Shown: one piece after another, positions 1 through 64,000 of the stretch
Layout: each line of letters starts with the position of its first letter
Numbering within the stretch: position 1 is the stretch's first letter
NCBI RefSeq assembly: GCF_040518285.1
Contig: NZ_CP155449.1
Span: 1,860,001 to 1,924,000 of the forward strand
From: Knoellia sp. S7-12
GTDB taxonomy: Bacteria; Actinomycetota; Actinomycetes; Actinomycetales; Dermatophilaceae
Direction: 5' to 3'
Length of the DNA: 64,000 nucleotides
Translations under genes and position numbers: made by a program
The notes under the pieces: generated by a model
Told to the model about the DNA's origin: nothing
Seen by the model: the letters and a program-made list of their open reading frames with translations, nothing else
Database searches by the model: none

Positions 1-69
1 GCTAGTGTGGGTGCACCGCGAAGATCCAAGTCGCGTCGGATTCGGTCACTCTGAGAGTGGGTCACGAAT

Positions 70-99
70 TTGACGCCCAAGTGTGGCCGCGGGTAAGTT
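70..99 (+). promoter_or_regulatory. Probable rRNA operon promoter
   Basis: A -35 box TTGACG (70-75) is followed after 18 bases by a -10 box TAAGTT (94-99). Transcription would begin near 105, giving a leader of roughly 275 bases ahead of 16S. The spacing is one base longer than the 17-base optimum. It is the best sigma-70-type pair I can see before the 16S gene. Its use is inferred. Confidence 0.55.
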
Positions 100-380
100 T
101 GGAGAGTTGCCCCTGAGTCTGGCCCTGATGGGCTGGGTGGTGGTGTGCGTCCGATCCTTGAGAACTCAACAGCGTGTCAAAAATCGATGCCAATTAACCT
201 CGTCTGAGGGTGGCTGCGATTCGCCTTTGTGGGTGATGAGTGGTTGTTCTTTTTCGATTATCCTTTGGTTGACAATGATCAAACAGTGTTTTTTGCTGGT
301 TGTTCTTGCTCAGCTGGGTAGACAACCCTTTATTGGGTTCAGTTTTATCCAACCTCTTTTGGGGGTTGGGTTTGTGAACA
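100..380 (+). promoter_or_regulatory. rRNA operon leader (pre-16S)
   Basis: This is the transcribed spacer before 16S. A motif TTGAGAACTCAACAG (about 158-172) recurs as TTGAGAACTACACAG in the 16S-23S spacer (about 2214-2228). Repetition ahead of both large rRNAs is expected of antitermination or processing signals. A C-rich/G-rich hairpin (about 349-371, CCAACCTC with GGGGTTGG) lies just before 16S and may be part of the RNase III processing stem. A TTGACA at 269-274 lacks a matching -10. No protein gene is credible here. Confidence 0.5.
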
Positions 381-5371
<4,991 letters not shown>

Positions 5372-5513
5372 TACACACTAAAAAGTTGCGTTCGCGTCCA
5401 CTGTGCAGTTCCCGAGATACGGTCGGGAACCCCCCACACACACCACCACCCCCACAAAGGGTGAAACCCGGTGCGTGACAAACGGGGGGAAGAACAACCA
5501 CATCTCCATAGAG

Positions 5514-5632
5514 TTTCGGCTGTCATAGCGAAGGGGAAACGCCCGGCTCCATTCCGAACCCGGAAGCTAAGCCCTTCAGCGCCGATGGTACTGCACTGGT
5601 GACGGTGTGGGAGAGTAGGACGCAGCCGGACA
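5514..5632 (+). rRNA. rrf: 5S ribosomal RNA
   Basis: About 119 nt. The terminal helix pairs TTCGGCTG at the 5' end with CAGCCGGA at the 3' end (one G-U pair). The conserved core CCGAACCCGGAAGCTAAGCC lies in the middle and GGGAGAGTAGG near the end. It follows 23S after about 140 bases and closes the operon. Ends are approximate by one or two bases. Confidence 0.93.
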
Positions 5633-5640
5633 AACATTCA

Positions 5641-5673
5641 AGAAATGGCCCGCCACTATGGCGGGCCATTTCT
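5641..5673 (+). terminator. rRNA operon intrinsic terminator
   Basis: A perfect 14-bp inverted repeat, AGAAATGGCCCGCC (5641-5654) and GGCGGGCCATTTCT (5660-5673), is separated by the five-base loop ACTAT. The stem ends in a T-rich stretch and lies 8 bases after 5S. It insulates the rRNA operon from the TPR gene downstream. Confidence 0.9.
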
Positions 5674-5764
5674 CATTTGCGGGTCTGTGCGTTCCCACGC
5701 ACGGCCCCATAGACTGCACGTGCTCGATGCGGCTAGCGCCGCCTGACCTGCCTGGAGGGTATTC

Positions 5765-6781
5765 ATGACCGACGAGAACCGTGGACCACGCCGAGACGGC
5801 GGGCGTGATGACTCGCGTCGTGGCGGGTCCGATCGCGACGGCGGCTCCAGAGGACGAGACGCCAGCGGCCGCGCCCCACGCAGTGGCGACCGGCCTGACC
5901 GTGGGCGCGAAGACCGTCGTGATGGTCCGCCTGCTGCTCGACGCGATGACCGCGGTTCGCGCAGCTCGGGCAATGATGACCGCCGCGACGGCGGGCGTCC
6001 CACCCGCGGTGGTGCGGAGCGCGACAGAGAGCAGCGTGGCGGACCCCGGCTCGCGCCAAAGACCGCGCGTCGACCGGAACCCCGTATCCCGGACGGCGTC
6101 ACCGGCAACGAGTTGGACCGTTCGGTGCACCAGCAGTTGCGCACCCTGAGCAAGGAGAACGCAGAGGGCGTGGCCCAGCACTTGGTGATGGTCGCTGCAC
6201 TCCTCGAGGCCGACGAGATCGAAAATGCCATGGCGCACGCCGAGACGGCCGTACGCCGGGCCGGCCGTGTTCCCGCGGCTCGCGAAGCTCTTGGCATGGT
6301 GGCCTACCGTTCTGGCGACTTTGCCCGTGCTCTCGGTGAGTTCCGCACCGTGCGACGTATCAGCGGCTCGGATCACCTCATTCCGCTCATGGTCGACTGC
6401 GAACGTGGACTCGGGCGTCATGAGCGCGCCCTGGACCTGGCCCAATCCCCGGAGGCCAAGAGGCTTCCCAAGGAAGAGCGCGTCGAGCTGGCCATCGTCA
6501 TCAGCGGCATTCGACGCGACCTCGGTCAGACCGACGCCGCTCTGGTCGCGTTGCAGATCCCCGAGCTCAAGAAGTCGAACCAGCCGCGTTTGGCCTACGC
6601 CTATGCGGACACGCTGCTTGGCTTGGGACGCGTGGCAGAAGCCCGTGACTGGTTCGAGAAAGCGGCGGACGCCGACGTCGAGTACGAGACCGACGCCGTT
6701 GAGCGCCTTGAGGAACTGGACGGGGTGAGCACCACCGATCTCCTCGGGGGTGCCGACGAGGAGGACGAGGTCAACGAGTGA
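5765..6781 (+). CDS. TPR protein with Arg/Asp/Gly-rich N-terminus
   Basis: A 338-residue soluble protein. About the first 95 residues are low complexity, rich in Arg, Asp, Gly and Ser with RGG/RDR-like runs, and are probably disordered and possibly RNA- or partner-binding. The rest is alpha-helical with tetratricopeptide-like repeats: alternating small and large hydrophobic residues in A..LVMVAALLEADEIE and later AETAVRRAGRVPAAREALGM. No catalytic motif is seen. The ATG follows GGAGG at 5754-5758. The next gene, a HAD phosphatase, overlaps by 4 bases, so the two are likely co-expressed. The role is unknown; TPRs normally scaffold protein complexes. Confidence 0.85.
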   Translation: MTDENRGPRRDGGRDDSRRGGSDRDGGSRGRDASGRAPRSGDRPDRGREDRRDGPPAARRDDRGSRSSGNDDRRDGGRPTRGGAERDREQRGGPRLAPKTARRPEPRIPDGVTGNELDRSVHQQLRTLSKENAEGVAQHLVMVAALLEADEIENAMAHAETAVRRAGRVPAAREALGMVAYRSGDFARALGEFRTVRRISGSDHLIPLMVDCERGLGRHERALDLAQSPEAKRLPKEERVELAIVISGIRRDLGQTDAALVALQIPELKKSNQPRLAYAYADTLLGLGRVAEARDWFEKAADADVEYETDAVERLEELDGVSTTDLLGGADEEDEVNE

Positions 6782-7698
6782 GGCTCGTTGATCGCTACGA
6801 CGCGATCGTCTGCGATCTCGATGGTGTCGTCTATCGAGGCGACCCCGCGGTGCCACATGCCGTGGAAGCGCTGTCCGCGGCGGGGATCCCCATCCAGTTC
6901 GCAACCAACAACGCTTCGCGACCGCCACGACAGGTGGCTGACCACCTACGTCGTCTGGGCCTCGACATCACCGACGACTCCGTGGCCACGAGTAGTCAAG
7001 CGGCCGCATGGGTTCTCACGCGGCACCTCGAGCCAGGCGCCGCGGTGCTCGCCATCGGAGGAGAGGGTGTGGCGCAGGCGCTGCGAGAGAGCGGTTTCGT
7101 CCCCGTCACTTCGATTGACGACCGCCCTGCAGCTGTCGTCCAGGGCTACGGCCCCGACGTGAGCGCGACGGATCTGGCGCAGGCGGCATACGCCGTGCAA
7201 CGCGGGGCGCTCTGGTTGGCGACCAACACCGATCACACGTTGCCGACGGCAGACGGCTTTGCCCCGGGCAACGGTGCGTTGGTCCTGGCGGTGGGCGCGG
7301 CAGTGGGCCGAGGACCCGAACTGGTCGCTGGAAAGCCCGACGAACCGCTGTATCTCATGTGCGCCGAGCGCCTGGGCGTTGCGCCGAATCGGGTTCTGGC
7401 CATTGGTGATCGGCTCGAGACCGACATCGAAGGTGCGCATCAAGCGGGGATGGACTCGCTGTTGGTGCTGACGGGCGTGCACGGTGTCAGTGACGCCGTC
7501 GCAGCTCCTCCGCAGGCCCGCCCGACATGGATGGCACCGGACCTGCGCGCCCTTCTTGTCGAGATTGATGAGCTGGAGCGGACCTCAGAGCTGTTGCGCG
7601 CGGAGTGGGAGATCCGCGATCACGAGCAGGTCGACGCTGGCAGCACCAGGGTCTTGCCGCCGGAACTTGCCGCGCTGAGTGACTCGCTGAGTGACTGA
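6778..7698 (+). CDS. HAD-IIA family phosphatase (NagD-like)
   Basis: 306 residues. Haloacid dehalogenase superfamily, subclass IIA. The nucleophile motif DLDGVVYRG lies at the N-terminus with an Asp at +2; motif II is seen as ATNNASRP; motif III/IV is GDRLETDIEGA near residue 205. Family members dephosphorylate small phosphometabolites such as p-nitrophenyl phosphate, UMP or 2-phosphoglycolate; the substrate cannot be read from sequence. The GTG start overlaps the TPR gene stop (GTGA). A C-terminal extension of about 40 residues after the core has no recognised motif. Confidence 0.88.
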   Translation: MRLVDRYDAIVCDLDGVVYRGDPAVPHAVEALSAAGIPIQFATNNASRPPRQVADHLRRLGLDITDDSVATSSQAAAWVLTRHLEPGAAVLAIGGEGVAQALRESGFVPVTSIDDRPAAVVQGYGPDVSATDLAQAAYAVQRGALWLATNTDHTLPTADGFAPGNGALVLAVGAAVGRGPELVAGKPDEPLYLMCAERLGVAPNRVLAIGDRLETDIEGAHQAGMDSLLVLTGVHGVSDAVAAPPQARPTWMAPDLRALLVEIDELERTSELLRAEWEIRDHEQVDAGSTRVLPPELAALSDSLSD

Positions 7699-7765
7699 CG
7701 GGCCGCTACGGACTCCACTCGCCGAGTAGCGTGGGCGAGAACCACCACGAACCACAGGAGGAACC

Positions 7766-8674
7766 ATGGCCAAGCGGTCGATCCAGGGATACGTCGAGCT
7801 CGCCTCAGGGCTGGGCGAGATGACCAAGGGTGCTGCCAAGGAGGCAGCCGCCGAACTCGTCTCCCTCACCAACGCAGACCTGTCGCCGAAGAAGGTCACG
7901 AAGCAGGCGAGCCAGTTGGCCGATGACCTCATCGCCGCTGCGAAGTCCAACCGCAAGAGCCTGGTGGCACTCGTGCGCTCCGAGGTCGACAAGGCCGTAG
8001 GTCGTCTCGACGTGGGAAGCCTCCAGAAGGAGATCTCCAACGTCACGGACACGGTCCACACGTTGCGCGGTCAGGTCGAAGAGTTGGCCTCGTCGGTCTC
8101 CGGCCGCTCGATGAAGACCGCGTCCGGCGCGGCCACCGGCGCTGTCAAGGTCGTTGACTCTGCCGGCGACGCAGCCCGCAACACCGCAACGGCCGCGGCA
8201 CCGAGCCGACGACCGGCCCGCTCGGCCCTGAAGAGGACCGCCAAGAAGGCACCGGCCAAGAAGGTGTCCACGGCGAAGAAGTCCGCTCCAGACACCTCGG
8301 TCGCGAAGAAGTCTGCTGCCAAGGCCACGCCTGCCAAGAAGGCCGCCACGGCCACGAAGACAGCGACCAAGGCCCCGGCCAAGAAGGTGTCGACGGCCAA
8401 GACGACAGCCGCCAAGAAGGCTGCGCCCGCGAAGACGACAGCCGCCAAGAAGGCTGCGCCCGCGAAGACGACAGCCGCCAAGAAGGCTGCGCCCGCGAAG
8501 ACGACAGCCGCCAAGAAGGCTGCGCCCGCGAAGACGACAGCCGCCAAGAAGGCAACTCCGGCCACGAAGGCTACGACGGCGACGCCCGCCAAGAAGACCT
8601 CCACTGCCACCACGGCGTCGAAGACCACCTCCCCCTCCGCCTCGTCCGCGACCCCGTCGGTGGGCGGCGCGTGA
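7766..8674 (+). CDS. Lys/Ala-rich histone-H1-like DNA-binding protein
   Basis: 302 residues in two parts. Residues 1 to about 110 are a helical region with heptad-like hydrophobics, like the coiled N-terminus of small actinobacterial nucleoid proteins. Residues about 140-300 are a basic, Pro/Ala/Lys tail with repeated AAKKAAPAKTT units and AKKVSTAK variants, resembling eukaryotic histone H1 tails. It probably binds DNA non-specifically, or RNA. The ATG has an ideal AGGAGG at 7757-7762 after a 67-base gap, so it may have its own promoter. The gene overlaps the next by 4 bases (GTGA). Confidence 0.8.
   Translation: MAKRSIQGYVELASGLGEMTKGAAKEAAAELVSLTNADLSPKKVTKQASQLADDLIAAAKSNRKSLVALVRSEVDKAVGRLDVGSLQKEISNVTDTVHTLRGQVEELASSVSGRSMKTASGAATGAVKVVDSAGDAARNTATAAAPSRRPARSALKRTAKKAPAKKVSTAKKSAPDTSVAKKSAAKATPAKKAATATKTATKAPAKKVSTAKTTAAKKAAPAKTTAAKKAAPAKTTAAKKAAPAKTTAAKKAAPAKTTAAKKATPATKATTATPAKKTSTATTASKTTSPSASSATPSVGGA
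8399..8563 (+). repeat. 33-bp in-frame tandem repeat in the histone-like gene
   Basis: Four identical 33-base units start at 8399, 8432, 8465 and 8498, and a fifth, partly diverged, at 8531. Each encodes KTTAAKKAAPA. Identity at the nucleotide level, including third positions, points to recent slippage or recombination, so copy number probably varies between strains. Confidence 0.92.
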
Positions 8675-8994
8675 GCGAACAGGTTTCTCAGCCGTCCGAA
8701 TCGGACCGGTTCGAGGTGACTGACGTCGACGAGACCCTCCACGACACGGAGACGTCGGCGTCACCTCGGGCCGAGTCCGCAGGAGCGGACGACACATCTC
8801 CCGAGTCCGGATCCGAGCCGCCGTCCGAGCCGCAACCCGAAGTCGGGGGAGCGCCCGAGACTGGTGACCTCGTCATCGACGCCTCGTTGCGCGACCTCGC
8901 CGATGCCCCTGCCGACGACCTCGACGCGCAGATCGAGCGCGGCGAGCAGGTGCAGCGCACCCTGCAGGGTCGACTCAGCGACCTCGGAGGCTGA
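8671..8994 (+). CDS. Small acidic hypothetical protein
   Basis: 107 residues. The first 60 are Ser/Glu/Asp/Pro-rich and disordered; the last 40 hold an amphipathic helix (DDLDAQIERGEQVQRTLQG). It overlaps the histone-like gene by GTGA and runs into tlyA. A strongly acidic small protein placed beside a strongly basic one could be a partner for its tail; that is inference. Small proteins with a similar C-terminal helix are common before tlyA in actinobacteria, to my recollection. Function unknown. Confidence 0.65.
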   Translation: MSEQVSQPSESDRFEVTDVDETLHDTETSASPRAESAGADDTSPESGSEPPSEPQPEVGGAPETGDLVIDASLRDLADAPADDLDAQIERGEQVQRTLQGRLSDLGG

Positions 8995-8995
8995 C

Positions 8996-9799
8996 ATCGC
9001 TCGGCTCGACGCCGAGCTCGTGCGCCGCGGGCTCGCGCGCTCACGGGGGGAGGCGAGGGAACTCGTCGAAGCCGGGCTCGTGACCGTGGACGGGAAGGTT
9101 GCGCGCAAGCCGGCGACCGTCACGGATGAGGGGAGCACGGTCGAGGTCTCGTCCGACAGCCCGCGATGGGTCGGTCGGGCAGCGCACAAGCTCGACCACG
9201 CCTTCACCGTCTGGGAGCCTCACGGCCTCACGGCCTCGGGGCGCAGCTGCCTTGACGTCGGAGCCTCGACTGGCGGGTTCACCCAGGTCCTGCTGGCCCG
9301 CGGCGCCAGTCATGTGGTGGCACTCGACGTGGGCCGTGACCAGCTCGTCGCCGAGCTGCGCGCCGACCCGCGGGTCACCGAGCGCAGTCGCACCTCGATC
9401 CGCGACGTGGAACCTGAGCAGATCGGCACCTTCGACGTCGTGGTCGGGGACCTCTCCTTCATCTCGCTGACGCTCGTCCTCGAGCCGATGTCACGACTCA
9501 CCAACCCCGGCGGTGACGTCGTGCTGCTCGTCAAGCCGCAGTTCGAGGTGGGGCGTGGTCGCTTGAGCAAGAACGGCATCGTCACCGATCCGCGGCAGCG
9601 GCGGCGGGCGCTCACTGACGTCGTGGCTGCAGCGCAGGCCGCTGGCCTCGGAGTCCACGGGCTCATGCGCAGCCCGATCCACGGTGGAGGGGGCAACACC
9701 GAGTACCTCATGTGGGCTCGGTCAGGGGTCTCGGGCACGATGGACCACGGTGCGGTGACTGCCGCAGTCCGTGAGCTGAGCAAGGAGGTTCGAGCGTGA
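8996..9799 (+). CDS. tlyA: TlyA-type rRNA 2'-O-methyltransferase / S4-domain protein
   Basis: Methylates ribose 2'-OH groups in rRNA (16S and, in mycobacteria, 23S), affecting capreomycin sensitivity. An N-terminal S4 RNA-binding domain (DAELVRRGLARSR) is followed by an FtsJ-type Rossmann methyltransferase with motif I LDVGASTGGFTQ, and DVVVGDLSFISL containing the acidic catalytic region. The start is odd: homology begins by about 9005, but no ATG, GTG or TTG lies in frame between 8906 and 9019. GGAGG at 8986-8990 sits 5 bases before an ATC codon at 8996, which I use here. Alternatives are ATG 8903 (overlapping the previous gene by 92 bases) or GTG 9020 (clipping the S4 domain). The last codon overlaps nadK by GTGA. 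Confidence 0.85.
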   Translation: MARLDAELVRRGLARSRGEARELVEAGLVTVDGKVARKPATVTDEGSTVEVSSDSPRWVGRAAHKLDHAFTVWEPHGLTASGRSCLDVGASTGGFTQVLLARGASHVVALDVGRDQLVAELRADPRVTERSRTSIRDVEPEQIGTFDVVVGDLSFISLTLVLEPMSRLTNPGGDVVLLVKPQFEVGRGRLSKNGIVTDPRQRRRALTDVVAAAQAAGLGVHGLMRSPIHGGGGNTEYLMWARSGVSGTMDHGAVTAAVRELSKEVRA

Positions 9800-10764
9800 G
9801 CGAGTCTCGCCGCATCCTTCTTGTGGTCCACCCCAACCGTCCCGAGGTCCACGACCACGCGCTCGGCGTGGTCAAGCGCCTCAAGGCAGCGGGCGTGGCC
9901 GTCGCGGTCATCAGCGATGAGATGCGAGGCACCCCGCTCGAGGACGCCCCCGACCTCATCAGTGCCGACCCTGCCGATCCGACCCACGGCTGCGAGCTCG
10001 TCTGCATCCTCGGCGGAGACGGATCCATCCTGCGCGCGGCCGAGCTGTCCCGGGGTTCGGGCGTCCCGCTGCTCGGGGTCAACTTTGGCCACGTCGGATT
10101 CCTCGCCGAGGTGGAGCGAGACGACCTCGACGTCACGGTGGAGCGCATCGTCTCGAGGCAATACACCGTCGAGGAGCGCATGACCCTCGAGGTCGTCGCG
10201 ATGCACGACGGTCAGACCGTCTTCAAGAGCTGGGCCCTCAACGAGGTGACGGTCGAGAAGGCGTCGCGTGAGCGGATGATCGAGCTCACCGTCGAGATCG
10301 ACGGTCGCCCGCTCTCGACGTGGGGCTGCGACGGCGTCGTCATGGCCACCCCCACGGGATCGACCGCCTACGCGTTCTCGGCCGGTGGTCCGGTCGTCTG
10401 GCCCGATGTCGAGGCCATGCTGCTCGTCCCCATCAGCGCCCACGCCCTCTTTGCGCGGCCCCTCGTCGTCGGGCCCGACAGTCAGCTGGCCGTCGAGGTC
10501 GTGCCGCGAACCGAAGGCGGGGGCGTCGTCTGGTGCGACGGTCGCCGAGCCATCGACCTTCCTCCCGGCGCGCGCATCCAGGTGCATCGCAGCGCCGACT
10601 CCGTGCGACTCGCGCGCTTTGCCGCGTCGCCCTTCACCGACCGTCTCGTCGAGAAGTTCGACCTCTCGGTGCACGGCTGGCGTGGTGCTGCTCGCCGCGC
10701 GAGCGAGTCCGCGATGGGTTCCGGCACCGAGTCCGACGCCGAATCCGGCACCGAGACGGGCTGA
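9796..10764 (+). CDS. nadK: NAD kinase
   Basis: 322 residues. Phosphorylates NAD to NADP with ATP or polyphosphate. The diagnostic GGDGS loop is in ILGGDGSILRAAE near residue 75, followed by GVNFGHVGFLAE and the second conserved block TPTGSTAYAFSAGGP near residue 187. The GTG start overlaps tlyA by 4 bases. The final 25 residues form a Ser/Glu/Gly-rich tail beyond the usual domain end, probably disordered. The order tlyA-nadK-recN is a widespread actinobacterial cluster. Confidence 0.95.
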   Translation: MSESRRILLVVHPNRPEVHDHALGVVKRLKAAGVAVAVISDEMRGTPLEDAPDLISADPADPTHGCELVCILGGDGSILRAAELSRGSGVPLLGVNFGHVGFLAEVERDDLDVTVERIVSRQYTVEERMTLEVVAMHDGQTVFKSWALNEVTVEKASRERMIELTVEIDGRPLSTWGCDGVVMATPTGSTAYAFSAGGPVVWPDVEAMLLVPISAHALFARPLVVGPDSQLAVEVVPRTEGGGVVWCDGRRAIDLPPGARIQVHRSADSVRLARFAASPFTDRLVEKFDLSVHGWRGAARRASESAMGSGTESDAESGTETG

Positions 10765-10773
10765 CCGGGACCA

Positions 10774-12483
10774 GTGCTACAAGAGATCAGGATCAAAGAC
10801 GTCGGCATCATCGATGAGTCGATCATCGAGTTCGGGCCGGGGCTGACCGTGCTCACCGGTGAGACCGGTGCAGGCAAGACGATGGTCGTCACAAGCCTCG
10901 GGCTGCTGCTTGGATCGCGCTCTGACTCCGGTCTGGTCCGCGAGGGATCCGGTCGCGCTGTCATCGAGGGCGTCTTCGACGTGGCAGCCGATCACCCGGC
11001 AAAACTTCGAGCCGCAGAGGCCGGCGGAGACGTCGATGAGAGTTTGGTGCTGGTCCGCACCGTGAGCGGTGAGGGTCGCTCGCGCGCCCACGTCGGAGGC
11101 CGCAGCGCACCCGTCGGGGTGCTCAGCGAACTGGGCGAACACCTCGTCGCTGTCCATGGACAAGCAGATCAATGGCGGTTGAGGCGCCCGGAGGAGCACC
11201 GCGAACTGCTCGACGCGTTCGGTGGTCGTCCGGTGGCAGGTGTGCGGACGGCATACAACGAGGCGTATGCCGCACACGCCTCGGCTCTCGCGGAACTCGA
11301 GTCGTTGCGCGCTGCCGCGCGCGAACGCGCCCAGGAGCTCGACCTGCTGCATCGAGGACTGGAACGCATCGCCGCGGTGGAGCCGGTCGCTGGTGAAGAC
11401 GCAGACCTCCGCGTCGAGGACGAACGGCTGGCACACGCAGAGGAATTGCGTCGCGGTTCGAGTGAGGCGCATTTGCTCCTGGCTGGTGACGACGACGCTT
11501 CTGGTGGCGCTGACGGTGGGGTGATGGGTGCCCTGGCTTCGGCGAGGTCGTCCATGAGTCAGGTGAGCGCCAATGACCCCGCGCTCGCGGACCTGGAGCG
11601 CCGCCTCAACGAGGTCACGCACCTCATCACCGATCTTGCGTCCGACCTCTCCAGCTACGTCGCGGATATCGACCTGGACCCCGGCCGACTCGAGTTCGTC
11701 CAGGAGCGCCGGTCGCAGCTCACGGACCTCACGCGCAGCTATGGCGAGACGATCGAGGACGTCATCGCATGGAGTGCGACCGCGTCCAGGCGCGTGCTGG
11801 AGCTCGAGGGCGACGATGACCGGATCGACGTGCTCGAGAAGGAGGTGGGAGCCCTCGAGGCAGACCGGGTCGCCTCGGCGAAGAAGCTCTCCACCGCTCG
11901 GCGCAAGGCAGCCAAAACCTTGTCGGCGCGCATCGGCGACGAGCTGAGTCACTTGGCCATGGGTTCGGCCACGGTTGTCGTCGCGGTCGACGAGGCAGGT
12001 CGGCTCGGTCCGCACGGCGGCGATGAGGTCGAGATCGGGTTGGCGGCCAACGTCGGGAGCACGCCACGCAGCGTCAGCAAGGCGGCCTCCGGTGGTGAGC
12101 TCTCGCGGGTGATGCTCGCGATCGAGGTCGCGACGGCCACCTCCGACACCACGAGCTCAGTGCCGACCTTCGTCTTCGATGAGGTGGATTCCGGCGTCGG
12201 CGGGCGGGCTGCTCTCGATGTCGGAGCCCGACTGGCTGCTCTCGCGACGAGCGCGCAGGTGATCGTCGTGACGCACCTGGCCCAGGTGGCCGCGCACGCT
12301 GATCACCATCTCGTCGTGTCCAAGGCCGACGACGGTCAAGTGACTCGCAGCGGTGTTCGCCGGGTCACGGGGGAGGAACGGGTCAGCGAGCTCGCCCGAA
12401 TGATGGCAGGCGGTGTGAGCGACGCGGCCCTGGAACACGCCCGGGACCTGCTCGCCGACCTCGGACAAAGCGCCGACGCCTGA
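10774..12483 (+). CDS. recN: DNA repair ATPase RecN
   Basis: 569 residues. SMC-like ATPase acting in double-strand-break repair. The N-terminus reads FGPGLTVLTGETGAGKTMVV with Walker A GETGAGKT; two coiled-coil arms follow (about 150-380); the C-terminal half has the ABC signature SGGELSRVMLA near residue 440 and Walker B TFVFDEVDSGVGG near 465. Length matches the family. The GTG start is 10 bases after nadK. Glu/Asp-rich coiled segments are normal for this family. Confidence 0.96.
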   Translation: MLQEIRIKDVGIIDESIIEFGPGLTVLTGETGAGKTMVVTSLGLLLGSRSDSGLVREGSGRAVIEGVFDVAADHPAKLRAAEAGGDVDESLVLVRTVSGEGRSRAHVGGRSAPVGVLSELGEHLVAVHGQADQWRLRRPEEHRELLDAFGGRPVAGVRTAYNEAYAAHASALAELESLRAAARERAQELDLLHRGLERIAAVEPVAGEDADLRVEDERLAHAEELRRGSSEAHLLLAGDDDASGGADGGVMGALASARSSMSQVSANDPALADLERRLNEVTHLITDLASDLSSYVADIDLDPGRLEFVQERRSQLTDLTRSYGETIEDVIAWSATASRRVLELEGDDDRIDVLEKEVGALEADRVASAKKLSTARRKAAKTLSARIGDELSHLAMGSATVVVAVDEAGRLGPHGGDEVEIGLAANVGSTPRSVSKAASGGELSRVMLAIEVATATSDTTSSVPTFVFDEVDSGVGGRAALDVGARLAALATSAQVIVVTHLAQVAAHADHHLVVSKADDGQVTRSGVRRVTGEERVSELARMMAGGVSDAALEHARDLLADLGQSADA

Positions 12484-12525
12484 CCGGCCGCGCCCTCTGC
12501 GGCCCTGAGGGTTGCGCGTGGCACG

Positions 12526-13716
12526 ATGTGCTGGATGCCCTTCACGACCCGCCTCCGCCGCGAACGCGACCCCGGACCTGCCGGCGTCAGCGGCCCTGCC
12601 CGCGTGGACCCACGGACCAAGGACCTGACCAAGCGCCTCAAGCCCGGCGACATCGCCGTCATCAACCATGTCGACATCGACCGGGTGAGCGCTGAGGCGC
12701 TGGTGGCCTGTCGTCCCGCCGCGGTCGTCAACGCAGCGACGTCGATCTCTGGGCGATATCCCAACCTCGGACCCGAGATCCTGCTCGCGGCGGGCATCCC
12801 GTTGCTCGATGCGGTCGGTGACGAGGCGATGAAGGTCACCGATGGCACCCGTGTCCATCTCGACGGCGCGAACCTCATGGCCGGCGACCGGGTCGTCGCC
12901 ACGGGTCAGGCTCTCGACGAGGCCTTGGTGACAGCGTCGATGGCCGATGCACGAGCTGGGCTCAACGATCAGCTCGAGGCGTTCGCCGCCAACACGATGG
13001 AGTATCTCAAGCAGGAACGTGCCCTGCTCCTCGACGGTGTGGGCGTCCCCGACATCCAGACCGATCTCGACGGTCGCCACGTCCTCATCGTGGTCCGCGG
13101 GTACCACTACAAGGAGGACCTGAAGATGCTTCGGTCCTACATCCGCGAGTTCAAACCGATCCTCATCGGCGTCGATGGGGGAGCAGACGCCATCGTCGAG
13201 GCCCGCCACAAGCCGGACCTCATCGTCGGCGACATGGACTCCGTCTCCGACGCGACGCTGAGGTCCGGCGCCGAGGTCGTGGTCCACGCCTACCGTGACG
13301 GCCGCGCGCCCGGCCTGGAGCGCGTGCGTGATCTGGGGGTCGAACCGGTCGTCTTCCCCGCCACCGGCACGAGCGAGGACGTCGCGATGCTGCTCGCCGA
13401 CGACAAGGGCGCGACCCTCATCGTCGCCGTCGGAACCCACGCCACCCTCATCGAGTTCCTCGACAAGGGACGCTCGGGCATGGCCAGCACGTTCCTCACC
13501 CGGTTGCGCGTCGGCGGCAAACTCGTCGACGCCAAGGGTGTGAGTCGTCTCTATCGCTCACGCATCTCGGGAACCTGGCTCCTCCTTCTCGTTCTCGTTG
13601 GCCTGTGCGCGTTGGCCGCCGCGCTCTGGGCCTCCCCCGGAGGCAAGGTGTTGCTGCAAGTCCTGGGTGCCCGCCTCGACGATCTCTGGTCCGCACTCGG
13701 AGGAATCTTCACGTGA
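12526..13716 (+). CDS. steA: SteA-like cytokinetic ring / cell separation protein
   Basis: About 396 residues; ATG 12535 is an equally good start. A cytoplasmic region resembling thiamine pyrophosphokinase-type folds (VDGGADAIVEARHKPDLIVG and GDMDSVS are clear) is followed by a single C-terminal transmembrane helix (SGTWLLLLVLVGLCALAAAL) and a short tail. In Corynebacterium SteA forms a complex with SteB that localises to the septum and controls daughter cell separation. The gene order steA-steB here matches. The catalytic status of the pyrophosphokinase-like fold is unknown. It overlaps steB by GTGA. Confidence 0.85.
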   Translation: MCWMPFTTRLRRERDPGPAGVSGPARVDPRTKDLTKRLKPGDIAVINHVDIDRVSAEALVACRPAAVVNAATSISGRYPNLGPEILLAAGIPLLDAVGDEAMKVTDGTRVHLDGANLMAGDRVVATGQALDEALVTASMADARAGLNDQLEAFAANTMEYLKQERALLLDGVGVPDIQTDLDGRHVLIVVRGYHYKEDLKMLRSYIREFKPILIGVDGGADAIVEARHKPDLIVGDMDSVSDATLRSGAEVVVHAYRDGRAPGLERVRDLGVEPVVFPATGTSEDVAMLLADDKGATLIVAVGTHATLIEFLDKGRSGMASTFLTRLRVGGKLVDAKGVSRLYRSRISGTWLLLLVLVGLCALAAALWASPGGKVLLQVLGARLDDLWSALGGIFT

Positions 13717-14666
13717 TCGACTTCCGCTATCACCTCGTCTCGATCGTCTCGGTCTTCATGGCGCTGGCTGTCGGCATCGTCCTCGGTGCGGGTCCGCTCC
13801 AAGGACAGATCGGCGACACCCTCACCCAAGAGGTCACCCAGTTGCGCGAGGACCGTGCCGCGTTGCGCACCGAACTCGAGACAGCCCGCAAGGCGGGCGA
13901 GACGCGCGATGAGTTCACCGAGGCCGCACGAGCCCGGCTTGTCGGCGGCACACTGAACAACACCAGGGTGGCACTCATCGTGTTGCCCGAGGCCGACGCC
14001 GATGATGTCAACGCTGTGAGCGACACGTTGGCCGCCTCGGGGGCGTCCGTGGTGTCGCGCACGACGGTCGAGGACGCGTGGGTTCCCCAGGACGCCGAGG
14101 CAACGAAGGAGTTGGCCCAGTTGGCGACGGACCAACGGCGTGCACTTGGCCTGCCTGCGGCAGCCGAGTCCGACACGAGTCCGCTCGACGACGTGCTCGC
14201 CACCTCGCTCGTGGCGCCCGACGCGGCAGCCGCCAACGACGCAAACAAGGCAGCCATCGACGCGCTCGCCAGCGCCAAGCTCATCGATGTGGACAGCGCC
14301 GACCTCGTCCGGGCCAGCACCGCCGTCGTGGTCGCCGCCCCGGTCAAGGGTGATGTTGCTGCGGACCGAGACCGTGAGGCGACACGTCTGGCATCGCTCG
14401 CCGCGGCGCTGGACCGTGCGGGCCAGGGAGCCGTCCTCACGGAGGACATCGGCGTGAGTGGCTTCGCCGGCGGCGCCTCAGTGGTCCGTGCCGCGCGCAG
14501 TGACGCCACCACGGCCGGCGCTCTTTCCACCGTCGACGACATCAGCCTCTCGCTCGGCCAGGTCAGCGTCGTCTATGCGCTGGTTCAGCAGCTCTCCGGG
14601 GGCGTTGGCCAGTACGGCCTCGGCGACGGCGTCTCGGCCGGCTACCCGCCGATCCCGGCGCCATGA
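13713..14666 (+). CDS. steB: SteB-like protein (often labelled copper transporter)
   Basis: About 317 residues from GTG 13713, chosen because IDFRYHLVSIV is the conserved N-terminus and it overlaps the steA stop. One N-terminal membrane helix (about 7-27), then a coiled coil (LTQEVTQLREDRAALRTELE), then an extracytoplasmic domain of about 240 residues. Homologues are annotated as copper transporters in Mycobacterium, but the better supported role is partnership with SteA at the septum. No Cys/Met metal motif is visible, which argues against copper transport. Confidence 0.8.
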   Translation: MIDFRYHLVSIVSVFMALAVGIVLGAGPLQGQIGDTLTQEVTQLREDRAALRTELETARKAGETRDEFTEAARARLVGGTLNNTRVALIVLPEADADDVNAVSDTLAASGASVVSRTTVEDAWVPQDAEATKELAQLATDQRRALGLPAAAESDTSPLDDVLATSLVAPDAAAANDANKAAIDALASAKLIDVDSADLVRASTAVVVAAPVKGDVAADRDREATRLASLAAALDRAGQGAVLTEDIGVSGFAGGASVVRAARSDATTAGALSTVDDISLSLGQVSVVYALVQQLSGGVGQYGLGDGVSAGYPPIPAP

Positions 14667-15481
14667 CCCGACGACCGCTCGTGGGTGCCGTCGTGGCGGC
14701 CGCGGCGGCAGGTGGCGCCATGCTTGCGCGCCACCACGTGCCCGCACACCTGCGCGCGCGGTGGGACCGCACCAACCACGCAGGCCGGACCGTGACCCTC
14801 CTTGAAGGACCGGTGTATGCCGTTGCCGCGGCTGTCGGTGCGGCTGCGGCTGGCGCCCCTTCGGCCGCGGGTGTCGTGACCAGCCTGGGGGCTGGAGCCT
14901 TCGGAGCCCTGGACGACCTCGCGGGGGACTCCTCGAGCAAGGGACTCAAGGGCCACCTCGGAGCGCTGGCGCACGGCGAGGTGACGACCGGTGCGATCAA
15001 AATCGTTGGTCTGGCGGCGACCGGGCTCGTCGCCGCCGCCCTCGCCGACCGACGCACAGACCGCGGGCTCCTCACGACTCTGGTCGGCGGCGCGGCCATC
15101 GCCGGTTCGGCCAACCTCGCCAACCTCTTCGACCTTCGCCCCGGGCGAACTCTCAAGGTCGCCACCCTCGGCGCCGTTCCGCTGCTTTTCCCGCTAGGCG
15201 CGAACGGCGCGGCCACCGCAGCAGCTGCCCTGGGCGCCGCTGTCGGCACCCTGCCTGGCGACCTGCGGGGCGAGTCGATGCTTGGCGACACCGGAGCCAA
15301 CGCCGCCGGAGCCATGGTCGGCCTCGCGCTCGTCGAACGCACCGGGCTGCGGGGGCGACTCGGGGTCCTGATCGTCACCGCTGCTCTCACGGTCCTGTCC
15401 GAGAAGGTCTCGTTCAGCAAGGTCATCGAGGGCAACGAGGTGCTTCGACGCATCGACGCTCTCGGCCGACCGACCTCGTGA
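14663..15481 (+). CDS. Short MraY/WecA-family (PNPT) membrane transferase-like protein
   Basis: 272 residues, very Ala/Gly-rich, with several predicted membrane spans. Motifs of the polyprenyl-phosphate N-acetylhexosamine-1-phosphate transferases are readable: GALDDLAGD (DDxxD-like), NLANLFDLRPGR (counterpart of NxxNxxDGxxG) and MLGDTGANAAG near the end. The family usually has about 320-400 residues and 10 or 11 spans, so this is a short form lacking some N-terminal helices. Position between steB and a MurJ-like flippase suggests a cell-envelope lipid-linked step. Activity is uncertain. ATGA and GTGA overlaps link it to both neighbours. Confidence 0.72.
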   Translation: MTRRPLVGAVVAAAAAGGAMLARHHVPAHLRARWDRTNHAGRTVTLLEGPVYAVAAAVGAAAAGAPSAAGVVTSLGAGAFGALDDLAGDSSSKGLKGHLGALAHGEVTTGAIKIVGLAATGLVAAALADRRTDRGLLTTLVGGAAIAGSANLANLFDLRPGRTLKVATLGAVPLLFPLGANGAATAAAALGAAVGTLPGDLRGESMLGDTGANAAGAMVGLALVERTGLRGRLGVLIVTAALTVLSEKVSFSKVIEGNEVLRRIDALGRPTS

Positions 15482-17106
15482 ACGCGCGTCGGGCCGCAGC
15501 CGGCATCGCCGGTGCTGCAGGGCTCATTGCCGTGATGACGCTGTTCTCGCGCATCGCCGGCGTCGGGCGGATCTTCGTCTTCGCCGATGCCGTGCGCGCC
15601 AAGGGCGTCGGCGAGATCTATCAGACCGTCAACGCTCTCCCCAACGTGCTGTTCGAGGTCGCGGCCGGTGGGATCCTCGCCGCGGTTGCCGTGCCCCTCA
15701 TCGCCAGTCGGCTCGGCGTGGGCGACCGCGACCACGCCGATCGCGTTGCGTCAGTCCTGCTCACCTGGGCCTTGGCCACCCTCGTGCCGGCCGCCATCGT
15801 GCTCTTCCTTGCCGCCCCTGCCCTATCCGGTCTCATGATCAAGGACTTCGATCCACGTGCCCACGAGGTTGGAGCCACGCTCCTGCGCATCTTCGCGGTT
15901 CAAGTGCCTCTCTACGGGGTCGGCATCATTCTCGCCGGGCTCCTCCAGGCCCACCGCCGCTTCCTCATGGCCGCCCTTGCACCTCTGCTCTCCTCGATCG
16001 TCGTGCTGGGGTCCTACCTCTGGTACGGCCAGCTCACCGGCGGCGAGACCTCACCCTCACTCGTCAGTGGATCCGCGCTTGTGGTCCTGGGCTGGGGAAC
16101 GACCCTCGGGGTGGTGGCTCTGTCGCTACCCCTGGTGATCCCCGCCCTTCGGACTGGCTGGCGCTGGCGTCCGTCTTTCCGCCTGCCGGCCGACGACGCG
16201 CGCCGCATCGGCAGTCTCGCCGGCGCGGGTGTTCTGGCGCTCCTCGCCCAGCAGGCTGCCGTGCTCGCGACGATGTGGCTGACGAACCACTCAGGGGACC
16301 GCGGTGCGTTCCCCGTCTACGGCTACGTCCAGGCGATCTACCTGCTTCCTTATGCCGTCCTCGCCGTTCCCGTGGCCACGAGCACCTTTCCTGCCCTGGC
16401 GGCCGGCGCGGGCGCCGGGCGTGAGGTCAGCTCCACTCTGGCTAGGGCACTCGGAGGGGTCCTCGTGCTGACCGGTCTGGCCGTGGGGGCGCTTCTCGCT
16501 GCAGCTCCGGCCGTGGGCGCCTTCTTCGAGCTGCTCGACGCCCGACGCGGTGCCGAAGGCGCCAGTCCCGTGGCGCTTTCGGCCATGTCGGGCGCCCTCA
16601 CGGCTTATGCGCCGGGGTTGGTCGGATTCGGTCTGAGCGCGCTGCTGACCCGGGCCCTCTACGTCCGAGGGCGCCCCATGCACGCGGCCCTCGCCGTCGC
16701 CGCTGGGTGGCTCGTGGCCCTCCTGCCGATCGTCGTCGTCGGGCCGGACCAGGGTCCCGGAGCAACGCTGGGCGCACTCGGCGTCGCGTCCTCGCTCGGG
16801 ATGACCCTGTCCGCCGTGCTGCTGCTCATGCTGGTTCGCCGCGAGTGGGGGCCGGAGGCCGTGGCTGGGGTGGCTCGCACCGCCGGCGTCCTCGTCGTGA
16901 CGGCGGCGGCGGGCCTGGCCACGGGTGGCGCCGTGACGCGCGGTCGCGACCTCGACGATTTTGCCGAGGTGGTGCTGACCGGCCTCAGCGCCGGGCTGGC
17001 GGCACTCCTGGCAGGGCTCGTCGTCCTCTGGTTCGCCGACAGGGAGATGATGAGAGAGGTAGTCGATCGCGTCAGGACTCGGCGCAGGGGAGGAGCAGGG
17101 ACATGA
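15478..17106 (+). CDS. MurJ/MviN-family lipid II flippase-like protein
   Basis: 542 residues with about 14 predicted spans and few charges in the membrane. The N-terminal feature FSRIAGVGRIFVFADAVRA with several Arg in the first loop and the pattern ALPNVLFEVAAGGILAAV match MviN/MurJ (MOP superfamily), which translocates lipid II across the membrane. Actinobacteria often carry a second paralogue elsewhere beside parA; this one sits with steAB. GTG start with GTGA overlap to the upstream gene; ATGA overlap to the glycosyltransferase. Confidence 0.85.
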   Translation: MNARRAAAGIAGAAGLIAVMTLFSRIAGVGRIFVFADAVRAKGVGEIYQTVNALPNVLFEVAAGGILAAVAVPLIASRLGVGDRDHADRVASVLLTWALATLVPAAIVLFLAAPALSGLMIKDFDPRAHEVGATLLRIFAVQVPLYGVGIILAGLLQAHRRFLMAALAPLLSSIVVLGSYLWYGQLTGGETSPSLVSGSALVVLGWGTTLGVVALSLPLVIPALRTGWRWRPSFRLPADDARRIGSLAGAGVLALLAQQAAVLATMWLTNHSGDRGAFPVYGYVQAIYLLPYAVLAVPVATSTFPALAAGAGAGREVSSTLARALGGVLVLTGLAVGALLAAAPAVGAFFELLDARRGAEGASPVALSAMSGALTAYAPGLVGFGLSALLTRALYVRGRPMHAALAVAAGWLVALLPIVVVGPDQGPGATLGALGVASSLGMTLSAVLLLMLVRREWGPEAVAGVARTAGVLVVTAAAGLATGGAVTRGRDLDDFAEVVLTGLSAGLAALLAGLVVLWFADREMMREVVDRVRTRRRGGAGT

Positions 17107-18185
17107 GGATTGCTCTCGTGATGGGGACGAGCGCCGGGGGGACCGGGCGTCACGTCCACGACCTTGTCCACGGACTCGTCGGGGCCGGTCACGACGTCGT
17201 CGTGCTCGCACCCGCGGGCGAGCTGGACCAGTTCGACTTCGCCGGAGCGGGCGCCGCGACGGTCGAACTCACCGTCAGGGACCGTCCACAGCCCAGGGGT
17301 GATGCCAGAGCTCTCGCCACCCTGCGGGAGGTGTGCGGGGGAGCGGACGTCGTCCATGCCCATGGAGCCAGGGTCGGGGCGCTGGCCACCCTGGCCCTCG
17401 TCGGTGTCGCCACCCCCCTCGTCGTGACGATCCACAACGCGTCACCTGGGGGTGGGTTTGCCGGGCGCGTCCACGCCGTCCTCGAGCGGGTCGTGGCCCG
17501 CGGTGCCGACCTCGTCCTCGGTGTCTCGGCCGACATCGTCAAGGATCAGCTGCGTCTTGATGCCAAACGCTCCGAGCTCGCCGTCATCGCCGCACCGCCA
17601 CCTGCCGCCGTCACCCGTGACCGCTATGCCGTGCGTCGCGATCTCGGCATGGACGCGCGCACCATGCTCCTCGTCACGGTGGCCCGGCTCGCTCCGCAGA
17701 AGGACCTCGACCTCCTCATCGATGCCGTCGCAGAGATGCTCGGACGTCACGACATCGCCGTGCTCGCCGCAGTGGCTGGCGACGGGCCCGACCGCGAGCG
17801 ACTCCAGCTCCGCATCGATGACACCAGGGTGCCGGTTCGGCTCCTCGGCCACCGCACCGACGTCGCCGACCTCATTGCCGCTGCAGACGCCGTCGTCTCG
17901 ACTGCAAGGTGGGAAGGGCAGCCCGTCGGGCTCCAGGAGGCCCTCCACTCCGGTGCCGCCATTGTCGCGACCGATGCCGGTGGCACCGGCGCCGTCGTCG
18001 GTGACGCAGCGATCCTCGTGCCGGTGGGTGACGTTGCCTCGATGGCGCGCGCGCTCGCCGACGTCCTGCTGCACGGCGCGGTGCGCGACGACCTTCGCTC
18101 CCGAGCCATCGGTCGCGGAGCCGAGCTGCCCACGAGTGCCGACGCGCTGGAAGCTGCGCTCACGGCATACCGGTCGGTCCTGTGA
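17103..18185 (+). CDS. Family 4 glycosyltransferase
   Basis: 360 residues. GT-B fold: the N-terminal half starts [20 protein letters not shown] with a Gly-rich loop; the linker [20 protein letters not shown] near residue 262 carries the sugar-nucleotide-binding E(x7)E element (E270 and E278 by position), and [10 protein letters not shown] contains the family R/K pair. Retaining enzyme, nucleotide-sugar donor, substrate unknown. Its place with flippase and steAB suggests a cell-wall polymer or lipid-linked glycan. Stop at 18185 precedes pyrG by about 70 bases. Confidence 0.85.
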
Positions 18186-18258
18186 TCAGCGCGCTCATCA
18201 GCGCGTCGTCACCAGGCATGGCGCGCACGACCGCCGTCATGACGTAGTGTTGAAGCCC

Positions 18259-19964
<1,706 letters not shown>

Positions 19965-19968
<4 letters not shown>

Positions 19969-20609
19969 CCGCGGATCGGTTCTGCGACGAGTTCGACCCG
20001 CAGACGGTGACGCACTCCGAGGTCGTCATGGCCGGGCGCGTGTGGGACGTCGTCCGCGACGAGGTCGACCTGGGGGACGCGGGGCGCCACGTGCGTGAGT
20101 ACGTCCGTCACCCCGGTGCCGTTGCCGTGCTCGCTCTCGACGACGAGGGACGCATCTGCCTCATCCAGCAGTATCGCCATCCCATCCGCACCCGCGAGTG
20201 GGAGATCCCGGCGGGGCTGCTCGACGTGCCGGGTGAGCCGGCCTGGGAGGCGGCCGCCCGTGAGCTGCACGAGGAGGCCGACCTCGTCGCCGGGCGTCTC
20301 GATGTCCTCGTCGACCTCCGACCGTCACCGGGCGGACTCGACGAGGCGATCCGGGTCTATCTCGCACGCGACGTCTCCCTCGTCGCCGAGTCCGAACGTC
20401 ATTCCCGCGAAGCAGAAGAGCACGGTATGCCGCTTGCCTGGGTTGCGCTCGATGACGCAGTCGAAGCGGTGCTCGAGGGCCGCCTCCAGAACGGCATCCT
20501 CGTGTCTGCCGTGCTCGCGGCTCACGTTGCGAAACAGGGGAATTGGGACGCGTTGAGGCCGCACGACGCCCCGTGGCCCCAAGGTCCGGGAGGGGCGGCG
20601 CGGACGTGA
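19965..20609 (+). CDS. NUDIX hydrolase (ADP-ribose pyrophosphatase type)
   Basis: 214 residues. The NUDIX box is complete: [18 protein letters not shown], matching Gx5Ex7REUxEExGU except Asp for the Gly before the last hydrophobic. Upstream [19 protein letters not shown] is typical of the ADP-ribose hydrolases. Position after pyrG is conserved in actinobacteria. GTG start overlaps pyrG; its own stop overlaps the next gene. Confidence 0.9.
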
Positions 20610-21019
20610 TCACCGCATCCGGTGACCACCGGTGTCCGTGTGGAGGGCAGCCCGAAGGCGCGGCGTTGTCCGCCTGCTGCGGTCCGTTCCTGGCCGGTGA
20701 GGCCTGGCCGCCGACTCCGGTGACGGTCATGCGATCGCGCTACACGGCATACGCAATCGGCCACAGTGACCACGTGTTTCGCACCTGGCACCCCGCGACG
20801 CGGCCAGCGGACGTGGACCTCGATGGCTCGCTCGAGTGGGTCGGGCTCGAGATCATCACGTCCTCGGGCGATGACGTCGAAGGAACCGTCGAGTTCGCCG
20901 CGCACTGGCGCTCGGGCGAGGGGCGCACACGGCAGAACGGTGTGCTGCGTGAGAGAAGCACCTTCCTGCGACGAGCGGGCCGCTGGTTCTATCGCGATGG
21001 TGTGGATCTCACGACGTGA
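20606..21019 (+). CDS. YchJ-family protein (UPF0225, SEC-C-like zinc motif)
   Basis: About 137 residues from GTG 20606. The N-terminal cluster CPCG then SACCG resembles the zinc-binding SEC-C motif, followed by the NTF2-like segment VMRSRYTAYAIGHSDHVF. It is the family of E. coli YchJ, of unknown function. The GTG overlaps the NUDIX stop. There is no membrane segment. Confidence 0.8.
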   Translation: MITASGDHRCPCGGQPEGAALSACCGPFLAGEAWPPTPVTVMRSRYTAYAIGHSDHVFRTWHPATRPADVDLDGSLEWVGLEIITSSGDDVEGTVEFAAHWRSGEGRTRQNGVLRERSTFLRRAGRWFYRDGVDLTT

Positions 21020-21158
21020 TTCGCATGGAGCAGCGCGTGAGGCGCGGCCCTTCGTCACGTCGTGAGCGGACGGCAGACCGGAAATGCGGTTCGTGTGAGG
21101 TGGGCGCGACTCCGTAGGATGACGGAGTTCATCCACCCCCGAACCGACAGGACCCCTC

Positions 21159-22982
21159 GTGCTCCGCACCCATGAGGCCGGCACTCTGCGCGCCGACCAC
21201 ACCACCCAGACCGTCACGCTCACCGGCTGGGTTGGCAAGCGTCGCGATCACGGAGGCGTGGCGTTCATCGACCTGCGCGATGCCAGCGGAGTCGTCCAGG
21301 TCGTCGCACGCGACGAGGTCCTCACCGGAGCAGCTCACGACCTGAGGGCTGAGTTCTGCATCAAGGTGACCGGCGAAGTCGTCGCGCGCACCGAAGCCAA
21401 CGTCAACTCGGAGCTGCCGACCGGCGCCATCGAGGTCGTGGCCACCGACATCGAGGTGCTCGCGCCGAGTGCGCCGCTGCCCTTCCAGATCGACGAGCGC
21501 GTCACCGTCGGTGAGGAGGCCCGCCTCAAGCACCGCTATCTCGACCTGCGTCGCCCGGGTGCGTCGTCGGCCGGCGCAGCCCTGCGTCTGCGGTCCAAGG
21601 TGAACGCCGCCGCCCGTGAGGTGCTCGGTGGGCGCGACTTTGTCGAGATCGAGACGCCGACGCTGACCCGTTCGACCCCTGAGGGTGCCCGCGACTTCCT
21701 CGTGCCCGCGCGTCTGGCCCCCGGCTCCTGGTATGCCCTGCCGCAGAGCCCGCAGCTGTTCAAGCAGCTGCTCATGGTCGCCGGCATGGAGCGTTACTAC
21801 CAGATCGCCCGCTGCTACCGCGACGAGGACTTCCGCGCCGACCGTCAGCCGGAGTTCACCCAGCTCGACATCGAGATGTCCTTCGTCGAGCAGGCCGACG
21901 TGCTCGAGCTCGGTGAGGCCATCGTCAAGGCCGTCTGGCAGCTCATCGGCGTCGAGCTCGACGCACCGTTCGAGCAGATGACCTATGCCGACGCGATGCG
22001 CCGGTTCGGCTCGGACAAGCCTGACCTGCGTTTCGGCAACGAGCTCGTCGAGTGCACCGACTACTTCAAGGAGACGCCCTTCCGCGTCTTCCAGGCCGAG
22101 TACGTCGGGGCCGTCGTCATGCCCGGGGGTGCGAGCCAGCCTCGCAAGCAGCTCGACGCGTGGCAGGACTGGGCCAAGAGCCGGGGCGCCAAGGGCCTCG
22201 CCTATGTGCTCGTTCAGGAGGACGGCGAACTGGGCGGACCGGTGGCCAAGAACCTGTCCGACGACGAGAAGGCCGGGCTCGCCGCTCACGTCGGCGCCCA
22301 GCCCGGCGACTGCGTCTTCTTCGCCGCGGGGCCGACAAAATCCTCGCGTGCCCTGCTCGGCGCTGCTCGCCTCGAGATCGGCAAGCGCTGCGAACTCATC
22401 GACCAGAGCGCGTGGTCCTTCCTCTGGGTCCTTGACGCACCACTGTTCGAGCCCGCGTCCGAGGCCGTCGCGGCTGGTGACGTCGCTGTCGGTGGGGGAG
22501 CGTGGACCGCTGTCCACCACGCCTTCACGTCCCCGAAGGCCGAGTTCCTCGAGACGTTCGACACCGACCCCGGTCCGGCCCTCGCCTACGCCTACGACAT
22601 GGTCTGCAACGGCAACGAGATCGGTGGCGGGTCGATCCGTATCCACCGCCGTGACATCCAGGAGCGCGTCTTCAAGGTCATGGGCCTGTCGGACGAGGAA
22701 GCCCAGGAGAAGTTCGGCTTCCTGCTCGACGCCTTCGCGTTCGGTGCCCCACCGCACGGCGGGATCGCCTTCGGGTGGGACCGCATCGTCTCGCTGCTCG
22801 CCGGGACCGAGTCGATCCGCGATGTCATCGCCTTCCCCAAGTCCGGTGGTGGGTACGACCCCCTGACCGCGGCGCCGGCACCGATCACCTCGGAGCAGCG
22901 CAAGGAAGCCGGCGTCGACGCCAAGCCGGAGCCCAAGGGTGAGTCGAACGGCGCCCAGCCGAAGACGCCGGAGCAGGCCTGA
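21159..22982 (+). CDS. aspS: Aspartyl-tRNA synthetase
   Basis: 607 residues. N-terminal OB-fold anticodon-binding domain ([20 protein letters not shown]), then the class II catalytic core with motif 2 [20 protein letters not shown] and motif 3 [10 protein letters not shown], and the bacterial GAD insertion. GTG start. The C-terminal 40 residues are Pro/Lys/Glu-rich and probably disordered. Whether it charges tRNA-Asn as well as tRNA-Asp was not resolved by eye. Confidence 0.97.
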
Positions 22983-22983
22983 C

Positions 22984-23628
22984 ATGACCGCCCGCGCCGA
23001 CATCGACACCGTCGTCGACCGGCCCCTCGATCCGGCGCGGCCGGTCTCGGTCCTGCTCTGGGACGCCGACGGAGTCCTGCAGCACCCGCAGCACGAGTGG
23101 GCGCCGCGGCTCGAAGCGTGGGGCGGGCCGGGTTTCGGTCAGGCACTCTTTGCCGCCGAGCTGCCTGCCCTGCGCGGAGAGGTCCCGTTCCGCGACGCCC
23201 TGGCCCAGCTGCTCGTCTCATGGCCCGACGTCCGCGCGGGGGTCGACGACCTGTTGCAGCTGTGGGAGCAGGTTGACGCGGACGACGAAGCCATCGAGCT
23301 CGTGCGCGAGGTCGCTGCCTGGGGAGTGACCTGCGTGCTCGCGACGAACCAACAGGACCACCGCAAGGCATATCTTCGCCACCGATTCGGCTACGACGAC
23401 GTGTTCTCCCGCTCCTTCTACTCCTGCGACCTGGGGGCCATGAAGCCCGAGCCCGCCTATTTCGAGCGGGTGCTGGACGCACTCGACGTCCGGGCCGACG
23501 AGGTCGGGTTCGTCGACGACAACCGCGCCAACGTTGCCTCTGCCCTCGAGTTCGGCATCCGGGCAGTGCACCACGACCCGGCTTCCGGGGTCGCCGGCCT
23601 GCGGAGTGCGCTGGGGTGGCGGGCGTGA
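22984..23628 (+). CDS. HAD-superfamily hydrolase
   Basis: 214 residues. Motif I LLWDADGVLQHP (DxDGV), motif II CVLATNQQ, motif III with Lys in AMKPEPAYF, motif IV VGFVDDNRANV. The helical cap lies between motifs I and II, as in subfamily I phosphatases of the beta-phosphoglucomutase or YihX kind. Substrate unknown. ATG starts one base after the aspS stop; the end overlaps the next gene (GTGA). Confidence 0.87.
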   Translation: MTARADIDTVVDRPLDPARPVSVLLWDADGVLQHPQHEWAPRLEAWGGPGFGQALFAAELPALRGEVPFRDALAQLLVSWPDVRAGVDDLLQLWEQVDADDEAIELVREVAAWGVTCVLATNQQDHRKAYLRHRFGYDDVFSRSFYSCDLGAMKPEPAYFERVLDALDVRADEVGFVDDNRANVASALEFGIRAVHHDPASGVAGLRSALGWRA

Positions 23629-24644
23629 GCGCGATGTCCGACACCGCCGACGGCGACGTCGTGCGCCAGGCCATCAAGCTGTATGCCGCCCAGCAGCCCG
23701 GGCTTCGACCGGTGGCGGACGACTTCGCGACGATGATCACGGCCATGCTCGACGACGCCGGCATCAACTACGTGAGTGTCACTGGCCGGGCCAAGAGTGT
23801 CGGCTCGTTCGCGGTCAAGGCCGCTCGCCGGATCGACGGTGAGCCGGCCTACACGGACCCGCTCACCGAGATCACCGACCAGATCGGGGTGCGCGTCGTC
23901 ACCTACCTGCACGGCGATGTGGCCGCTGTCGCGGAGCTCCTCTCCGGCGAGTTCAGCGTCCTGGATGACCGCGACCTCGGTCAGGAGACCGCGAGCGAGG
24001 GCCGTTTCGGCTATGCCAGCCGGCACCTCCTGGTGACCTTGGATGGCGAGGAGGACGACCCGGCATACAAGCATCTTCGTGGTCGCTCCGCGTCCGTCCA
24101 GGTGCGCACGATCCTGCAGCACGCTTGGGCCGAGTTCGAGCACGACGTGCGCTACAAGGGGTCCGTCCCTGCGGCGGACGTGCCCGATCTCGATCGCCGA
24201 TTCACGCTCGCCGCAGGGCTGCTGGAGCTGGCCGACCGTGAGTTCACGGCCATCCGTGACCGTCTGCAGGCCAGCGTCGGTGAAGTCGATCCCGGGGTGG
24301 CGGACGACGACCCGCGCATCAGCGGGACCGACCTTGCGGCCTTCCTGTCGGCTCAGTACCAGGACGCGGGGTGGTCGCGCACCGACCACTACTCGTGGAT
24401 CTCGGGTCTCCTCCTCGAGCTCGGCATCACCTCACTTGATGAACTCGCGGGATTGCTCGGCTCGATCGATGCGCAGGGGATCAACGAGCGGATGGACTAT
24501 CGCTATCCGGCCGGTGCCGTGCGCCGGCTCGACGACGCCCTGCTCGCGGTGTTCGGGCCTCGCTACATCGGCCTCCACGGCAACTCGCACCGCATTGAGT
24601 CGCTCACCGCGCGTCTCGACAAGGTGCGCGCCACCCAGTCCTGA
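23625..24644 (+). CDS. RelA/SpoT-type nucleotidyltransferase (small alarmone synthetase-like)
   Basis: About 339 residues from GTG 23625; ATG 23634 is possible. The RelA/SpoT synthetase motifs are readable: VTGRAKSVGSFAVKAAR, ITDQIGVRVVTYLHGDV with the metal-binding Asp, GYASRHLLVTL, and VQVRTILQHAWAEFEHDVRYK. There is no HD hydrolase, TGS or ACT domain. The C-terminal 120 residues are helical and of unknown role. It could make (p)ppGpp, or be one of the SAS-related toxins that pyrophosphorylate adenine nucleotides or tRNA; no antitoxin partner is adjacent. Convergent with the downstream acetyltransferase gene, which ends 4 bases away. Confidence 0.8.
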   Translation: MSAMSDTADGDVVRQAIKLYAAQQPGLRPVADDFATMITAMLDDAGINYVSVTGRAKSVGSFAVKAARRIDGEPAYTDPLTEITDQIGVRVVTYLHGDVAAVAELLSGEFSVLDDRDLGQETASEGRFGYASRHLLVTLDGEEDDPAYKHLRGRSASVQVRTILQHAWAEFEHDVRYKGSVPAADVPDLDRRFTLAAGLLELADREFTAIRDRLQASVGEVDPGVADDDPRISGTDLAAFLSAQYQDAGWSRTDHYSWISGLLLELGITSLDELAGLLGSIDAQGINERMDYRYPAGAVRRLDDALLAVFGPRYIGLHGNSHRIESLTARLDKVRATQS

Positions 24645-24647
24645 CGG

Positions 24648-25427
24648 TCAACGGCGACGCATGACAAATCGTGTGCGAGCGGACAGGCCGACCCGGTAGC
24701 CGAGGCGCTCATAGAGTCTGCGGGCCAGCGGGTTGTCCTCGAAGACTCCGAGCGACGACGCACCCGTCCGTTCGATCGCTTCGCGGGTCAGGTATGCCGT
24801 GATGGCGGCTCCCAGCCCACGGCCACGATGCGCTGTGTCCACGGTGATCCCCCCGAGCAGGGGAATCCTGGCGTTGCCCGGCTCGGAGCACCCGGAGCCG
24901 ATGAGCAGGCCGGAGTCGTCTCGAACGACCACCCACTGCTGTGTCGGCCGGGCGAACGGGGTCGCGTGAGTGGTGGGGTTGTGGAGTCGGAGGAACTCGA
25001 CGAGGGCGTCTCGCTCGTCGTCGAGGATCCGCTCCACTCGGGCCTCGGCCGGCAGCGTCGCCGATGGTGTCACCGTCCACATCCAGTCCCACGTGTTGCC
25101 GCCGCGCACCGGAAGGACGCCGTCGACCGCTGCATAGGAATCGCGTGGTGCAGTGACATGGACCGGGTCGTGCTCCGTGAACCATTCCGGGAACGACGGG
25201 GAGGCGAGCAGAGCAGCGAGCTCGTCATGACTCCCGAGGAGCTGCACACCCCTGCGCTCGTCGGGCCACGTCTGGGCCCACGCCACGGCTGACGTCCCGG
25301 TGAGACCCAACGAAGGAAGGAGAAGTCCGGCGCCCGTGTCGTAGCGGATGACGGGGTGGCCCCCGCTCGCGACGACGAGCGCCTCTCGTGAGGAGAGGCG
25401 CTCGACGTCAACAGGGGTTGGGCTCAC
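24648..25427 (-). CDS. GNAT-family N-acetyltransferase
   Basis: About 259 residues from GTG 25427, which overlaps the upstream hydrolase stop by 4 bases. The C-terminal half has the GNAT acetyl-CoA-binding signature VDTAHRGRGLGAAITAYL (Q/RxxGxG/A) and ENPLARRLYERLGYRV. The N-terminal 130 residues form a second, less conserved GNAT-like half seen in two-lobed family members. Acceptor unknown. Paired with the alpha/beta hydrolase on the minus strand. Confidence 0.83.
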   Translation of the reverse strand: MSPTPVDVERLSSREALVVASGGHPVIRYDTGAGLLLPSLGLTGTSAVAWAQTWPDERRGVQLLGSHDELAALLASPSFPEWFTEHDPVHVTAPRDSYAAVDGVLPVRGGNTWDWMWTVTPSATLPAEARVERILDDERDALVEFLRLHNPTTHATPFARPTQQWVVVRDDSGLLIGSGCSEPGNARIPLLGGITVDTAHRGRGLGAAITAYLTREAIERTGASSLGVFEDNPLARRLYERLGYRVGLSARTRFVMRRR

Positions 25428-26254
25428 GCAGTCAGGAAGCGCACCAGCGCCGCGTTGAACTCGTCGGTGTGGCTGACGTTGACCCCGTGGGGGCCGTCCT
25501 TGATGATGACCAGCTCGCTGCCCGCGACCTGCTCGTGGGTGCGCTGCCCGGAGGCCTCGAACGGGACGATCGCGTCGGAGTCGCCGTGGATGACAAGGGT
25601 GGGCACGGTGACCTTGGCGAGGTCGCTGCTGAAGTCCTCGAGCCACGACGCGATGCACGTGACAGCGGCGTCGAGGTCGGCCTGGGCCGCCAGTGCCGCA
25701 GCCTCGACGCGCTGGTCCTCAGTGACCTTGAGCTCGCCGTCTGCGCTGAAGAAGTTCGTGGTGAACTCGTCGAGGAAGCCCTCGCGGTCTGCGCGCAGAC
25801 CGGCCTGCATCTTCTCGGCCTCGGCTCGGGGGAGGCCGCCGTCAGGGTTGTCGTCGCTCTTGAGGAGCCACGGGGGGATCGCTGCGGCGAAGGCGATGCT
25901 GCGCAGTCGCTCCTCACCGTGGTTGCCGACATAGCGCGCGACCTCTCCGCCGCCCATGGAGAACCCGACGAGCGAGACGTCTCGCAGGTCGAGCGACTCG
26001 ATGAGCCCCGCCAGATCCGCCGTGAGCGTGTCGTAGTCGTAGTCGCCATCTGGTGCCGGGGCCGACTGGCCGAAACCGCGCCGGTCGTAGGTGATGACGC
26101 GCAGTCCTGCCGCGGTGAGCGCCGGGACGGTGTCCTTCCAGGAGGCTCCGGACAACGGCCATCCGTGGATGAGGACGACGGGTCGTCCCTCGCCGCCGGT
26201 GTCCTCGTGGTGCAGCGTCGGTGATGTCGGTGTCGTCAAGGGAGTGTCGGTCAT
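25424..26254 (-). CDS. Alpha/beta hydrolase (non-haem haloperoxidase-like)
   Basis: 276 residues. The HGWPLSG oxyanion region, ITYDRRGFGQS, nucleophile elbow VGFSMGGGEVARY (Ser), acid VIHGDSDAIVPF and His in GPHGVNVSH give a complete Ser-Asp-His triad. The whole resembles bacterial non-haem chloroperoxidases/esterases (about 275 residues). Starts from ATG 26254, divergent from rarA. Confidence 0.88.
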   Translation of the reverse strand: MTDTPLTTPTSPTLHHEDTGGEGRPVVLIHGWPLSGASWKDTVPALTAAGLRVITYDRRGFGQSAPAPDGDYDYDTLTADLAGLIESLDLRDVSLVGFSMGGGEVARYVGNHGEERLRSIAFAAAIPPWLLKSDDNPDGGLPRAEAEKMQAGLRADREGFLDEFTTNFFSADGELKVTEDQRVEAAALAAQADLDAAVTCIASWLEDFSSDLAKVTVPTLVIHGDSDAIVPFEASGQRTHEQVAGSELVIIKDGPHGVNVSHTDEFNAALVRFLTA

Positions 26255-26376
26255 GGTTCACCTTTCGAGAAGGGGCCAGAGGATCTGATGACCCTACGCA
26301 CCTCGTTCGTCACAGGCGCACCGTCGGCTTGGTCTGACCGGCGTGACCTGTCTGACCAGCACGTTAGTCTGCGGGA

Positions 26377-27750
26377 GTGCCGGCCCCCAACGACCTTTTC
26401 GCCTCCGCTGAGGGGACCGGTGCCGCGACTCTTCCGCCACTTGCCGTGCGCATGCGCCCGGCGTCGATCGACGAGGTCCGCGGCCAGGAGGCTGTGCTCC
26501 GGCCCGGCAGTCCGCTCCGTCGGCTCATCGAGGGTTCCGAGGGCACTGCTGGGTCGCTGAGCGCGATCATCTGGGGTCCGCCCGGGACAGGCAAGACGAC
26601 TCTGGCCCACCTCGTTGCCACGGCTGCTGGCCGTGAGTTCGTCGAGTTGTCGGCCGTCACCGCCGGGGTCAAGGACGTGCGGGCCGTCATGGAAGCGGCC
26701 GCCCGCAACCGTGATCTCTATGACCGCCAGACGGTGCTCTTCCTCGATGAGATCCACCGCTTCACCAAGGCTCAGCAGGACGCGCTGCTCCCGGGGGTCG
26801 AGACACGGCAGGTCATCCTCGTCGCCGCGACGACCGAGAACCCGTCCTTCGCCGTCATCGCACCTTTGCTCTCGCGATCGATGCTCATCACTCTCACCTC
26901 CCTCGACGACGAGCAGGTCACCGCGGTGCTGGACTCGGCAGTGAGCGACGAGCGCGGTCTCGACGCGGCATACGCGCTGTCGACGCAGGCACGCGAACAC
27001 CTCGTCCGCATCTCCGGGGGAGACGCACGCCGCGCTCTCACCTCGCTCGAGGCGGCTGCCGGTGTGGCCCTGGATGACGCGCCCGCCGGACGCGACGACG
27101 ACACCCCGATCGAGATCACGCTCGCCCACGCAGAGCAGGCCGTGGCCCAGGCGTCGGTCCGCTACGACAAGACCGGCGACCAGCACTACGACGTCGCCTC
27201 CGCCTTCATCAAGTCGATGCGTGGCTCCGACGTCGACGCGGCCCTGCACTACCTCGCCCGCCAGCTCGAGGCCGGTGAGGACCCGCGCTTCATCGCCCGG
27301 CGCATCGTCATCTCGGCGAGCGAGGACGTCGGCATGGGCGACCCGACTGCTCTCCAGACCGCGGTGGCGGCGATGCACGCCGTCGCCCAGGTCGGCATGC
27401 CCGAGGCGCGAATCATCCTGGCGCAGGCCGTTGTTCACAACACGCTCGCTCCCAAGAGCAATGCGGCTTATGCCGGGATCAATGCCGCCATCGCCGACAT
27501 CCGTGGCGGACGTGGCGGGGCCGTGCCCCCTCACCTTCGCGGAAGCGGGTATGCCGGTGCGTCCCGTCTCGAGCACGGCAAGGGCTACGTCTATGCCCAC
27601 GACGAGGCCGACGGAGTGGCCCGTCAGCAGTACCTCCCGGACGACCTGCACGGCAGGGCCGACTACTACCACCCGACCGATCGCGGCTTCGAGGCGCGGC
27701 TGCAGGAGCGCTGGACCTGGCTCAAGGATCGGCTCGGCGGGCGCACTTGA
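26377..27750 (+). CDS. rarA: Replication-associated recombination protein A
   Basis: 457 residues. AAA+ ATPase related to clamp loaders that acts at stalled forks. Walker A IIWGPPGTGKTTLAH, Walker B VLFLDEIHRFTKAQQD, sensor 1 ATTENPSFAV, and a C-terminal region MRGSDVDAALHYLARQLEAGE typical of MgsA/RarA. GTG start. The order rarA ... alaS-ruvX-mltG-aroE is usual in actinobacteria. Confidence 0.94.
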   Translation: MPAPNDLFASAEGTGAATLPPLAVRMRPASIDEVRGQEAVLRPGSPLRRLIEGSEGTAGSLSAIIWGPPGTGKTTLAHLVATAAGREFVELSAVTAGVKDVRAVMEAAARNRDLYDRQTVLFLDEIHRFTKAQQDALLPGVETRQVILVAATTENPSFAVIAPLLSRSMLITLTSLDDEQVTAVLDSAVSDERGLDAAYALSTQAREHLVRISGGDARRALTSLEAAAGVALDDAPAGRDDDTPIEITLAHAEQAVAQASVRYDKTGDQHYDVASAFIKSMRGSDVDAALHYLARQLEAGEDPRFIARRIVISASEDVGMGDPTALQTAVAAMHAVAQVGMPEARIILAQAVVHNTLAPKSNAAYAGINAAIADIRGGRGGAVPPHLRGSGYAGASRLEHGKGYVYAHDEADGVARQQYLPDDLHGRADYYHPTDRGFEARLQERWTWLKDRLGGRT

Positions 27751-27775
27751 CCCATTGTCATCTCATCGCCTCAGG

Positions 27776-28060
27776 TCATAGCTGAGGCGGCGTCACCGGT
27801 CCCAGACCCTTGGGGTTGACCCGCAGGGTGTACTGCCGCGGATCCCAGGAAGCAGAACGGCACCGGCTGCCCCGCCAGACGGGCGAGGAGTCCCAGCGAA
27901 GGCGCGGCATCCCGAGAACGGTTGACACGGCATACGCAAGACGTCCGCCGCCGGGCAGGGACCGCAGGTCGGGGTCGAACTCGTCGGCATAGCGTCGGCG
28001 CTCCTGCTGGGGGAGCAGCCAGAGCGCCAAGGAAAGGATCGCGCTGGCGAGCCCGGTCAT
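27776..28060 (-). CDS. Small hypothetical protein, one membrane helix
   Basis: About 94 residues from ATG 28060. An N-terminal hydrophobic stretch GLASAILSLALWLLP is followed by ERRRYADEFDPDLRSLPGGG, which resembles the short N-terminal module of actinobacterial permease-like proteins. The last 30 residues look arbitrary, so this may be a truncated remnant of a longer gene. It lies between rarA and alaS, on the other strand. Support is moderate. Confidence 0.45.
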   Translation of the reverse strand: MTGLASAILSLALWLLPQQERRRYADEFDPDLRSLPGGGRLAYAVSTVLGMPRLRWDSSPVWRGSRCRSASWDPRQYTLRVNPKGLGPVTPPQL

Positions 28061-28226
28061 GGTTGCACCGCTGCAGAGGAGGGGAGGCGAGCCTCGAGCG
28101 GCGCTCGTCGGCGACTGCAAGGAACGCAGCGGCGCTCGCCGAGGTGCGACCCGTAGGATTCACCGGTGCCCCACCCGGGCACGACGCACTCGACTCGACG
28201 CATTTCAACCTCAGGACTGACACGAC

Positions 28227-30920
28227 ATGGAAACCGCTGAGATCCGGCGCCGCTGGCTCGACTTCTTCAAGAAGAACGGTCACACGGTGGTGCCCTCCGC
28301 GCCGCTCATCCACGACGACCCCAACCTGCTGTTCGTCAACGCGGGCATGGTGCCGTTCAAGCCCTACTTCTCGGGCCAGGAGACGCCGCAGTGGGAGCGG
28401 GCCACGAGCGTGCAGAAGTGTGTCCGCACGGGTGACATCGAAGAGGTGGGCAAGACCTCGCGTCACGGCACGTTCTTCCAGATGAACGGCAACTTCTCGT
28501 TCGGGGACTACTTCAAAAAGGAAGCGATCCAGTTCGCCTGGGCGCTCCTCACGACCTCGCAGGACGACGGCGGCTACGGCCTCGACCCGGACCGCCTGTG
28601 GGCGACGGTCTACGAGGATGACGACGAGGCCGAGCGTCTGTGGGCCGAGTACACCTCGATCCCCATGGAGCGCATCGTGCGCCGCGGCAAGCTCGACAAC
28701 TACTGGCACATGGGCGTTCCCGGTCCCGGGGGGCCGTGCAGTGAGATCTTCTATGACCGCGGTGAGGAGTACGGCCAGGAAGGTGGGCCGGCGGTCGACG
28801 AGGACCGCTACATGGAGATCTGGAACCTCGTCTTCATGCAGGAGGAGCTCTCGAAGGTCCGCGCCAAGGACGACTTCGACATCGAGGGCCCCCTGCCGGC
28901 ACAGAACATCGACACCGGCATGGGCCTCGAGCGCATCGCCTCTGTCCTGCAGGGTGTCGACAACCTCTATGAGATCGACGAGGTCTATCCGGTCCTCGCC
29001 AAGGCTGCAGAGATGACGGGCAAGTCCTACGGCGCCCACTCCGGGCACTCGGCGCAGGAGTCCCACCCCGACGACGTCCGCCTGCGTGTCGTCGCCGACC
29101 ACGTCCGGTCCTCGCTCATGCTCATCGGCGACGGCGTCACCCCCGGCAACGAGGGACGTGGTTATGTCCTGCGCCGCATGCTGCGACGCGCCGTGCGCTC
29201 GATGCGCCTGCTCGGCTTCGAGGAGCCAGCGCTGCCGCACCTGCTCCCGATCTCGATGGAGCGGATGAAGCAGTCCTATCCCGAGCTCGAGACCGGCTTC
29301 GACCGGATCAGCAAGATCGCGTATGCCGAGGAGGAGGCCTTCCGTCGCACGCTCGCCTCGGGCACGACGATCCTCGACACCGCGGTGTCGAAGACCAAGC
29401 AGTCCGGTGGCACGACGCTCGCGGGAGACCAGGCCTTCCAGCTGCACGACACCTATGGTTTCCCGATCGACCTCACCCTCGAGATGGCGGAGGAGCAGGG
29501 CCTTTCGGTCGACCGCGAGGGCTTCACGCGCCTCATGCAGGGGCAGCGCAACCGCGCCAAGGCAGACGCCAAGTCCAAGAAGTCCGGCCACGCCAACACC
29601 GAGGTGTGGAAGGAGCTGCGGGCGGCCGGCGAGACCGACTTCCGCGCGTGGCAGGAACTCAACAGCGAGGCCAAGGTCATGGGCCTCGTCGTTGACGGCC
29701 AGCGTGTCGAGGAGATCGAGCCCGGGCAGCAGGGGCAGGTTGTGCTCGACCGCACCCCGTTCTATGCCGAGTCCGGCGGTCAGATCGCGGACGAGGGCAT
29801 CATCACCGCCGATGGGGTCCACCTCAAGGTCGTCGACGTCCAGCGCCCGGTCAAGGGCCTCATCGCCCACACGGTCGAGGTCGTCCACGGACCTCTGCGC
29901 GCTGGTTCGCCCGTCCTCGCCGAGGTCGACCCCGATTGGCGTCTCTCGGCGTGTCAGGCACACTCCGGCACCCACGTCATCCACGCCGCGCTCCGCCAGG
30001 TGCTCGGCCCGTCGGCGCTGCAGTCCGGCTCCTACAACAAGCCCGGCTACCTCCGTCTCGACTTCGCGTGGGGCCAGGCGCTTTCGCCGCAGACCCGCAG
30101 CGAGATCGAAGAGGTCGCCAACCTCGCCGTGCGCAAGGACCTCCCTGTGTCGGCGGCATGGATGTCCCTCGAGCAGGCTCGTGAGGCCGGGGCGCTGGCG
30201 CTCTTCGGCGAGACCTATGGCGAGGCCGTGCGCGTCGTCGAGATCGGCGGCGCCTGGTCGCGTGAGCTCTGCGGTGGCACCCACGTCGGTCACTCCTCGC
30301 AGGTCGGTGCCATCACGGTGACGGGGGAGGCCTCCATCGGCTCCGGAGTCCGCCGTGTCGAGGCCTTCGTCGGCATGGACGCCCTGCGATACCTCGCCCG
30401 CGAGCGGGCGATCGTTGCCGAGCTGACCGGAATCGTCGGTGCACAGCCGGGTGAGCTCACCGAGCGCATTGGCGCCATGGTCACGCGGCTCAAGGACGCC
30501 GAGCGTGAGATCGAGCGCACCCGCAAGCAGGCCGTGCTCGCCGCGGCCGGGTCCCTCAGCGACAACGCCAAGGACGTCGGGGGTGTCCGCTTCGTTGGTC
30601 ACGACGCCGGTGGCGAGGCCGGCGCGGACGACGTGCGGGCCATGGTGCTCGACGCGCGTCAGAAGCTCGGCGAAGCAGGGCCCTCGGTCGTCGCCGTCAC
30701 CGGTGGCGCCAAGGGCCGCCCGGTCGTCGTCATCGCGACCAACCAGGCCGCGCGTGACAAGGGCATCAAGGCTGGCGAGCTCGTGCGCATTGCTGCTCAG
30801 ACCCTCGGTGGAGGTGGCGGTGGCAAGGACGACATCGCCCAGGGCGGAGGCCAGGACCTCACGAAGTCCGGTGACGCCATCAACGCCGTCGAGTGGCGAG
30901 TCGGGGAGCTGGTCGGTTGA
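28227..30920 (+). CDS. alaS: Alanyl-tRNA synthetase
   Basis: 897 residues. Class II catalytic core (FVNAGMVPFKPYFSGQE), editing domain with HSGTHVIHAAL and CGGTHVGHSSQVG (the zinc-binding HxxxH and CxxxH motifs), and the C-terminal DHHA1/C-Ala domain ending with a Gly-rich segment GGGGGGKDD. Length is normal. Its TGA overlaps the TTG start of ruvX. Confidence 0.98.
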   Translation: METAEIRRRWLDFFKKNGHTVVPSAPLIHDDPNLLFVNAGMVPFKPYFSGQETPQWERATSVQKCVRTGDIEEVGKTSRHGTFFQMNGNFSFGDYFKKEAIQFAWALLTTSQDDGGYGLDPDRLWATVYEDDDEAERLWAEYTSIPMERIVRRGKLDNYWHMGVPGPGGPCSEIFYDRGEEYGQEGGPAVDEDRYMEIWNLVFMQEELSKVRAKDDFDIEGPLPAQNIDTGMGLERIASVLQGVDNLYEIDEVYPVLAKAAEMTGKSYGAHSGHSAQESHPDDVRLRVVADHVRSSLMLIGDGVTPGNEGRGYVLRRMLRRAVRSMRLLGFEEPALPHLLPISMERMKQSYPELETGFDRISKIAYAEEEAFRRTLASGTTILDTAVSKTKQSGGTTLAGDQAFQLHDTYGFPIDLTLEMAEEQGLSVDREGFTRLMQGQRNRAKADAKSKKSGHANTEVWKELRAAGETDFRAWQELNSEAKVMGLVVDGQRVEEIEPGQQGQVVLDRTPFYAESGGQIADEGIITADGVHLKVVDVQRPVKGLIAHTVEVVHGPLRAGSPVLAEVDPDWRLSACQAHSGTHVIHAALRQVLGPSALQSGSYNKPGYLRLDFAWGQALSPQTRSEIEEVANLAVRKDLPVSAAWMSLEQAREAGALALFGETYGEAVRVVEIGGAWSRELCGGTHVGHSSQVGAITVTGEASIGSGVRRVEAFVGMDALRYLARERAIVAELTGIVGAQPGELTERIGAMVTRLKDAEREIERTRKQAVLAAAGSLSDNAKDVGGVRFVGHDAGGEAGADDVRAMVLDARQKLGEAGPSVVAVTGGAKGRPVVVIATNQAARDKGIKAGELVRIAAQTLGGGGGGKDDIAQGGGQDLTKSGDAINAVEWRVGELVG

Positions 30921-31435
30921 GCGTCCGCCCCGGGGTTCGTCTGGGGGTGGACGTCGGCACCGTGCGTGTCGGCGTGGCCGTCAGCGACCCCTCGGGCATT
31001 TTGGCGACACCGCACGCCACCCTCACCCGGATCTGGCCCGACCCGGATGTCGCGCACGACGACGTCGCCGAGATCGTCGCCTTGAGCTCCGAACGCGACG
31101 CCATCGAGGTCATCGTTGGTCTGCCGCGTTCACTTTCGGGGGACGAAGGTCCAAGCGCTGAGGCAGCGCGCAAGTATGCTGCGGAGTTGGCTCGCCGAGT
31201 GACACCCGTGGGCGTCCGTCTCGTCGACGAACGCCTCACGAGTGTCAGCGCTCACAGGGCCCTGCGCGACAGTGGTGTCGCCGGACGTCGACAGCGTGCA
31301 GTGGTCGACCAAGCGGCGGCGGTGCTCATCCTTCAGGCCGCACTGGATGAGGAACGCAGTTCGGGCCGCCCGCCGGGCGAACCGGTGAAGCGGCAGAAGC
31401 GGCGCAGGCCGAAGATGAAGGACGGACCACGGTGA
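30917..31435 (+). CDS. ruvX: Holliday junction resolvase-like RuvX (YqgF)
   Basis: About 172 residues from TTG 30917, chosen because it overlaps the alaS stop and puts GVRLGVDVGTVRVGVAVSD at the start; GTG 30893 would read into alaS. RNase H-fold with DVGTVRVG (catalytic Asp) and VGLPRSLSG then LVDERLTSVSA and the acidic end VVDQAAAVLIL. Thought to process pre-16S rRNA 5' ends. Its C-terminus is basic (KRQKRRRPKMK). GTGA overlap with mltG. Confidence 0.92.
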   Translation: MSVRPGVRLGVDVGTVRVGVAVSDPSGILATPHATLTRIWPDPDVAHDDVAEIVALSSERDAIEVIVGLPRSLSGDEGPSAEAARKYAAELARRVTPVGVRLVDERLTSVSAHRALRDSGVAGRRQRAVVDQAAAVLILQAALDEERSSGRPPGEPVKRQKRRRPKMKDGPR

Positions 31436-32595
31436 CCCAGGACCACCTCGACACGACGATCTTCGGGGAGCCCCCGCCCGAGGAGCCACGTCGTCGCCGC
31501 CGCCAGCGTCAGAAGCGAAGCACCGGCCGCAGTCTGCTGACGATCATCTTGGCCGTCGTCCTCGTGGGGGGCGCGACTGTCATGGCTTTCACCATCCTCA
31601 AGCCGATCGTCTCCTCGATCACCGGGGGAGGCGGATCCGAGGGGGAGGACTTCGCCGGACCCGGTGACGGTGAGGTCGCCGTGACCGTGAAGCAGGGAGA
31701 CAGTGGGGAGTCCATCGCGACAACCCTGAAGTCTGCCGGCGTCGTGAAGTCGCGCACGGCATACCTTGACGCCTCTGCGGCGGACCCGGAGCTGAGCGCG
31801 AAGATCCAGGCAGGCACCTACACGCTCAAGAAGGGGATGAAGGCCCTCGACGCCTTCACGCTGCTCGCGGACCCGGCCAACCGCAGCGGTCCACGCCTGA
31901 CGATCCCGGAAGGGCTCTGGGCCAGCGAGATCATCCCGCGGCTCAGCAAGGCCACCGGAGTGCCCGTCGCGAACTACGAGGCGGCCCTCAAGGACACGAC
32001 GGCTCTCGGACTTCCCGAGAGTGCCAAGGGCAAGGTCGAGGGCTACCTCTTCCCGTCGAGCTACGAGTTCGACAAGGGCACGCCGGCGGCCAGCCAACTC
32101 AAAGCCATGGTCGCGATGACGCTCGCCGAGCTCAAGAAGGCCGGCGTGCAGCCGGACGACTACGCGCGGATCCTCACGGTGGCGTCGATCGTCGAGGGCG
32201 AGGTCAACGGGGACGCCGACCGCGCCAAGGTTGCCCGCGTCATCGAGAACCGGCTCGATGACCCGAACGGTCCCACCATCGGCCGGCTCCAGATGGACTC
32301 CACCGTCCACTACATCGAGCAGAAGCGCGGACGGGCCGGCACCTCCAACGAGGCGCGCAACTCCAACAGCCCCTACAACACCTACAAGGTCACGGGACTC
32401 CCACCGGGTCCGATCAACAGCCCCGGTGCCGCCTCCATCGAGGCGGCGGCGAACCCGGCCGAGGGACCGTGGTTCTACTTCGTCGCAGTCAACCCGACCA
32501 CGGGCGAGACGAAGTTCGCGGTGACGCAGGCCGAGCACGATGTCAACGTCCAGGAGTTCAACCAGTGGTGCGCAGCGAACAAGGACAAGTGCTGA
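31432..32595 (+). CDS. mltG: Endolytic murein transglycosylase MltG
   Basis: 387 residues. A basic cytoplasmic tail RRRRRQRQKR precedes one membrane helix (LLTIILAVVLVGGATVMAFTI), then a LysM-like region and the YceG domain: catalytic Glu in TVASIVEGEVNG, RVIENRL, and LQMDSTVHYIEQKRGR. Cleaves nascent glycan strands and sets their length. Acts outside the membrane. Overlaps aroE by 7 bases. Confidence 0.93.
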   Translation: MTQDHLDTTIFGEPPPEEPRRRRRQRQKRSTGRSLLTIILAVVLVGGATVMAFTILKPIVSSITGGGGSEGEDFAGPGDGEVAVTVKQGDSGESIATTLKSAGVVKSRTAYLDASAADPELSAKIQAGTYTLKKGMKALDAFTLLADPANRSGPRLTIPEGLWASEIIPRLSKATGVPVANYEAALKDTTALGLPESAKGKVEGYLFPSSYEFDKGTPAASQLKAMVAMTLAELKKAGVQPDDYARILTVASIVEGEVNGDADRAKVARVIENRLDDPNGPTIGRLQMDSTVHYIEQKRGRAGTSNEARNSNSPYNTYKVTGLPPGPINSPGAASIEAAANPAEGPWFYFVAVNPTTGETKFAVTQAEHDVNVQEFNQWCAANKDKC

Positions 32596-33407
32596 GAGCG
32601 GCCGTCCTCGGTTCGCCGATCTCGCACTCGCTGTCACCTGCCCTCCACACTGCGGCGTATGCCGCATTGGGCCTTTCGCAGTGGTCCTACGGTCGTCGTG
32701 AGGTCACCTCAGATCAGTTGGCCGGTGTCGTCACTGAGCTCGGTGACGACTGGCGCGGTCTGAGCCTGACGATGCCGCTGAAGGAGGCCGCCTTCGACGT
32801 GGTCGCCACAGTGACCACGATCGCGCGCGACGCAGGTGCCATCAACACGCTCGTGCGTCGCGCTGACGGCCAGTGGGACGGACACAACACCGATGTCGTC
32901 GGCATCGTCCGTGCCGTCGAGCACGTCGAGCACGATGGTCGTGCCACGATCCTCGGATCGGGAGCCACGAGCCGATCGGCGGCACTGGCGCTCGCCGAAC
33001 TCGAGGTGAGGGACGTCTTCGTCGCTGCCCGCAACGCCGAAGCGTCCAGAGAGCTCGTGACCTTGCTGGCGCGTCACGGCGTCGAAGCGACACACATCCC
33101 CCTCGAGCGGTGGGCCGACGAGCGGCGACGGCTGGTCATCTCGACGCTTCCGCCTGCTGCCAGCGATGTCGCAGGCGGCGCCGTGGACGAGTCGGGATCG
33201 ACGTACGAGGGGATGACACTGCTCGACGTCGTCTATGCCGACTGGCCGACCCCCTTGGCGCGTGCAGCCCTCGGCGCCGGGGCCGAGGTCATATCGGGCA
33301 TCGACATGCTCGTCTATCAGGCCGCAGCGCAGGTCGAGCTGTTCACCGGCCGGCCGGGCCCGGTTGAGGTCATGTTTGCGGCTGCCCGCACGGCGATCGC
33401 TGGCTGA
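32589..33407 (+). CDS. aroE: Shikimate dehydrogenase
   Basis: About 272 residues from GTG 32589. Substrate site GSPISHSLSPALH near the N-terminus, Lys in TMPLKEAAFD, Asn-Thr in AINTLV, and NADP-binding Rossmann region TILGSGATSRSAALAL. It reduces 3-dehydroshikimate in the pathway whose aroC, aroK and aroB lie further on. Clear start overlapping mltG. Confidence 0.92.
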   Translation: MLRAAVLGSPISHSLSPALHTAAYAALGLSQWSYGRREVTSDQLAGVVTELGDDWRGLSLTMPLKEAAFDVVATVTTIARDAGAINTLVRRADGQWDGHNTDVVGIVRAVEHVEHDGRATILGSGATSRSAALALAELEVRDVFVAARNAEASRELVTLLARHGVEATHIPLERWADERRRLVISTLPPAASDVAGGAVDESGSTYEGMTLLDVVYADWPTPLARAALGAGAEVISGIDMLVYQAAAQVELFTGRPGPVEVMFAAARTAIAG

Positions 33408-34105
33408 TGGACGGCCAGCCCGTGCACCTTGCCGCCGCGGCGATCCTCACGCTGGGCGGCGTGGCCCTCGGACACGTCACCGGGCAGCACCTCGCCACTG
33501 GCGACTACCGCATACCCGAGGACGAGGCCACGCACGACCCCCCTCGGTCGTGGTGGGCGGCTCCGTTGCTCGGTGTCCTGGTCTTCGTCCTGACCCAGAC
33601 GGTCGGTGACACGGCCGCGTATGCCGCGCTGCCGGCATACCTGCTCTTCGCTTGGCTCACGGTGTGTCTCGTCTGGATCGACATCGACGTCCATCGTCTC
33701 CCGGTCGGTCTCACGCGCCCGGCCCTGCCGGCCTTCGCGGTGCTGCTGGTGCCTCCGACGATCGCCACGGGCGAGTGGGACAGACTTCTCACGGCAGGTA
33801 TCTGCTGCGTTGTGCTGACTGCGATCTATGTCGCGTTCGCCTTCCTGCCCGGTGGGGGTTTCGGAGGTGGTGACGTCCAGCTCGCGCCGACCATCGGACT
33901 GCTGCTCGGCTGGTTCTCGGTCGGCCACGTCGTCGTCGGCACACTGGCGGCGTTCGTCCTCGGTGGTGTCGGCGCGATGGTCCTGCTGCTCACCGGGCGG
34001 GCCGGCCGCAAGTCGGCGATGGCGTTCGGGCCGTTCATGTGCGCCGGGGTCTTCGTCGCCGTGGCGTGGACCGAACCGGTGCTTGCCGGATTCCTCGGTC
34101 AGTGA
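33407..34105 (+). CDS. A24 prepilin peptidase-like membrane protease
   Basis: 232 residues with about 6-7 spans. Both catalytic Asp motifs are present: VWIDIDVHRLP (xD, with Asp followed by the basic loop) and FGGGDVQLAP (GxGD). It lacks the N-terminal Cys-rich methyltransferase domain, as usual in the short actinobacterial type. Probably processes type IV-like or Tad-like prepilins. Overlaps aroE and the next gene. Confidence 0.85.
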   Translation: MDGQPVHLAAAAILTLGGVALGHVTGQHLATGDYRIPEDEATHDPPRSWWAAPLLGVLVFVLTQTVGDTAAYAALPAYLLFAWLTVCLVWIDIDVHRLPVGLTRPALPAFAVLLVPPTIATGEWDRLLTAGICCVVLTAIYVAFAFLPGGGFGGGDVQLAPTIGLLLGWFSVGHVVVGTLAAFVLGGVGAMVLLLTGRAGRKSAMAFGPFMCAGVFVAVAWTEPVLAGFLGQ

Positions 34106-34539
34106 GCGGCTTCGCGCTCCAGCCCGCCCGGGTGGAGGATGCCCCGTGGATCGCCGAGCTGCGGGCCGTGGTGATGCGTCCCGACCTCGAACGTCTCGGG
34201 CGCTACGACGCGACGCGGGTTCGGCAGCGCTTCCTCACCGGGTTCCAGCCGGACCTGACGCACGTCATCACCGTCGCCGGGACTGTGGTCGGCGTCATCG
34301 CCGTGCGGCCGGAGCAGGAGGAGCGCTGGATCGAGCACTTCTATCTGTACCCCGACCATCAGGGTCGAGGCCTGGGTGGTGAGGTCCTGCGGTGGGCCCT
34401 GCGCCAACCGCCAGAAGGTCTGCCGTTCCGTCTCAACGTCCTCCAGGGCAGCCCCGCGCGCAGGCTCTACGAACGGCACGGATTCGTGTGGGAGCGAGAG
34501 AATCCGGTCGATGTCTGGTTGGTTCGCCACCCAGCCTGA
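34102..34539 (+). CDS. GNAT-family N-acetyltransferase
   Basis: 145 residues, GTG start overlapping the prepilin peptidase (GTGA). Acetyl-CoA motif YPDHQGRGLGGEVLRWAL and C-terminal SPARRLYERHGFVWERE are clear. Substrate unknown. Confidence 0.85.
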   Translation: MSGFALQPARVEDAPWIAELRAVVMRPDLERLGRYDATRVRQRFLTGFQPDLTHVITVAGTVVGVIAVRPEQEERWIEHFYLYPDHQGRGLGGEVLRWALRQPPEGLPFRLNVLQGSPARRLYERHGFVWERENPVDVWLVRHPA

Positions 34540-34567
34540 CGCCAGCAGCAGGCGATAGCGTGCGGCC

Positions 34568-36040
34568 ATGACGACGCGCTGGCTCTTCGGTGACCAGCTC
34601 GGCCCGCACTTCGTCGATGACCACCAGGGCCCCGTGCTCATGATTGAGTCCCGAGCGGTCTTCGCCCGCCGCCGGTTCCATCGTGCCAAGGCCCACCTCG
34701 TGCTGTCGGCCATGCGGCACCGGGCGGCCGAGCTGGGGGACCGGGTGAGCTATCACCGCGCCGACACCTACGGCGAGGTCGTGGGGACGCTCGACGACGT
34801 CGAGGTGGTCCACCCGACGTCGTATGCCGCGGTGGGCCTCGTCGAGCGGCTCGGCGTGCGCGTCCTGCCGCCGCGCGGATTTGCCACCAGCCGTGAGGAC
34901 TTCACCCCGTGGGTGGAGGGACGCGGTGGTCGTCGCCTGCTCATGGAGGACTTCTATCGCGAGGCGCGTCGACGGCATGGGGTGCTCATGGACGGCGCCG
35001 ACCCGGCCGGGGGCCAGTGGAACTTCGACCACGACAACCGCAAGCCTCCGCCCAAGGGCGCGAGCAGCCTTGGCGTGACCGCGCCGTGGTGGCCCGACGA
35101 GGACGAGATCGACGCTCAGGTGCGTGAGGACCTCGACCGGTGGGAGCGGGACGGCGAGGTGAGCTTCATCGGACGTGACCGGCCGCGGCGCTTTGCGGCC
35201 ACGCGGACCGAGGCGCTCGCCGCCCTCGACCACTTCGTCGAGCACCGGCTGCCCGACTTCGGTGCACACGAGGACGCGATCCTGGAAGGCGACCCGTGGA
35301 TGGCGCACAGCCTGCTCAGCGTGCCGCTCAACCTGGGGCTGCTCGACCCGCTCGAGGTTGTCGCGCGGGCCGAAGCGGCCTACCTCGCGGGGGATGCGCC
35401 GATCGCAAGCGTCGAGGGGTTCGTGCGCCAGGTGATCGGATGGCGCGACTACGTCTGGCACCTCTATTGGCACCAGGGTCAGGCCTACCGTCGCGGCAAC
35501 GCGCTCGCGGCGAGGCAACGGATGCCGCAGTGGTTTGCCGAGCTCGACTCCAAGGCCACCGATGCCCGGTGCCTGTCGCACACCCTCGACCAGGTTGCCG
35601 AGCACGGATGGGTCCACCACATCCCACGCCTCATGGTGCTGGGTTCCTTCGCGATGCAGCGCGGGTGGGCGCCGACCCAGGTGACCGACTGGTTTCACCG
35701 CGCCTTCGTGGACGGCTATGACTGGGTCATGGTTCCCAACATCGTCGGGATGTCGCAGCATGCGGACGGCGGCGTCATGGCCACCAAGCCCTATACCTCG
35801 GGCGGGGCCTACATCAACACGATGAGCGACCACTGCGGCCCGTGCCGGTTCAACCCCAAGGTGCGGGTGGGGGAGAACGCCTGCCCGTTCACGGCCGGCT
35901 ACTGGTGGTTCCTCGACCGAAACCGTGACCAGCTGTCCGGCAACCAGCGGATGTCACGCGCCGTCCAGGGCCTGGATCGGCTGAAGGACCTGGAGGCGCT
36001 CGTCGCGCAGGAGGAGGAGCGTGGCAACCGCGCACCCTGA
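34568..36040 (+). CDS. Iron-sulfur bacterial cryptochrome/photolyase (PhrB-like)
   Basis: 490 residues. N-terminus WLFGDQLGPHF matches the photolyase-related family of the FeS-BCP clade, which repairs (6-4) photoproducts with FAD, a ribolumazine antenna and a [4Fe-4S] cluster. Four Cys ligand candidates sit at residues 335, 423, 426 and 439. Their spacing (88, 3, 13) equals that of Agrobacterium PhrB (350, 438, 441, 454). The FAD-binding end CGPCRFNPKVRVGENACPF is well conserved. Light-driven DNA repair is the likely role. Confidence 0.9.
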   Translation: MTTRWLFGDQLGPHFVDDHQGPVLMIESRAVFARRRFHRAKAHLVLSAMRHRAAELGDRVSYHRADTYGEVVGTLDDVEVVHPTSYAAVGLVERLGVRVLPPRGFATSREDFTPWVEGRGGRRLLMEDFYREARRRHGVLMDGADPAGGQWNFDHDNRKPPPKGASSLGVTAPWWPDEDEIDAQVREDLDRWERDGEVSFIGRDRPRRFAATRTEALAALDHFVEHRLPDFGAHEDAILEGDPWMAHSLLSVPLNLGLLDPLEVVARAEAAYLAGDAPIASVEGFVRQVIGWRDYVWHLYWHQGQAYRRGNALAARQRMPQWFAELDSKATDARCLSHTLDQVAEHGWVHHIPRLMVLGSFAMQRGWAPTQVTDWFHRAFVDGYDWVMVPNIVGMSQHADGGVMATKPYTSGGAYINTMSDHCGPCRFNPKVRVGENACPFTAGYWWFLDRNRDQLSGNQRMSRAVQGLDRLKDLEALVAQEEERGNRAP

Positions 36041-36066
36041 GGCCGGCCCGGCCCTGGCGCCACGCC

Positions 36067-38181
36067 CTAGGGCGAGACGCGCAGCAGTTTTGCCCACACC
36101 TTCGGCAAGGTCCAGTTGGCTCGGCCCATCACTCCGACGAGAGCGGGCGCGAGCAGCCCACGCACGACCAGCGCGTCGATGGCGATGCCGATCGCCAACG
36201 TCGTGGCCAGGATCTTCACCTCGACGGCAGGCACGGTCGAGAGGGCGATGAATGCCAGGAACAGGATGAGCGCTGCCGAGGTGACCAGCCGCCCGGTGTG
36301 CGCGATGCCGTCGACGACGGCCCGGTCGGTGCCCTCGACGTCGCCCAGCTCGTCATAGGCCTCGCGGATGCGCGAAAGAATGAACACCTCGTAGTCCATC
36401 GAGAGGCCGAACAGGAAGGCGAAGGCGGCAATGGGCACCCAGGTCGTGATCACCCCGGTGGCGGGCTGCCCGAAGAGGAGCTCCGAGCCGAAGCCCCACT
36501 GCCAGATGAGCACGGTCACGCCGTATGCCGCCCCGATCGAGATCACGTTGAGCAGCAGCGCCTTGACCGGCAGCCAGAACGAGCGCAGCGCTCGGGCCAG
36601 CAGCAGGAAGGTCACGAGAACGACTGCGAGCACCACCCAGACGACGTTCCCGTAGACGGCCGAGACGAAGTCGGCGTCCTCGGCGGGGCTGCCACCAACC
36701 CGCGCGCCGGCCTCGGCAGCGGTCATGCGGACCTGATCGAGGGTGTCCCTGCCGTTCGCGCTGGCCGGGTCGTCGGCGAACCACACCTGCATCAGGGACT
36801 GGCCAGGTCCTGACCCGCTCGTGGTCCAGCCTTCGGTCGGTGCGGCGACGGCGGCGACGCCGTCCAGGCGCCGTAGGTCCTCGGCGAGAGGGCCTGCATC
36901 CGTGCTGGCGGTGAGGACTTCCACCGGGCGCAGCACTCCCGCGGGGACACCGGCGTCGATCGCAGCGGTCGCTGCTGTCGACGCCGGGGCGTCGGAGGCA
37001 AGTCCATCGAGCTGGGGGGAGCCGAGCGTCAACCCGGCCACCGGCGCGGCAAGGGCAAGCAGCAGGGCGGTGGAGCCGATGATCGTCAACCACCGACGTC
37101 GCAGCACGGCCCGCGCGACGCTCGCCCAGAAGCGCGAGCGACCACTCGAAGGGGTCTTGCGCGGCCATTGCAGCCGCGGCCCCAGAGCGCTGAGCAGAGC
37201 GGGCACCAACGTCACTGACGTCGCAACGCTGAGCAGCGGGATCAGCAGACCACCGAGGCCGATGCTGCGCAGGAACGGCAGGGGCACGACGATCAGCGCG
37301 GCGAGAGAGATCGCCACGGTGATGCCGCTGAAGAGCACTGACGTGCCCGCGGTCTGCATGGCCACCCGGACGGCGTCGTCGTTGTCCCGCCCGCGAGCGC
37401 GCTCCTCGCGCCAGCGGGTGACGACGAGCAGCGAGTAGTCGATGGCGACACCCAGGCCGATGAGGGCGACGAGATACTGCACCACGAAGGACACGTCGGT
37501 GACACCGGTCAGCCCGAGCAGTGCCAAGTAGGTCCCCAAGATCGAGACTGCCGCGACCAGGAGCGGTATGCCGGCCAGGAACGAGCCAAAAACGAGGACG
37601 AGGACGACCAGCGCACCAATCCCACCCAGCAGCACCTCGACGAGGACGCCACGATCACCCTCGCCGCCACCCTCGGCCAGCAGCAGGAATCCCGTCAGAT
37701 CAGTCTCCAGATCTGCGTCGGCCCCGTTCTGCGCCTGGGCATCGAACCCCGCGAGCACGCCTTCGATCTGCGGCTGAGCGGCGGCATACGGCTCGGGCCC
37801 GGGAGTCACGGGTGGGTACAGGATGGCCGCGGACACCTGTCCGTCAGCCGAAGTCAGCGCCTGCCCACCGGGTGCGCTGGCCGTGACGGTGCGCGTGCCG
37901 TCGACCGCCTCCTCGACGGATCGCGCAATCGCCACAGCCCCTGACTGCGCCTCATCGCCGCGAACGATGACGACGAGTGGGTCCGTCGTCCCGCCGCCGC
38001 CGCCGAACTCCTTTGCGATGTCGATGTTGGTCTCATAAGCGGGTTGGCCAGGGAGCGCGAACTCGTAGCTGAGTCGGTCCAGCGTGGTGGGTGCGAGCGC
38101 TCCGCCGGCGACCGCAACCACAAGCCATGTCAGTCCCACCACCATCCGGTGGCGAAGCACCCAGTCGGTGAACGTGCGCAT
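36067..38181 (-). CDS. MMPL/RND-family membrane transporter
   Basis: 704 residues, starting MRTFTDWVLRHRMVVG. Two blocks of six spans separated by two large extracytoplasmic loops; loop 1 has FGGGGGTTDPLVVIV; the motifs IDYSLLVVTRWREE and MDYEVFILSRIREAYD carry the Asp-Tyr pairs of the proton relay. Related proteins export lipids or drugs in actinobacteria. No TetR gene adjoins. The stop lies 26 bases from the end of the photolyase gene. Confidence 0.92.
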   Translation of the reverse strand: MRTFTDWVLRHRMVVGLTWLVVAVAGGALAPTTLDRLSYEFALPGQPAYETNIDIAKEFGGGGGTTDPLVVIVRGDEAQSGAVAIARSVEEAVDGTRTVTASAPGGQALTSADGQVSAAILYPPVTPGPEPYAAAQPQIEGVLAGFDAQAQNGADADLETDLTGFLLLAEGGGEGDRGVLVEVLLGGIGALVVLVLVFGSFLAGIPLLVAAVSILGTYLALLGLTGVTDVSFVVQYLVALIGLGVAIDYSLLVVTRWREERARGRDNDDAVRVAMQTAGTSVLFSGITVAISLAALIVVPLPFLRSIGLGGLLIPLLSVATSVTLVPALLSALGPRLQWPRKTPSSGRSRFWASVARAVLRRRWLTIIGSTALLLALAAPVAGLTLGSPQLDGLASDAPASTAATAAIDAGVPAGVLRPVEVLTASTDAGPLAEDLRRLDGVAAVAAPTEGWTTSGSGPGQSLMQVWFADDPASANGRDTLDQVRMTAAEAGARVGGSPAEDADFVSAVYGNVVWVVLAVVLVTFLLLARALRSFWLPVKALLLNVISIGAAYGVTVLIWQWGFGSELLFGQPATGVITTWVPIAAFAFLFGLSMDYEVFILSRIREAYDELGDVEGTDRAVVDGIAHTGRLVTSAALILFLAFIALSTVPAVEVKILATTLAIGIAIDALVVRGLLAPALVGVMGRANWTLPKVWAKLLRVSP

Positions 38182-38240
38182 CGTGACCCTTCATCGAGTA
38201 CTAAGGAGGCGCCTATGGGACGCACCGGGATGCGTGGGGC

Positions 38241-38765
38241 CTAGTGCTGCTGGATGGGGCCGGGGATCGGCAGCCCGAACGCCTCGCGCAGGAAGGAAGC
38301 CTGTCCCTGCGACTCAAGGGCATTGGCGGTCTTGCCGACCGAGCGCCCTGCTGGCCAGACGTGGACACCCATCAGCAGGAGGGACACGAGCGCGCCCACT
38401 GCATATGTCCACACCCCGCCATCGATGACGAACGCTGCAGCGAGCGAAGCAATGGCGACGGCCTCGATGAGGGCGAACCTCAGGATCATTGAGCTCTGCC
38501 AACGGGTGCGCGCCGCCGTCGCGGCGTCCGGGTCGCTCATGGACGGATCAAGCGGTTGGGGCCGGTAGCCAATCGCTTCCACAACGAAGTGAATGACGAT
38601 GCCAGCACCGAACTGGGCGAGTGGAACCCACAACGGGGGAGTCGCCTCAGTGCCGAGGACGAAGAAGAGTGCCATGCCCATGAAGACCAGTGCGCCCATG
38701 AGGGTGCCGCTCAGGATGCGCGCGGACAGAGCGAACGGCGCGGCCGCGGCGGGAGATGTCGTCAT
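38241..38765 (-). CDS. Conserved hypothetical membrane protein
   Basis: 174 residues, 4 predicted spans (LMGALVFMGMALFFVLG, LWVPLAQFGAGIVIHFV, LRFALIEAVAIASLAAAFV, TYAVGALVSLLLMGVHVW). A soluble loop lies between spans 2 and 3 and the C-terminus is Pro/Gln-rich. No family recognised. Minus strand, next to the MMPL gene (59-base gap), and divergent from the NfeD-like gene across 188 bases that should hold both promoters. Confidence 0.7.
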   Translation of the reverse strand: MTTSPAAAAPFALSARILSGTLMGALVFMGMALFFVLGTEATPPLWVPLAQFGAGIVIHFVVEAIGYRPQPLDPSMSDPDAATAARTRWQSSMILRFALIEAVAIASLAAAFVIDGGVWTYAVGALVSLLLMGVHVWPAGRSVGKTANALESQGQASFLREAFGLPIPGPIQQH

Positions 38766-38953
38766 GTCGTGAGAGTAGCGGGGGTCGTGGCAGCGTCGGT
38801 GACGAGGAACCGGGATGCCCGCCGGTCGTGGATCTCGCGGATCCGCACCGGGTTGTCAGGGGTCTTCGAAGGCGTGATCGTTGCCCGGCCGCTCGTCGGC
38901 GTCGGCAGCCATTTGGCCTGGCCGCCCTAACCCGACGCTTTCGGCACCCTAGG

Positions 38954-39451
38954 ATGCGACTCATGGTTGCGCTTCTCGTCATCGGTGGCATCGGAATTCT
39001 CCTGCTGCTGGTCTCGCTCGTCGTGGGGGACGTTCTCGACGGTGCGTTGGAGTTCGGCGGGGACCTCATCTCGGGGTCGGCGCTCGCGGCGTTCATCGGC
39101 GCCTTCGGCTTCGGTGGGGCGCTGGCGCTCGAGGCCTCCGGCTCGATGGGGATCGCGATCGCCAGCGGCGTCGTCGCGGGGCTCGTGCTCGGCGCGGGCG
39201 CGGGGTGGGCGTCGTCGCAGCTTCAAAAGGGCGGCGACGAGGCCAACGTGCGTTCTGCGGACCTCGCAGGTCGTGACGCGACCGTCGTCGGAGCGATACC
39301 CGAGGACGGCTACGGCCAGATCTCGATCGTCGCCTCGGGCCACATCACCCAGCTCAACGCACGCTGCCCCGGGGGCCTGGCGGCCGGCACGCCGGTCACC
39401 ATCACCAGCGTGCTCTCGCCCACCTCGGTGAGCGTCGCTCCCCGCGCCTGA
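38954..39451 (+). CDS. NfeD-like membrane protein
   Basis: About 165 residues from ATG 38954 (or 38963). One or two N-terminal spans (LLVIGGIGILLLLVSLVVG and a second at IAIASGVVAGLVLGAGAGWA), then a C-terminal beta-rich OB-like domain (GRDATVVGAIPEDGYGQISI ... GTPVTITSV) typical of NfeD. NfeD partners the flotillin gene that follows 39 bases later. Together they organise membrane microdomains. Confidence 0.85.
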   Translation: MRLMVALLVIGGIGILLLLVSLVVGDVLDGALEFGGDLISGSALAAFIGAFGFGGALALEASGSMGIAIASGVVAGLVLGAGAGWASSQLQKGGDEANVRSADLAGRDATVVGAIPEDGYGQISIVASGHITQLNARCPGGLAAGTPVTITSVLSPTSVSVAPRA

Positions 39452-39490
39452 CTTTGACCACTTCCTGCTGACAGCAAAGGACCACCCACC

Positions 39491-41041
39491 ATGTTCGGCC
39501 TGTCTTCCACGCTCTTCGCTGTCCTGGGCCTCGTAGCCCTCGTGGTGCTGCTCGGGCTCCTCGTCACGACCCGCTACAAGGTCGCCGGACCCAACGAGGC
39601 CTTCCTTGTCACCGGCCGCAAGGGCAAGGAGGTCAAGAACCTCGAGACCGGGGTGGTGTCCACCGACCTGTCCGGGCAGAAGGTCGTCATGGGTGGCGGT
39701 GTCTTCGTCCTGCCCTTCGTGCAGAAGTCGCACACCCTCGACCTGTCGTCGCGACGGATCTCGGTCCAGATCCGCGGTGCCGTCTCTGGGCAGGGCATCA
39801 AGCTCAACCTCGACGGTGTCGCGATCGTCAAGGTCGGCGGCAACGAGGACTCCATCCGTGCCGCCGCGCAACGCTTCCTCAGCCAGCAGGCCGAGATCGA
39901 GACGTTCACCCAGGAGACCCTCGCCGGCGCCCTGCGCTCGATCGTCGGGTCCCTCTCGGTCGAGCAGATCATCCGCGACCGGGCCGCCTTCGCGCAGCGG
40001 GTTGCCGACGAGTCCGAGACCTCGCTCACCGGCCAGGGACTGGTCCTGGACACCTTCCAGATCCAGGACATCACCGACGACGGCTCCTACCTCGCCGACC
40101 TCGGCCGGCCCGAGGCGGCCAAGATCGGTCAGCTCGCCGCCATCGCGGAGGCCAATGCCCGCCAAGCCGCTGAGCAGGCCCGGATCACCGCCGAGCAGGA
40201 GATCGCGGTCACGCAGCGACTGCTGGCACTCAAGACTGCCGAGATCAAGGCTGAGACCGACGCCGCGAGCGCGACTGCCGCCGCGGCCGGGCCGCTGGCC
40301 CAGGCTGATCGTGACCAGGCGATCCTCGCCGAGCAGGAGAAGGTGGCAGTGCGCCAGGCGGCCCTCAAGGAGCGTCAGCTCGACACCGAGGTGCGCAAAC
40401 CGGCTGACGCCGAGCGCTACCGCGTCGAGACCGAGGCCAACGGTCGACGGACCTCCGAGATCCTCGAGGCCGAGGCCCGCAAGGCGTCCTCGATCGCAGC
40501 GGCAGAGGCTGAGGCCGAGAAGGCGCGCCTGACCGGTGAGGGTGAGAAGTCGCGCCGTTCGGCGCTCGCCGAGGCCGAGGCCATCGAGGGTGCCAACCGT
40601 GGTGCTGCCGAGAAGTCGCGGCGTATCGCCGAAGCCGATGCGGTGCGGGCCGAGGGTGAGGCCAGCGCCGCCGCTACTTTGGCTGCTGGGGAGGCCGAGG
40701 CGATCGCGATGACCAAGAAGGCCGACGCCTTCGCTCGATACAACGAGGCCGCTGTGCTCCAGATGCTCGTCGAGGTGCTGCCCGCAGTGGCCCACGAGGT
40801 GGCGGCTCCGATGGCGGCGATCGACAGGCTCACGGTCATCTCCACCGACGGCGCTGGCCAGCTCCCGCGTCAGGTGACTGACAACATCGTCCAGACCATG
40901 GCCCTGCTCAAGGACACCACCGGTCTCGACTTCGAGTCACTCATCAAGAAGTATGCCGGCCAGCAGGACGAGGTCGTCCCGGCCGGCTCGGTCCCGTCCC
41001 CCCAGCCCACGGCCGTGGGCGCCACCCAGCTCGACCAGTAG
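39491..41041 (+). CDS. Flotillin-family (SPFH) protein
   Basis: 516 residues. N-terminal membrane anchor ([18 protein letters not shown]), SPFH/band 7 domain ([17 protein letters not shown]...[11 protein letters not shown]), then a long Ala/Glu coiled coil ([18 protein letters not shown]) as in FloT. Scaffolds functional membrane microdomains. Downstream partner of the NfeD-like gene. ATG follows AAAGGA weakly (39477-39482). Confidence 0.92.
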
Positions 41042-41103
41042 CCCGCTGGTCGGACGCCGGACATGGCAAGGGCGCTCCTCACGGCCGTGGGAGACTCGGT
41101 GCC

Positions 41104-42327
41104 ATGCTCCGTTGGTTGACCGCAGGCGAGTCTCACGGCCCTGCCCTCCTTGCCACGATCGAAGGCCTACCCGCTGGAGTCGAGGTGACTCGCAAGGACC
41201 TCGCTGACGCTCTGGCCCGGCGCCGCCTCGGCTACGGCCGCGGTGCCCGGATGAAGTTCGAGCAGGACGAGGTCGAGTTCCTTGGCGGGGTTCGCCACGG
41301 CCTGACGATGGGTTCGCCGGTCGCGATCCGCATCGGCAACACCGAATGGCCCAAGTGGGAGACGGTCATGTCGGCCGACCCGGTGTCCGACGAGGCCTAT
41401 GCCGCGTCCGACGACGTCAACGCCGAGAAGGAGATCGCCCGCAACCGACCACTGACGCGTCCCCGCCCGGGTCACGCAGACCTCGTCGGCATGCAGAAGT
41501 ACGGCTTCGATGACGCCCGTCCCGTGCTCGAGCGTGCCTCGGCCCGCGAGACCGCCGCCCGAGTCGCTCTGGGTGAGGTCGCCGCGCGCTTCCTGGAGCA
41601 GGCTTACGGCATCCGTCTGGTCTCTCACACCGTGTCGATGGGGCCTGCCGGCGTTGCCGAGGACGCAGCGCTGCCGACCCCCGACCAGGTCGCCGAGATC
41701 GACGCCGACCCCGTCCGCACGCTCGACGCTGCCGGTTCGGCAGCCATGGTCGCTGAGGTGGAAGCCGCCAAGAAGGACGGCGACACCCTCGGTGGCGTCG
41801 TCGAGGTCCTCGCCTACGGTCTGCCCCCGGGCCTGGGATCGCACGTTCACTGGGACCGTCGCCTCGACGCACGGCTCGCCGGTGCGCTCATGAGCATTCA
41901 GGCGATCAAGGGCGTCGAGGTCGGGGACGGTTTCCGCACGGCTGCGCGCCGCGGTTCGGCCGCTCACGACGAGATGGAGCGCGACGCCTCCGGGACGATC
42001 CAGCGCCGCACTGGGCGAGCCGGCGGCACCGAAGGCGGGATGTCGACTGGCGACGTGCTCCGCGTGCGGGCCGCGATGAAGCCGATCTCCACCGTCCCTC
42101 GAGCCCTCGACACGATCGACACCACGGGCGAGGCCGAGGCCAAGGCGATCCACCAGCGCTCCGACGTCTCTGCGGTCCCGGCCGCTGGGGTTGTCGCAGA
42201 GGCCATGGTCGCGCTCGTGCTCGCGGAGGCCTGCGTTGAGAAGTTCGGTGGGGACTCGGTCGAGGAGACGCGACGCAACCATGCGGCATACCTTGCGGCC
42301 ATCCCCGAGACAATGCGCTCGTGGTGA
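41104..42327 (+). CDS. aroC: Chorismate synthase
   Basis: 407 residues. Starts [25 protein letters not shown], with the signatures [11 protein letters not shown] (FMN/EPSP binding) and [16 protein letters not shown]. Converts EPSP to chorismate. First of aroC-aroK-aroB, all overlapping by 4 bases or so. Confidence 0.98.
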
Positions 42328-42848
42328 CCCGACGAGAGGGCAGTCCGACCGTCATCTTGATCGGACCGCCCGGTGCGGGCAAGACGACGATCGGCGAGGC
42401 GCTCGCCGCTGAGCTCGACGTGCCCTTTCACGACACCGACGCCGCCATCGAGGCGGACCAGGGCTGCTCGATCTCCGACATCTTTGTCCTCGAGGGTGAG
42501 GCGGCGTTCCGGGCGCTCGAGCGCGCCGAGGTCGCCCGATCCGCGTCGGTGGAGCGGGGCGTTGTGGCCCTCGGCGGGGGAGCGCCGATGGACACCGAGA
42601 CCCAGAGGGTTCTTGCGGACCAGGTGGTTGTCTTTCTCGATGTCACCATCGCGGACGCGGCCAAACGCGTCGGCTTCGACGGGAGCCGTCCGCTGCTCGC
42701 CATCAACCCACGGGCATCCTGGACCAAGCTGATGAACGAACGACGCCCCACCTATGACCAGGTCGCCACGCACCATGTCGACACGGCCGGGCGCCCGGTC
42801 TCCGACATCGTGAGTGAGATCGCCGAGCACCTGCGGTCACAGCGATGA
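42324..42848 (+). CDS. aroK: Shikimate kinase
   Basis: About 174 residues from GTG 42324, which overlaps aroC; GTG 42321 is equally placed. P-loop [17 protein letters not shown], shikimate-binding [11 protein letters not shown] and [11 protein letters not shown], lid Arg in GSRPLLA. Phosphorylates shikimate. ATGA overlap with aroB. Confidence 0.95.
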
Positions 42849-43909
42849 GCGTCGTCTCAGTCGGTGGCGACTACGACGTCGTCATCGAGGCCGGCTGCTC
42901 CACGCGGGTCGCCGATGTCATCGGTGACGGCGTACAACGGGCCCTTGTCGTGCACCCGGACTCCATGCGCCCGCTGGGCGAGAAGGTCACAGCGTCCCTG
43001 CGGGACAGGGACATTGACGCGTATGCCGTGGGCGTGCCTGACGCAGAGGACGCCAAGACCGCTGTGGTCGCGGCCGACCTCTGGGCGCTGCTGGGTCGGC
43101 ACGGATTCACCCGGACCGACGTCGTCGTCGGTGTCGGGGGAGGGACGGTCACCGACCTCGCCGGGTTCGTCGCCGCGACCTGGTTGCGCGGGGTCCCGGT
43201 CGTGCAGGTGCCGACGACGCTGCTCGGCATGGTCGATGCCGCGGTCGGTGGCAAGACGGGCATCAACACGGCAGAGGGCAAGAACCTCGTCGGGTCGTTC
43301 CACCTACCGCGTGCGGTGCTCTGCGACCTCGACGTCCTGCGGACCCTGCCGCGTGAGGACTACGTCGCCGGGCTCGCCGAGATCATCAAGGCCGGCTTCA
43401 TCGTCGATCCCGTCATTCTCGACCTCATCGCCGGCGATCCTGACGCGGCCACACGACCCGACGGGCCGCACACTCTTGAACTCATCGAGCGGGCCATCCA
43501 GGTCAAGGCCGACGTCGTCAGCCAAGACCTCAAGGAGTCCTCGCTGCGCGAGATCCTCAACTACGGGCACACCTTCGGGCATGCCATCGAGCACGTTGAG
43601 CACTACCGTCGCCGTCACGGTGAGGCGGTCGCGATCGGCATGGTCTTCGCCGCCGAGTTGGCTTGCGCGGCAGGTGTGCTCACGCGTGGCGTCGTGGACC
43701 ATCACCGCTCCGCCCTGGAGTCGGTCGGGCTTCCGACGACCTATGAGTCGGGGAAATGGGCCGAGCTTGAGACGGCGATGCGCCGCGACAAGAAGACCCG
43801 AGGCTCACTCCTGCGGTTCGTCGTCCTCGAGGACGTCGCCAAGCCCGTCAGGCTGGAAGGTCCCACTGAGGACCAGTTGCGCACGGCATACGCCGCCGTC
43901 TCTGGGTGA
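42845..43909 (+). CDS. aroB: 3-dehydroquinate synthase
   Basis: 354 residues. NAD and zinc enzyme of the shikimate pathway: VGVGGGTVTDLAGFVAATW, PTTLLGMVDAAVGGKTGIN, LNYGHTFGHAIEHV with metal-binding His residues. The stop is the last recognisable housekeeping codon on this side. In many Micrococcales efp and nusB follow nearby; here accessory DNA follows instead. Confidence 0.97.
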   Translation: MSVVSVGGDYDVVIEAGCSTRVADVIGDGVQRALVVHPDSMRPLGEKVTASLRDRDIDAYAVGVPDAEDAKTAVVAADLWALLGRHGFTRTDVVVGVGGGTVTDLAGFVAATWLRGVPVVQVPTTLLGMVDAAVGGKTGINTAEGKNLVGSFHLPRAVLCDLDVLRTLPREDYVAGLAEIIKAGFIVDPVILDLIAGDPDAATRPDGPHTLELIERAIQVKADVVSQDLKESSLREILNYGHTFGHAIEHVEHYRRRHGEAVAIGMVFAAELACAAGVLTRGVVDHHRSALESVGLPTTYESGKWAELETAMRRDKKTRGSLLRFVVLEDVAKPVRLEGPTEDQLRTAYAAVSG

Positions 43910-44364
43910 CCGCCGACCTGCTGCCAGTTGAAGGATCCGAACGCCGGGGACAACTAGATCCCCATCGGCCGAGACCCATATCCATGCGTGAGTCGCGGCG
44001 AAGCGCCAGACCACGCAGCCGTCGGCGGCGACTGTGTGGTCCGCGTCCTTTCGCCCACAGTGAGCGCCCCGTTTCCGCCCACTTAGCCCGGTGCTCTTCG
44101 CCCACTCAACCTGCCCGGCTTCGACCGTTGGGGAAGGCCGGCCGCCTATGCGCGGAGGCCATCTCGGCGCCCGATCTGGCTACATTCGAGCGAACCCATT
44201 ACCACCGCCCTGCCGATCCGAACTCGTCGGAAAGCACAAGATGGGAGGTCCGAGTGGCCGTTGGAGCGTGGCGTCTCTTGACGCCCGAATCGTGGTCGGC
44301 GGCCTACTCATCACAGCGTCAATTCCGCGCCGCGCCACCCGTCCGCCACCGACCGCGCCACCAC
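43910..44364 (+). other. Gene-poor junction between aroB and the accessory island
   Basis: 455 bases without a convincing gene. An open frame at 43906-44595 has no codon pattern I trust. The heptamer CGCCCAC occurs three times between about 44052 and 44104 (at TTCGCCCACA, TCCGCCCACT and TTCGCCCACT), a pattern that could be an insertion-sequence end or a protein-binding site. This is where the insertion into core genome seems to begin. Confidence 0.4.
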
Positions 44365-44898
44365 TCACGACTTGACCATGAGGCTCGCGAAAACGGTGAC
44401 GCAAGCTTCGAGCTGATCCAAGTGCAGACAACACCAGGCTTCCTCGGCAGTTGTCTCGTCGGCGTACCGACCGTCAAAGCCGCGCGGCTTGATCGCGTGC
44501 ATCTGAACCACAAAACGCTCGCACCAGGATTCTTCGAAACGACTCAACCGATCCGTTCCTCGGGCCCCCTCGAGCCGTGTCCAAAGCGTTGGTAAGGAGT
44601 GCTCTCGATGTCTTGGTTCGGCGTGGTGGGTCGCCAGGCCCACCTTGATCGCCACCTCGCACACGTGGTGAGCTAAGAAGAGAAGCGGACGTGTCACCTC
44701 GTACCCGGCGTTTGAGGCCTCCGACGGTGTGCGCGCGCGCTCCACCAGTTGGGCGAAGGCCAAGAACTGTTGGTCCAGGATCTGCCGCCACCTCTCCGCA
44801 TCTCCGTAGGCCGTGAGGTCTAGGCAATGACCACCGCCGGGGTGGTCGCTGGTGTCGTGAGGGTAGGCGAGCGGCTGGTCGAGATCGGGCAGCGTCAT
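44365..44898 (-). CDS. HEPN-like hypothetical protein
   Basis: 177 residues from ATG 44898; a TTG at 44940 would add 14. All-helical, with a stretch PLLFLAHHVCEVAIKVGLA and REHSLPTLWTRLEGA that resembles HEPN-fold proteins of mobile islands (a helix with His/Glu, then HSL before a second helix). No complete RX4-6H motif is obvious, so RNase activity is doubtful. The C-terminal region is Cys- and Trp-rich. Alone on the minus strand, it is divergent from the ABC-3C cassette. Confidence 0.55.
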   Translation of the reverse strand: MTLPDLDQPLAYPHDTSDHPGGGHCLDLTAYGDAERWRQILDQQFLAFAQLVERARTPSEASNAGYEVTRPLLFLAHHVCEVAIKVGLATHHAEPRHREHSLPTLWTRLEGARGTDRLSRFEESWCERFVVQMHAIKPRGFDGRYADETTAEEAWCCLHLDQLEACVTVFASLMVKS

Positions 44899-45118
44899 GG
44901 CCACGATGGTGACAGGCTGCGAGCGGAAGCCGTCTACCAAGGAGCAAGACCTCCTGGGTCCGCCCTCCGCAACTCGTCCCCACGCCTACTTCGGGCGGGT
45001 CCGCCATCGGACAACGGGTGACATCCCAACAGATCTGAAGCGCTCGGGGAGCCGCAGCAGTGCGAGTAGGAGGGATCAAGTACGGTGACGACAGTCGGGA
45101 TCTACTAGAGGGGTGTGC

Positions 45119-46207
45119 ATGAGTGGTTCCGCGTCCTTAGAGGAAATCCAAACTAAACCTGTGGCTGCTCCTTTGTTGGCTTCCCAAGTGCAAATGGGAC
45201 GCTTTCGATCGCCAGCCAAAATTGTAAGCATCTTCGACCCCGATGAGTGGGAAGAATTCACGAACGAATGGGTCGCGATACTCCCGGGCTACGCCAAGGT
45301 CGGAAGGATTTCCGGCGCCGGTGATCGCGGAGTCGACGTAGCCGGCTGGTTGTCCGAGAGTGGCTTTGCTGGAGACTGGGATGCGTACCAATGCAAGCAT
45401 TACAACCGAAGCCTCGAGCCAGCGGATGCATACAAAGAAATCTTCAAGTTGTTTCTGGCCGTTCTGGACGGCGTCTGGGCGCTCCCCCAGCGCTACTTCT
45501 TTGTCGCACCGAAGGGTTGCGGCCCCTCGTTGATGCAGTACCTCAACGGCGGGAGGGACCTCCGAGCAGCCTTTCTTGATCGGCTACAGGCGGACATAAA
45601 GACGCAAACCATCACGAGTAGCAGCGAAGACCGCGTCCGAGTAGAGACCTACGCGGCGTCCGTCGATTTCGCGATGTTCCGTGAAATATCCGTTGAGGAC
45701 GCGTTGAGCTCTCATAAGCAAACAGACCGGTACGTCTTGCGCTTTGGTGGCGGCATGCCACCTAAACCCACGCCGGAACCGGTCCCCGAGGCACCCACTA
45801 GCGAAGAGGCCCCATACCTAAGCGCGCTTTGGCCCGTCTACACGGAAAGATACGGGACGGAACTAGACTCGTTTGAGACATGCGTAAAGGACACTCGCGT
45901 ATCAAACCATCTGCTTCGACAACGCGAGGCATTTTATAGTGCCGAGACATTGAAGCGTCACGTCAGGGACCTGCTCCCCCCGGGGGCGTATGACGCCTAC
46001 CAAGAGGATGTGTACGTGGGGGTTGTTGATACTTGTGAGGCAACTTACCCCTCTGGGTACGACAGACTCGGGGCCACCATGGCTCAAGCTGCGCGGATCG
46101 ACATATCTGCAAACGCCCTCGTGCAGAGCAGCGAGATCAAAGACAAACAAGGCGCCTGCCACCAGCTCGCGGGTGACGAGGGCCTGAGGTGGGTAGCGAC
46201 ACCATGA
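45119..46207 (+). CDS. ABC-3C system effector: nuclease-like N-terminus plus CTD
   Basis: About 362 residues from ATG 45119 (AGAGGGG at 45107-45113). Residues about 40-130 look like a Mrr/restriction-endonuclease-type domain: Asp73 in DRGVDVAG and Gln91-Lys93 in DAYQCKHY form the D...QxK active site. Residues about 215-362 match the C-terminal domain of ABC three-component conflict systems: LRQREAFYSAETLKRHVRD, YQEDVYVGVVDTCEATYP and the end KDKQGACHQLAGDEGLRWV. The three genes overlap by 4 bases. Codon use is visibly more A/T-rich than in aroB. The effector is expected to cut nucleic acid when the ATPase senses invasion. Confidence 0.85.
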   Translation: MSGSASLEEIQTKPVAAPLLASQVQMGRFRSPAKIVSIFDPDEWEEFTNEWVAILPGYAKVGRISGAGDRGVDVAGWLSESGFAGDWDAYQCKHYNRSLEPADAYKEIFKLFLAVLDGVWALPQRYFFVAPKGCGPSLMQYLNGGRDLRAAFLDRLQADIKTQTITSSSEDRVRVETYAASVDFAMFREISVEDALSSHKQTDRYVLRFGGGMPPKPTPEPVPEAPTSEEAPYLSALWPVYTERYGTELDSFETCVKDTRVSNHLLRQREAFYSAETLKRHVRDLLPPGAYDAYQEDVYVGVVDTCEATYPSGYDRLGATMAQAARIDISANALVQSSEIKDKQGACHQLAGDEGLRWVATP

Positions 46208-46662
46208 TTCTTCTGAACGGGCCCTTCGAATCGAGCATCCACACCGCTTGCCTGCTTACCTCGGCTTGGCCGGAACCGCTGGACGTTGACAGGCTTGCAT
46301 TGATGGAGCACTTTGTGTTGTTTGGTGGGCCAGACGTAGAAGGTATCCAGCCCCCGATCGGCCAAGCGTCTACAGGCCTCTCCACGAGAAGGAGCAACGT
46401 GAGAAGCGGCCTGCAGGTGCTCTTGCGAGCTGGTCTGGCCGAGACGGAAGACGGGGGCGCAGGATTCAGGGCCACGGAGAGCGCTCCGGCCTTCGTATCA
46501 CTCCTGGAAAGTCCGGCGGCCCTGAAGATGAGGGCTACTTGTCAGCAAGCGGCGAATACGGTTGGGCGAATGAACGACGAAGACCTAGTTGCAGCGTTTG
46601 CGCAGCTTATGCTTGCCGAGCTTCGCCCAGCAGCCACTCATGACGACGGGACGCTCGAGTGA
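46204..46662 (+). CDS. ABC-3C system middle component
   Basis: 152 residues from ATG 46204, which overlaps the effector stop (ATGA); GTG 46189 would lengthen it by 5. Starts LLNGPFESSIHTACLL and shows a helix-turn-helix/winged-helix pattern (LALMEHFVLFG ... NVRSGLQVLLRAGLAE). In this system type a small wHTH middle component links ATPase and effector. Small size, position and overlaps support the call. Confidence 0.82.
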   Translation: MILLNGPFESSIHTACLLTSAWPEPLDVDRLALMEHFVLFGGPDVEGIQPPIGQASTGLSTRRSNVRSGLQVLLRAGLAETEDGGAGFRATESAPAFVSLLESPAALKMRATCQQAANTVGRMNDEDLVAAFAQLMLAELRPAATHDDGTLE

Positions 46663-48515
46663 TCTGGATCAAGTCAATCACTGCGACCGGGGCTGGAGTC
46701 GCGGCGGCATCTTTGGAGTTTGCGCAGGGCCTAACAGTGGTGCACGGTGCATCCGACACCGGAAAGTCATATTTGCTGGACCTAATTGACTTCGTATTTG
46801 GTTCACAGGCGGACATTCGAGTCCTGCCTGAGGCAAAGGAGTTCACGGCGGTCGAGATGGTTTGCCAGGTCTCCGAATCAGAGGGGCTCGAGACATTTCG
46901 GAGGCGCTTCGATAGCAAAACGATTGAGCGTGTCTCGGAAGATTCATCGAGCCGGTCACTCAAGACGAGACATTCCGTGTCTGCATCCGACAATATCTCG
47001 CGTTTGATGCTTGCCGCGATGGGCGCGGACGAGTGGGTAGTGATCAGGAACCAGAACGGCGACACCGACACCGTTAGTTTTCGCGATGTTCTCCACTTGG
47101 TCCTTGGAGATGAGGATGGCGTCCTTGGAAAGGCGCCACCTTTCTCATCTGGTAAGTTTGAAACGGGTACCAAGGAGCGGTCTCTCGTGCGCTGCATCCT
47201 TAACGGTGCGTCCGATCCGGCGCAGGTCAAGGGCGCGAGAATCAAAGAGAAGGCACTGAGTAAAGAGCAGCGAAAGCTTCTGGACCGCCTCATGGGGCGG
47301 CTCCTTGGGGAACTCGAGAACGAGCCTTCCCGCATAGAGGCTGAGGGCATGCGTCAGAAGCTGGCGGCGGCAGTAGAGGAGAGAAGCGCTCACCTGGAAC
47401 CCGCCCTGCAAGAGCTCGACTCGGCTCTCCAATCGCGCTCCGACGTTTCCGCAAGCGGTGCGGCAGCGAGTAGCCGAGCAGCGGAGATCTCTGAGTCCCT
47501 CGCGCGCTTCGAGGTGCTTAACGCTCAGTATCAAAGTGACATGGAGCGGCTCGATGTAGTGGAGGAAGGTGCCCTGATTCTCAATCTCCATGAGACGTCG
47601 ACGTGTGCGCTGTGCGGCCAATCCCTAGACGTGGAGACCGAACCGACTGCGCACGCTGAACACGCAATTCACGCAGATCAAAATGACGGGTCTATAGCGG
47701 ATGCTGTTCGCCGGGAGCGCTTCAGAATCGAGATGCTCACCGACGGTCTACGCTCGACGATGCGCGAACTCGAGGAGGAACTCTCGGCGGCCCAGGGAGC
47801 GGCTCAGGATGCCCAACTTGCCATCCTTGCTGCTACTTCACGTCTTGCCGCCGCTGAAGGGGTGGTAGCCCCCGTCAGAACTGAGATCGCCGAATTGAGC
47901 CAGAAGCTAGCGTCCTTGGACACGACGCTCGCAAAATATGAGCAGCTGGATTCCATCGACGAGTTTCGATCCGAGATCCAGAATATCGAGGGTCAGCAAC
48001 TGCCTAATCTCCAGATGTCCCCGGTGGCCCTATCCGAATACTCCAAGGAGGTTGCCCGGGTGCTAGCGGCGTGGAGCGTCCCGGGGGCAAGTACCGCCCA
48101 CATCGTTCCCGAGACTTTGGAAGCCTCATTGGAGGGCAAGCGACGGTCCGAGCGCGGAAAGGGCGTACGCGCGATCCTTTACGCCGCGCAGGTTGTTGCA
48201 TTCGCGCAACTTTGCATCCGAAAGGGCCTTCCACACCCGGGGTTCGTGGTCCTCGACTCGCCCCTGGTCACATATAAGTCTCCCAAGGTGGAAAAGGGTG
48301 ACACGGAACTCATCGACGATGAAGTTGGTTACGCGTTCTATCGATATTTGGATCAGGAGTTTCTCGGCCAGGCCATCGTTTTCGAGAATGTGGATCCAGG
48401 CCAATCCGTCACCCGAGGGACGACCTACGAGTTCTCGGGCAACGATTCGGGGCGGTGGGGCTTCTATAAGGTTGCCGCTTCGGGGGATGAAAGCCTCGGT
48501 TCTCCGCCGAAATAG
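46659..48515 (+). CDS. ABC-3C system ABC ATPase (DUF3732-like)
   Basis: 618 residues, GTG start overlapping the middle component. SMC/Rad50-like: Walker A GASDTGKS at residues 30-37, a coiled coil on either side of a zinc-hook-like CALC at 316-319, a signature-like RRSERGKGVRAI near 495, and Walker B GFVVLDSPLV with Asp533. The N-terminus FAQGLTVVHGASDTGKS resembles DUF3732 ATPases of ABC-3C systems. It probably senses foreign DNA or replication intermediates and licenses the effector. The CxxC hook suggests dimerisation or a zinc joint. Confidence 0.88.
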   Translation: MIWIKSITATGAGVAAASLEFAQGLTVVHGASDTGKSYLLDLIDFVFGSQADIRVLPEAKEFTAVEMVCQVSESEGLETFRRRFDSKTIERVSEDSSSRSLKTRHSVSASDNISRLMLAAMGADEWVVIRNQNGDTDTVSFRDVLHLVLGDEDGVLGKAPPFSSGKFETGTKERSLVRCILNGASDPAQVKGARIKEKALSKEQRKLLDRLMGRLLGELENEPSRIEAEGMRQKLAAAVEERSAHLEPALQELDSALQSRSDVSASGAAASSRAAEISESLARFEVLNAQYQSDMERLDVVEEGALILNLHETSTCALCGQSLDVETEPTAHAEHAIHADQNDGSIADAVRRERFRIEMLTDGLRSTMRELEEELSAAQGAAQDAQLAILAATSRLAAAEGVVAPVRTEIAELSQKLASLDTTLAKYEQLDSIDEFRSEIQNIEGQQLPNLQMSPVALSEYSKEVARVLAAWSVPGASTAHIVPETLEASLEGKRRSERGKGVRAILYAAQVVAFAQLCIRKGLPHPGFVVLDSPLVTYKSPKVEKGDTELIDDEVGYAFYRYLDQEFLGQAIVFENVDPGQSVTRGTTYEFSGNDSGRWGFYKVAASGDESLGSPPK

Positions 48516-48628
48516 ATTTGGCCGTCATCCTCAGGATGTGGTGGCGCCAGCGCGCAGGTGGGAGCCCTGGTCGAACTTAGTTGCGTCACATCGCGGGGCG
48601 CGCACCACAATCTCGCCGTTCCGGTCCG

Positions 48629-50431
48629 TCAGAGGTCGTCTCGAAGGCCGAGGATCTTGGCGAGAGTGCTGCGGACATCGAACCCTGAATTCAGTTGTAT
48701 TTGCGTGATGCCACCAGCAGAGACCGCACCATGGAACAGGTCCATTACGTCGGCTTCGAACAAAGATCGCGGCCTCGCCAGGCTGAGGGAATGCTGGCGG
48801 AATCGCCGATACTCGCCTGGCGTGCGGAACAAGACGGAGAACCACTCGTCGCCGACCTTCGATATAGAGACATCCCACGACGCCCTGAACGCCGCCATTA
48901 CTGGCCCGGGGTCCAGCAAAGGATGGGGCTGAGTGAAGAGCCTGGGATCATCCGGGTTCTCGTCGAGCGTTCTTGAGCGTTGCCAGTTGATCAGAATGCG
49001 ATCCGTGACATTATTGACGTCTGCGATTCTCGGGGCGTTCATCGCAAGGTACGTAGCCAGCCAAAGTATCGGGACGTCCAGCAAGTTCTTGCGCACTTCG
49101 GAAACTATCTGACGAGCGTCTGATAGAAGTTCTACGCAGTGGTAATCGGCACACGACGCGAATGTCTTCAGGATGCGCCCACTCAGATCGTCGGCCGGCG
49201 GCAGCCAATGTTCCGAAACCAAGGCTTGCGCCTGGACAAACAACTCCCGGTGCTTAGGTTCGCCGTCCAGGTCAAGCGGCGAATACGGTTGGCCGCGCGT
49301 ATAGGTGTTGCTCTCGTAGTCGAACTTGCGCTGGCACAGGTCGATCAGTCGCGATTGCACGCACGGATTCACGAGGAAGGCATCCGCGTCGTACCCCAAA
49401 CGCATGTGCCAGTTCCCGTTGTACTGCGTAAGTTCGTCAGGTGTCTTCGTTCTGATGAGGCGCGCCGCGTACCAGATGTCTTCGCTTGCCTGCCGGAAGA
49501 GCGCGTCGAACCGGGCAGCGCTACCAGGTGGGTCGTCATGGTCCAGCCGGAGTGCCTCCTGGATGTCGTCGATATCGTCCGCCTTCTTCGCCTCCAAGAA
49601 CCGGATGTCAGTCAGGATGTCTGCAATCGCGGGCCGGTCGCCTGGGCTCTGCGCCAGCATGCGTGTCACTACGGGGTCGAGGTAGGACATAAGCGGATGG
49701 GACGCCTCGATGGAACGATAACGAGGGCCGACGGGTAGCTCTCGAGTGAAGCACTCGTGGACGATCATGCCCAGTGCGTAGACATCGGCTTCCGGTCCCA
49801 CGTCGCGGGCGTCTTGCCCCTTCCGTTGTTCTGGAGATCGGTAGTCCCTGTTGCCGACAAGTTCACCCGCGGACGTTAGGGCGGAGTCCGCGAAGTGAGC
49901 TATCCCGAAGTCTGCTAGGGCCGCGAACGCGCCATCGATGAGCACGTTCTCCGGCTTGACGTCGCGGTGCACGACCCCACGCTCATGCGCGAATTGCAGC
50001 GCCGCGCCAATCTGTTGGATGTACGACAGGAGCGTGCTGGCGTCCGTTTCCCCTCGGTCGATGACGCCGCGAAGAGTGTCCGGGTAGAAGGGCATGATGT
50101 AAAAGGGTCGATCCTCGTACTCACCCCTCGCCACGACAGGGACGATGTGGTCGTGACGACAACTCGCTTGAAACAACGCTTCGCGGTTGAACCGCTCGAC
50201 CCTTTTCTCATCGGCGCCGACTCTGAGCAGCTTGACGGCCCAGAGTTTTGCCTGGGCCTCAGAAAGCCACACGTCGCCTGCCCCGCCACCGCCAACGGTC
50301 GTCTGCAGTTCGTAGTCAATGCCTTTGCATGTCAGCCTATGCCCCTTCTTGAGAGACAACGCCCACCTTCCCTCCTGATCGGACTGGCCTCGAGCGAACG
50401 ACGGGGCCAGGCTGACTCTTGTTATGCGCAA
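48629..50431 (-). CDS. Serine/threonine protein kinase with unknown C-terminal half
   Basis: Up to 600 residues (TTG 50431; TTG near 50359 in front of SLKKGH is a plausible later start). Residues 40-300 are a full Hanks-type kinase: Gly loop GGGGAGDVWL, Lys67 in WAVKLL, Glu84, HRDVKPENV (Asp157), DFG (Asp174), SPEQRKG and DVYALG. Residues about 310-600 are helical with Trp/Tyr patches, have no membrane helix and no PASTA or other familiar sensor. Convergent with the ABC ATPase gene 113 bases away. Could be a defence kinase that phosphorylates host targets, or a regulator. Function unknown. Confidence 0.85.
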   Translation of the reverse strand: MRITRVSLAPSFARGQSDQEGRWALSLKKGHRLTCKGIDYELQTTVGGGGAGDVWLSEAQAKLWAVKLLRVGADEKRVERFNREALFQASCRHDHIVPVVARGEYEDRPFYIMPFYPDTLRGVIDRGETDASTLLSYIQQIGAALQFAHERGVVHRDVKPENVLIDGAFAALADFGIAHFADSALTSAGELVGNRDYRSPEQRKGQDARDVGPEADVYALGMIVHECFTRELPVGPRYRSIEASHPLMSYLDPVVTRMLAQSPGDRPAIADILTDIRFLEAKKADDIDDIQEALRLDHDDPPGSAARFDALFRQASEDIWYAARLIRTKTPDELTQYNGNWHMRLGYDADAFLVNPCVQSRLIDLCQRKFDYESNTYTRGQPYSPLDLDGEPKHRELFVQAQALVSEHWLPPADDLSGRILKTFASCADYHCVELLSDARQIVSEVRKNLLDVPILWLATYLAMNAPRIADVNNVTDRILINWQRSRTLDENPDDPRLFTQPHPLLDPGPVMAAFRASWDVSISKVGDEWFSVLFRTPGEYRRFRQHSLSLARPRSLFEADVMDLFHGAVSAGGITQIQLNSGFDVRSTLAKILGLRDDL

Positions 50432-50691
50432 CCGCCCGATTCGACCCAGCCATCATGGACCACGCGCGACACGACGACTGACTGGAGCCGTCGCGAGAGT
50501 GGCAAGCGTCCGCGCCCGTCAACCATGGCTCCGAACTGCTCGATGGCTGTGAGGTCGCTCAGTATGGCGCCCAACTCGCAAAGCATTAGCGCAGCGATGG
50601 CTTAGGCCTTATTAAGGGCCTTGCGTCGCACCTTCGCAAGTGCGGGGCCGGAGGTGCCTCACTCTCCAGCCCACATGACAACCCGCCATGG
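50432..50691. other. Intergenic region between the kinase and the integrase repeat
   Basis: 260 bases, and 389 up to the integrase ATG. It contains an imperfect hairpin around AGGCCTTATTAAGGGCCT (about 50605-50622), with A/T-rich loop. No gene is credible. The right end runs into the repeat that also precedes the second integrase. Confidence 0.5.
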
Positions 50692-50843
50692 GTCACTTCG
50701 CCGCCTGCGGACTCGCTGCTTCGGCGAACGGGGTCTACCGTCGTTGCGGTTCGGGTGCCTGGGCCGCGTTGGCGGCGGGCGTGACCTTGGCCTCTCGCGG
50801 TCGCCGCATGAGGTGACGCCATGTCCGCTCCAACGACTCTGCT
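50692..50843 (+). repeat. Integrase upstream repeat, copy 1
   Basis: 152 bases with about 91% identity (13 differences, one a gap, counted by hand) to 63850-64000. The repeat covers about 129 bases of upstream sequence and the first codons of two integrase genes. It contains CGAAC and GTTCG in inverted order, about 20 bases apart, which could be recombinase-binding half sites. Confidence 0.9.
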
Positions 50844-51735
50844 TCCGTTCCAGCCGTCATCAATGTCGACCGCCCAACTGGCAGCGGTCTCGTTCTTGGC
50901 CCGCTACTCCGGGCGCACCCACACCCTTTACGCGTTCCAGCTGCGGCAGTGGTTCGCCTGGTGTGAAGCGAGCGCCCTGGACCCGTTGGTGGGAATCCAG
51001 CGGGCCCACGTCGAGTTGTACATCCGCAGCCTCGGGGATCGGGGCCTGATGGACTCCTCAGTCGTGACGATGATGCACGGCGTCCGGGGCTTCTTCCGGT
51101 TCGCGCACATCGACGGTCTCATCCCCGCCGACCCGGCCGTCTACGCGAGGCTGCCCAAGGTCCACCGCGACGAATCCCGCACCCAGGGTCTGGACCGACT
51201 GGAGCTGATCCGTTTCCTCCAAGTCGCCCAGACCATCACCGTTCACCACGGCGCCCTGGCATATCTGCTCGGCATCAACGCCCTGCGCGCTTCGGAGGCT
51301 GCCGCGGTGCGGATCGAGGACTACGCCGACACCCTGCGTGGACACCGGGTGCTGCACTTGGTGGGCAAGGGCAACAAGCCCGCCACGATGCCGATTACCG
51401 TTCCTGTGCTGCGGGTCTTGGAGGCATGCCGGGGCGAGCGCACCAGTGGGCCACTGATCCTCCGGCCGCTCACTGGCAAACCGATCGACCGGCGCGACGC
51501 CTACCGGATGGTCGCCCGGATCGCGAAGGCCGCCAGCATCCCGCGTCACATCAGCCCGCACTCGCTGCGGCACGCCGCGATCACCAACGCCCTCGACGCG
51601 GGCGTTCCCCTGCGGGATGCCCAGATCCTGGCCCGGCACGCCGACCCCAGAACCACCGAGCACTACGACAGAGCACGCGGCAACCTCGACCGACACGGCG
51701 TCCATTTCCTGACCGCCTACGTCGCCGGCGTCTGA
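50821..51735 (+). CDS. Tyrosine recombinase (phage-integrase family)
   Basis: 304 residues. The SAM-like N-terminal domain (residues 15-100) is followed by the catalytic domain with Arg156 (ALRASEA), Lys183, His247-Arg250 (HSLRHAA), His273 (ARHADPRTTEHY) and Tyr282. All catalytic residues are present, so it should be active. Size and layout resemble XerC/XerD-type integrases of small mobile elements. It heads the right-hand part of the island, and a second copy begins at 63978 in the same orientation. Confidence 0.95.
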   Translation: MSAPTTLLPFQPSSMSTAQLAAVSFLARYSGRTHTLYAFQLRQWFAWCEASALDPLVGIQRAHVELYIRSLGDRGLMDSSVVTMMHGVRGFFRFAHIDGLIPADPAVYARLPKVHRDESRTQGLDRLELIRFLQVAQTITVHHGALAYLLGINALRASEAAAVRIEDYADTLRGHRVLHLVGKGNKPATMPITVPVLRVLEACRGERTSGPLILRPLTGKPIDRRDAYRMVARIAKAASIPRHISPHSLRHAAITNALDAGVPLRDAQILARHADPRTTEHYDRARGNLDRHGVHFLTAYVAGV

Positions 51736-51767
51736 AGCGAAGGGCTTAGCTGCGGCCGCGTCAACTC

Positions 51768-51782
51768 CGCCCACTATGGGCG
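51768..51782 (+). terminator. Short hairpin after the integrase
   Basis: Six-base perfect stem CGCCCA / TGGGCG with loop CTA, 33 bases after the integrase stop. There is no T-run after it, so it is weak as an intrinsic terminator. It could be a structured element of the recombination locus. Confidence 0.3.
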
Positions 51783-51950
51783 CAGCCCTAGACTCAGATG
51801 CTCTGCCGAGCACGTTGGCTGAAGCGCAGCCAGACGCGGGTTCGAACTGCCTCGAGAGGGCTCTCGTCCAAAGTCCGGTGACCTGAAGGGCTCCCGGGTA
51901 GGCTCGAAGCCACTGCGAATAACAGCACTCTTGCATGCGAGGGGTCACTC

Positions 51951-53072
51951 TTGATTCAGGCGCTTTCAGGCGCGCGCAATCACCTGCGCGGCATCGGGGA
52001 TCGATGGAACCCGAGTGGCTTCTTGTCGAGCGTTGCCTCCGCCGCGCGAGGACGAAGCCAAGACGGCGCCTCGGACGGGGGACTGCTCAGTGTTCGAGGT
52101 TCTTTTCCAACGATCATCGCCGAGGGCCTGGGAATGGTCCCCGCCCCAGCCACGGGTCTCGCGCTTTGGCTGGGTTCCGTTCCGCACCAGTCGCCGGGGC
52201 TATCGGAGTGGTACTTCACCCCTGACACTTCGGAACGAATAGCCTCGATGATGTCGGGCCGATCGCTGCATCTTGGCAGCCCATCGGTGGCGGCGTTGTG
52301 CTCCTCTCGGGCCACACTGGTCGACGCCAGCCCGTGGGTGTCTGAACGCTTTGACCTCCGGGCAGCTCGCTTCATCCAGGCCGATGTCGCGGAGATTCCG
52401 GACTCCCAGCTCTTCGACGCTGCCTGTATCGACCCACCTTGGTACGGAAGGAACATCGAGAATTGGCTGCGGCTGGCGAGCAGCTTAACTAGACCTGGGG
52501 GCGTCATAACACTGGCACTGTTGGGAGAGTTGACGAGGCCGGATGCGGCTAAGGATCGGGTGCGAATCCTTAAGTTGGCGCGTTCTATCGGTGAAACCGA
52601 AATCTACAGAGATGAGGTTACCTATGACATACCCCTTTTCGAGTGGCGCGCTCTAGAAGCAAGTGGCCTTGTTTTGGAGGACGTCTGGCGCAGGGCCGAC
52701 TTAGTGGTGGTGCGAAACGAGCGCCCCGCCGCCCGACCGAAGATGACGGTGGAGCGCCGACCTTGGAGAGAGATACGGATAGGTGATCATACTGCCTCCG
52801 TGAGGAGCGAGGTCTTCGATTCCGAGTTCGCGGGTGAGAGTGCCAGCGCCGCATACGATGCACTTGGCACTCTGGATAGCGTAAGCCAAAGGCATCCGAG
52901 TATTGAAAGAGCACATATTTGGAGCTGCGAGAATAGGCTCATCGTAGTTCATGATGCTGGGTCGGTCATTGGTGCTCTGGAGTGGCTGAGCGAGTCGGCC
53001 GGGACAGCCCGTACCGGGGATGCTCCAGAAATCGCCATGCGGGTATTTCAAGACCTTTTTGGGGGAGACTAG
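51951..53072 (+). CDS. DPPWY methyltransferase-like protein
   Basis: 373 residues from TTG 51951; the 215 bases upstream hold no gene. The core resembles a Rossmann methyltransferase: SLHLGSPSVAALC in place of motif I, TLVDASPWVSERF as motif II, RFIQADVAEIPD with an acidic motif III, and IDPPWYGRNIE (residues 160-170) as motif IV, the DPPW/Y signature of N6-adenine or amino-transfer enzymes. Motif I lacks the usual DxGxG pattern. The order I-IV with no target-recognition domain resembles branched polyamine synthase (DUF43) layouts more than DNA methylases. The N-terminal 85 residues and C-terminal 110 are unrecognised. It abuts the phosphoesterase gene with zero gap. Confidence 0.72.
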   Translation: MIQALSGARNHLRGIGDRWNPSGFLSSVASAARGRSQDGASDGGLLSVRGSFPTIIAEGLGMVPAPATGLALWLGSVPHQSPGLSEWYFTPDTSERIASMMSGRSLHLGSPSVAALCSSRATLVDASPWVSERFDLRAARFIQADVAEIPDSQLFDAACIDPPWYGRNIENWLRLASSLTRPGGVITLALLGELTRPDAAKDRVRILKLARSIGETEIYRDEVTYDIPLFEWRALEASGLVLEDVWRRADLVVVRNERPAARPKMTVERRPWREIRIGDHTASVRSEVFDSEFAGESASAAYDALGTLDSVSQRHPSIERAHIWSCENRLIVVHDAGSVIGALEWLSESAGTARTGDAPEIAMRVFQDLFGGD

Positions 53073-54491
53073 TTGTTGATTCTACGATTCAGTGACTTTG
53101 AGACTGACACCATTGCTGAGCACGCAGACATTATTGCAGACGCAGGAGCGGTTTGGTGGGCATGGTGGAAGAAGGTGCACGAAGCTGACAGAAGCGATCT
53201 ACTGGCTGGCCTGGTGCGGCAGTTGAAGGACGGATCGGTACGGCTAGGGCTCACTGACCGCGTAGATGAGCGGTACTTCGTTGCCGAGTGTGACAACTGC
53301 GTCTACACGGCAGATGGCGAGCTACCGTGTCCCGAGCCAGATTCGGCACCGGTGTATTACCGCGACATGGCCTTTCCTGCTTGGTTTCGATTCACCACTA
53401 TTTCGCAAGTGAGTCGGGGGGATTGGGAACAGGAGTTCGGACGGGTCCCCACTGGCGACGCCACGATTTACGAGCTCCAACGGGCTCGGCCCCAGATCGA
53501 GTCGTACCTCATGGAGGCGGACATACCTGAGGGGTGCGAAGGCGTGCTCCATATATCCGACCTTCATTTCGGAACGGACCATGGGTACTCGCGCCGGCCG
53601 CAGGATTCAACGTACTTTCGGCGCAATCTTCTTGAGAAGGTGACCGAGTCCCTCCCATGTCGCCCAGCCTGCGTCGTGGTCTCCGGGGACCTGACGACCA
53701 AGGGTCAGGGCGACGGGCTTCGCAGCGCCCGGCTGTTCCTTGAAGAACTGGCCGAGCGGCTCGGGCTCCCTAAGCATTGCATCGTGATTGCGCCAGGAAA
53801 TCACGACATCCTCATCGATGACCCAGAGTTGACACGCGACTTCAGCAATGAGTTGCCCTTCCGGGAATTGCTCGCACTGTTCTATGGTGAAAAAGTCGAC
53901 ATTGAGCGGGTTCACGATCTTAGGGATCCGCATGGCCGGCACTACATCATTGGGGTCCTGAACTCGTCTCGTCCTCGTCACCGCACAAATATGGATTATG
54001 GATATGTGGGCCGAGATCGAAGTGCCCCAGTGTTTCGCTCCATGAGCGCATTGGCGCAACGCCCGCGCCAAGCCGCTTGGGTGGCCGTAACTCTGCACCA
54101 TCACGTACTGCCGGGCCAGCACGTGGAAATTCCAGAGGAGGAAAGGCCAGTGAGCCTGTGCTTGGACGCAGGGGAATTGCTAACGCTTGCGCAGGAATCT
54201 GGGGTCTCCACCATCTTGCACGGTCATCAGCACCTTCCCTTCGCTGCTTCAGTCACACGGCTTGCCGAATACACTTCGGCGGGCGTCGTTCGGCCGAAAC
54301 GATCAGCTATCCACGTCTTGGCGTCAGGCTCGTCGGGAGTTGAAGCAGGTCGCATTCCAGGGGAGATCGGCCTAAACACCTTTTCGATATATCGCCCCTT
54401 CAACGCAAAGGGTCGGGTGAAAGTCGCGTGTTACGCGTATCGCGACGTCCGTGATGTTGAGCGTGTGTGGGAGCTCACTCTTAGGAATTGA
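53073..54491 (+). CDS. Calcineurin-like phosphoesterase with novel N-terminal domain
   Basis: 472 residues from TTG 53073, immediately after the TAG of the previous gene. Residues 155-450 have the metallophosphoesterase set: Asp163-x-His165 (SDLHFG), Asp206 (SGDLTT), GNHD at 242-245, His in TLHHHVLPG and HGHQH. Residues 1-150 are unlike any domain I know: FSDFETDTIAEHADI, then a Trp run VWWAWWKK, acidic and Cys pairs (ECDNCVY), then VYYRDMAFPAWFRFTTI. This pattern may be a beta-rich ligand- or nucleic-acid-binding module. The substrate could be a nucleotide, nucleic acid or protein phosphate. Confidence 0.85.
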   Translation: MLILRFSDFETDTIAEHADIIADAGAVWWAWWKKVHEADRSDLLAGLVRQLKDGSVRLGLTDRVDERYFVAECDNCVYTADGELPCPEPDSAPVYYRDMAFPAWFRFTTISQVSRGDWEQEFGRVPTGDATIYELQRARPQIESYLMEADIPEGCEGVLHISDLHFGTDHGYSRRPQDSTYFRRNLLEKVTESLPCRPACVVVSGDLTTKGQGDGLRSARLFLEELAERLGLPKHCIVIAPGNHDILIDDPELTRDFSNELPFRELLALFYGEKVDIERVHDLRDPHGRHYIIGVLNSSRPRHRTNMDYGYVGRDRSAPVFRSMSALAQRPRQAAWVAVTLHHHVLPGQHVEIPEEERPVSLCLDAGELLTLAQESGVSTILHGHQHLPFAASVTRLAEYTSAGVVRPKRSAIHVLASGSSGVEAGRIPGEIGLNTFSIYRPFNAKGRVKVACYAYRDVRDVERVWELTLRN

Positions 54492-55035
54492 CTCGGGCCT
54501 TGCCGATGGCGCGGCCACCCCGTCTCCGGCACCCTCGCGCCCCGCTCGTTGCTGCGCCCCCACTGGGACCTTCAACTCACCCCTCAGGGTGTCGAGCTGT
54601 GCACGTGAGCTGCAAAGCAGGCCGGCTTCCTGGGGTGAGCCAGCCCGCCAAGGGGACCAGCCTGAGCGGGTAGGGTGGGCCATCCCGTTGAGAGGTGGAG
54701 CAGTTTGAGACGCCGAGCTCACCATCGAGGATTTGTGCCGAGCAGCCGCCGGAACGGCAGCGTCGGCGTCTCCGACAGGAGCGGCCTCCATGATGAGTCG
54801 GGCGGTTCACATGGCTGCGCGTCGCATCGCGGTCCCGGGGCCCTCCTGGATTGAATCCGACTGCCCGAGCAGAGAGACGACTCAACTCCAGCCGCCGAAG
54901 GACAGTGAGTCGCGTGCCGAGCAGGCCTGAGTCTTCCGGAATGGTCATCGGGACAACTGACGCGCGGATCGGGTGCCTCTGCTCACGCTCTGGCGCTGCG
55001 AGACTCGGGGGACCTGACCGCCTAGCCTGTTGCCG
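54492..55035. other. Gene-free stretch after the phosphoesterase
   Basis: 544 bases with no credible gene. Short open frames are present on both strands but lack codon bias and start signals. No inverted repeat longer than about 8 bp was noticed. It may carry degraded transposon or gene remnants. Confidence 0.4.
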
Positions 55036-55488
55036 ATGAGACGGCCAGAACCAGATCCCCGACTGTTGACCGCGCTGGGACGGGTCACCTTCTTCGCAGC
55101 CAATCTCGAGTACATGCTGTCCCTGCAACTCGGCTGGCGGGAGAGGCGTGGAGAGAATGCTGCGAAGTTGGTCGAAGAGCTAAAGAAGGCATCACGCCAT
55201 CCCCGTTATTCCGCCCGCGTTCCGGAGTTGGCTGCGCTCGCTGACGACCTGACAGAACTGTTCCACGCCCGCAATGACGTGGTACATGGAAACTGGGCCG
55301 TCGGAGTCCACGACGACGCTGGGTGGCGCGCTGCACGGCCGGAGCCATTACGCCGCGCGGGGGAAGACGGGCCGGACCTAGTTTTGCTGCACGCGAGCCC
55401 CGAGGCGTTGGAGCACCTCGCCGACCAGCTAGACGAGGCCGCATCGAGGGTGGTGCGCCTGTTGGCGGTGGGGCCGTCACTAGGCTAG
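55036..55488 (+). CDS. HEPN-like RNase-type protein
   Basis: 150 residues from ATG 55036 (TTG 55030 also possible). Helical. ARNDVVHG at 78-85 holds Arg79 and His84, the RX4H motif of HEPN ribonucleases, preceded by a helix DDLTELFHA. Flanking helices LTALGRVTFFAANLEYMLSL and LEHLADQLDEAASRVVRLL fit the fold. Family members cut RNA in toxin, CRISPR and abortive-infection systems. No partner (MNT-type antitoxin) adjoins. Gene-free DNA on both sides suggests a single-gene insertion. Confidence 0.68.
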   Translation: MRRPEPDPRLLTALGRVTFFAANLEYMLSLQLGWRERRGENAAKLVEELKKASRHPRYSARVPELAALADDLTELFHARNDVVHGNWAVGVHDDAGWRAARPEPLRRAGEDGPDLVLLHASPEALEHLADQLDEAASRVVRLLAVGPSLG

Positions 55489-55888
55489 GTCGGAGTCTGG
55501 TGTCAGCGCGAACGAGTTACGCCAACTGCTTGTAGAACTTCAGCCACAGGTCCGACTAGGGGATACGAGTAGATCCCCGCCCGGCAACGCCCGGACCTGT
55601 CGCGGTTCCGAGCGGTGAGTCATTTCACCGCCTATGCCCATGGAAACGTCGGTGGGACCAGTTGCGTAAAGATTCGAGGACCTTGTCGAGTTCCTCCACT
55701 AAGCGCTCAGGTCGGGCGGTGACGGCGGCATCTGTGCACCAGCGCCATTACCAATGGTCTAGCCCTGCAGGTGTGACGCATCAAACGTCCCTCATCCAGG
55801 GGGTGTGAGGGTGGAGATCAACAGAGTGCAGGAGTGTCCATTGATGGGTGATTAGCGATCTGGACCGTTTGGCCCCATCATTCCTTTC
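55489..55888. other. Gene-free stretch before lsr2
   Basis: 400 bases. I see no gene, no tRNA and no convincing long repeat. It should hold the lsr2 promoter, but no clear -35/-10 pair stands out. Confidence 0.4.
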
Positions 55889-56224
55889 ATGGCAAAGAAC
55901 ACGACGGTGACGATCACCGATGACCTAGACGGTTCGGCCAACGCGAAGGAGGTTTCGTTCAGCCTCGATGGCAGGACCTGGCTGATCGACCTCAGCGCCA
56001 AGAACCGCGCTGCCATGGAGAAGGCGCTCAAGCCCTACATTGCCAAAGCAATTGAGCAAGGCAGGCAGGGCCGTCGCGGCAAGGCAGCCCGCACGCCATC
56101 TCGGGCAAAGTCACGCACCGACCTGGGCGCCGTCCGCGAATGGGCGAAGACCAACGGTCGCCACGTCAGCGAGCGGGGCCGGATCAGCGCCGACGTCCTC
56201 AACGCATACGACGCAGCTCAGTAA
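55889..56224 (+). CDS. lsr2: Lsr2-family nucleoid-associated protein
   Basis: 111 residues. N-terminal beta-strand dimerisation half (VTITDDLDGSANAKEVSFSL), basic linker, and a C-terminal helix-loop-helix with the AT-hook-like Arg-Gly-Arg (residues 96-98). This is the actinobacterial H-NS analogue that silences A/T-rich foreign DNA. It starts at ATG 55889 with no strong Shine-Dalgarno. Inside the island it may be an accessory copy regulating the cargo; whether a core copy exists elsewhere is not visible here. Confidence 0.88.
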   Translation: MAKNTTVTITDDLDGSANAKEVSFSLDGRTWLIDLSAKNRAAMEKALKPYIAKAIEQGRQGRRGKAARTPSRAKSRTDLGAVREWAKTNGRHVSERGRISADVLNAYDAAQ

Positions 56225-56329
56225 GCGGTTCGGCACCCTCGCATCAGTGCAGGATGTGCGGCATACCGCCGCGAACGGAACCGGGGTCGCAGTCCGGCTA
56301 TCTGGCCGCGGTGCTAGCAGCGTCCCTGG

Positions 56330-56920
56330 TCATTCCCGGAAACGCATGTTTTCGCTCGCGAGAAACCCCCGTCGGTCAGCGCGACTGCAGATGCCGTTGC
56401 GGCCGTAGTTGCTAGACACGATCTGCTCCCACTGCAATGCAGAACCGAACTTGGGCTTCTGCACGTTGGTCAGGCCCTGGCCGAGGAGACCTACAAAAAT
56501 CGCCTCCATCTCCTCGATCCGCTTGCTCGTCTCTCCTCGGGCTATGGCGTCGCGGTCCTTGACGCGCGCCCACTGAGGATAGATCGGGTTGGCTTGAGTG
56601 CCGACGTCGCTTACACCGTCGAAGCTGAACCACGAGAAGGTCGTCCACTGCTTCTTGTTTTCGACGTGGTGTTTGACCAATCGTTCGGCGAAACCCATCC
56701 TGCCGCGCGCGATGCCGACGTAGACCGGCTTCTTCCTCAGTTCCAGCACGTAGACGCCGCGCGCCCAGCCGAAGTCGCACAACCGCAGCCCCGGTCGCCG
56801 ATCGCTCACACGCCCCAGCATTTGCCACTGATTTCCGGTGCTCCATCGAACCTCGTCACGCCGCCAATGACGGCCGAATGCGAGCACGAGTCGGGACCGG
56901 TCAAGCGGTTCAAGGGCCAT
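56330..56920 (-). CDS. GIY-YIG nuclease-like protein
   Basis: About 196 residues from ATG 56920. The GIY-YIG signature is present as GVYVLELRKKPVYVGIARG (residues 55-73), with Arg80 in FAERLVKHH and Glu in SKRIEEMEAIF (Glu136-139) as the catalytic Arg and metal-binding Glu. No UvrC-like or homing-endonuclease DNA-binding motif is visible. Minus strand, tail to tail with lsr2. Possibly a nuclease of a defence or mobile system. Confidence 0.78.
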   Translation of the reverse strand: MALEPLDRSRLVLAFGRHWRRDEVRWSTGNQWQMLGRVSDRRPGLRLCDFGWARGVYVLELRKKPVYVGIARGRMGFAERLVKHHVENKKQWTTFSWFSFDGVSDVGTQANPIYPQWARVKDRDAIARGETSKRIEEMEAIFVGLLGQGLTNVQKPKFGSALQWEQIVSSNYGRNGICSRADRRGFLASENMRFRE

Positions 56921-57240
56921 GTCCGGAGTCTGCCGTCCCACGTGTGCTTCTGACGCGAATCGGCCCGACGAACGGCAGCACATGCCCTCATCTCGATCCT
57001 GTCGGCAACGCCGCCCGACGGACGACGTAGGCAGTTACGCCTCCTGGTGTCACAGCAGACCCCGATCGTTGAGCAAGCGTCACTCCGCCGCTTCGGTTGC
57101 AGTCGCGCGCCGCGCTCACCTGTTCGTGACCGGTCACCTCCCACTCAGTCTCAGCGAACATAGTGACGAATTGCGGCACAGAGGCGAGCCGGTGGCGGCA
57201 GAATGCGGCGTCAGGGATGACGATCGAGGAGACATCGACG
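56921..57240. other. Gap between the nuclease gene and the EACC1-like gene
   Basis: 320 bases between divergent genes, so promoters for both should lie here. GAGGAG at 57226-57231 is 9 bases before GTG 57241. Nothing else is recognisable. Confidence 0.4.
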
Positions 57241-57594
57241 GTGCCGGACTACTTACGCCTCACTCTGCCGCAAGAGGTCGCGGATGACCTCATCTCAGAC
57301 CGGACTGCAGTGCGGGCGCTGCGCATGCGTGGCACGGCCCTCACCGACGCTGTCCACATTGCGGTGGAGTCCATCAATACCGGGTCGGCCGCCGTATCGG
57401 TAGTCGTCGCCGTGGCCACCTGTCGACGGCTTGCTCAGGCGTTCATCCGTCGCCGGCGGCCCTCGGACCCGCACAAGGCATCACTGAGAATCACCATAGG
57501 GGATCGCAGCGAACTGCTGGAGGTGGACCTCACCGATCCTGGCGCGGAAGACCAGCTGTTCGACTTCTTCGTCGAAGAGCTCAATGCCAGCTAG
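57241..57594 (+). CDS. EACC1-like small effector-associated protein
   Basis: 117 residues from GTG 57241 (GAGGAG at 57226-57231); ATG 57217 would add 8. Starts PDYLRLTLP, then a helix, a hydrophobic segment GSAAVSVVVAVATCRRLAQAF followed by RRRRP, and a C-terminal beta-alpha unit LRITIGDRSELLEVDL. This pattern fits Effector-Associated Constant Component 1, found beside diverse effectors in multicellular-type bacteria. Here it is convergent with a CHAT gene instead of co-directional. Function in regulation is inferred from family context. Confidence 0.65.
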   Translation: MPDYLRLTLPQEVADDLISDRTAVRALRMRGTALTDAVHIAVESINTGSAAVSVVVAVATCRRLAQAFIRRRRPSDPHKASLRITIGDRSELLEVDLTDPGAEDQLFDFFVEELNAS

Positions 57595-57694
57595 TTTGCC
57601 GACGGGCCGGATGGCGGTAGGTGCGCGGGCCGGCCCACATGTTGTCAGTGCTTCACGGATGAGTCGCAGGTGAGCACGAGAGCACTCGGGCCTG

Positions 57695-60600
57695 TCAGGC
57701 CACGCGATCGCTGTGCAGCCAGCGATCTTCGCCCCTGGGGGGAGCGATGCCCAAGGCGTGATAGACGCGTTCGGCCTCGCCGCTTGCGAGGTGCGGCGTC
57801 ACGGCCTCACCCGTGTGGTGGTAGTTGTCGCGTCCGCCTGCGAGAAAGCGTTCGACGACTGCCGGATTCCTTGAGTCGAGCCCCGTCAAGTTGCGCATGG
57901 CAACGCATGAAGGGTGATCAGTGCGCAGGGCCGCAACGAAGACGTGGTCGATGTCGTACACGCACTGTCCAGCCTCTCTTGCGAGATCACGGGCATCCAC
58001 GATGATCGCGAGAAGCTCGTCGGAGATCACGCGCGGCCTGTGATCGAGACGCGCAAGCATGTTCCGGTACCCCATCAGGTGCAGAGGCGCAGGCCACTTG
58101 GTGATGAAGCGTCTGCGGACCGCGGCTCTGACGCGCCGGGGGAGTCCGTCAGTGTGTCCATAGGTAGCGAAGCAGGTCATCAGGTCCGCGACGTCAACGG
58201 TGGGACTGCCGGGGAGCGCGTGCTCGGCTGCGTCGTCGATTCCTCGTAGGAGGTTCTCTTCCGCCCAAGCGGGGAAAGACACTCTGGCTGTTGGATCGGC
58301 TGCGGGAAGCGCGCCAAACAGTTGGAGTCCGGCCCATGCCATCGGGGCGGCACTGCTATCCCCAGCACGCCAGCGGTGGAGCATGCTCAGTTGCAAACTC
58401 GAGATGAGGACGTGAAGGGGGACTCCGTCTGCGACGCCAGCAACCATGTATCGATCCACTTCGGGTATGTCGAGGATGGGGAATGCGGTAACTAGGGCTC
58501 GACGTGCGCCAGCTTGGATGAGGGCCGCGCCTAGGACCGTCCACTCTCCAAGGAGTGCACTGGTCATGTCGGAGCTCTCACACGCCAGGGCAATGACTTG
58601 GCGTGGCATCGGGTAATCGGTGTCAGCGCGAGCGATGTCGGAGGCGAAAAGGACGTCGCTCGAGTCGATGTTGTCCAATGGTGCTAGTGCGAAGCCGCGC
58701 CGGTTCGCGATCTTGACGGTATGGCAGGCGAGGAAGAGCGTGCTGTCGTAGGGCGCTGCGCGCAGTGCGGCGGTGAGGCTAGCGCGGGGATCTTCCGTCT
58801 GCGAGTCGATACGGGCGGCCTGTAGGGGCAGATGAGCCGAGGCCTCCTCGGCGGCATATAGGTCGCCACCGGGATCGACTAGGCATGTGGCGATGGGGCA
58901 AGTGTATTCGTCGTCTGCGTCTGGTGTGGGGAGGACGGAGGCGGGTGGGACGATCACGGTGTCGAAGGATTCGACCAAGCGATGCCCACCAATGCTCGTC
59001 CAGGCCCACGGAATGTGGGCTAGTTCGGGTGCCAGCGCCATGCAGATCGTCGTCCGAATGCGGTTGTGCGACCGAACGTCGGTGATGGTCCTGGGTAGAA
59101 GCTGGCCCACTCTGTCTGCAAGCGTTGACTCGACGTCCGAGGGAGGTGCCAACAGGGCGCTGCGGCTCATGCGCTCGAAGAAGTCATGATCGCTTTCGCC
59201 CTGGCCTTGAAGGCTGAGATGTGGCCCAAATTCCTGTAGCACCGCGTTTACCGCGGCCATGGAGATGCGCCCGCCCTGCACGACGCCTTGTTGATCTTCG
59301 CTTGTGAGGGCCCAGTAGAGATGTTTCCTCGAGACGTGTGTCGACCACCACCACGCACCCTTGCCCCCGGCGGCGTGAATGATGTCCTCGAGGTCGACCA
59401 TGGTGGGGCGGCTGCCAAAGTAGTAGCGCTGACTTCCCAGTATTGATTGGCCCGCGATCCTTAAGGCCGTCGGTCGCAAGTCCTCGCGGCTGGTCCCGAG
59501 CTGGAGTCGTGCTGCTTCGATGATCTCAAGAAGAAGGGGCCAGTCTTGGAAGCCATGCACCTCCTCTAGGAGGGTGTCCAAAGTGGGGAGGAAGGCGTCC
59601 CACCAGCAAGCACGATCGTCGGGGTCGGCTAGTTCGTGGCGCACGACATTTAGTGACGCAAACGCTTGCGCTCTCAACTGGATGCTCTCGGAAGTGACGT
59701 GTTGGCGGTTGTTTCGGTGCAGGTCGGCGCCCCTGTTGCAGTAGGCCGCGACGACGAAGGGAGATGACAGCTCGGTCAGGACCAGTAGCGCGTCATCGTC
59801 TAACAGGAACATGGCCGGGGACTCTTGGTCTCCGGCGAATGCCAGTCTGGTGACGGCGGCCCCGCGAGCCCCTAACTCATGAGGCGCGGGCTGTTGGAGC
59901 TGCCGGGCCTCCAGGGTTGAGCGATCGAGGAACTCACGGTCTTGGGTGAGAAACAGGTCGGCCAGCGCGAATGCCCGGGAAGCCGCGGTCCCCGACGTGA
60001 ACTGGTCGATCCCGAGAAGCGTCTCGCCCAGCGCCAGGTAGCAATCGGCCGCCCACATGACGGTATCTCGCGTGATTCTGCTTGGAATCAGCCCAGCGAT
60101 CTCTTCCGCAATCACCATGGCGGAACCGTGCGGGATCGACGCGCGAAGCCAGGCGAGCTGGGTGGCCCGGCCAAGTGAGGTCGTGAGGTCTGGCGCCTCC
60201 CGAAGTTCAGGTGGTCGGGTGCCGAGTAGTGCGTGCACCTGCGCTTCAACCAGGTCCCTCACGCCGCAGTGTTGATCTGCTAGGTGGCGGGCAAGGCGCC
60301 GGGCGTGGCCGGGGTGACCGTCGAGCGCGTGAGCGACTGCCAGGGCCGCCATCACGTCAGGGTGAGCTGCTTCTTCGCCTTCCAGGTTGGTGATGACCTG
60401 GCGCGTTCGTCCTTTGGCCAGATCGACCCATGCGCTCTTGACACGCGCGTCGGCGGGTTTGGTCAACGGAACATACCCAAGTGTGTGGTTGGCGCGGAGG
60501 AGCATCATGGCAAGGCTGGCCGTGATCGGCGCGAGGAGGACCCACCAGTGAACGCGCGTCGCCAACATCGTTAGTGCGACTACGCCGAGAACCCGTAGCC

Positions 60601-61639
60601 AGGCGTCGGTCCATTGCCATCGCCCAGAAGAGTTCTCGATGACGATGGCGGCGAGCAGTCCTAGTCCGAATGCCGCGGTTGGATTTGCAGACGGTGCGAG
60701 AAGGGCGGTGGCAGTGCCGAGGACGACTCCCGCACCGATCGTGACGAAGGAGTCGTATGTTCGGCTCCGAACCACGAAAGCCGCGGCGGGCCTGATGAAG
60801 GTCGTGAGTCGCCCCGTGAACCGGCTGTCGATGATTGACGTCCCAGTGGCGACGGCGTATTCACCGACGTGAGCACTTAGCCTGACGACGAACCACGCGA
60901 TCGTGAACCACGCAGCCTCTTGTGGTCGCCTCAGCAGGCACAAGACCAGAGCGCAGCACAACAGCCACGGCACCCTGGAAGGCCACACCAGTGGACGTGT
61001 CTCGCTCACGAGCAGCGGTTCGACGCGATGCTGGGGCTGCGTGGAGAACAGGGCAGCGATCGCGAAGCCCACCAACCACCACCCTCGACCCGCAACAGCC
61101 CCGCCGACGATCGCAACAGCAACAGTCACCCTCACGCCAACCGAAACCACCTGACAGGCTCGTTCAACACGCCAAGCCGGCATCGAGGTGAAACCGATCG
61201 GCTCTGAATCGGGATGTTTATCGGTGGTCTCCTCGAGCAGTTGCGTCGCGACCTGCGAACGCAACGACGACAGGTCGTCGGGGGACATGGTGGGCAAGCC
61301 AAAAGAGTCACCCAGCGAGCCAAGAGCCTCGTTCGTGCATGCTCTGCTCGTAATACCCAGGGCTATGGCCACGTGCCCGACCTCAACGCTGCTGCTGCCA
61401 ATCGCTTTCGCGACCAACACTGCTGCCCATCTAACCCGCTCAAGCTGAGCTACCGTGAGGAGGCTGTGAGGCAGGATTAGTTGCGCGAGATCGTGCTCGT
61501 CGATGGAAAGCCGAAAGCGAAGCCACGACTCGGGTTCCCACCGCTCTAAAGCGCGAACGAGGCGTTCCCGTGGGGGCGTTCGAGAGGCGTGACCGTCAAC
61601 TGAGGTGAACGGGCGCGCGGCGCGTTCGGTCCACTCCAT
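57695..61639 (-). CDS. Large membrane CHAT-type protease-like protein
   Basis: 1314 residues, ATG 61639 with GAGGAG at 61647-61652. Layout: (1) residues about 70-125, Clp_N-like helices (AAVLVAKAIGSSSVEVGHVA); (2) about 165-400, six to eight membrane spans; (3) about 400-850, TPR-like helices (GRTRQVITNLEGEEAAHPD); (4) about 890-1130, CHAT caspase-like domain with His973 in LFLACHTVK and Cys1020 in VIALACESSD, a complete dyad; (5) about 1204-1266, a Clp_N-like unit (LLAIIVDARDLAREAGQCV ... IDHVFVAAL). It may be a membrane-tethered conflict protease activated through TPR or Clp_N contacts. The EACC1-like gene lies tail to tail, 100 bases off. Confidence 0.8.
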   Translation of the reverse strand: MEWTERAARPFTSVDGHASRTPPRERLVRALERWEPESWLRFRLSIDEHDLAQLILPHSLLTVAQLERVRWAAVLVAKAIGSSSVEVGHVAIALGITSRACTNEALGSLGDSFGLPTMSPDDLSSLRSQVATQLLEETTDKHPDSEPIGFTSMPAWRVERACQVVSVGVRVTVAVAIVGGAVAGRGWWLVGFAIAALFSTQPQHRVEPLLVSETRPLVWPSRVPWLLCCALVLCLLRRPQEAAWFTIAWFVVRLSAHVGEYAVATGTSIIDSRFTGRLTTFIRPAAAFVVRSRTYDSFVTIGAGVVLGTATALLAPSANPTAAFGLGLLAAIVIENSSGRWQWTDAWLRVLGVVALTMLATRVHWWVLLAPITASLAMMLLRANHTLGYVPLTKPADARVKSAWVDLAKGRTRQVITNLEGEEAAHPDVMAALAVAHALDGHPGHARRLARHLADQHCGVRDLVEAQVHALLGTRPPELREAPDLTTSLGRATQLAWLRASIPHGSAMVIAEEIAGLIPSRITRDTVMWAADCYLALGETLLGIDQFTSGTAASRAFALADLFLTQDREFLDRSTLEARQLQQPAPHELGARGAAVTRLAFAGDQESPAMFLLDDDALLVLTELSSPFVVAAYCNRGADLHRNNRQHVTSESIQLRAQAFASLNVVRHELADPDDRACWWDAFLPTLDTLLEEVHGFQDWPLLLEIIEAARLQLGTSREDLRPTALRIAGQSILGSQRYYFGSRPTMVDLEDIIHAAGGKGAWWWSTHVSRKHLYWALTSEDQQGVVQGGRISMAAVNAVLQEFGPHLSLQGQGESDHDFFERMSRSALLAPPSDVESTLADRVGQLLPRTITDVRSHNRIRTTICMALAPELAHIPWAWTSIGGHRLVESFDTVIVPPASVLPTPDADDEYTCPIATCLVDPGGDLYAAEEASAHLPLQAARIDSQTEDPRASLTAALRAAPYDSTLFLACHTVKIANRRGFALAPLDNIDSSDVLFASDIARADTDYPMPRQVIALACESSDMTSALLGEWTVLGAALIQAGARRALVTAFPILDIPEVDRYMVAGVADGVPLHVLISSLQLSMLHRWRAGDSSAAPMAWAGLQLFGALPAADPTARVSFPAWAEENLLRGIDDAAEHALPGSPTVDVADLMTCFATYGHTDGLPRRVRAAVRRRFITKWPAPLHLMGYRNMLARLDHRPRVISDELLAIIVDARDLAREAGQCVYDIDHVFVAALRTDHPSCVAMRNLTGLDSRNPAVVERFLAGGRDNYHHTGEAVTPHLASGEAERVYHALGIAPPRGEDRWLHSDRVA

Positions 61640-62014
61640 TGCTGCACTCCTCGGTAGGGTTCGAGGACTTCAGAGCAATCCTGCCCGAAGCGTTGAGACC
61701 GCGTACCCGGGCTACGAAATCCACTGCTAGCTAGAGGCATAGGCGAGGCTGACCCCTCGCGATCGCTTCGTGGTGCCCACCCATCCAGCAGCCACGCCTA
61801 CGTGGCGCCAAACCCGCCGCGCCGCTCCGCCATGTGCGGTCGTGACGCTGCTTGCAGGTTGACGAGCAGGTTGCGTCATACGGTCGCTTTCGCCCCACTA
61901 CGACATGCCAACTACGCGGCCTTCGTCAATGGGAGACCTGAGCTGGCGCACCCCCCCTGCCCGCCAACTAATGCGCCCCACAGCGCACACCCGGCCCGCG
62001 CCAGCCCAGCCTGC
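61640..62014. other. Gap between the CHAT gene and the lipoprotein gene
   Basis: 375 bases. It holds the CHAT promoter region and the lipoprotein 3' end. A TTGACG at about 61859 has no matching -10 at proper spacing. No gene is seen. Confidence 0.4.
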
Positions 62015-63730
62015 CTACGCGCACCCCTCCGGGTATTGCACCTGCGGGACGAGCCCGGCGTTCAGGCCGGCGACCACGCCCTTGTCGTCGATGTCGAACA
62101 CCAATGCCTTGGTCCGGTCCGGGCTGAACGCGGTCACGACCTTCCAGTCGATGGCGACCTCGCTCGGCTCCGTCGTGGCGCCCGGGTACGCAGCGAGCAC
62201 GTCTCGCAGCCGGCTCCCGACGTGGATGCCCTTCGCGGTCACCACGCGCGACTGCCCCGCGGCGCCACCGTCGGGACTAACCCGGGGCACCGTGACGGAC
62301 TGCACCGGCCCGCCGGCACCGGTGCCGTCGCTGAGCATGTTATAGCTCACGCCGTCGGCGGTGAACCGGCCCTGGGCGCACCCGCCGAAGTCCATCGTCT
62401 CAGGCCGACTCGAGCCCAGCGCGGCCGCGAACTCCGTCATCCGCATCCCGATCCTGGCAGGGCCCACCCCGTCGAAGCCGAGCACCGGCCCAGCTGGCTG
62501 CGCGGGCGCCGCCGACAGGTCCGTGTTGGTCACGGAGATGGTCAGGTGGTTGGTCTGGGTGACCTCACCGATCAGGCCGACCACTTGGGTGACCAGCAGC
62601 GACGCCAGCGACGTCAGAACGCCGACGATGACCGCGGCCGCGCCCTCCACCTGCCCGCCGAAGCAGTCCAGCACGGTGCGCAGCACCCGGCCCGGGTCCG
62701 GGTCGGCGCCGGCCTCGATGACCCCGGCGGCGCATTCCCCGAGTGCGCGGACCTGGTTGAAGGCCAGTTTGGTCCCGGTCACCGTCAGCGCCTCGTCGAT
62801 GGCGGCCACCAAGACCGCGATCAGGCCCAAGCCAGCGTCGACGTCCGCGGCGACCTTGAAGTCCCGGTTCCCCGTGATCGCCAGGCCGGCCTGCCCGCCG
62901 GGGACCAGGACTGTCCTGCGGTCTGCCAGTTTGAACACGGTGAAGTCGAACGCGGCGACGGTCGCGATCTGCGCCCAGTCCAGCGGGGCCACCGGCGGCA
63001 CCGGCTTGACTTGCCCCGCCGGCCCGGTCAGCGTCCAGACGAAGGGGGAGTTGCTGCGCAGGGTCAGTGTTGGGTCGCCGTTCACCTTCTCGGTGCAGGC
63101 GTAGATCCCGTTGCCGTTGACCTTCGCGGAGTACCGGTGCCCGCCGGTGGCCAGCGGCTTGCCGTTGCACGCCGGCGCGTCGTAGCGCAGTTTGAGGTAG
63201 TCGTTGATCGCCTTGGTGAACGTGGCCGCCAGCGAGTCACCCCACGCCCAAAAGCCACCCGAGAAGTGCCTCAGCGTCACGCTCGCGGTAGTGCCGGCCC
63301 GCTTGACCGGCAGGCCCTCCCAGGCGCCGGTGGTCGAGTCCTGGGTTACGAACGCCAGCCCGCCCCTCGAGGCGGCCGCCGCCGGCAGGTCGATGGTGAC
63401 CGTGACAGGCTCCTTCGGCTGCACACCACCCTCGAACGCGATGTCGAACCCGGGCGCGGCCGGCTCCCACCGCACACCCGCGGGCATCTCCGGGTCCGGC
63501 AGCGCGGTCAAGGTGGCCTCGGTCCCGGCCTGGGCGACCGCGGCCGGCCCGCTCACCGTGGAACTGCCATCGGTGATGGTGAACCCGGACGCGGTCACCG
63601 TCGCAGTGCGCTGCGGCCCGGTCGGGGACGGCGGCGCCTTCGCGTCCCCCGACATGCTGCACCCGGCCAGAGTGGCCACCAGCAGCCCGACAGCCACCGA
63701 CCTGGCCCGCCGGGCCCCCCATTTCCGCAT
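62015..63730 (-). CDS. Secreted lipoprotein, hypothetical
   Basis: 571 residues from ATG 63730 (or 63739). A basic N-terminus MRKWGARRARS leads to a hydrophobic stretch and lipobox LVATLAGC. Beyond it: a Pro/Thr-rich linker, beta-rich domains (ITDGSSTVSGPAAV...), a helical middle, and a C-terminal domain with ARIGMRMTEFAAAL that resembles the small IGM-type domain of actinobacterial lipoproteins. GC content looks like core genome, unlike the ABC-3C genes. Cell-surface role unknown. Confidence 0.78.
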   Translation of the reverse strand: MRKWGARRARSVAVGLLVATLAGCSMSGDAKAPPSPTGPQRTATVTASGFTITDGSSTVSGPAAVAQAGTEATLTALPDPEMPAGVRWEPAAPGFDIAFEGGVQPKEPVTVTIDLPAAAASRGGLAFVTQDSTTGAWEGLPVKRAGTTASVTLRHFSGGFWAWGDSLAATFTKAINDYLKLRYDAPACNGKPLATGGHRYSAKVNGNGIYACTEKVNGDPTLTLRSNSPFVWTLTGPAGQVKPVPPVAPLDWAQIATVAAFDFTVFKLADRRTVLVPGGQAGLAITGNRDFKVAADVDAGLGLIAVLVAAIDEALTVTGTKLAFNQVRALGECAAGVIEAGADPDPGRVLRTVLDCFGGQVEGAAAVIVGVLTSLASLLVTQVVGLIGEVTQTNHLTISVTNTDLSAAPAQPAGPVLGFDGVGPARIGMRMTEFAAALGSSRPETMDFGGCAQGRFTADGVSYNMLSDGTGAGGPVQSVTVPRVSPDGGAAGQSRVVTAKGIHVGSRLRDVLAAYPGATTEPSEVAIDWKVVTAFSPDRTKALVFDIDDKGVVAGLNAGLVPQVQYPEGCA

Positions 63731-63849
63731 GACAAGCATTCTGGCGGACGGCGTCCGCTTCCCGATGAGGAACCGGGCGACTCTCGGTCTCTTTCCGGAG
63801 GATGCTCGCCACAGTCTGACTTCAATCCGATTGGCGAGTGGCACAGTGC

Positions 63850-64000
63850 GTCACATCGCCGCTCCGGACTCACTGCTTCGGCGAACGGGGTCTAGCGTCG
63901 ATGCGGTTCGGGTGCCTGGGCCGCGCTGGCGGCGGGCGTGACCTTGGCGTCTCGCGATCGCCGCATGAGGTGACGCCATGTCCGCTCCGACGAATCTCCT
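63850..64000 (+). repeat. Integrase upstream repeat, copy 2 (runs off the window)
   Basis: 151 bases matching 50692-50843 at about 91% identity. The similarity starts abruptly at GTCAC and continues to the window end, so the true repeat is longer. Confidence 0.9.
63978..64000 (+). CDS. Second tyrosine recombinase, 5' end only
   Basis: Seven full codons are seen: MSAPTNL, against MSAPTTL in the integrase at 50821. Together with the repeated upstream region this identifies the start of a paralogous integrase. The rest lies beyond the window, so activity cannot be judged. Confidence 0.8.

What the first reader, a model, noticed from the sequence alone, without database searches (positions are those of the whole stretch)
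51951..54491. Unrecognised two-gene unit: DPPWY methyltransferase-like protein abutting a calcineurin-type phosphoesterase
The genes are joined with zero intergenic bases, so they are co-transcribed. The first has DPPWY (161-165) but a degenerate motif I; the second has a complete metal set plus a novel 150-residue N-terminus. I cannot assign the pair to a named defence system. A modify-and-cleave or synthesise-and-degrade logic is possible.
Basis: partly seen in the sequence, partly recalled or inferred. Interest (0 to 1): 0.85.

Follow-up and report, generated by a model that had tools for sequence, protein, structure and literature searches.

The report
Methyltransferase-like partner of an anti-phage phosphoesterase
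Two touching genes in a bacterial defence island encode a probable base-modifying enzyme and a probable nucleic-acid-cleaving enzyme related to half of a recently tested anti-phage system (DS-9), but with a different partner, so this looks like an unreported variant of that system.

Summary
The two genes are real, start at TTG with good ribosome sites, abut with zero bases and are co-inherited. The second protein's 'novel' N-terminus is a known Pfam domain (PF24405, Pua-like). The whole protein matches NCBIfam DS9_1 'anti-phage phosphoesterase' (319 bits; cut-off 420), half of DS-9, an E. coli system that blocks phage and needs its metallophosphatase residues. DS-9 pairs it with a HAD phosphatase; here the partner is a Rossmann SAM-type enzyme whose motif I is family-typical, not degenerate, from a family between PF10237 (probable N6-adenine methyltransferases) and branched polyamine synthases. 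The adjacent pair recurs in five bacterial phyla, on plasmids and on phage-labelled contigs. In searches started from B, intact Pua-like phosphoesterases whose neighbour was seen had either this partner or the HAD; most homologues' neighbours were not seen. Relatives of A also occur without B, beside radical-SAM, ASCH, kinase or dGTPase genes; 5 of 16 fetched A-B loci have PurZ-like or QueC-like genes nearby: a purine theme. Most likely a DS-9-like defence module in which A marks self and B cleaves the unmarked; polarity, substrate and anti-phage activity are not shown. New variant of a known kind.

The parts
51939..51944 (+). GAGGGG, probable ribosome binding site of gene A
   Evidence: Sequence; 6 nt before the TTG.
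51951..53072 (+). Gene A, 373 aa: N-terminal helical domain, class I Rossmann SAM-type transferase domain, C-terminal part of about 100 residues
52272..52292 (+). A motif I, LGSPSVA (residues 108-114), family-typical
   Evidence: Alignments A1, A2, A4.
52431..52445 (+). A motif IV, DPPWY (residues 161-165)
   Evidence: D161, P163, W164, Y165 invariant and P162 at 90% or more in 36 sequences.
53061..53067 (+). GGGGGAG, probable ribosome binding site of gene B, inside the end of gene A
   Evidence: Sequence.
53073..54491 (+). Gene B, 472 aa: Pua-like domain plus calcineurin-type phosphoesterase
   Evidence: PF24405 and PF00149; NCBIfam DS9_1_antiphage 319 bits, cut-off 420; AlphaFold2 pLDDT 91.9.
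53076..53417 (+). B residues 2-115, PF24405 Pua-like domain, with a conserved WWxWWKK..E patch (W29, W31, W32, K33, K34, E37)
   Evidence: E 4.1e-23, 82.5 bits, cut-off 27; conservation. Assigned by sequence only; its fold was not tested apart.
53544..54236 (+). B residues 158-388, PF00149 phosphoesterase with a complete metal-ligand set

Best explanation
An accessory, horizontally moved two-gene defence module of the DS-9 kind. B is the effector: a two-metal phosphodiesterase/nuclease with an N-terminal Pua-like domain that probably reads the state of a nucleic acid or nucleotide. A, encoded just ahead of B and probably translated in step with it, is a SAM-type Rossmann enzyme that probably alters an exocyclic amino group, most likely of adenine or a related purine, in that same substrate and so keeps B off host material; B cleaves what lacks the mark. 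Shown: the two ORFs and their junction, domain content and conserved catalytic residues, recurrence and co-inheritance of the pair, relation of B to DS-9A.
For: B matches DS9_1_antiphage over nearly its whole length (319 bits), and an A-partnered relative (A. fabrum plasmid, L051) passes NCBI's cut-off (430 against 420). In DS-9, mutation of the metallophosphatase residues of DS-9A led to loss of defence (PMC13092281, passages). A-B adjacency: 8 of 14 genome loci found with A (one of the other 6 ends at a contig end); B-first, 4 of 4 plasmid places covering 80% or more of B, 1 of 1 phage-labelled record, the one Pua-like hit of 4 viral-contig hits, and 2 of 2 phylum genomes with a full-length B among 396, the window's own included (only the best 4-5 candidates a genome were scored). 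Distances of A and B correlate over 14 physically linked pairs, r 0.96, 0 of 10,000 permutations as high. Asymmetry: A without B exists, while an intact Pua-like phosphoesterase with neither A nor HAD was not met among those seen. One stand-alone Pua-like protein lies beside a D12 adenine methyltransferase and an EcoRV-type endonuclease (L075). The A family matches PF10237 at E 0.01 or less in 8 of 29 members. Island: ABC-3C genes, kinase, CHAT protein; G+C 0.60 (A) and 0.58 (B) against 0.687 (sd 0.016) upstream.
Against: DS-9 defends with a HAD phosphatase and no A, so a mark made by A cannot be a general need of this effector family. Relatives of A sit with nucleotide enzymes (kinase, PurZ-like, QueC-like, dGTPase), which fits a small-molecule substrate as well as DNA. 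The fold of A is nearest to an aminopropyltransferase, not a DNA methyltransferase, and the window's A has no Pfam hit itself. The EcoRV case is one locus. Neighbours of most of the 351 B homologues were not seen, so the asymmetry rests on few loci. A-B rows do not form one clade in the A tree (3 changes). No phage or biochemical data exist for this pair.
Confidence: 0.42

Rival explanations
1. Nucleotide-level system: A modifies a free (deoxy)purine nucleotide or signal and B hydrolyses a nucleotide or cyclic/oligonucleotide; defence comes from depleting or switching a nucleotide pool. The authors of DS-8 and DS-9 suggest novel signalling molecules for those systems.
For: B's fold neighbours include the cyclic-nucleotide phosphodiesterase Rv0805 (activity recalled) and SMPDL3A. 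DS-9's second gene is a HAD phosphatase. A-family loci carry nucleotide kinases, a kinase-PurA/PurZ-like protein, QueC-like and dGTPase genes.
Against: The Pua-like domain and its EcoRV/D12 neighbour point to nucleic acid; in 11 of 16 fetched A-B loci, the window included, none of these nucleotide genes was found (searched only with the queries, within the fetched flanks).
Confidence: 0.3
2. Toxin-antitoxin pair by protein contact: A is a repurposed Rossmann protein that holds B inactive; phage infection frees B.
For: A comes first with zero spacer or short overlaps in the six junctions measured. In Afipia A and the Pua-like part of B lie in one open frame (L014).
Against: The catalytic motif of A is invariant, which a mere binder would not need; A persists without B in haloarchaea.
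Confidence: 0.12
3. Modification-dependent (type IV-like) attack: B cleaves foreign nucleic acid bearing unusual purines, and A removes or alters such marks on the host or is a decoy.
For: PUA-superfamily domains are modification sensors in known endonucleases (start of the abstract of PMC7897488 in a search listing).
Against: A co-inherited modifier is not expected for a type IV enzyme.
Confidence: 0.07
4. Housekeeping or metabolic pair (for example RNA or nucleotide repair) with no defence role.
For: Haloarchaeal A genes examined stand alone; their neighbours look like ordinary metabolic genes by eye.
Against: Sporadic distribution, low G+C, plasmid and phage-labelled copies, relation to DS-9A.
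Confidence: 0.06

Closest known systems
DS-9 (DefensePredictor; NCBIfam NF053862 DS9_1_antiphage for DS-9A)
   Same: First protein with PF24405 plus PF00149 (shown for the enterobacterial plasmid DS-9A, L057; 571.6 bits); two-gene unit; defence neighbourhood (Hachiman gene close by in L057).
   Different: DS-9's second gene is a HAD phosphatase, downstream of DS-9A; here the partner is a SAM-type enzyme upstream of B, and no DS-9B homologue was found in the fetched A-B loci. The window's B is below the NCBI cut-off.
PF10237 N6-adenineMlase (probable N6-adenine methyltransferases)
   Same: Sequence match at E 0.01 or less for 8 of 29 A homologues, over the motif I to IV region in those looked at; shared non-canonical motif I (comparison with human EEF1AKMT1 is recalled).
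   Different: The window's A itself has no hit; extra N- and C-terminal parts.
BpsA, branched-chain polyamine synthase (PF01861)
   Different: A has LGSPSVA at motif I and no GDDD, the motif that is indispensable in BpsA (PMC12979288, passages; that both lie at motif I is recalled).
Type II restriction-modification systems
   Same: Possible modify-and-cleave logic; one stand-alone Pua-like protein adjoins an EcoRV-type system.
   Different: No restriction endonuclease match; the cleaving enzyme is a calcineurin-type phosphoesterase.
SbcD/Mre11 and Rv0805/GpdQ phosphoesterases
   Same: Catalytic fold and metal ligands.
   Different: Pua-like N-terminus and SAM-type partner. An SbcC-like partner was not sought; the LmuB-like ATPase upstream is separated by other genes.

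Membership tests
DS-9 | First protein: Pua-like plus metallophosphatase | tested here: met
   PF24405 and PF00149 in B.
DS-9 | DS-9A equivalog by NCBI's curated cut-off (420 bits) | tested here: not met
   319 bits; five A-partnered relatives score 289 to 430 bits, one above the cut-off.
DS-9 | Second gene: HAD phosphatase | tested here: not met
   Partner is gene A; phmmer with L057 DS-9B found no homologue in ORFs of window 44-64 kb or of the other loci held then (E 1e-4).
DS-9 | Anti-phage activity that needs the metallophosphatase residues | not testable with these tools
   Needs a phage assay; reported for DS-9 only.
PF10237 N6-adenine methyltransferase-like | Pfam match above the gathering score by the protein itself | tested here: not met
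   No hit for the window's A; relatives P0029, P0031 and L015 pass (25.3, 39 and 43.9 bits, cut-off 23.2) and L053's does not (20.1).
PF10237 N6-adenine methyltransferase-like | SAM-dependent amino-methyltransferase activity | not testable with these tools
   DPPWY conserved; activity unmeasured.
BpsA | GDDD motif | tested here: not met
   No GDDD in A; motif from PMC12979288 passages.
BpsA | Overall fold | tested here: met
PADLOC-listed systems | A or B matched by a full-length system model | tested here: not met
   A: none; B: only partial phosphoesterase matches to PDC-S60, 'Effector' and PDC-S10.
Type II restriction-modification | Sequence-specific DNA methylation that protects from the cognate nuclease | not testable with these tools
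   Needs methylation sequencing.

The most novel reading that the evidence does not exclude
The A family is the hub of an unrecognised network of purine-hypermodification systems: A plus B; A plus B near a PurZ-like enzyme with a nucleotide-kinase domain plus DUF7002; A plus B behind QueC-like and nitroreductase-like genes; A inside a DUF6932 / XRE-IrrE / DUF4186 / radical-SAM / ASCH / kinase cassette; and A fused to a dGTPase-like HD domain. In the window the A-B pair would be its minimal form: a self-mark made on purines by a BpsA/PF10237-type enzyme (methyl or bulkier, such as aminopropyl) and a Pua-reader phosphoesterase that destroys unmarked nucleic acid.
Probability: 0.17. Interest if true: 0.88.

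Novelty: new variant of a known kind. Interest (0 to 1): 0.56.

Why it matters
DS-9's substrate is unknown. Finding the same effector architecture stably paired with a SAM-type, probably base-modifying enzyme instead of a HAD phosphatase gives a handle on what the effector recognises, and links it to a set of cassettes with purine-nucleotide enzymes. It also shows a pair partly hidden by late start codons in public gene calls.

Tried and rejected
Named function for A: none by Pfam, PADLOC, NCBIfam or PHROGs for the window's copy; no solved structure by sequence profile at E up to 1. Viral structures gave phage DNA methylases and other methyltransferases, several without a name, and nothing that names a function. 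Viral contigs with the A alignment: none of 27 pattern stretches was a relative, although the B-first hit L060 does hold an A, so that scan misses some; the genome scan is likewise incomplete (its two peptide patterns do not fit the window's own A).

P0026/P0093 share a contig length (3194 bases) but were dropped as a pair: P0026 is acidic and nests with haloarchaeal A, P0093 is not acidic. With it the A-B distance correlation is 0.92 over 26 pairs, without it 0.94 over 25. Pairing by equal contig length (13 of 37 A hits against the 120 listed of 351 B hits, the window and this dropped pair included) is circumstantial. The permutation test does not allow for shared ancestry of rows. Trees: in the A tree (52 rows) the A-B label, which there still included P0026, needs 3 changes and the type II label, HD fusion included, 1; some long rows are unsure. 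In the B tree (49 rows) the DS-9A row joins the L058 row on long branches.

Literature: ten full-text searches; in the listings and passages that I saw there was no report of the A-B pair, and 'PF24405' occurred in none of the 8 papers listed. Subscription papers and preprints outside PMC were not searchable. PMC7641849, PMC10853773, PMC12839542, PMC8195603 and PMC9503650 were searched by term only.

Considered and set aside: A as decayed methyltransferase (catalytic motif invariant); B as a plain SbcD (Pua-like domain); Lamassu/ABC-3C membership (those genes, 45113-48515, are separated from A-B by a kinase and an integrase gene).

Full report
What is there. Two ORFs on the + strand, A (51951-53072, 373 aa) and B (53073-54491, 472 aa), abut with no spacer; A's stop codon is followed at once by B's TTG. 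Both TTG starts have purine-rich ribosome sites at 5-6 nt, and homologues align from the first residues. The public gene calls for this contig start later (244 and 326 aa), so B's first domain is lost in them.

DS-9. In PMC13092281 (passages read) DS-9 is a two-gene system validated in E. coli, found by DefensePredictor, with a metallophosphatase (DS-9A) and a predicted HAD phosphatase (DS-9B); mutating DS-9A's predicted catalytic residues led to loss of defence, and the substrates are unknown. A Klebsiella plasmid copy (L057) has DS-9A at 571.6 bits, with full-length PF24405 and PF00149, followed by a HAD-IA gene and close to a Hachiman gene. Of 19 plasmid records found with this DS-9A, 12 hold it over its full length with a HAD-IA gene listed under the match (one of the 12 in two aligned pieces), 2 hold 48% of it, 4 are the A-partnered alphaproteobacterial ones, and 1 is a partial phosphoesterase match that was not looked into.

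Pairing. Of 14 genome loci found with A, 8 have B next to it: Sinomonas, a Rhodoglobus MAG, Streptomyces, a Dormibacterota MAG, an Acidobacteriaceae MAG, a Bacillota MAG, Afipia (B broken over several frames; A and the Pua-like part share one open frame) and a Sphingomonas-like strain. Of the other 6, 3 are haloarchaea, 1 ends at the contig end (L008), 1 is a type II cassette (Flavobacterium, L013) and 1 is an HD fusion (Thalassotalea, L015). Starting from B: all 4 plasmid places covering 80% or more of it have A beside it, and the other 12 records, at up to 77% coverage, are the enterobacterial DS-9 ones. The one phage-labelled record has A. Of 4 viral-contig hits only L060 has PF24405, and it has A; L061-L063 are other phosphoesterases. 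In 396 genomes of the phylum, 2 carry A and 2 carry a full-length B: the same two, adjacent, one of them the window's own genome; 61 further genomes have only partial phosphoesterase matches, and only the best 4-5 candidates a genome were scored. In the class sample PF24405 passes its cut-off in 2 of 394, again those two; a third has a marginal match. In 398 Pseudomonadota genomes it is in 2, one being the Afipia genome that was the centre and the other the stand-alone case below. Junctions are 0, 0, 0, -1, -19 and -19 nt in six loci measured, the window included. A and B distances correlate (r 0.96, 14 linked pairs, 0 of 10,000 permutations); relatedness of rows inflates this. Neighbours of most of the 351 B homologues were not seen.

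A without B. Eleven plasmid records hold A: 4 with B; 5 fetched ones (Tolypothrix, Roseovarius, Rhizobium sp. WYJ-E13, Nostoc, Aulosira) hold a cassette of DUF6932, XRE/IrrE-like, DUF4186, radical-SAM, A, ASCH and P-loop kinase genes and no B in the fetched stretch; 2 were not fetched. In Nostoc a dGTPase gene lies next, on the other strand; in Thalassotalea A is fused to an HD domain related to it. In three haloarchaeal loci A has no B in the fetched stretch, and their three genomes (G451, G455, G456) have no PF24405 match at all. A is in 4 of 81 genomes of that haloarchaeal family, the A-bearing centre included. PF24405 was found in 7 of 13 genomes chosen for A, exactly those with A-B (Sinomonas was not held).

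Purine theme. Of 16 fetched A-B loci, 4 (L004, L050, L051, L052) carry nearby a PurA/PurZ-like protein and DUF7002, 1 (L016) carries QueC-like and nitroreductase-like genes, and in 11 none of these was found with the queries used. In L004 the PurA-like protein's N-terminus is a P-loop kinase domain over cut-off, related to the kinase of the type II cassettes. The L050 protein scores 259 bits to an adenylosuccinate synthetase model (cut-off 368) and 206 to PurZ (cut-off 300), so it is neither by NCBI's cut-offs. The window's genome has one PurA-like gene, far from the window and taken to be the housekeeping one, and no DUF7002 hit (no control rang, so absence is not shown). One stand-alone PF24405 protein in a Pseudomonadota genome lies about 40 bases from the open frame of a D12 adenine methyltransferase, which adjoins an EcoRV-type endonuclease gene (L075).

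Setting. The window carries an ABC-3C CTD6 protein (45113-46207) and LmuB-like ATPase (46659-48515), a serine/threonine kinase (48629-50431), a tyrosine recombinase (50821-51735) and a CHAT protein (57695-61639) around the pair. A and B have G+C 0.60 and 0.58 against 0.687 (sd 0.016) in the flank at 5-44 kb, and third-position G+C 0.63-0.64 against 0.83-0.89 in three core genes. Of 58 genomes searched among relatives only the window's own has A, and 0 of 8 others of its genus.

How it works (inferred). B resembles an anti-phage effector that needs its metal site. A is upstream, abutting and catalytically conserved; A can exist alone, but an intact Pua-like phosphoesterase with neither A nor HAD was not met among those seen. 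This asymmetry is what one expects if A protects from B. The Pua-like domain and its single restriction-modification neighbour suggest that B senses a nucleic-acid mark; the nucleotide enzymes around A's relatives suggest that the mark is on a purine, perhaps made at nucleotide level. The main weakness is DS-9 itself, which works without A, so A may instead process B's product or substrate pool.

Verdict. A partner-swapped relative of DS-9: new variant of a known kind, with a less certain but more interesting link to a purine-modification network.

Noticed in passing
window 45113-48515: ABC-3C pair: CTD6 protein (PF20282, E 8e-35) and LmuB-like ATPase (PADLOC LmuB, 395 bits).
   Followed up: partly
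window 48629-50431 (-): Serine/threonine kinase with a long C-terminus, best PADLOC match PD-T4-6 (164 bits).
   Followed up: no
window 57695-61639 (-): 1314-aa protein with a CHAT domain.
   Followed up: no
window 55889-56224 (+): Lsr2 nucleoid protein (PF11774, PF23359) inside the low-G+C island.
   Followed up: no
window 51951-54491: Public gene calls for this contig start both genes 129 and 146 residues late and so drop B's Pua-like domain.
   Followed up: yes
L053 6175-12115 and L054, L055, L056, L059: Conserved plasmid cassette DUF6932, XRE/IrrE, DUF4186, radical-SAM, A family, ASCH, P-loop kinase; no report as a system seen in the listings.
   Followed up: partly
L004 11251-12966 (-), L050 7601-9202, L051 13220-14821, L052 8090-9736 (-): PurA/PurZ-like protein, with an N-terminal P-loop kinase domain over cut-off in L004, beside DUF7002, near A-B pairs.
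   Followed up: partly
L075 6551-9105: Stand-alone PF24405 protein beside a D12 adenine methyltransferase and an EcoRV-type endonuclease.
   Followed up: partly
L015 7755-10382: A family protein fused to a dGTPase-like HD domain in Thalassotalea; the gene upstream looks like an ATPase by eye, untested.
   Followed up: no
L051 5921-9879: OLD-like ATPase and UvrD helicase genes (Gabija-like, name recalled) directly upstream of an A-B pair on an Agrobacterium plasmid.
   Followed up: no
L063 5962-8979: Phosphoesterase fused to nSTAND_NTPase4 (PF24406) on a viral contig, reminiscent of DS-8.
   Followed up: no
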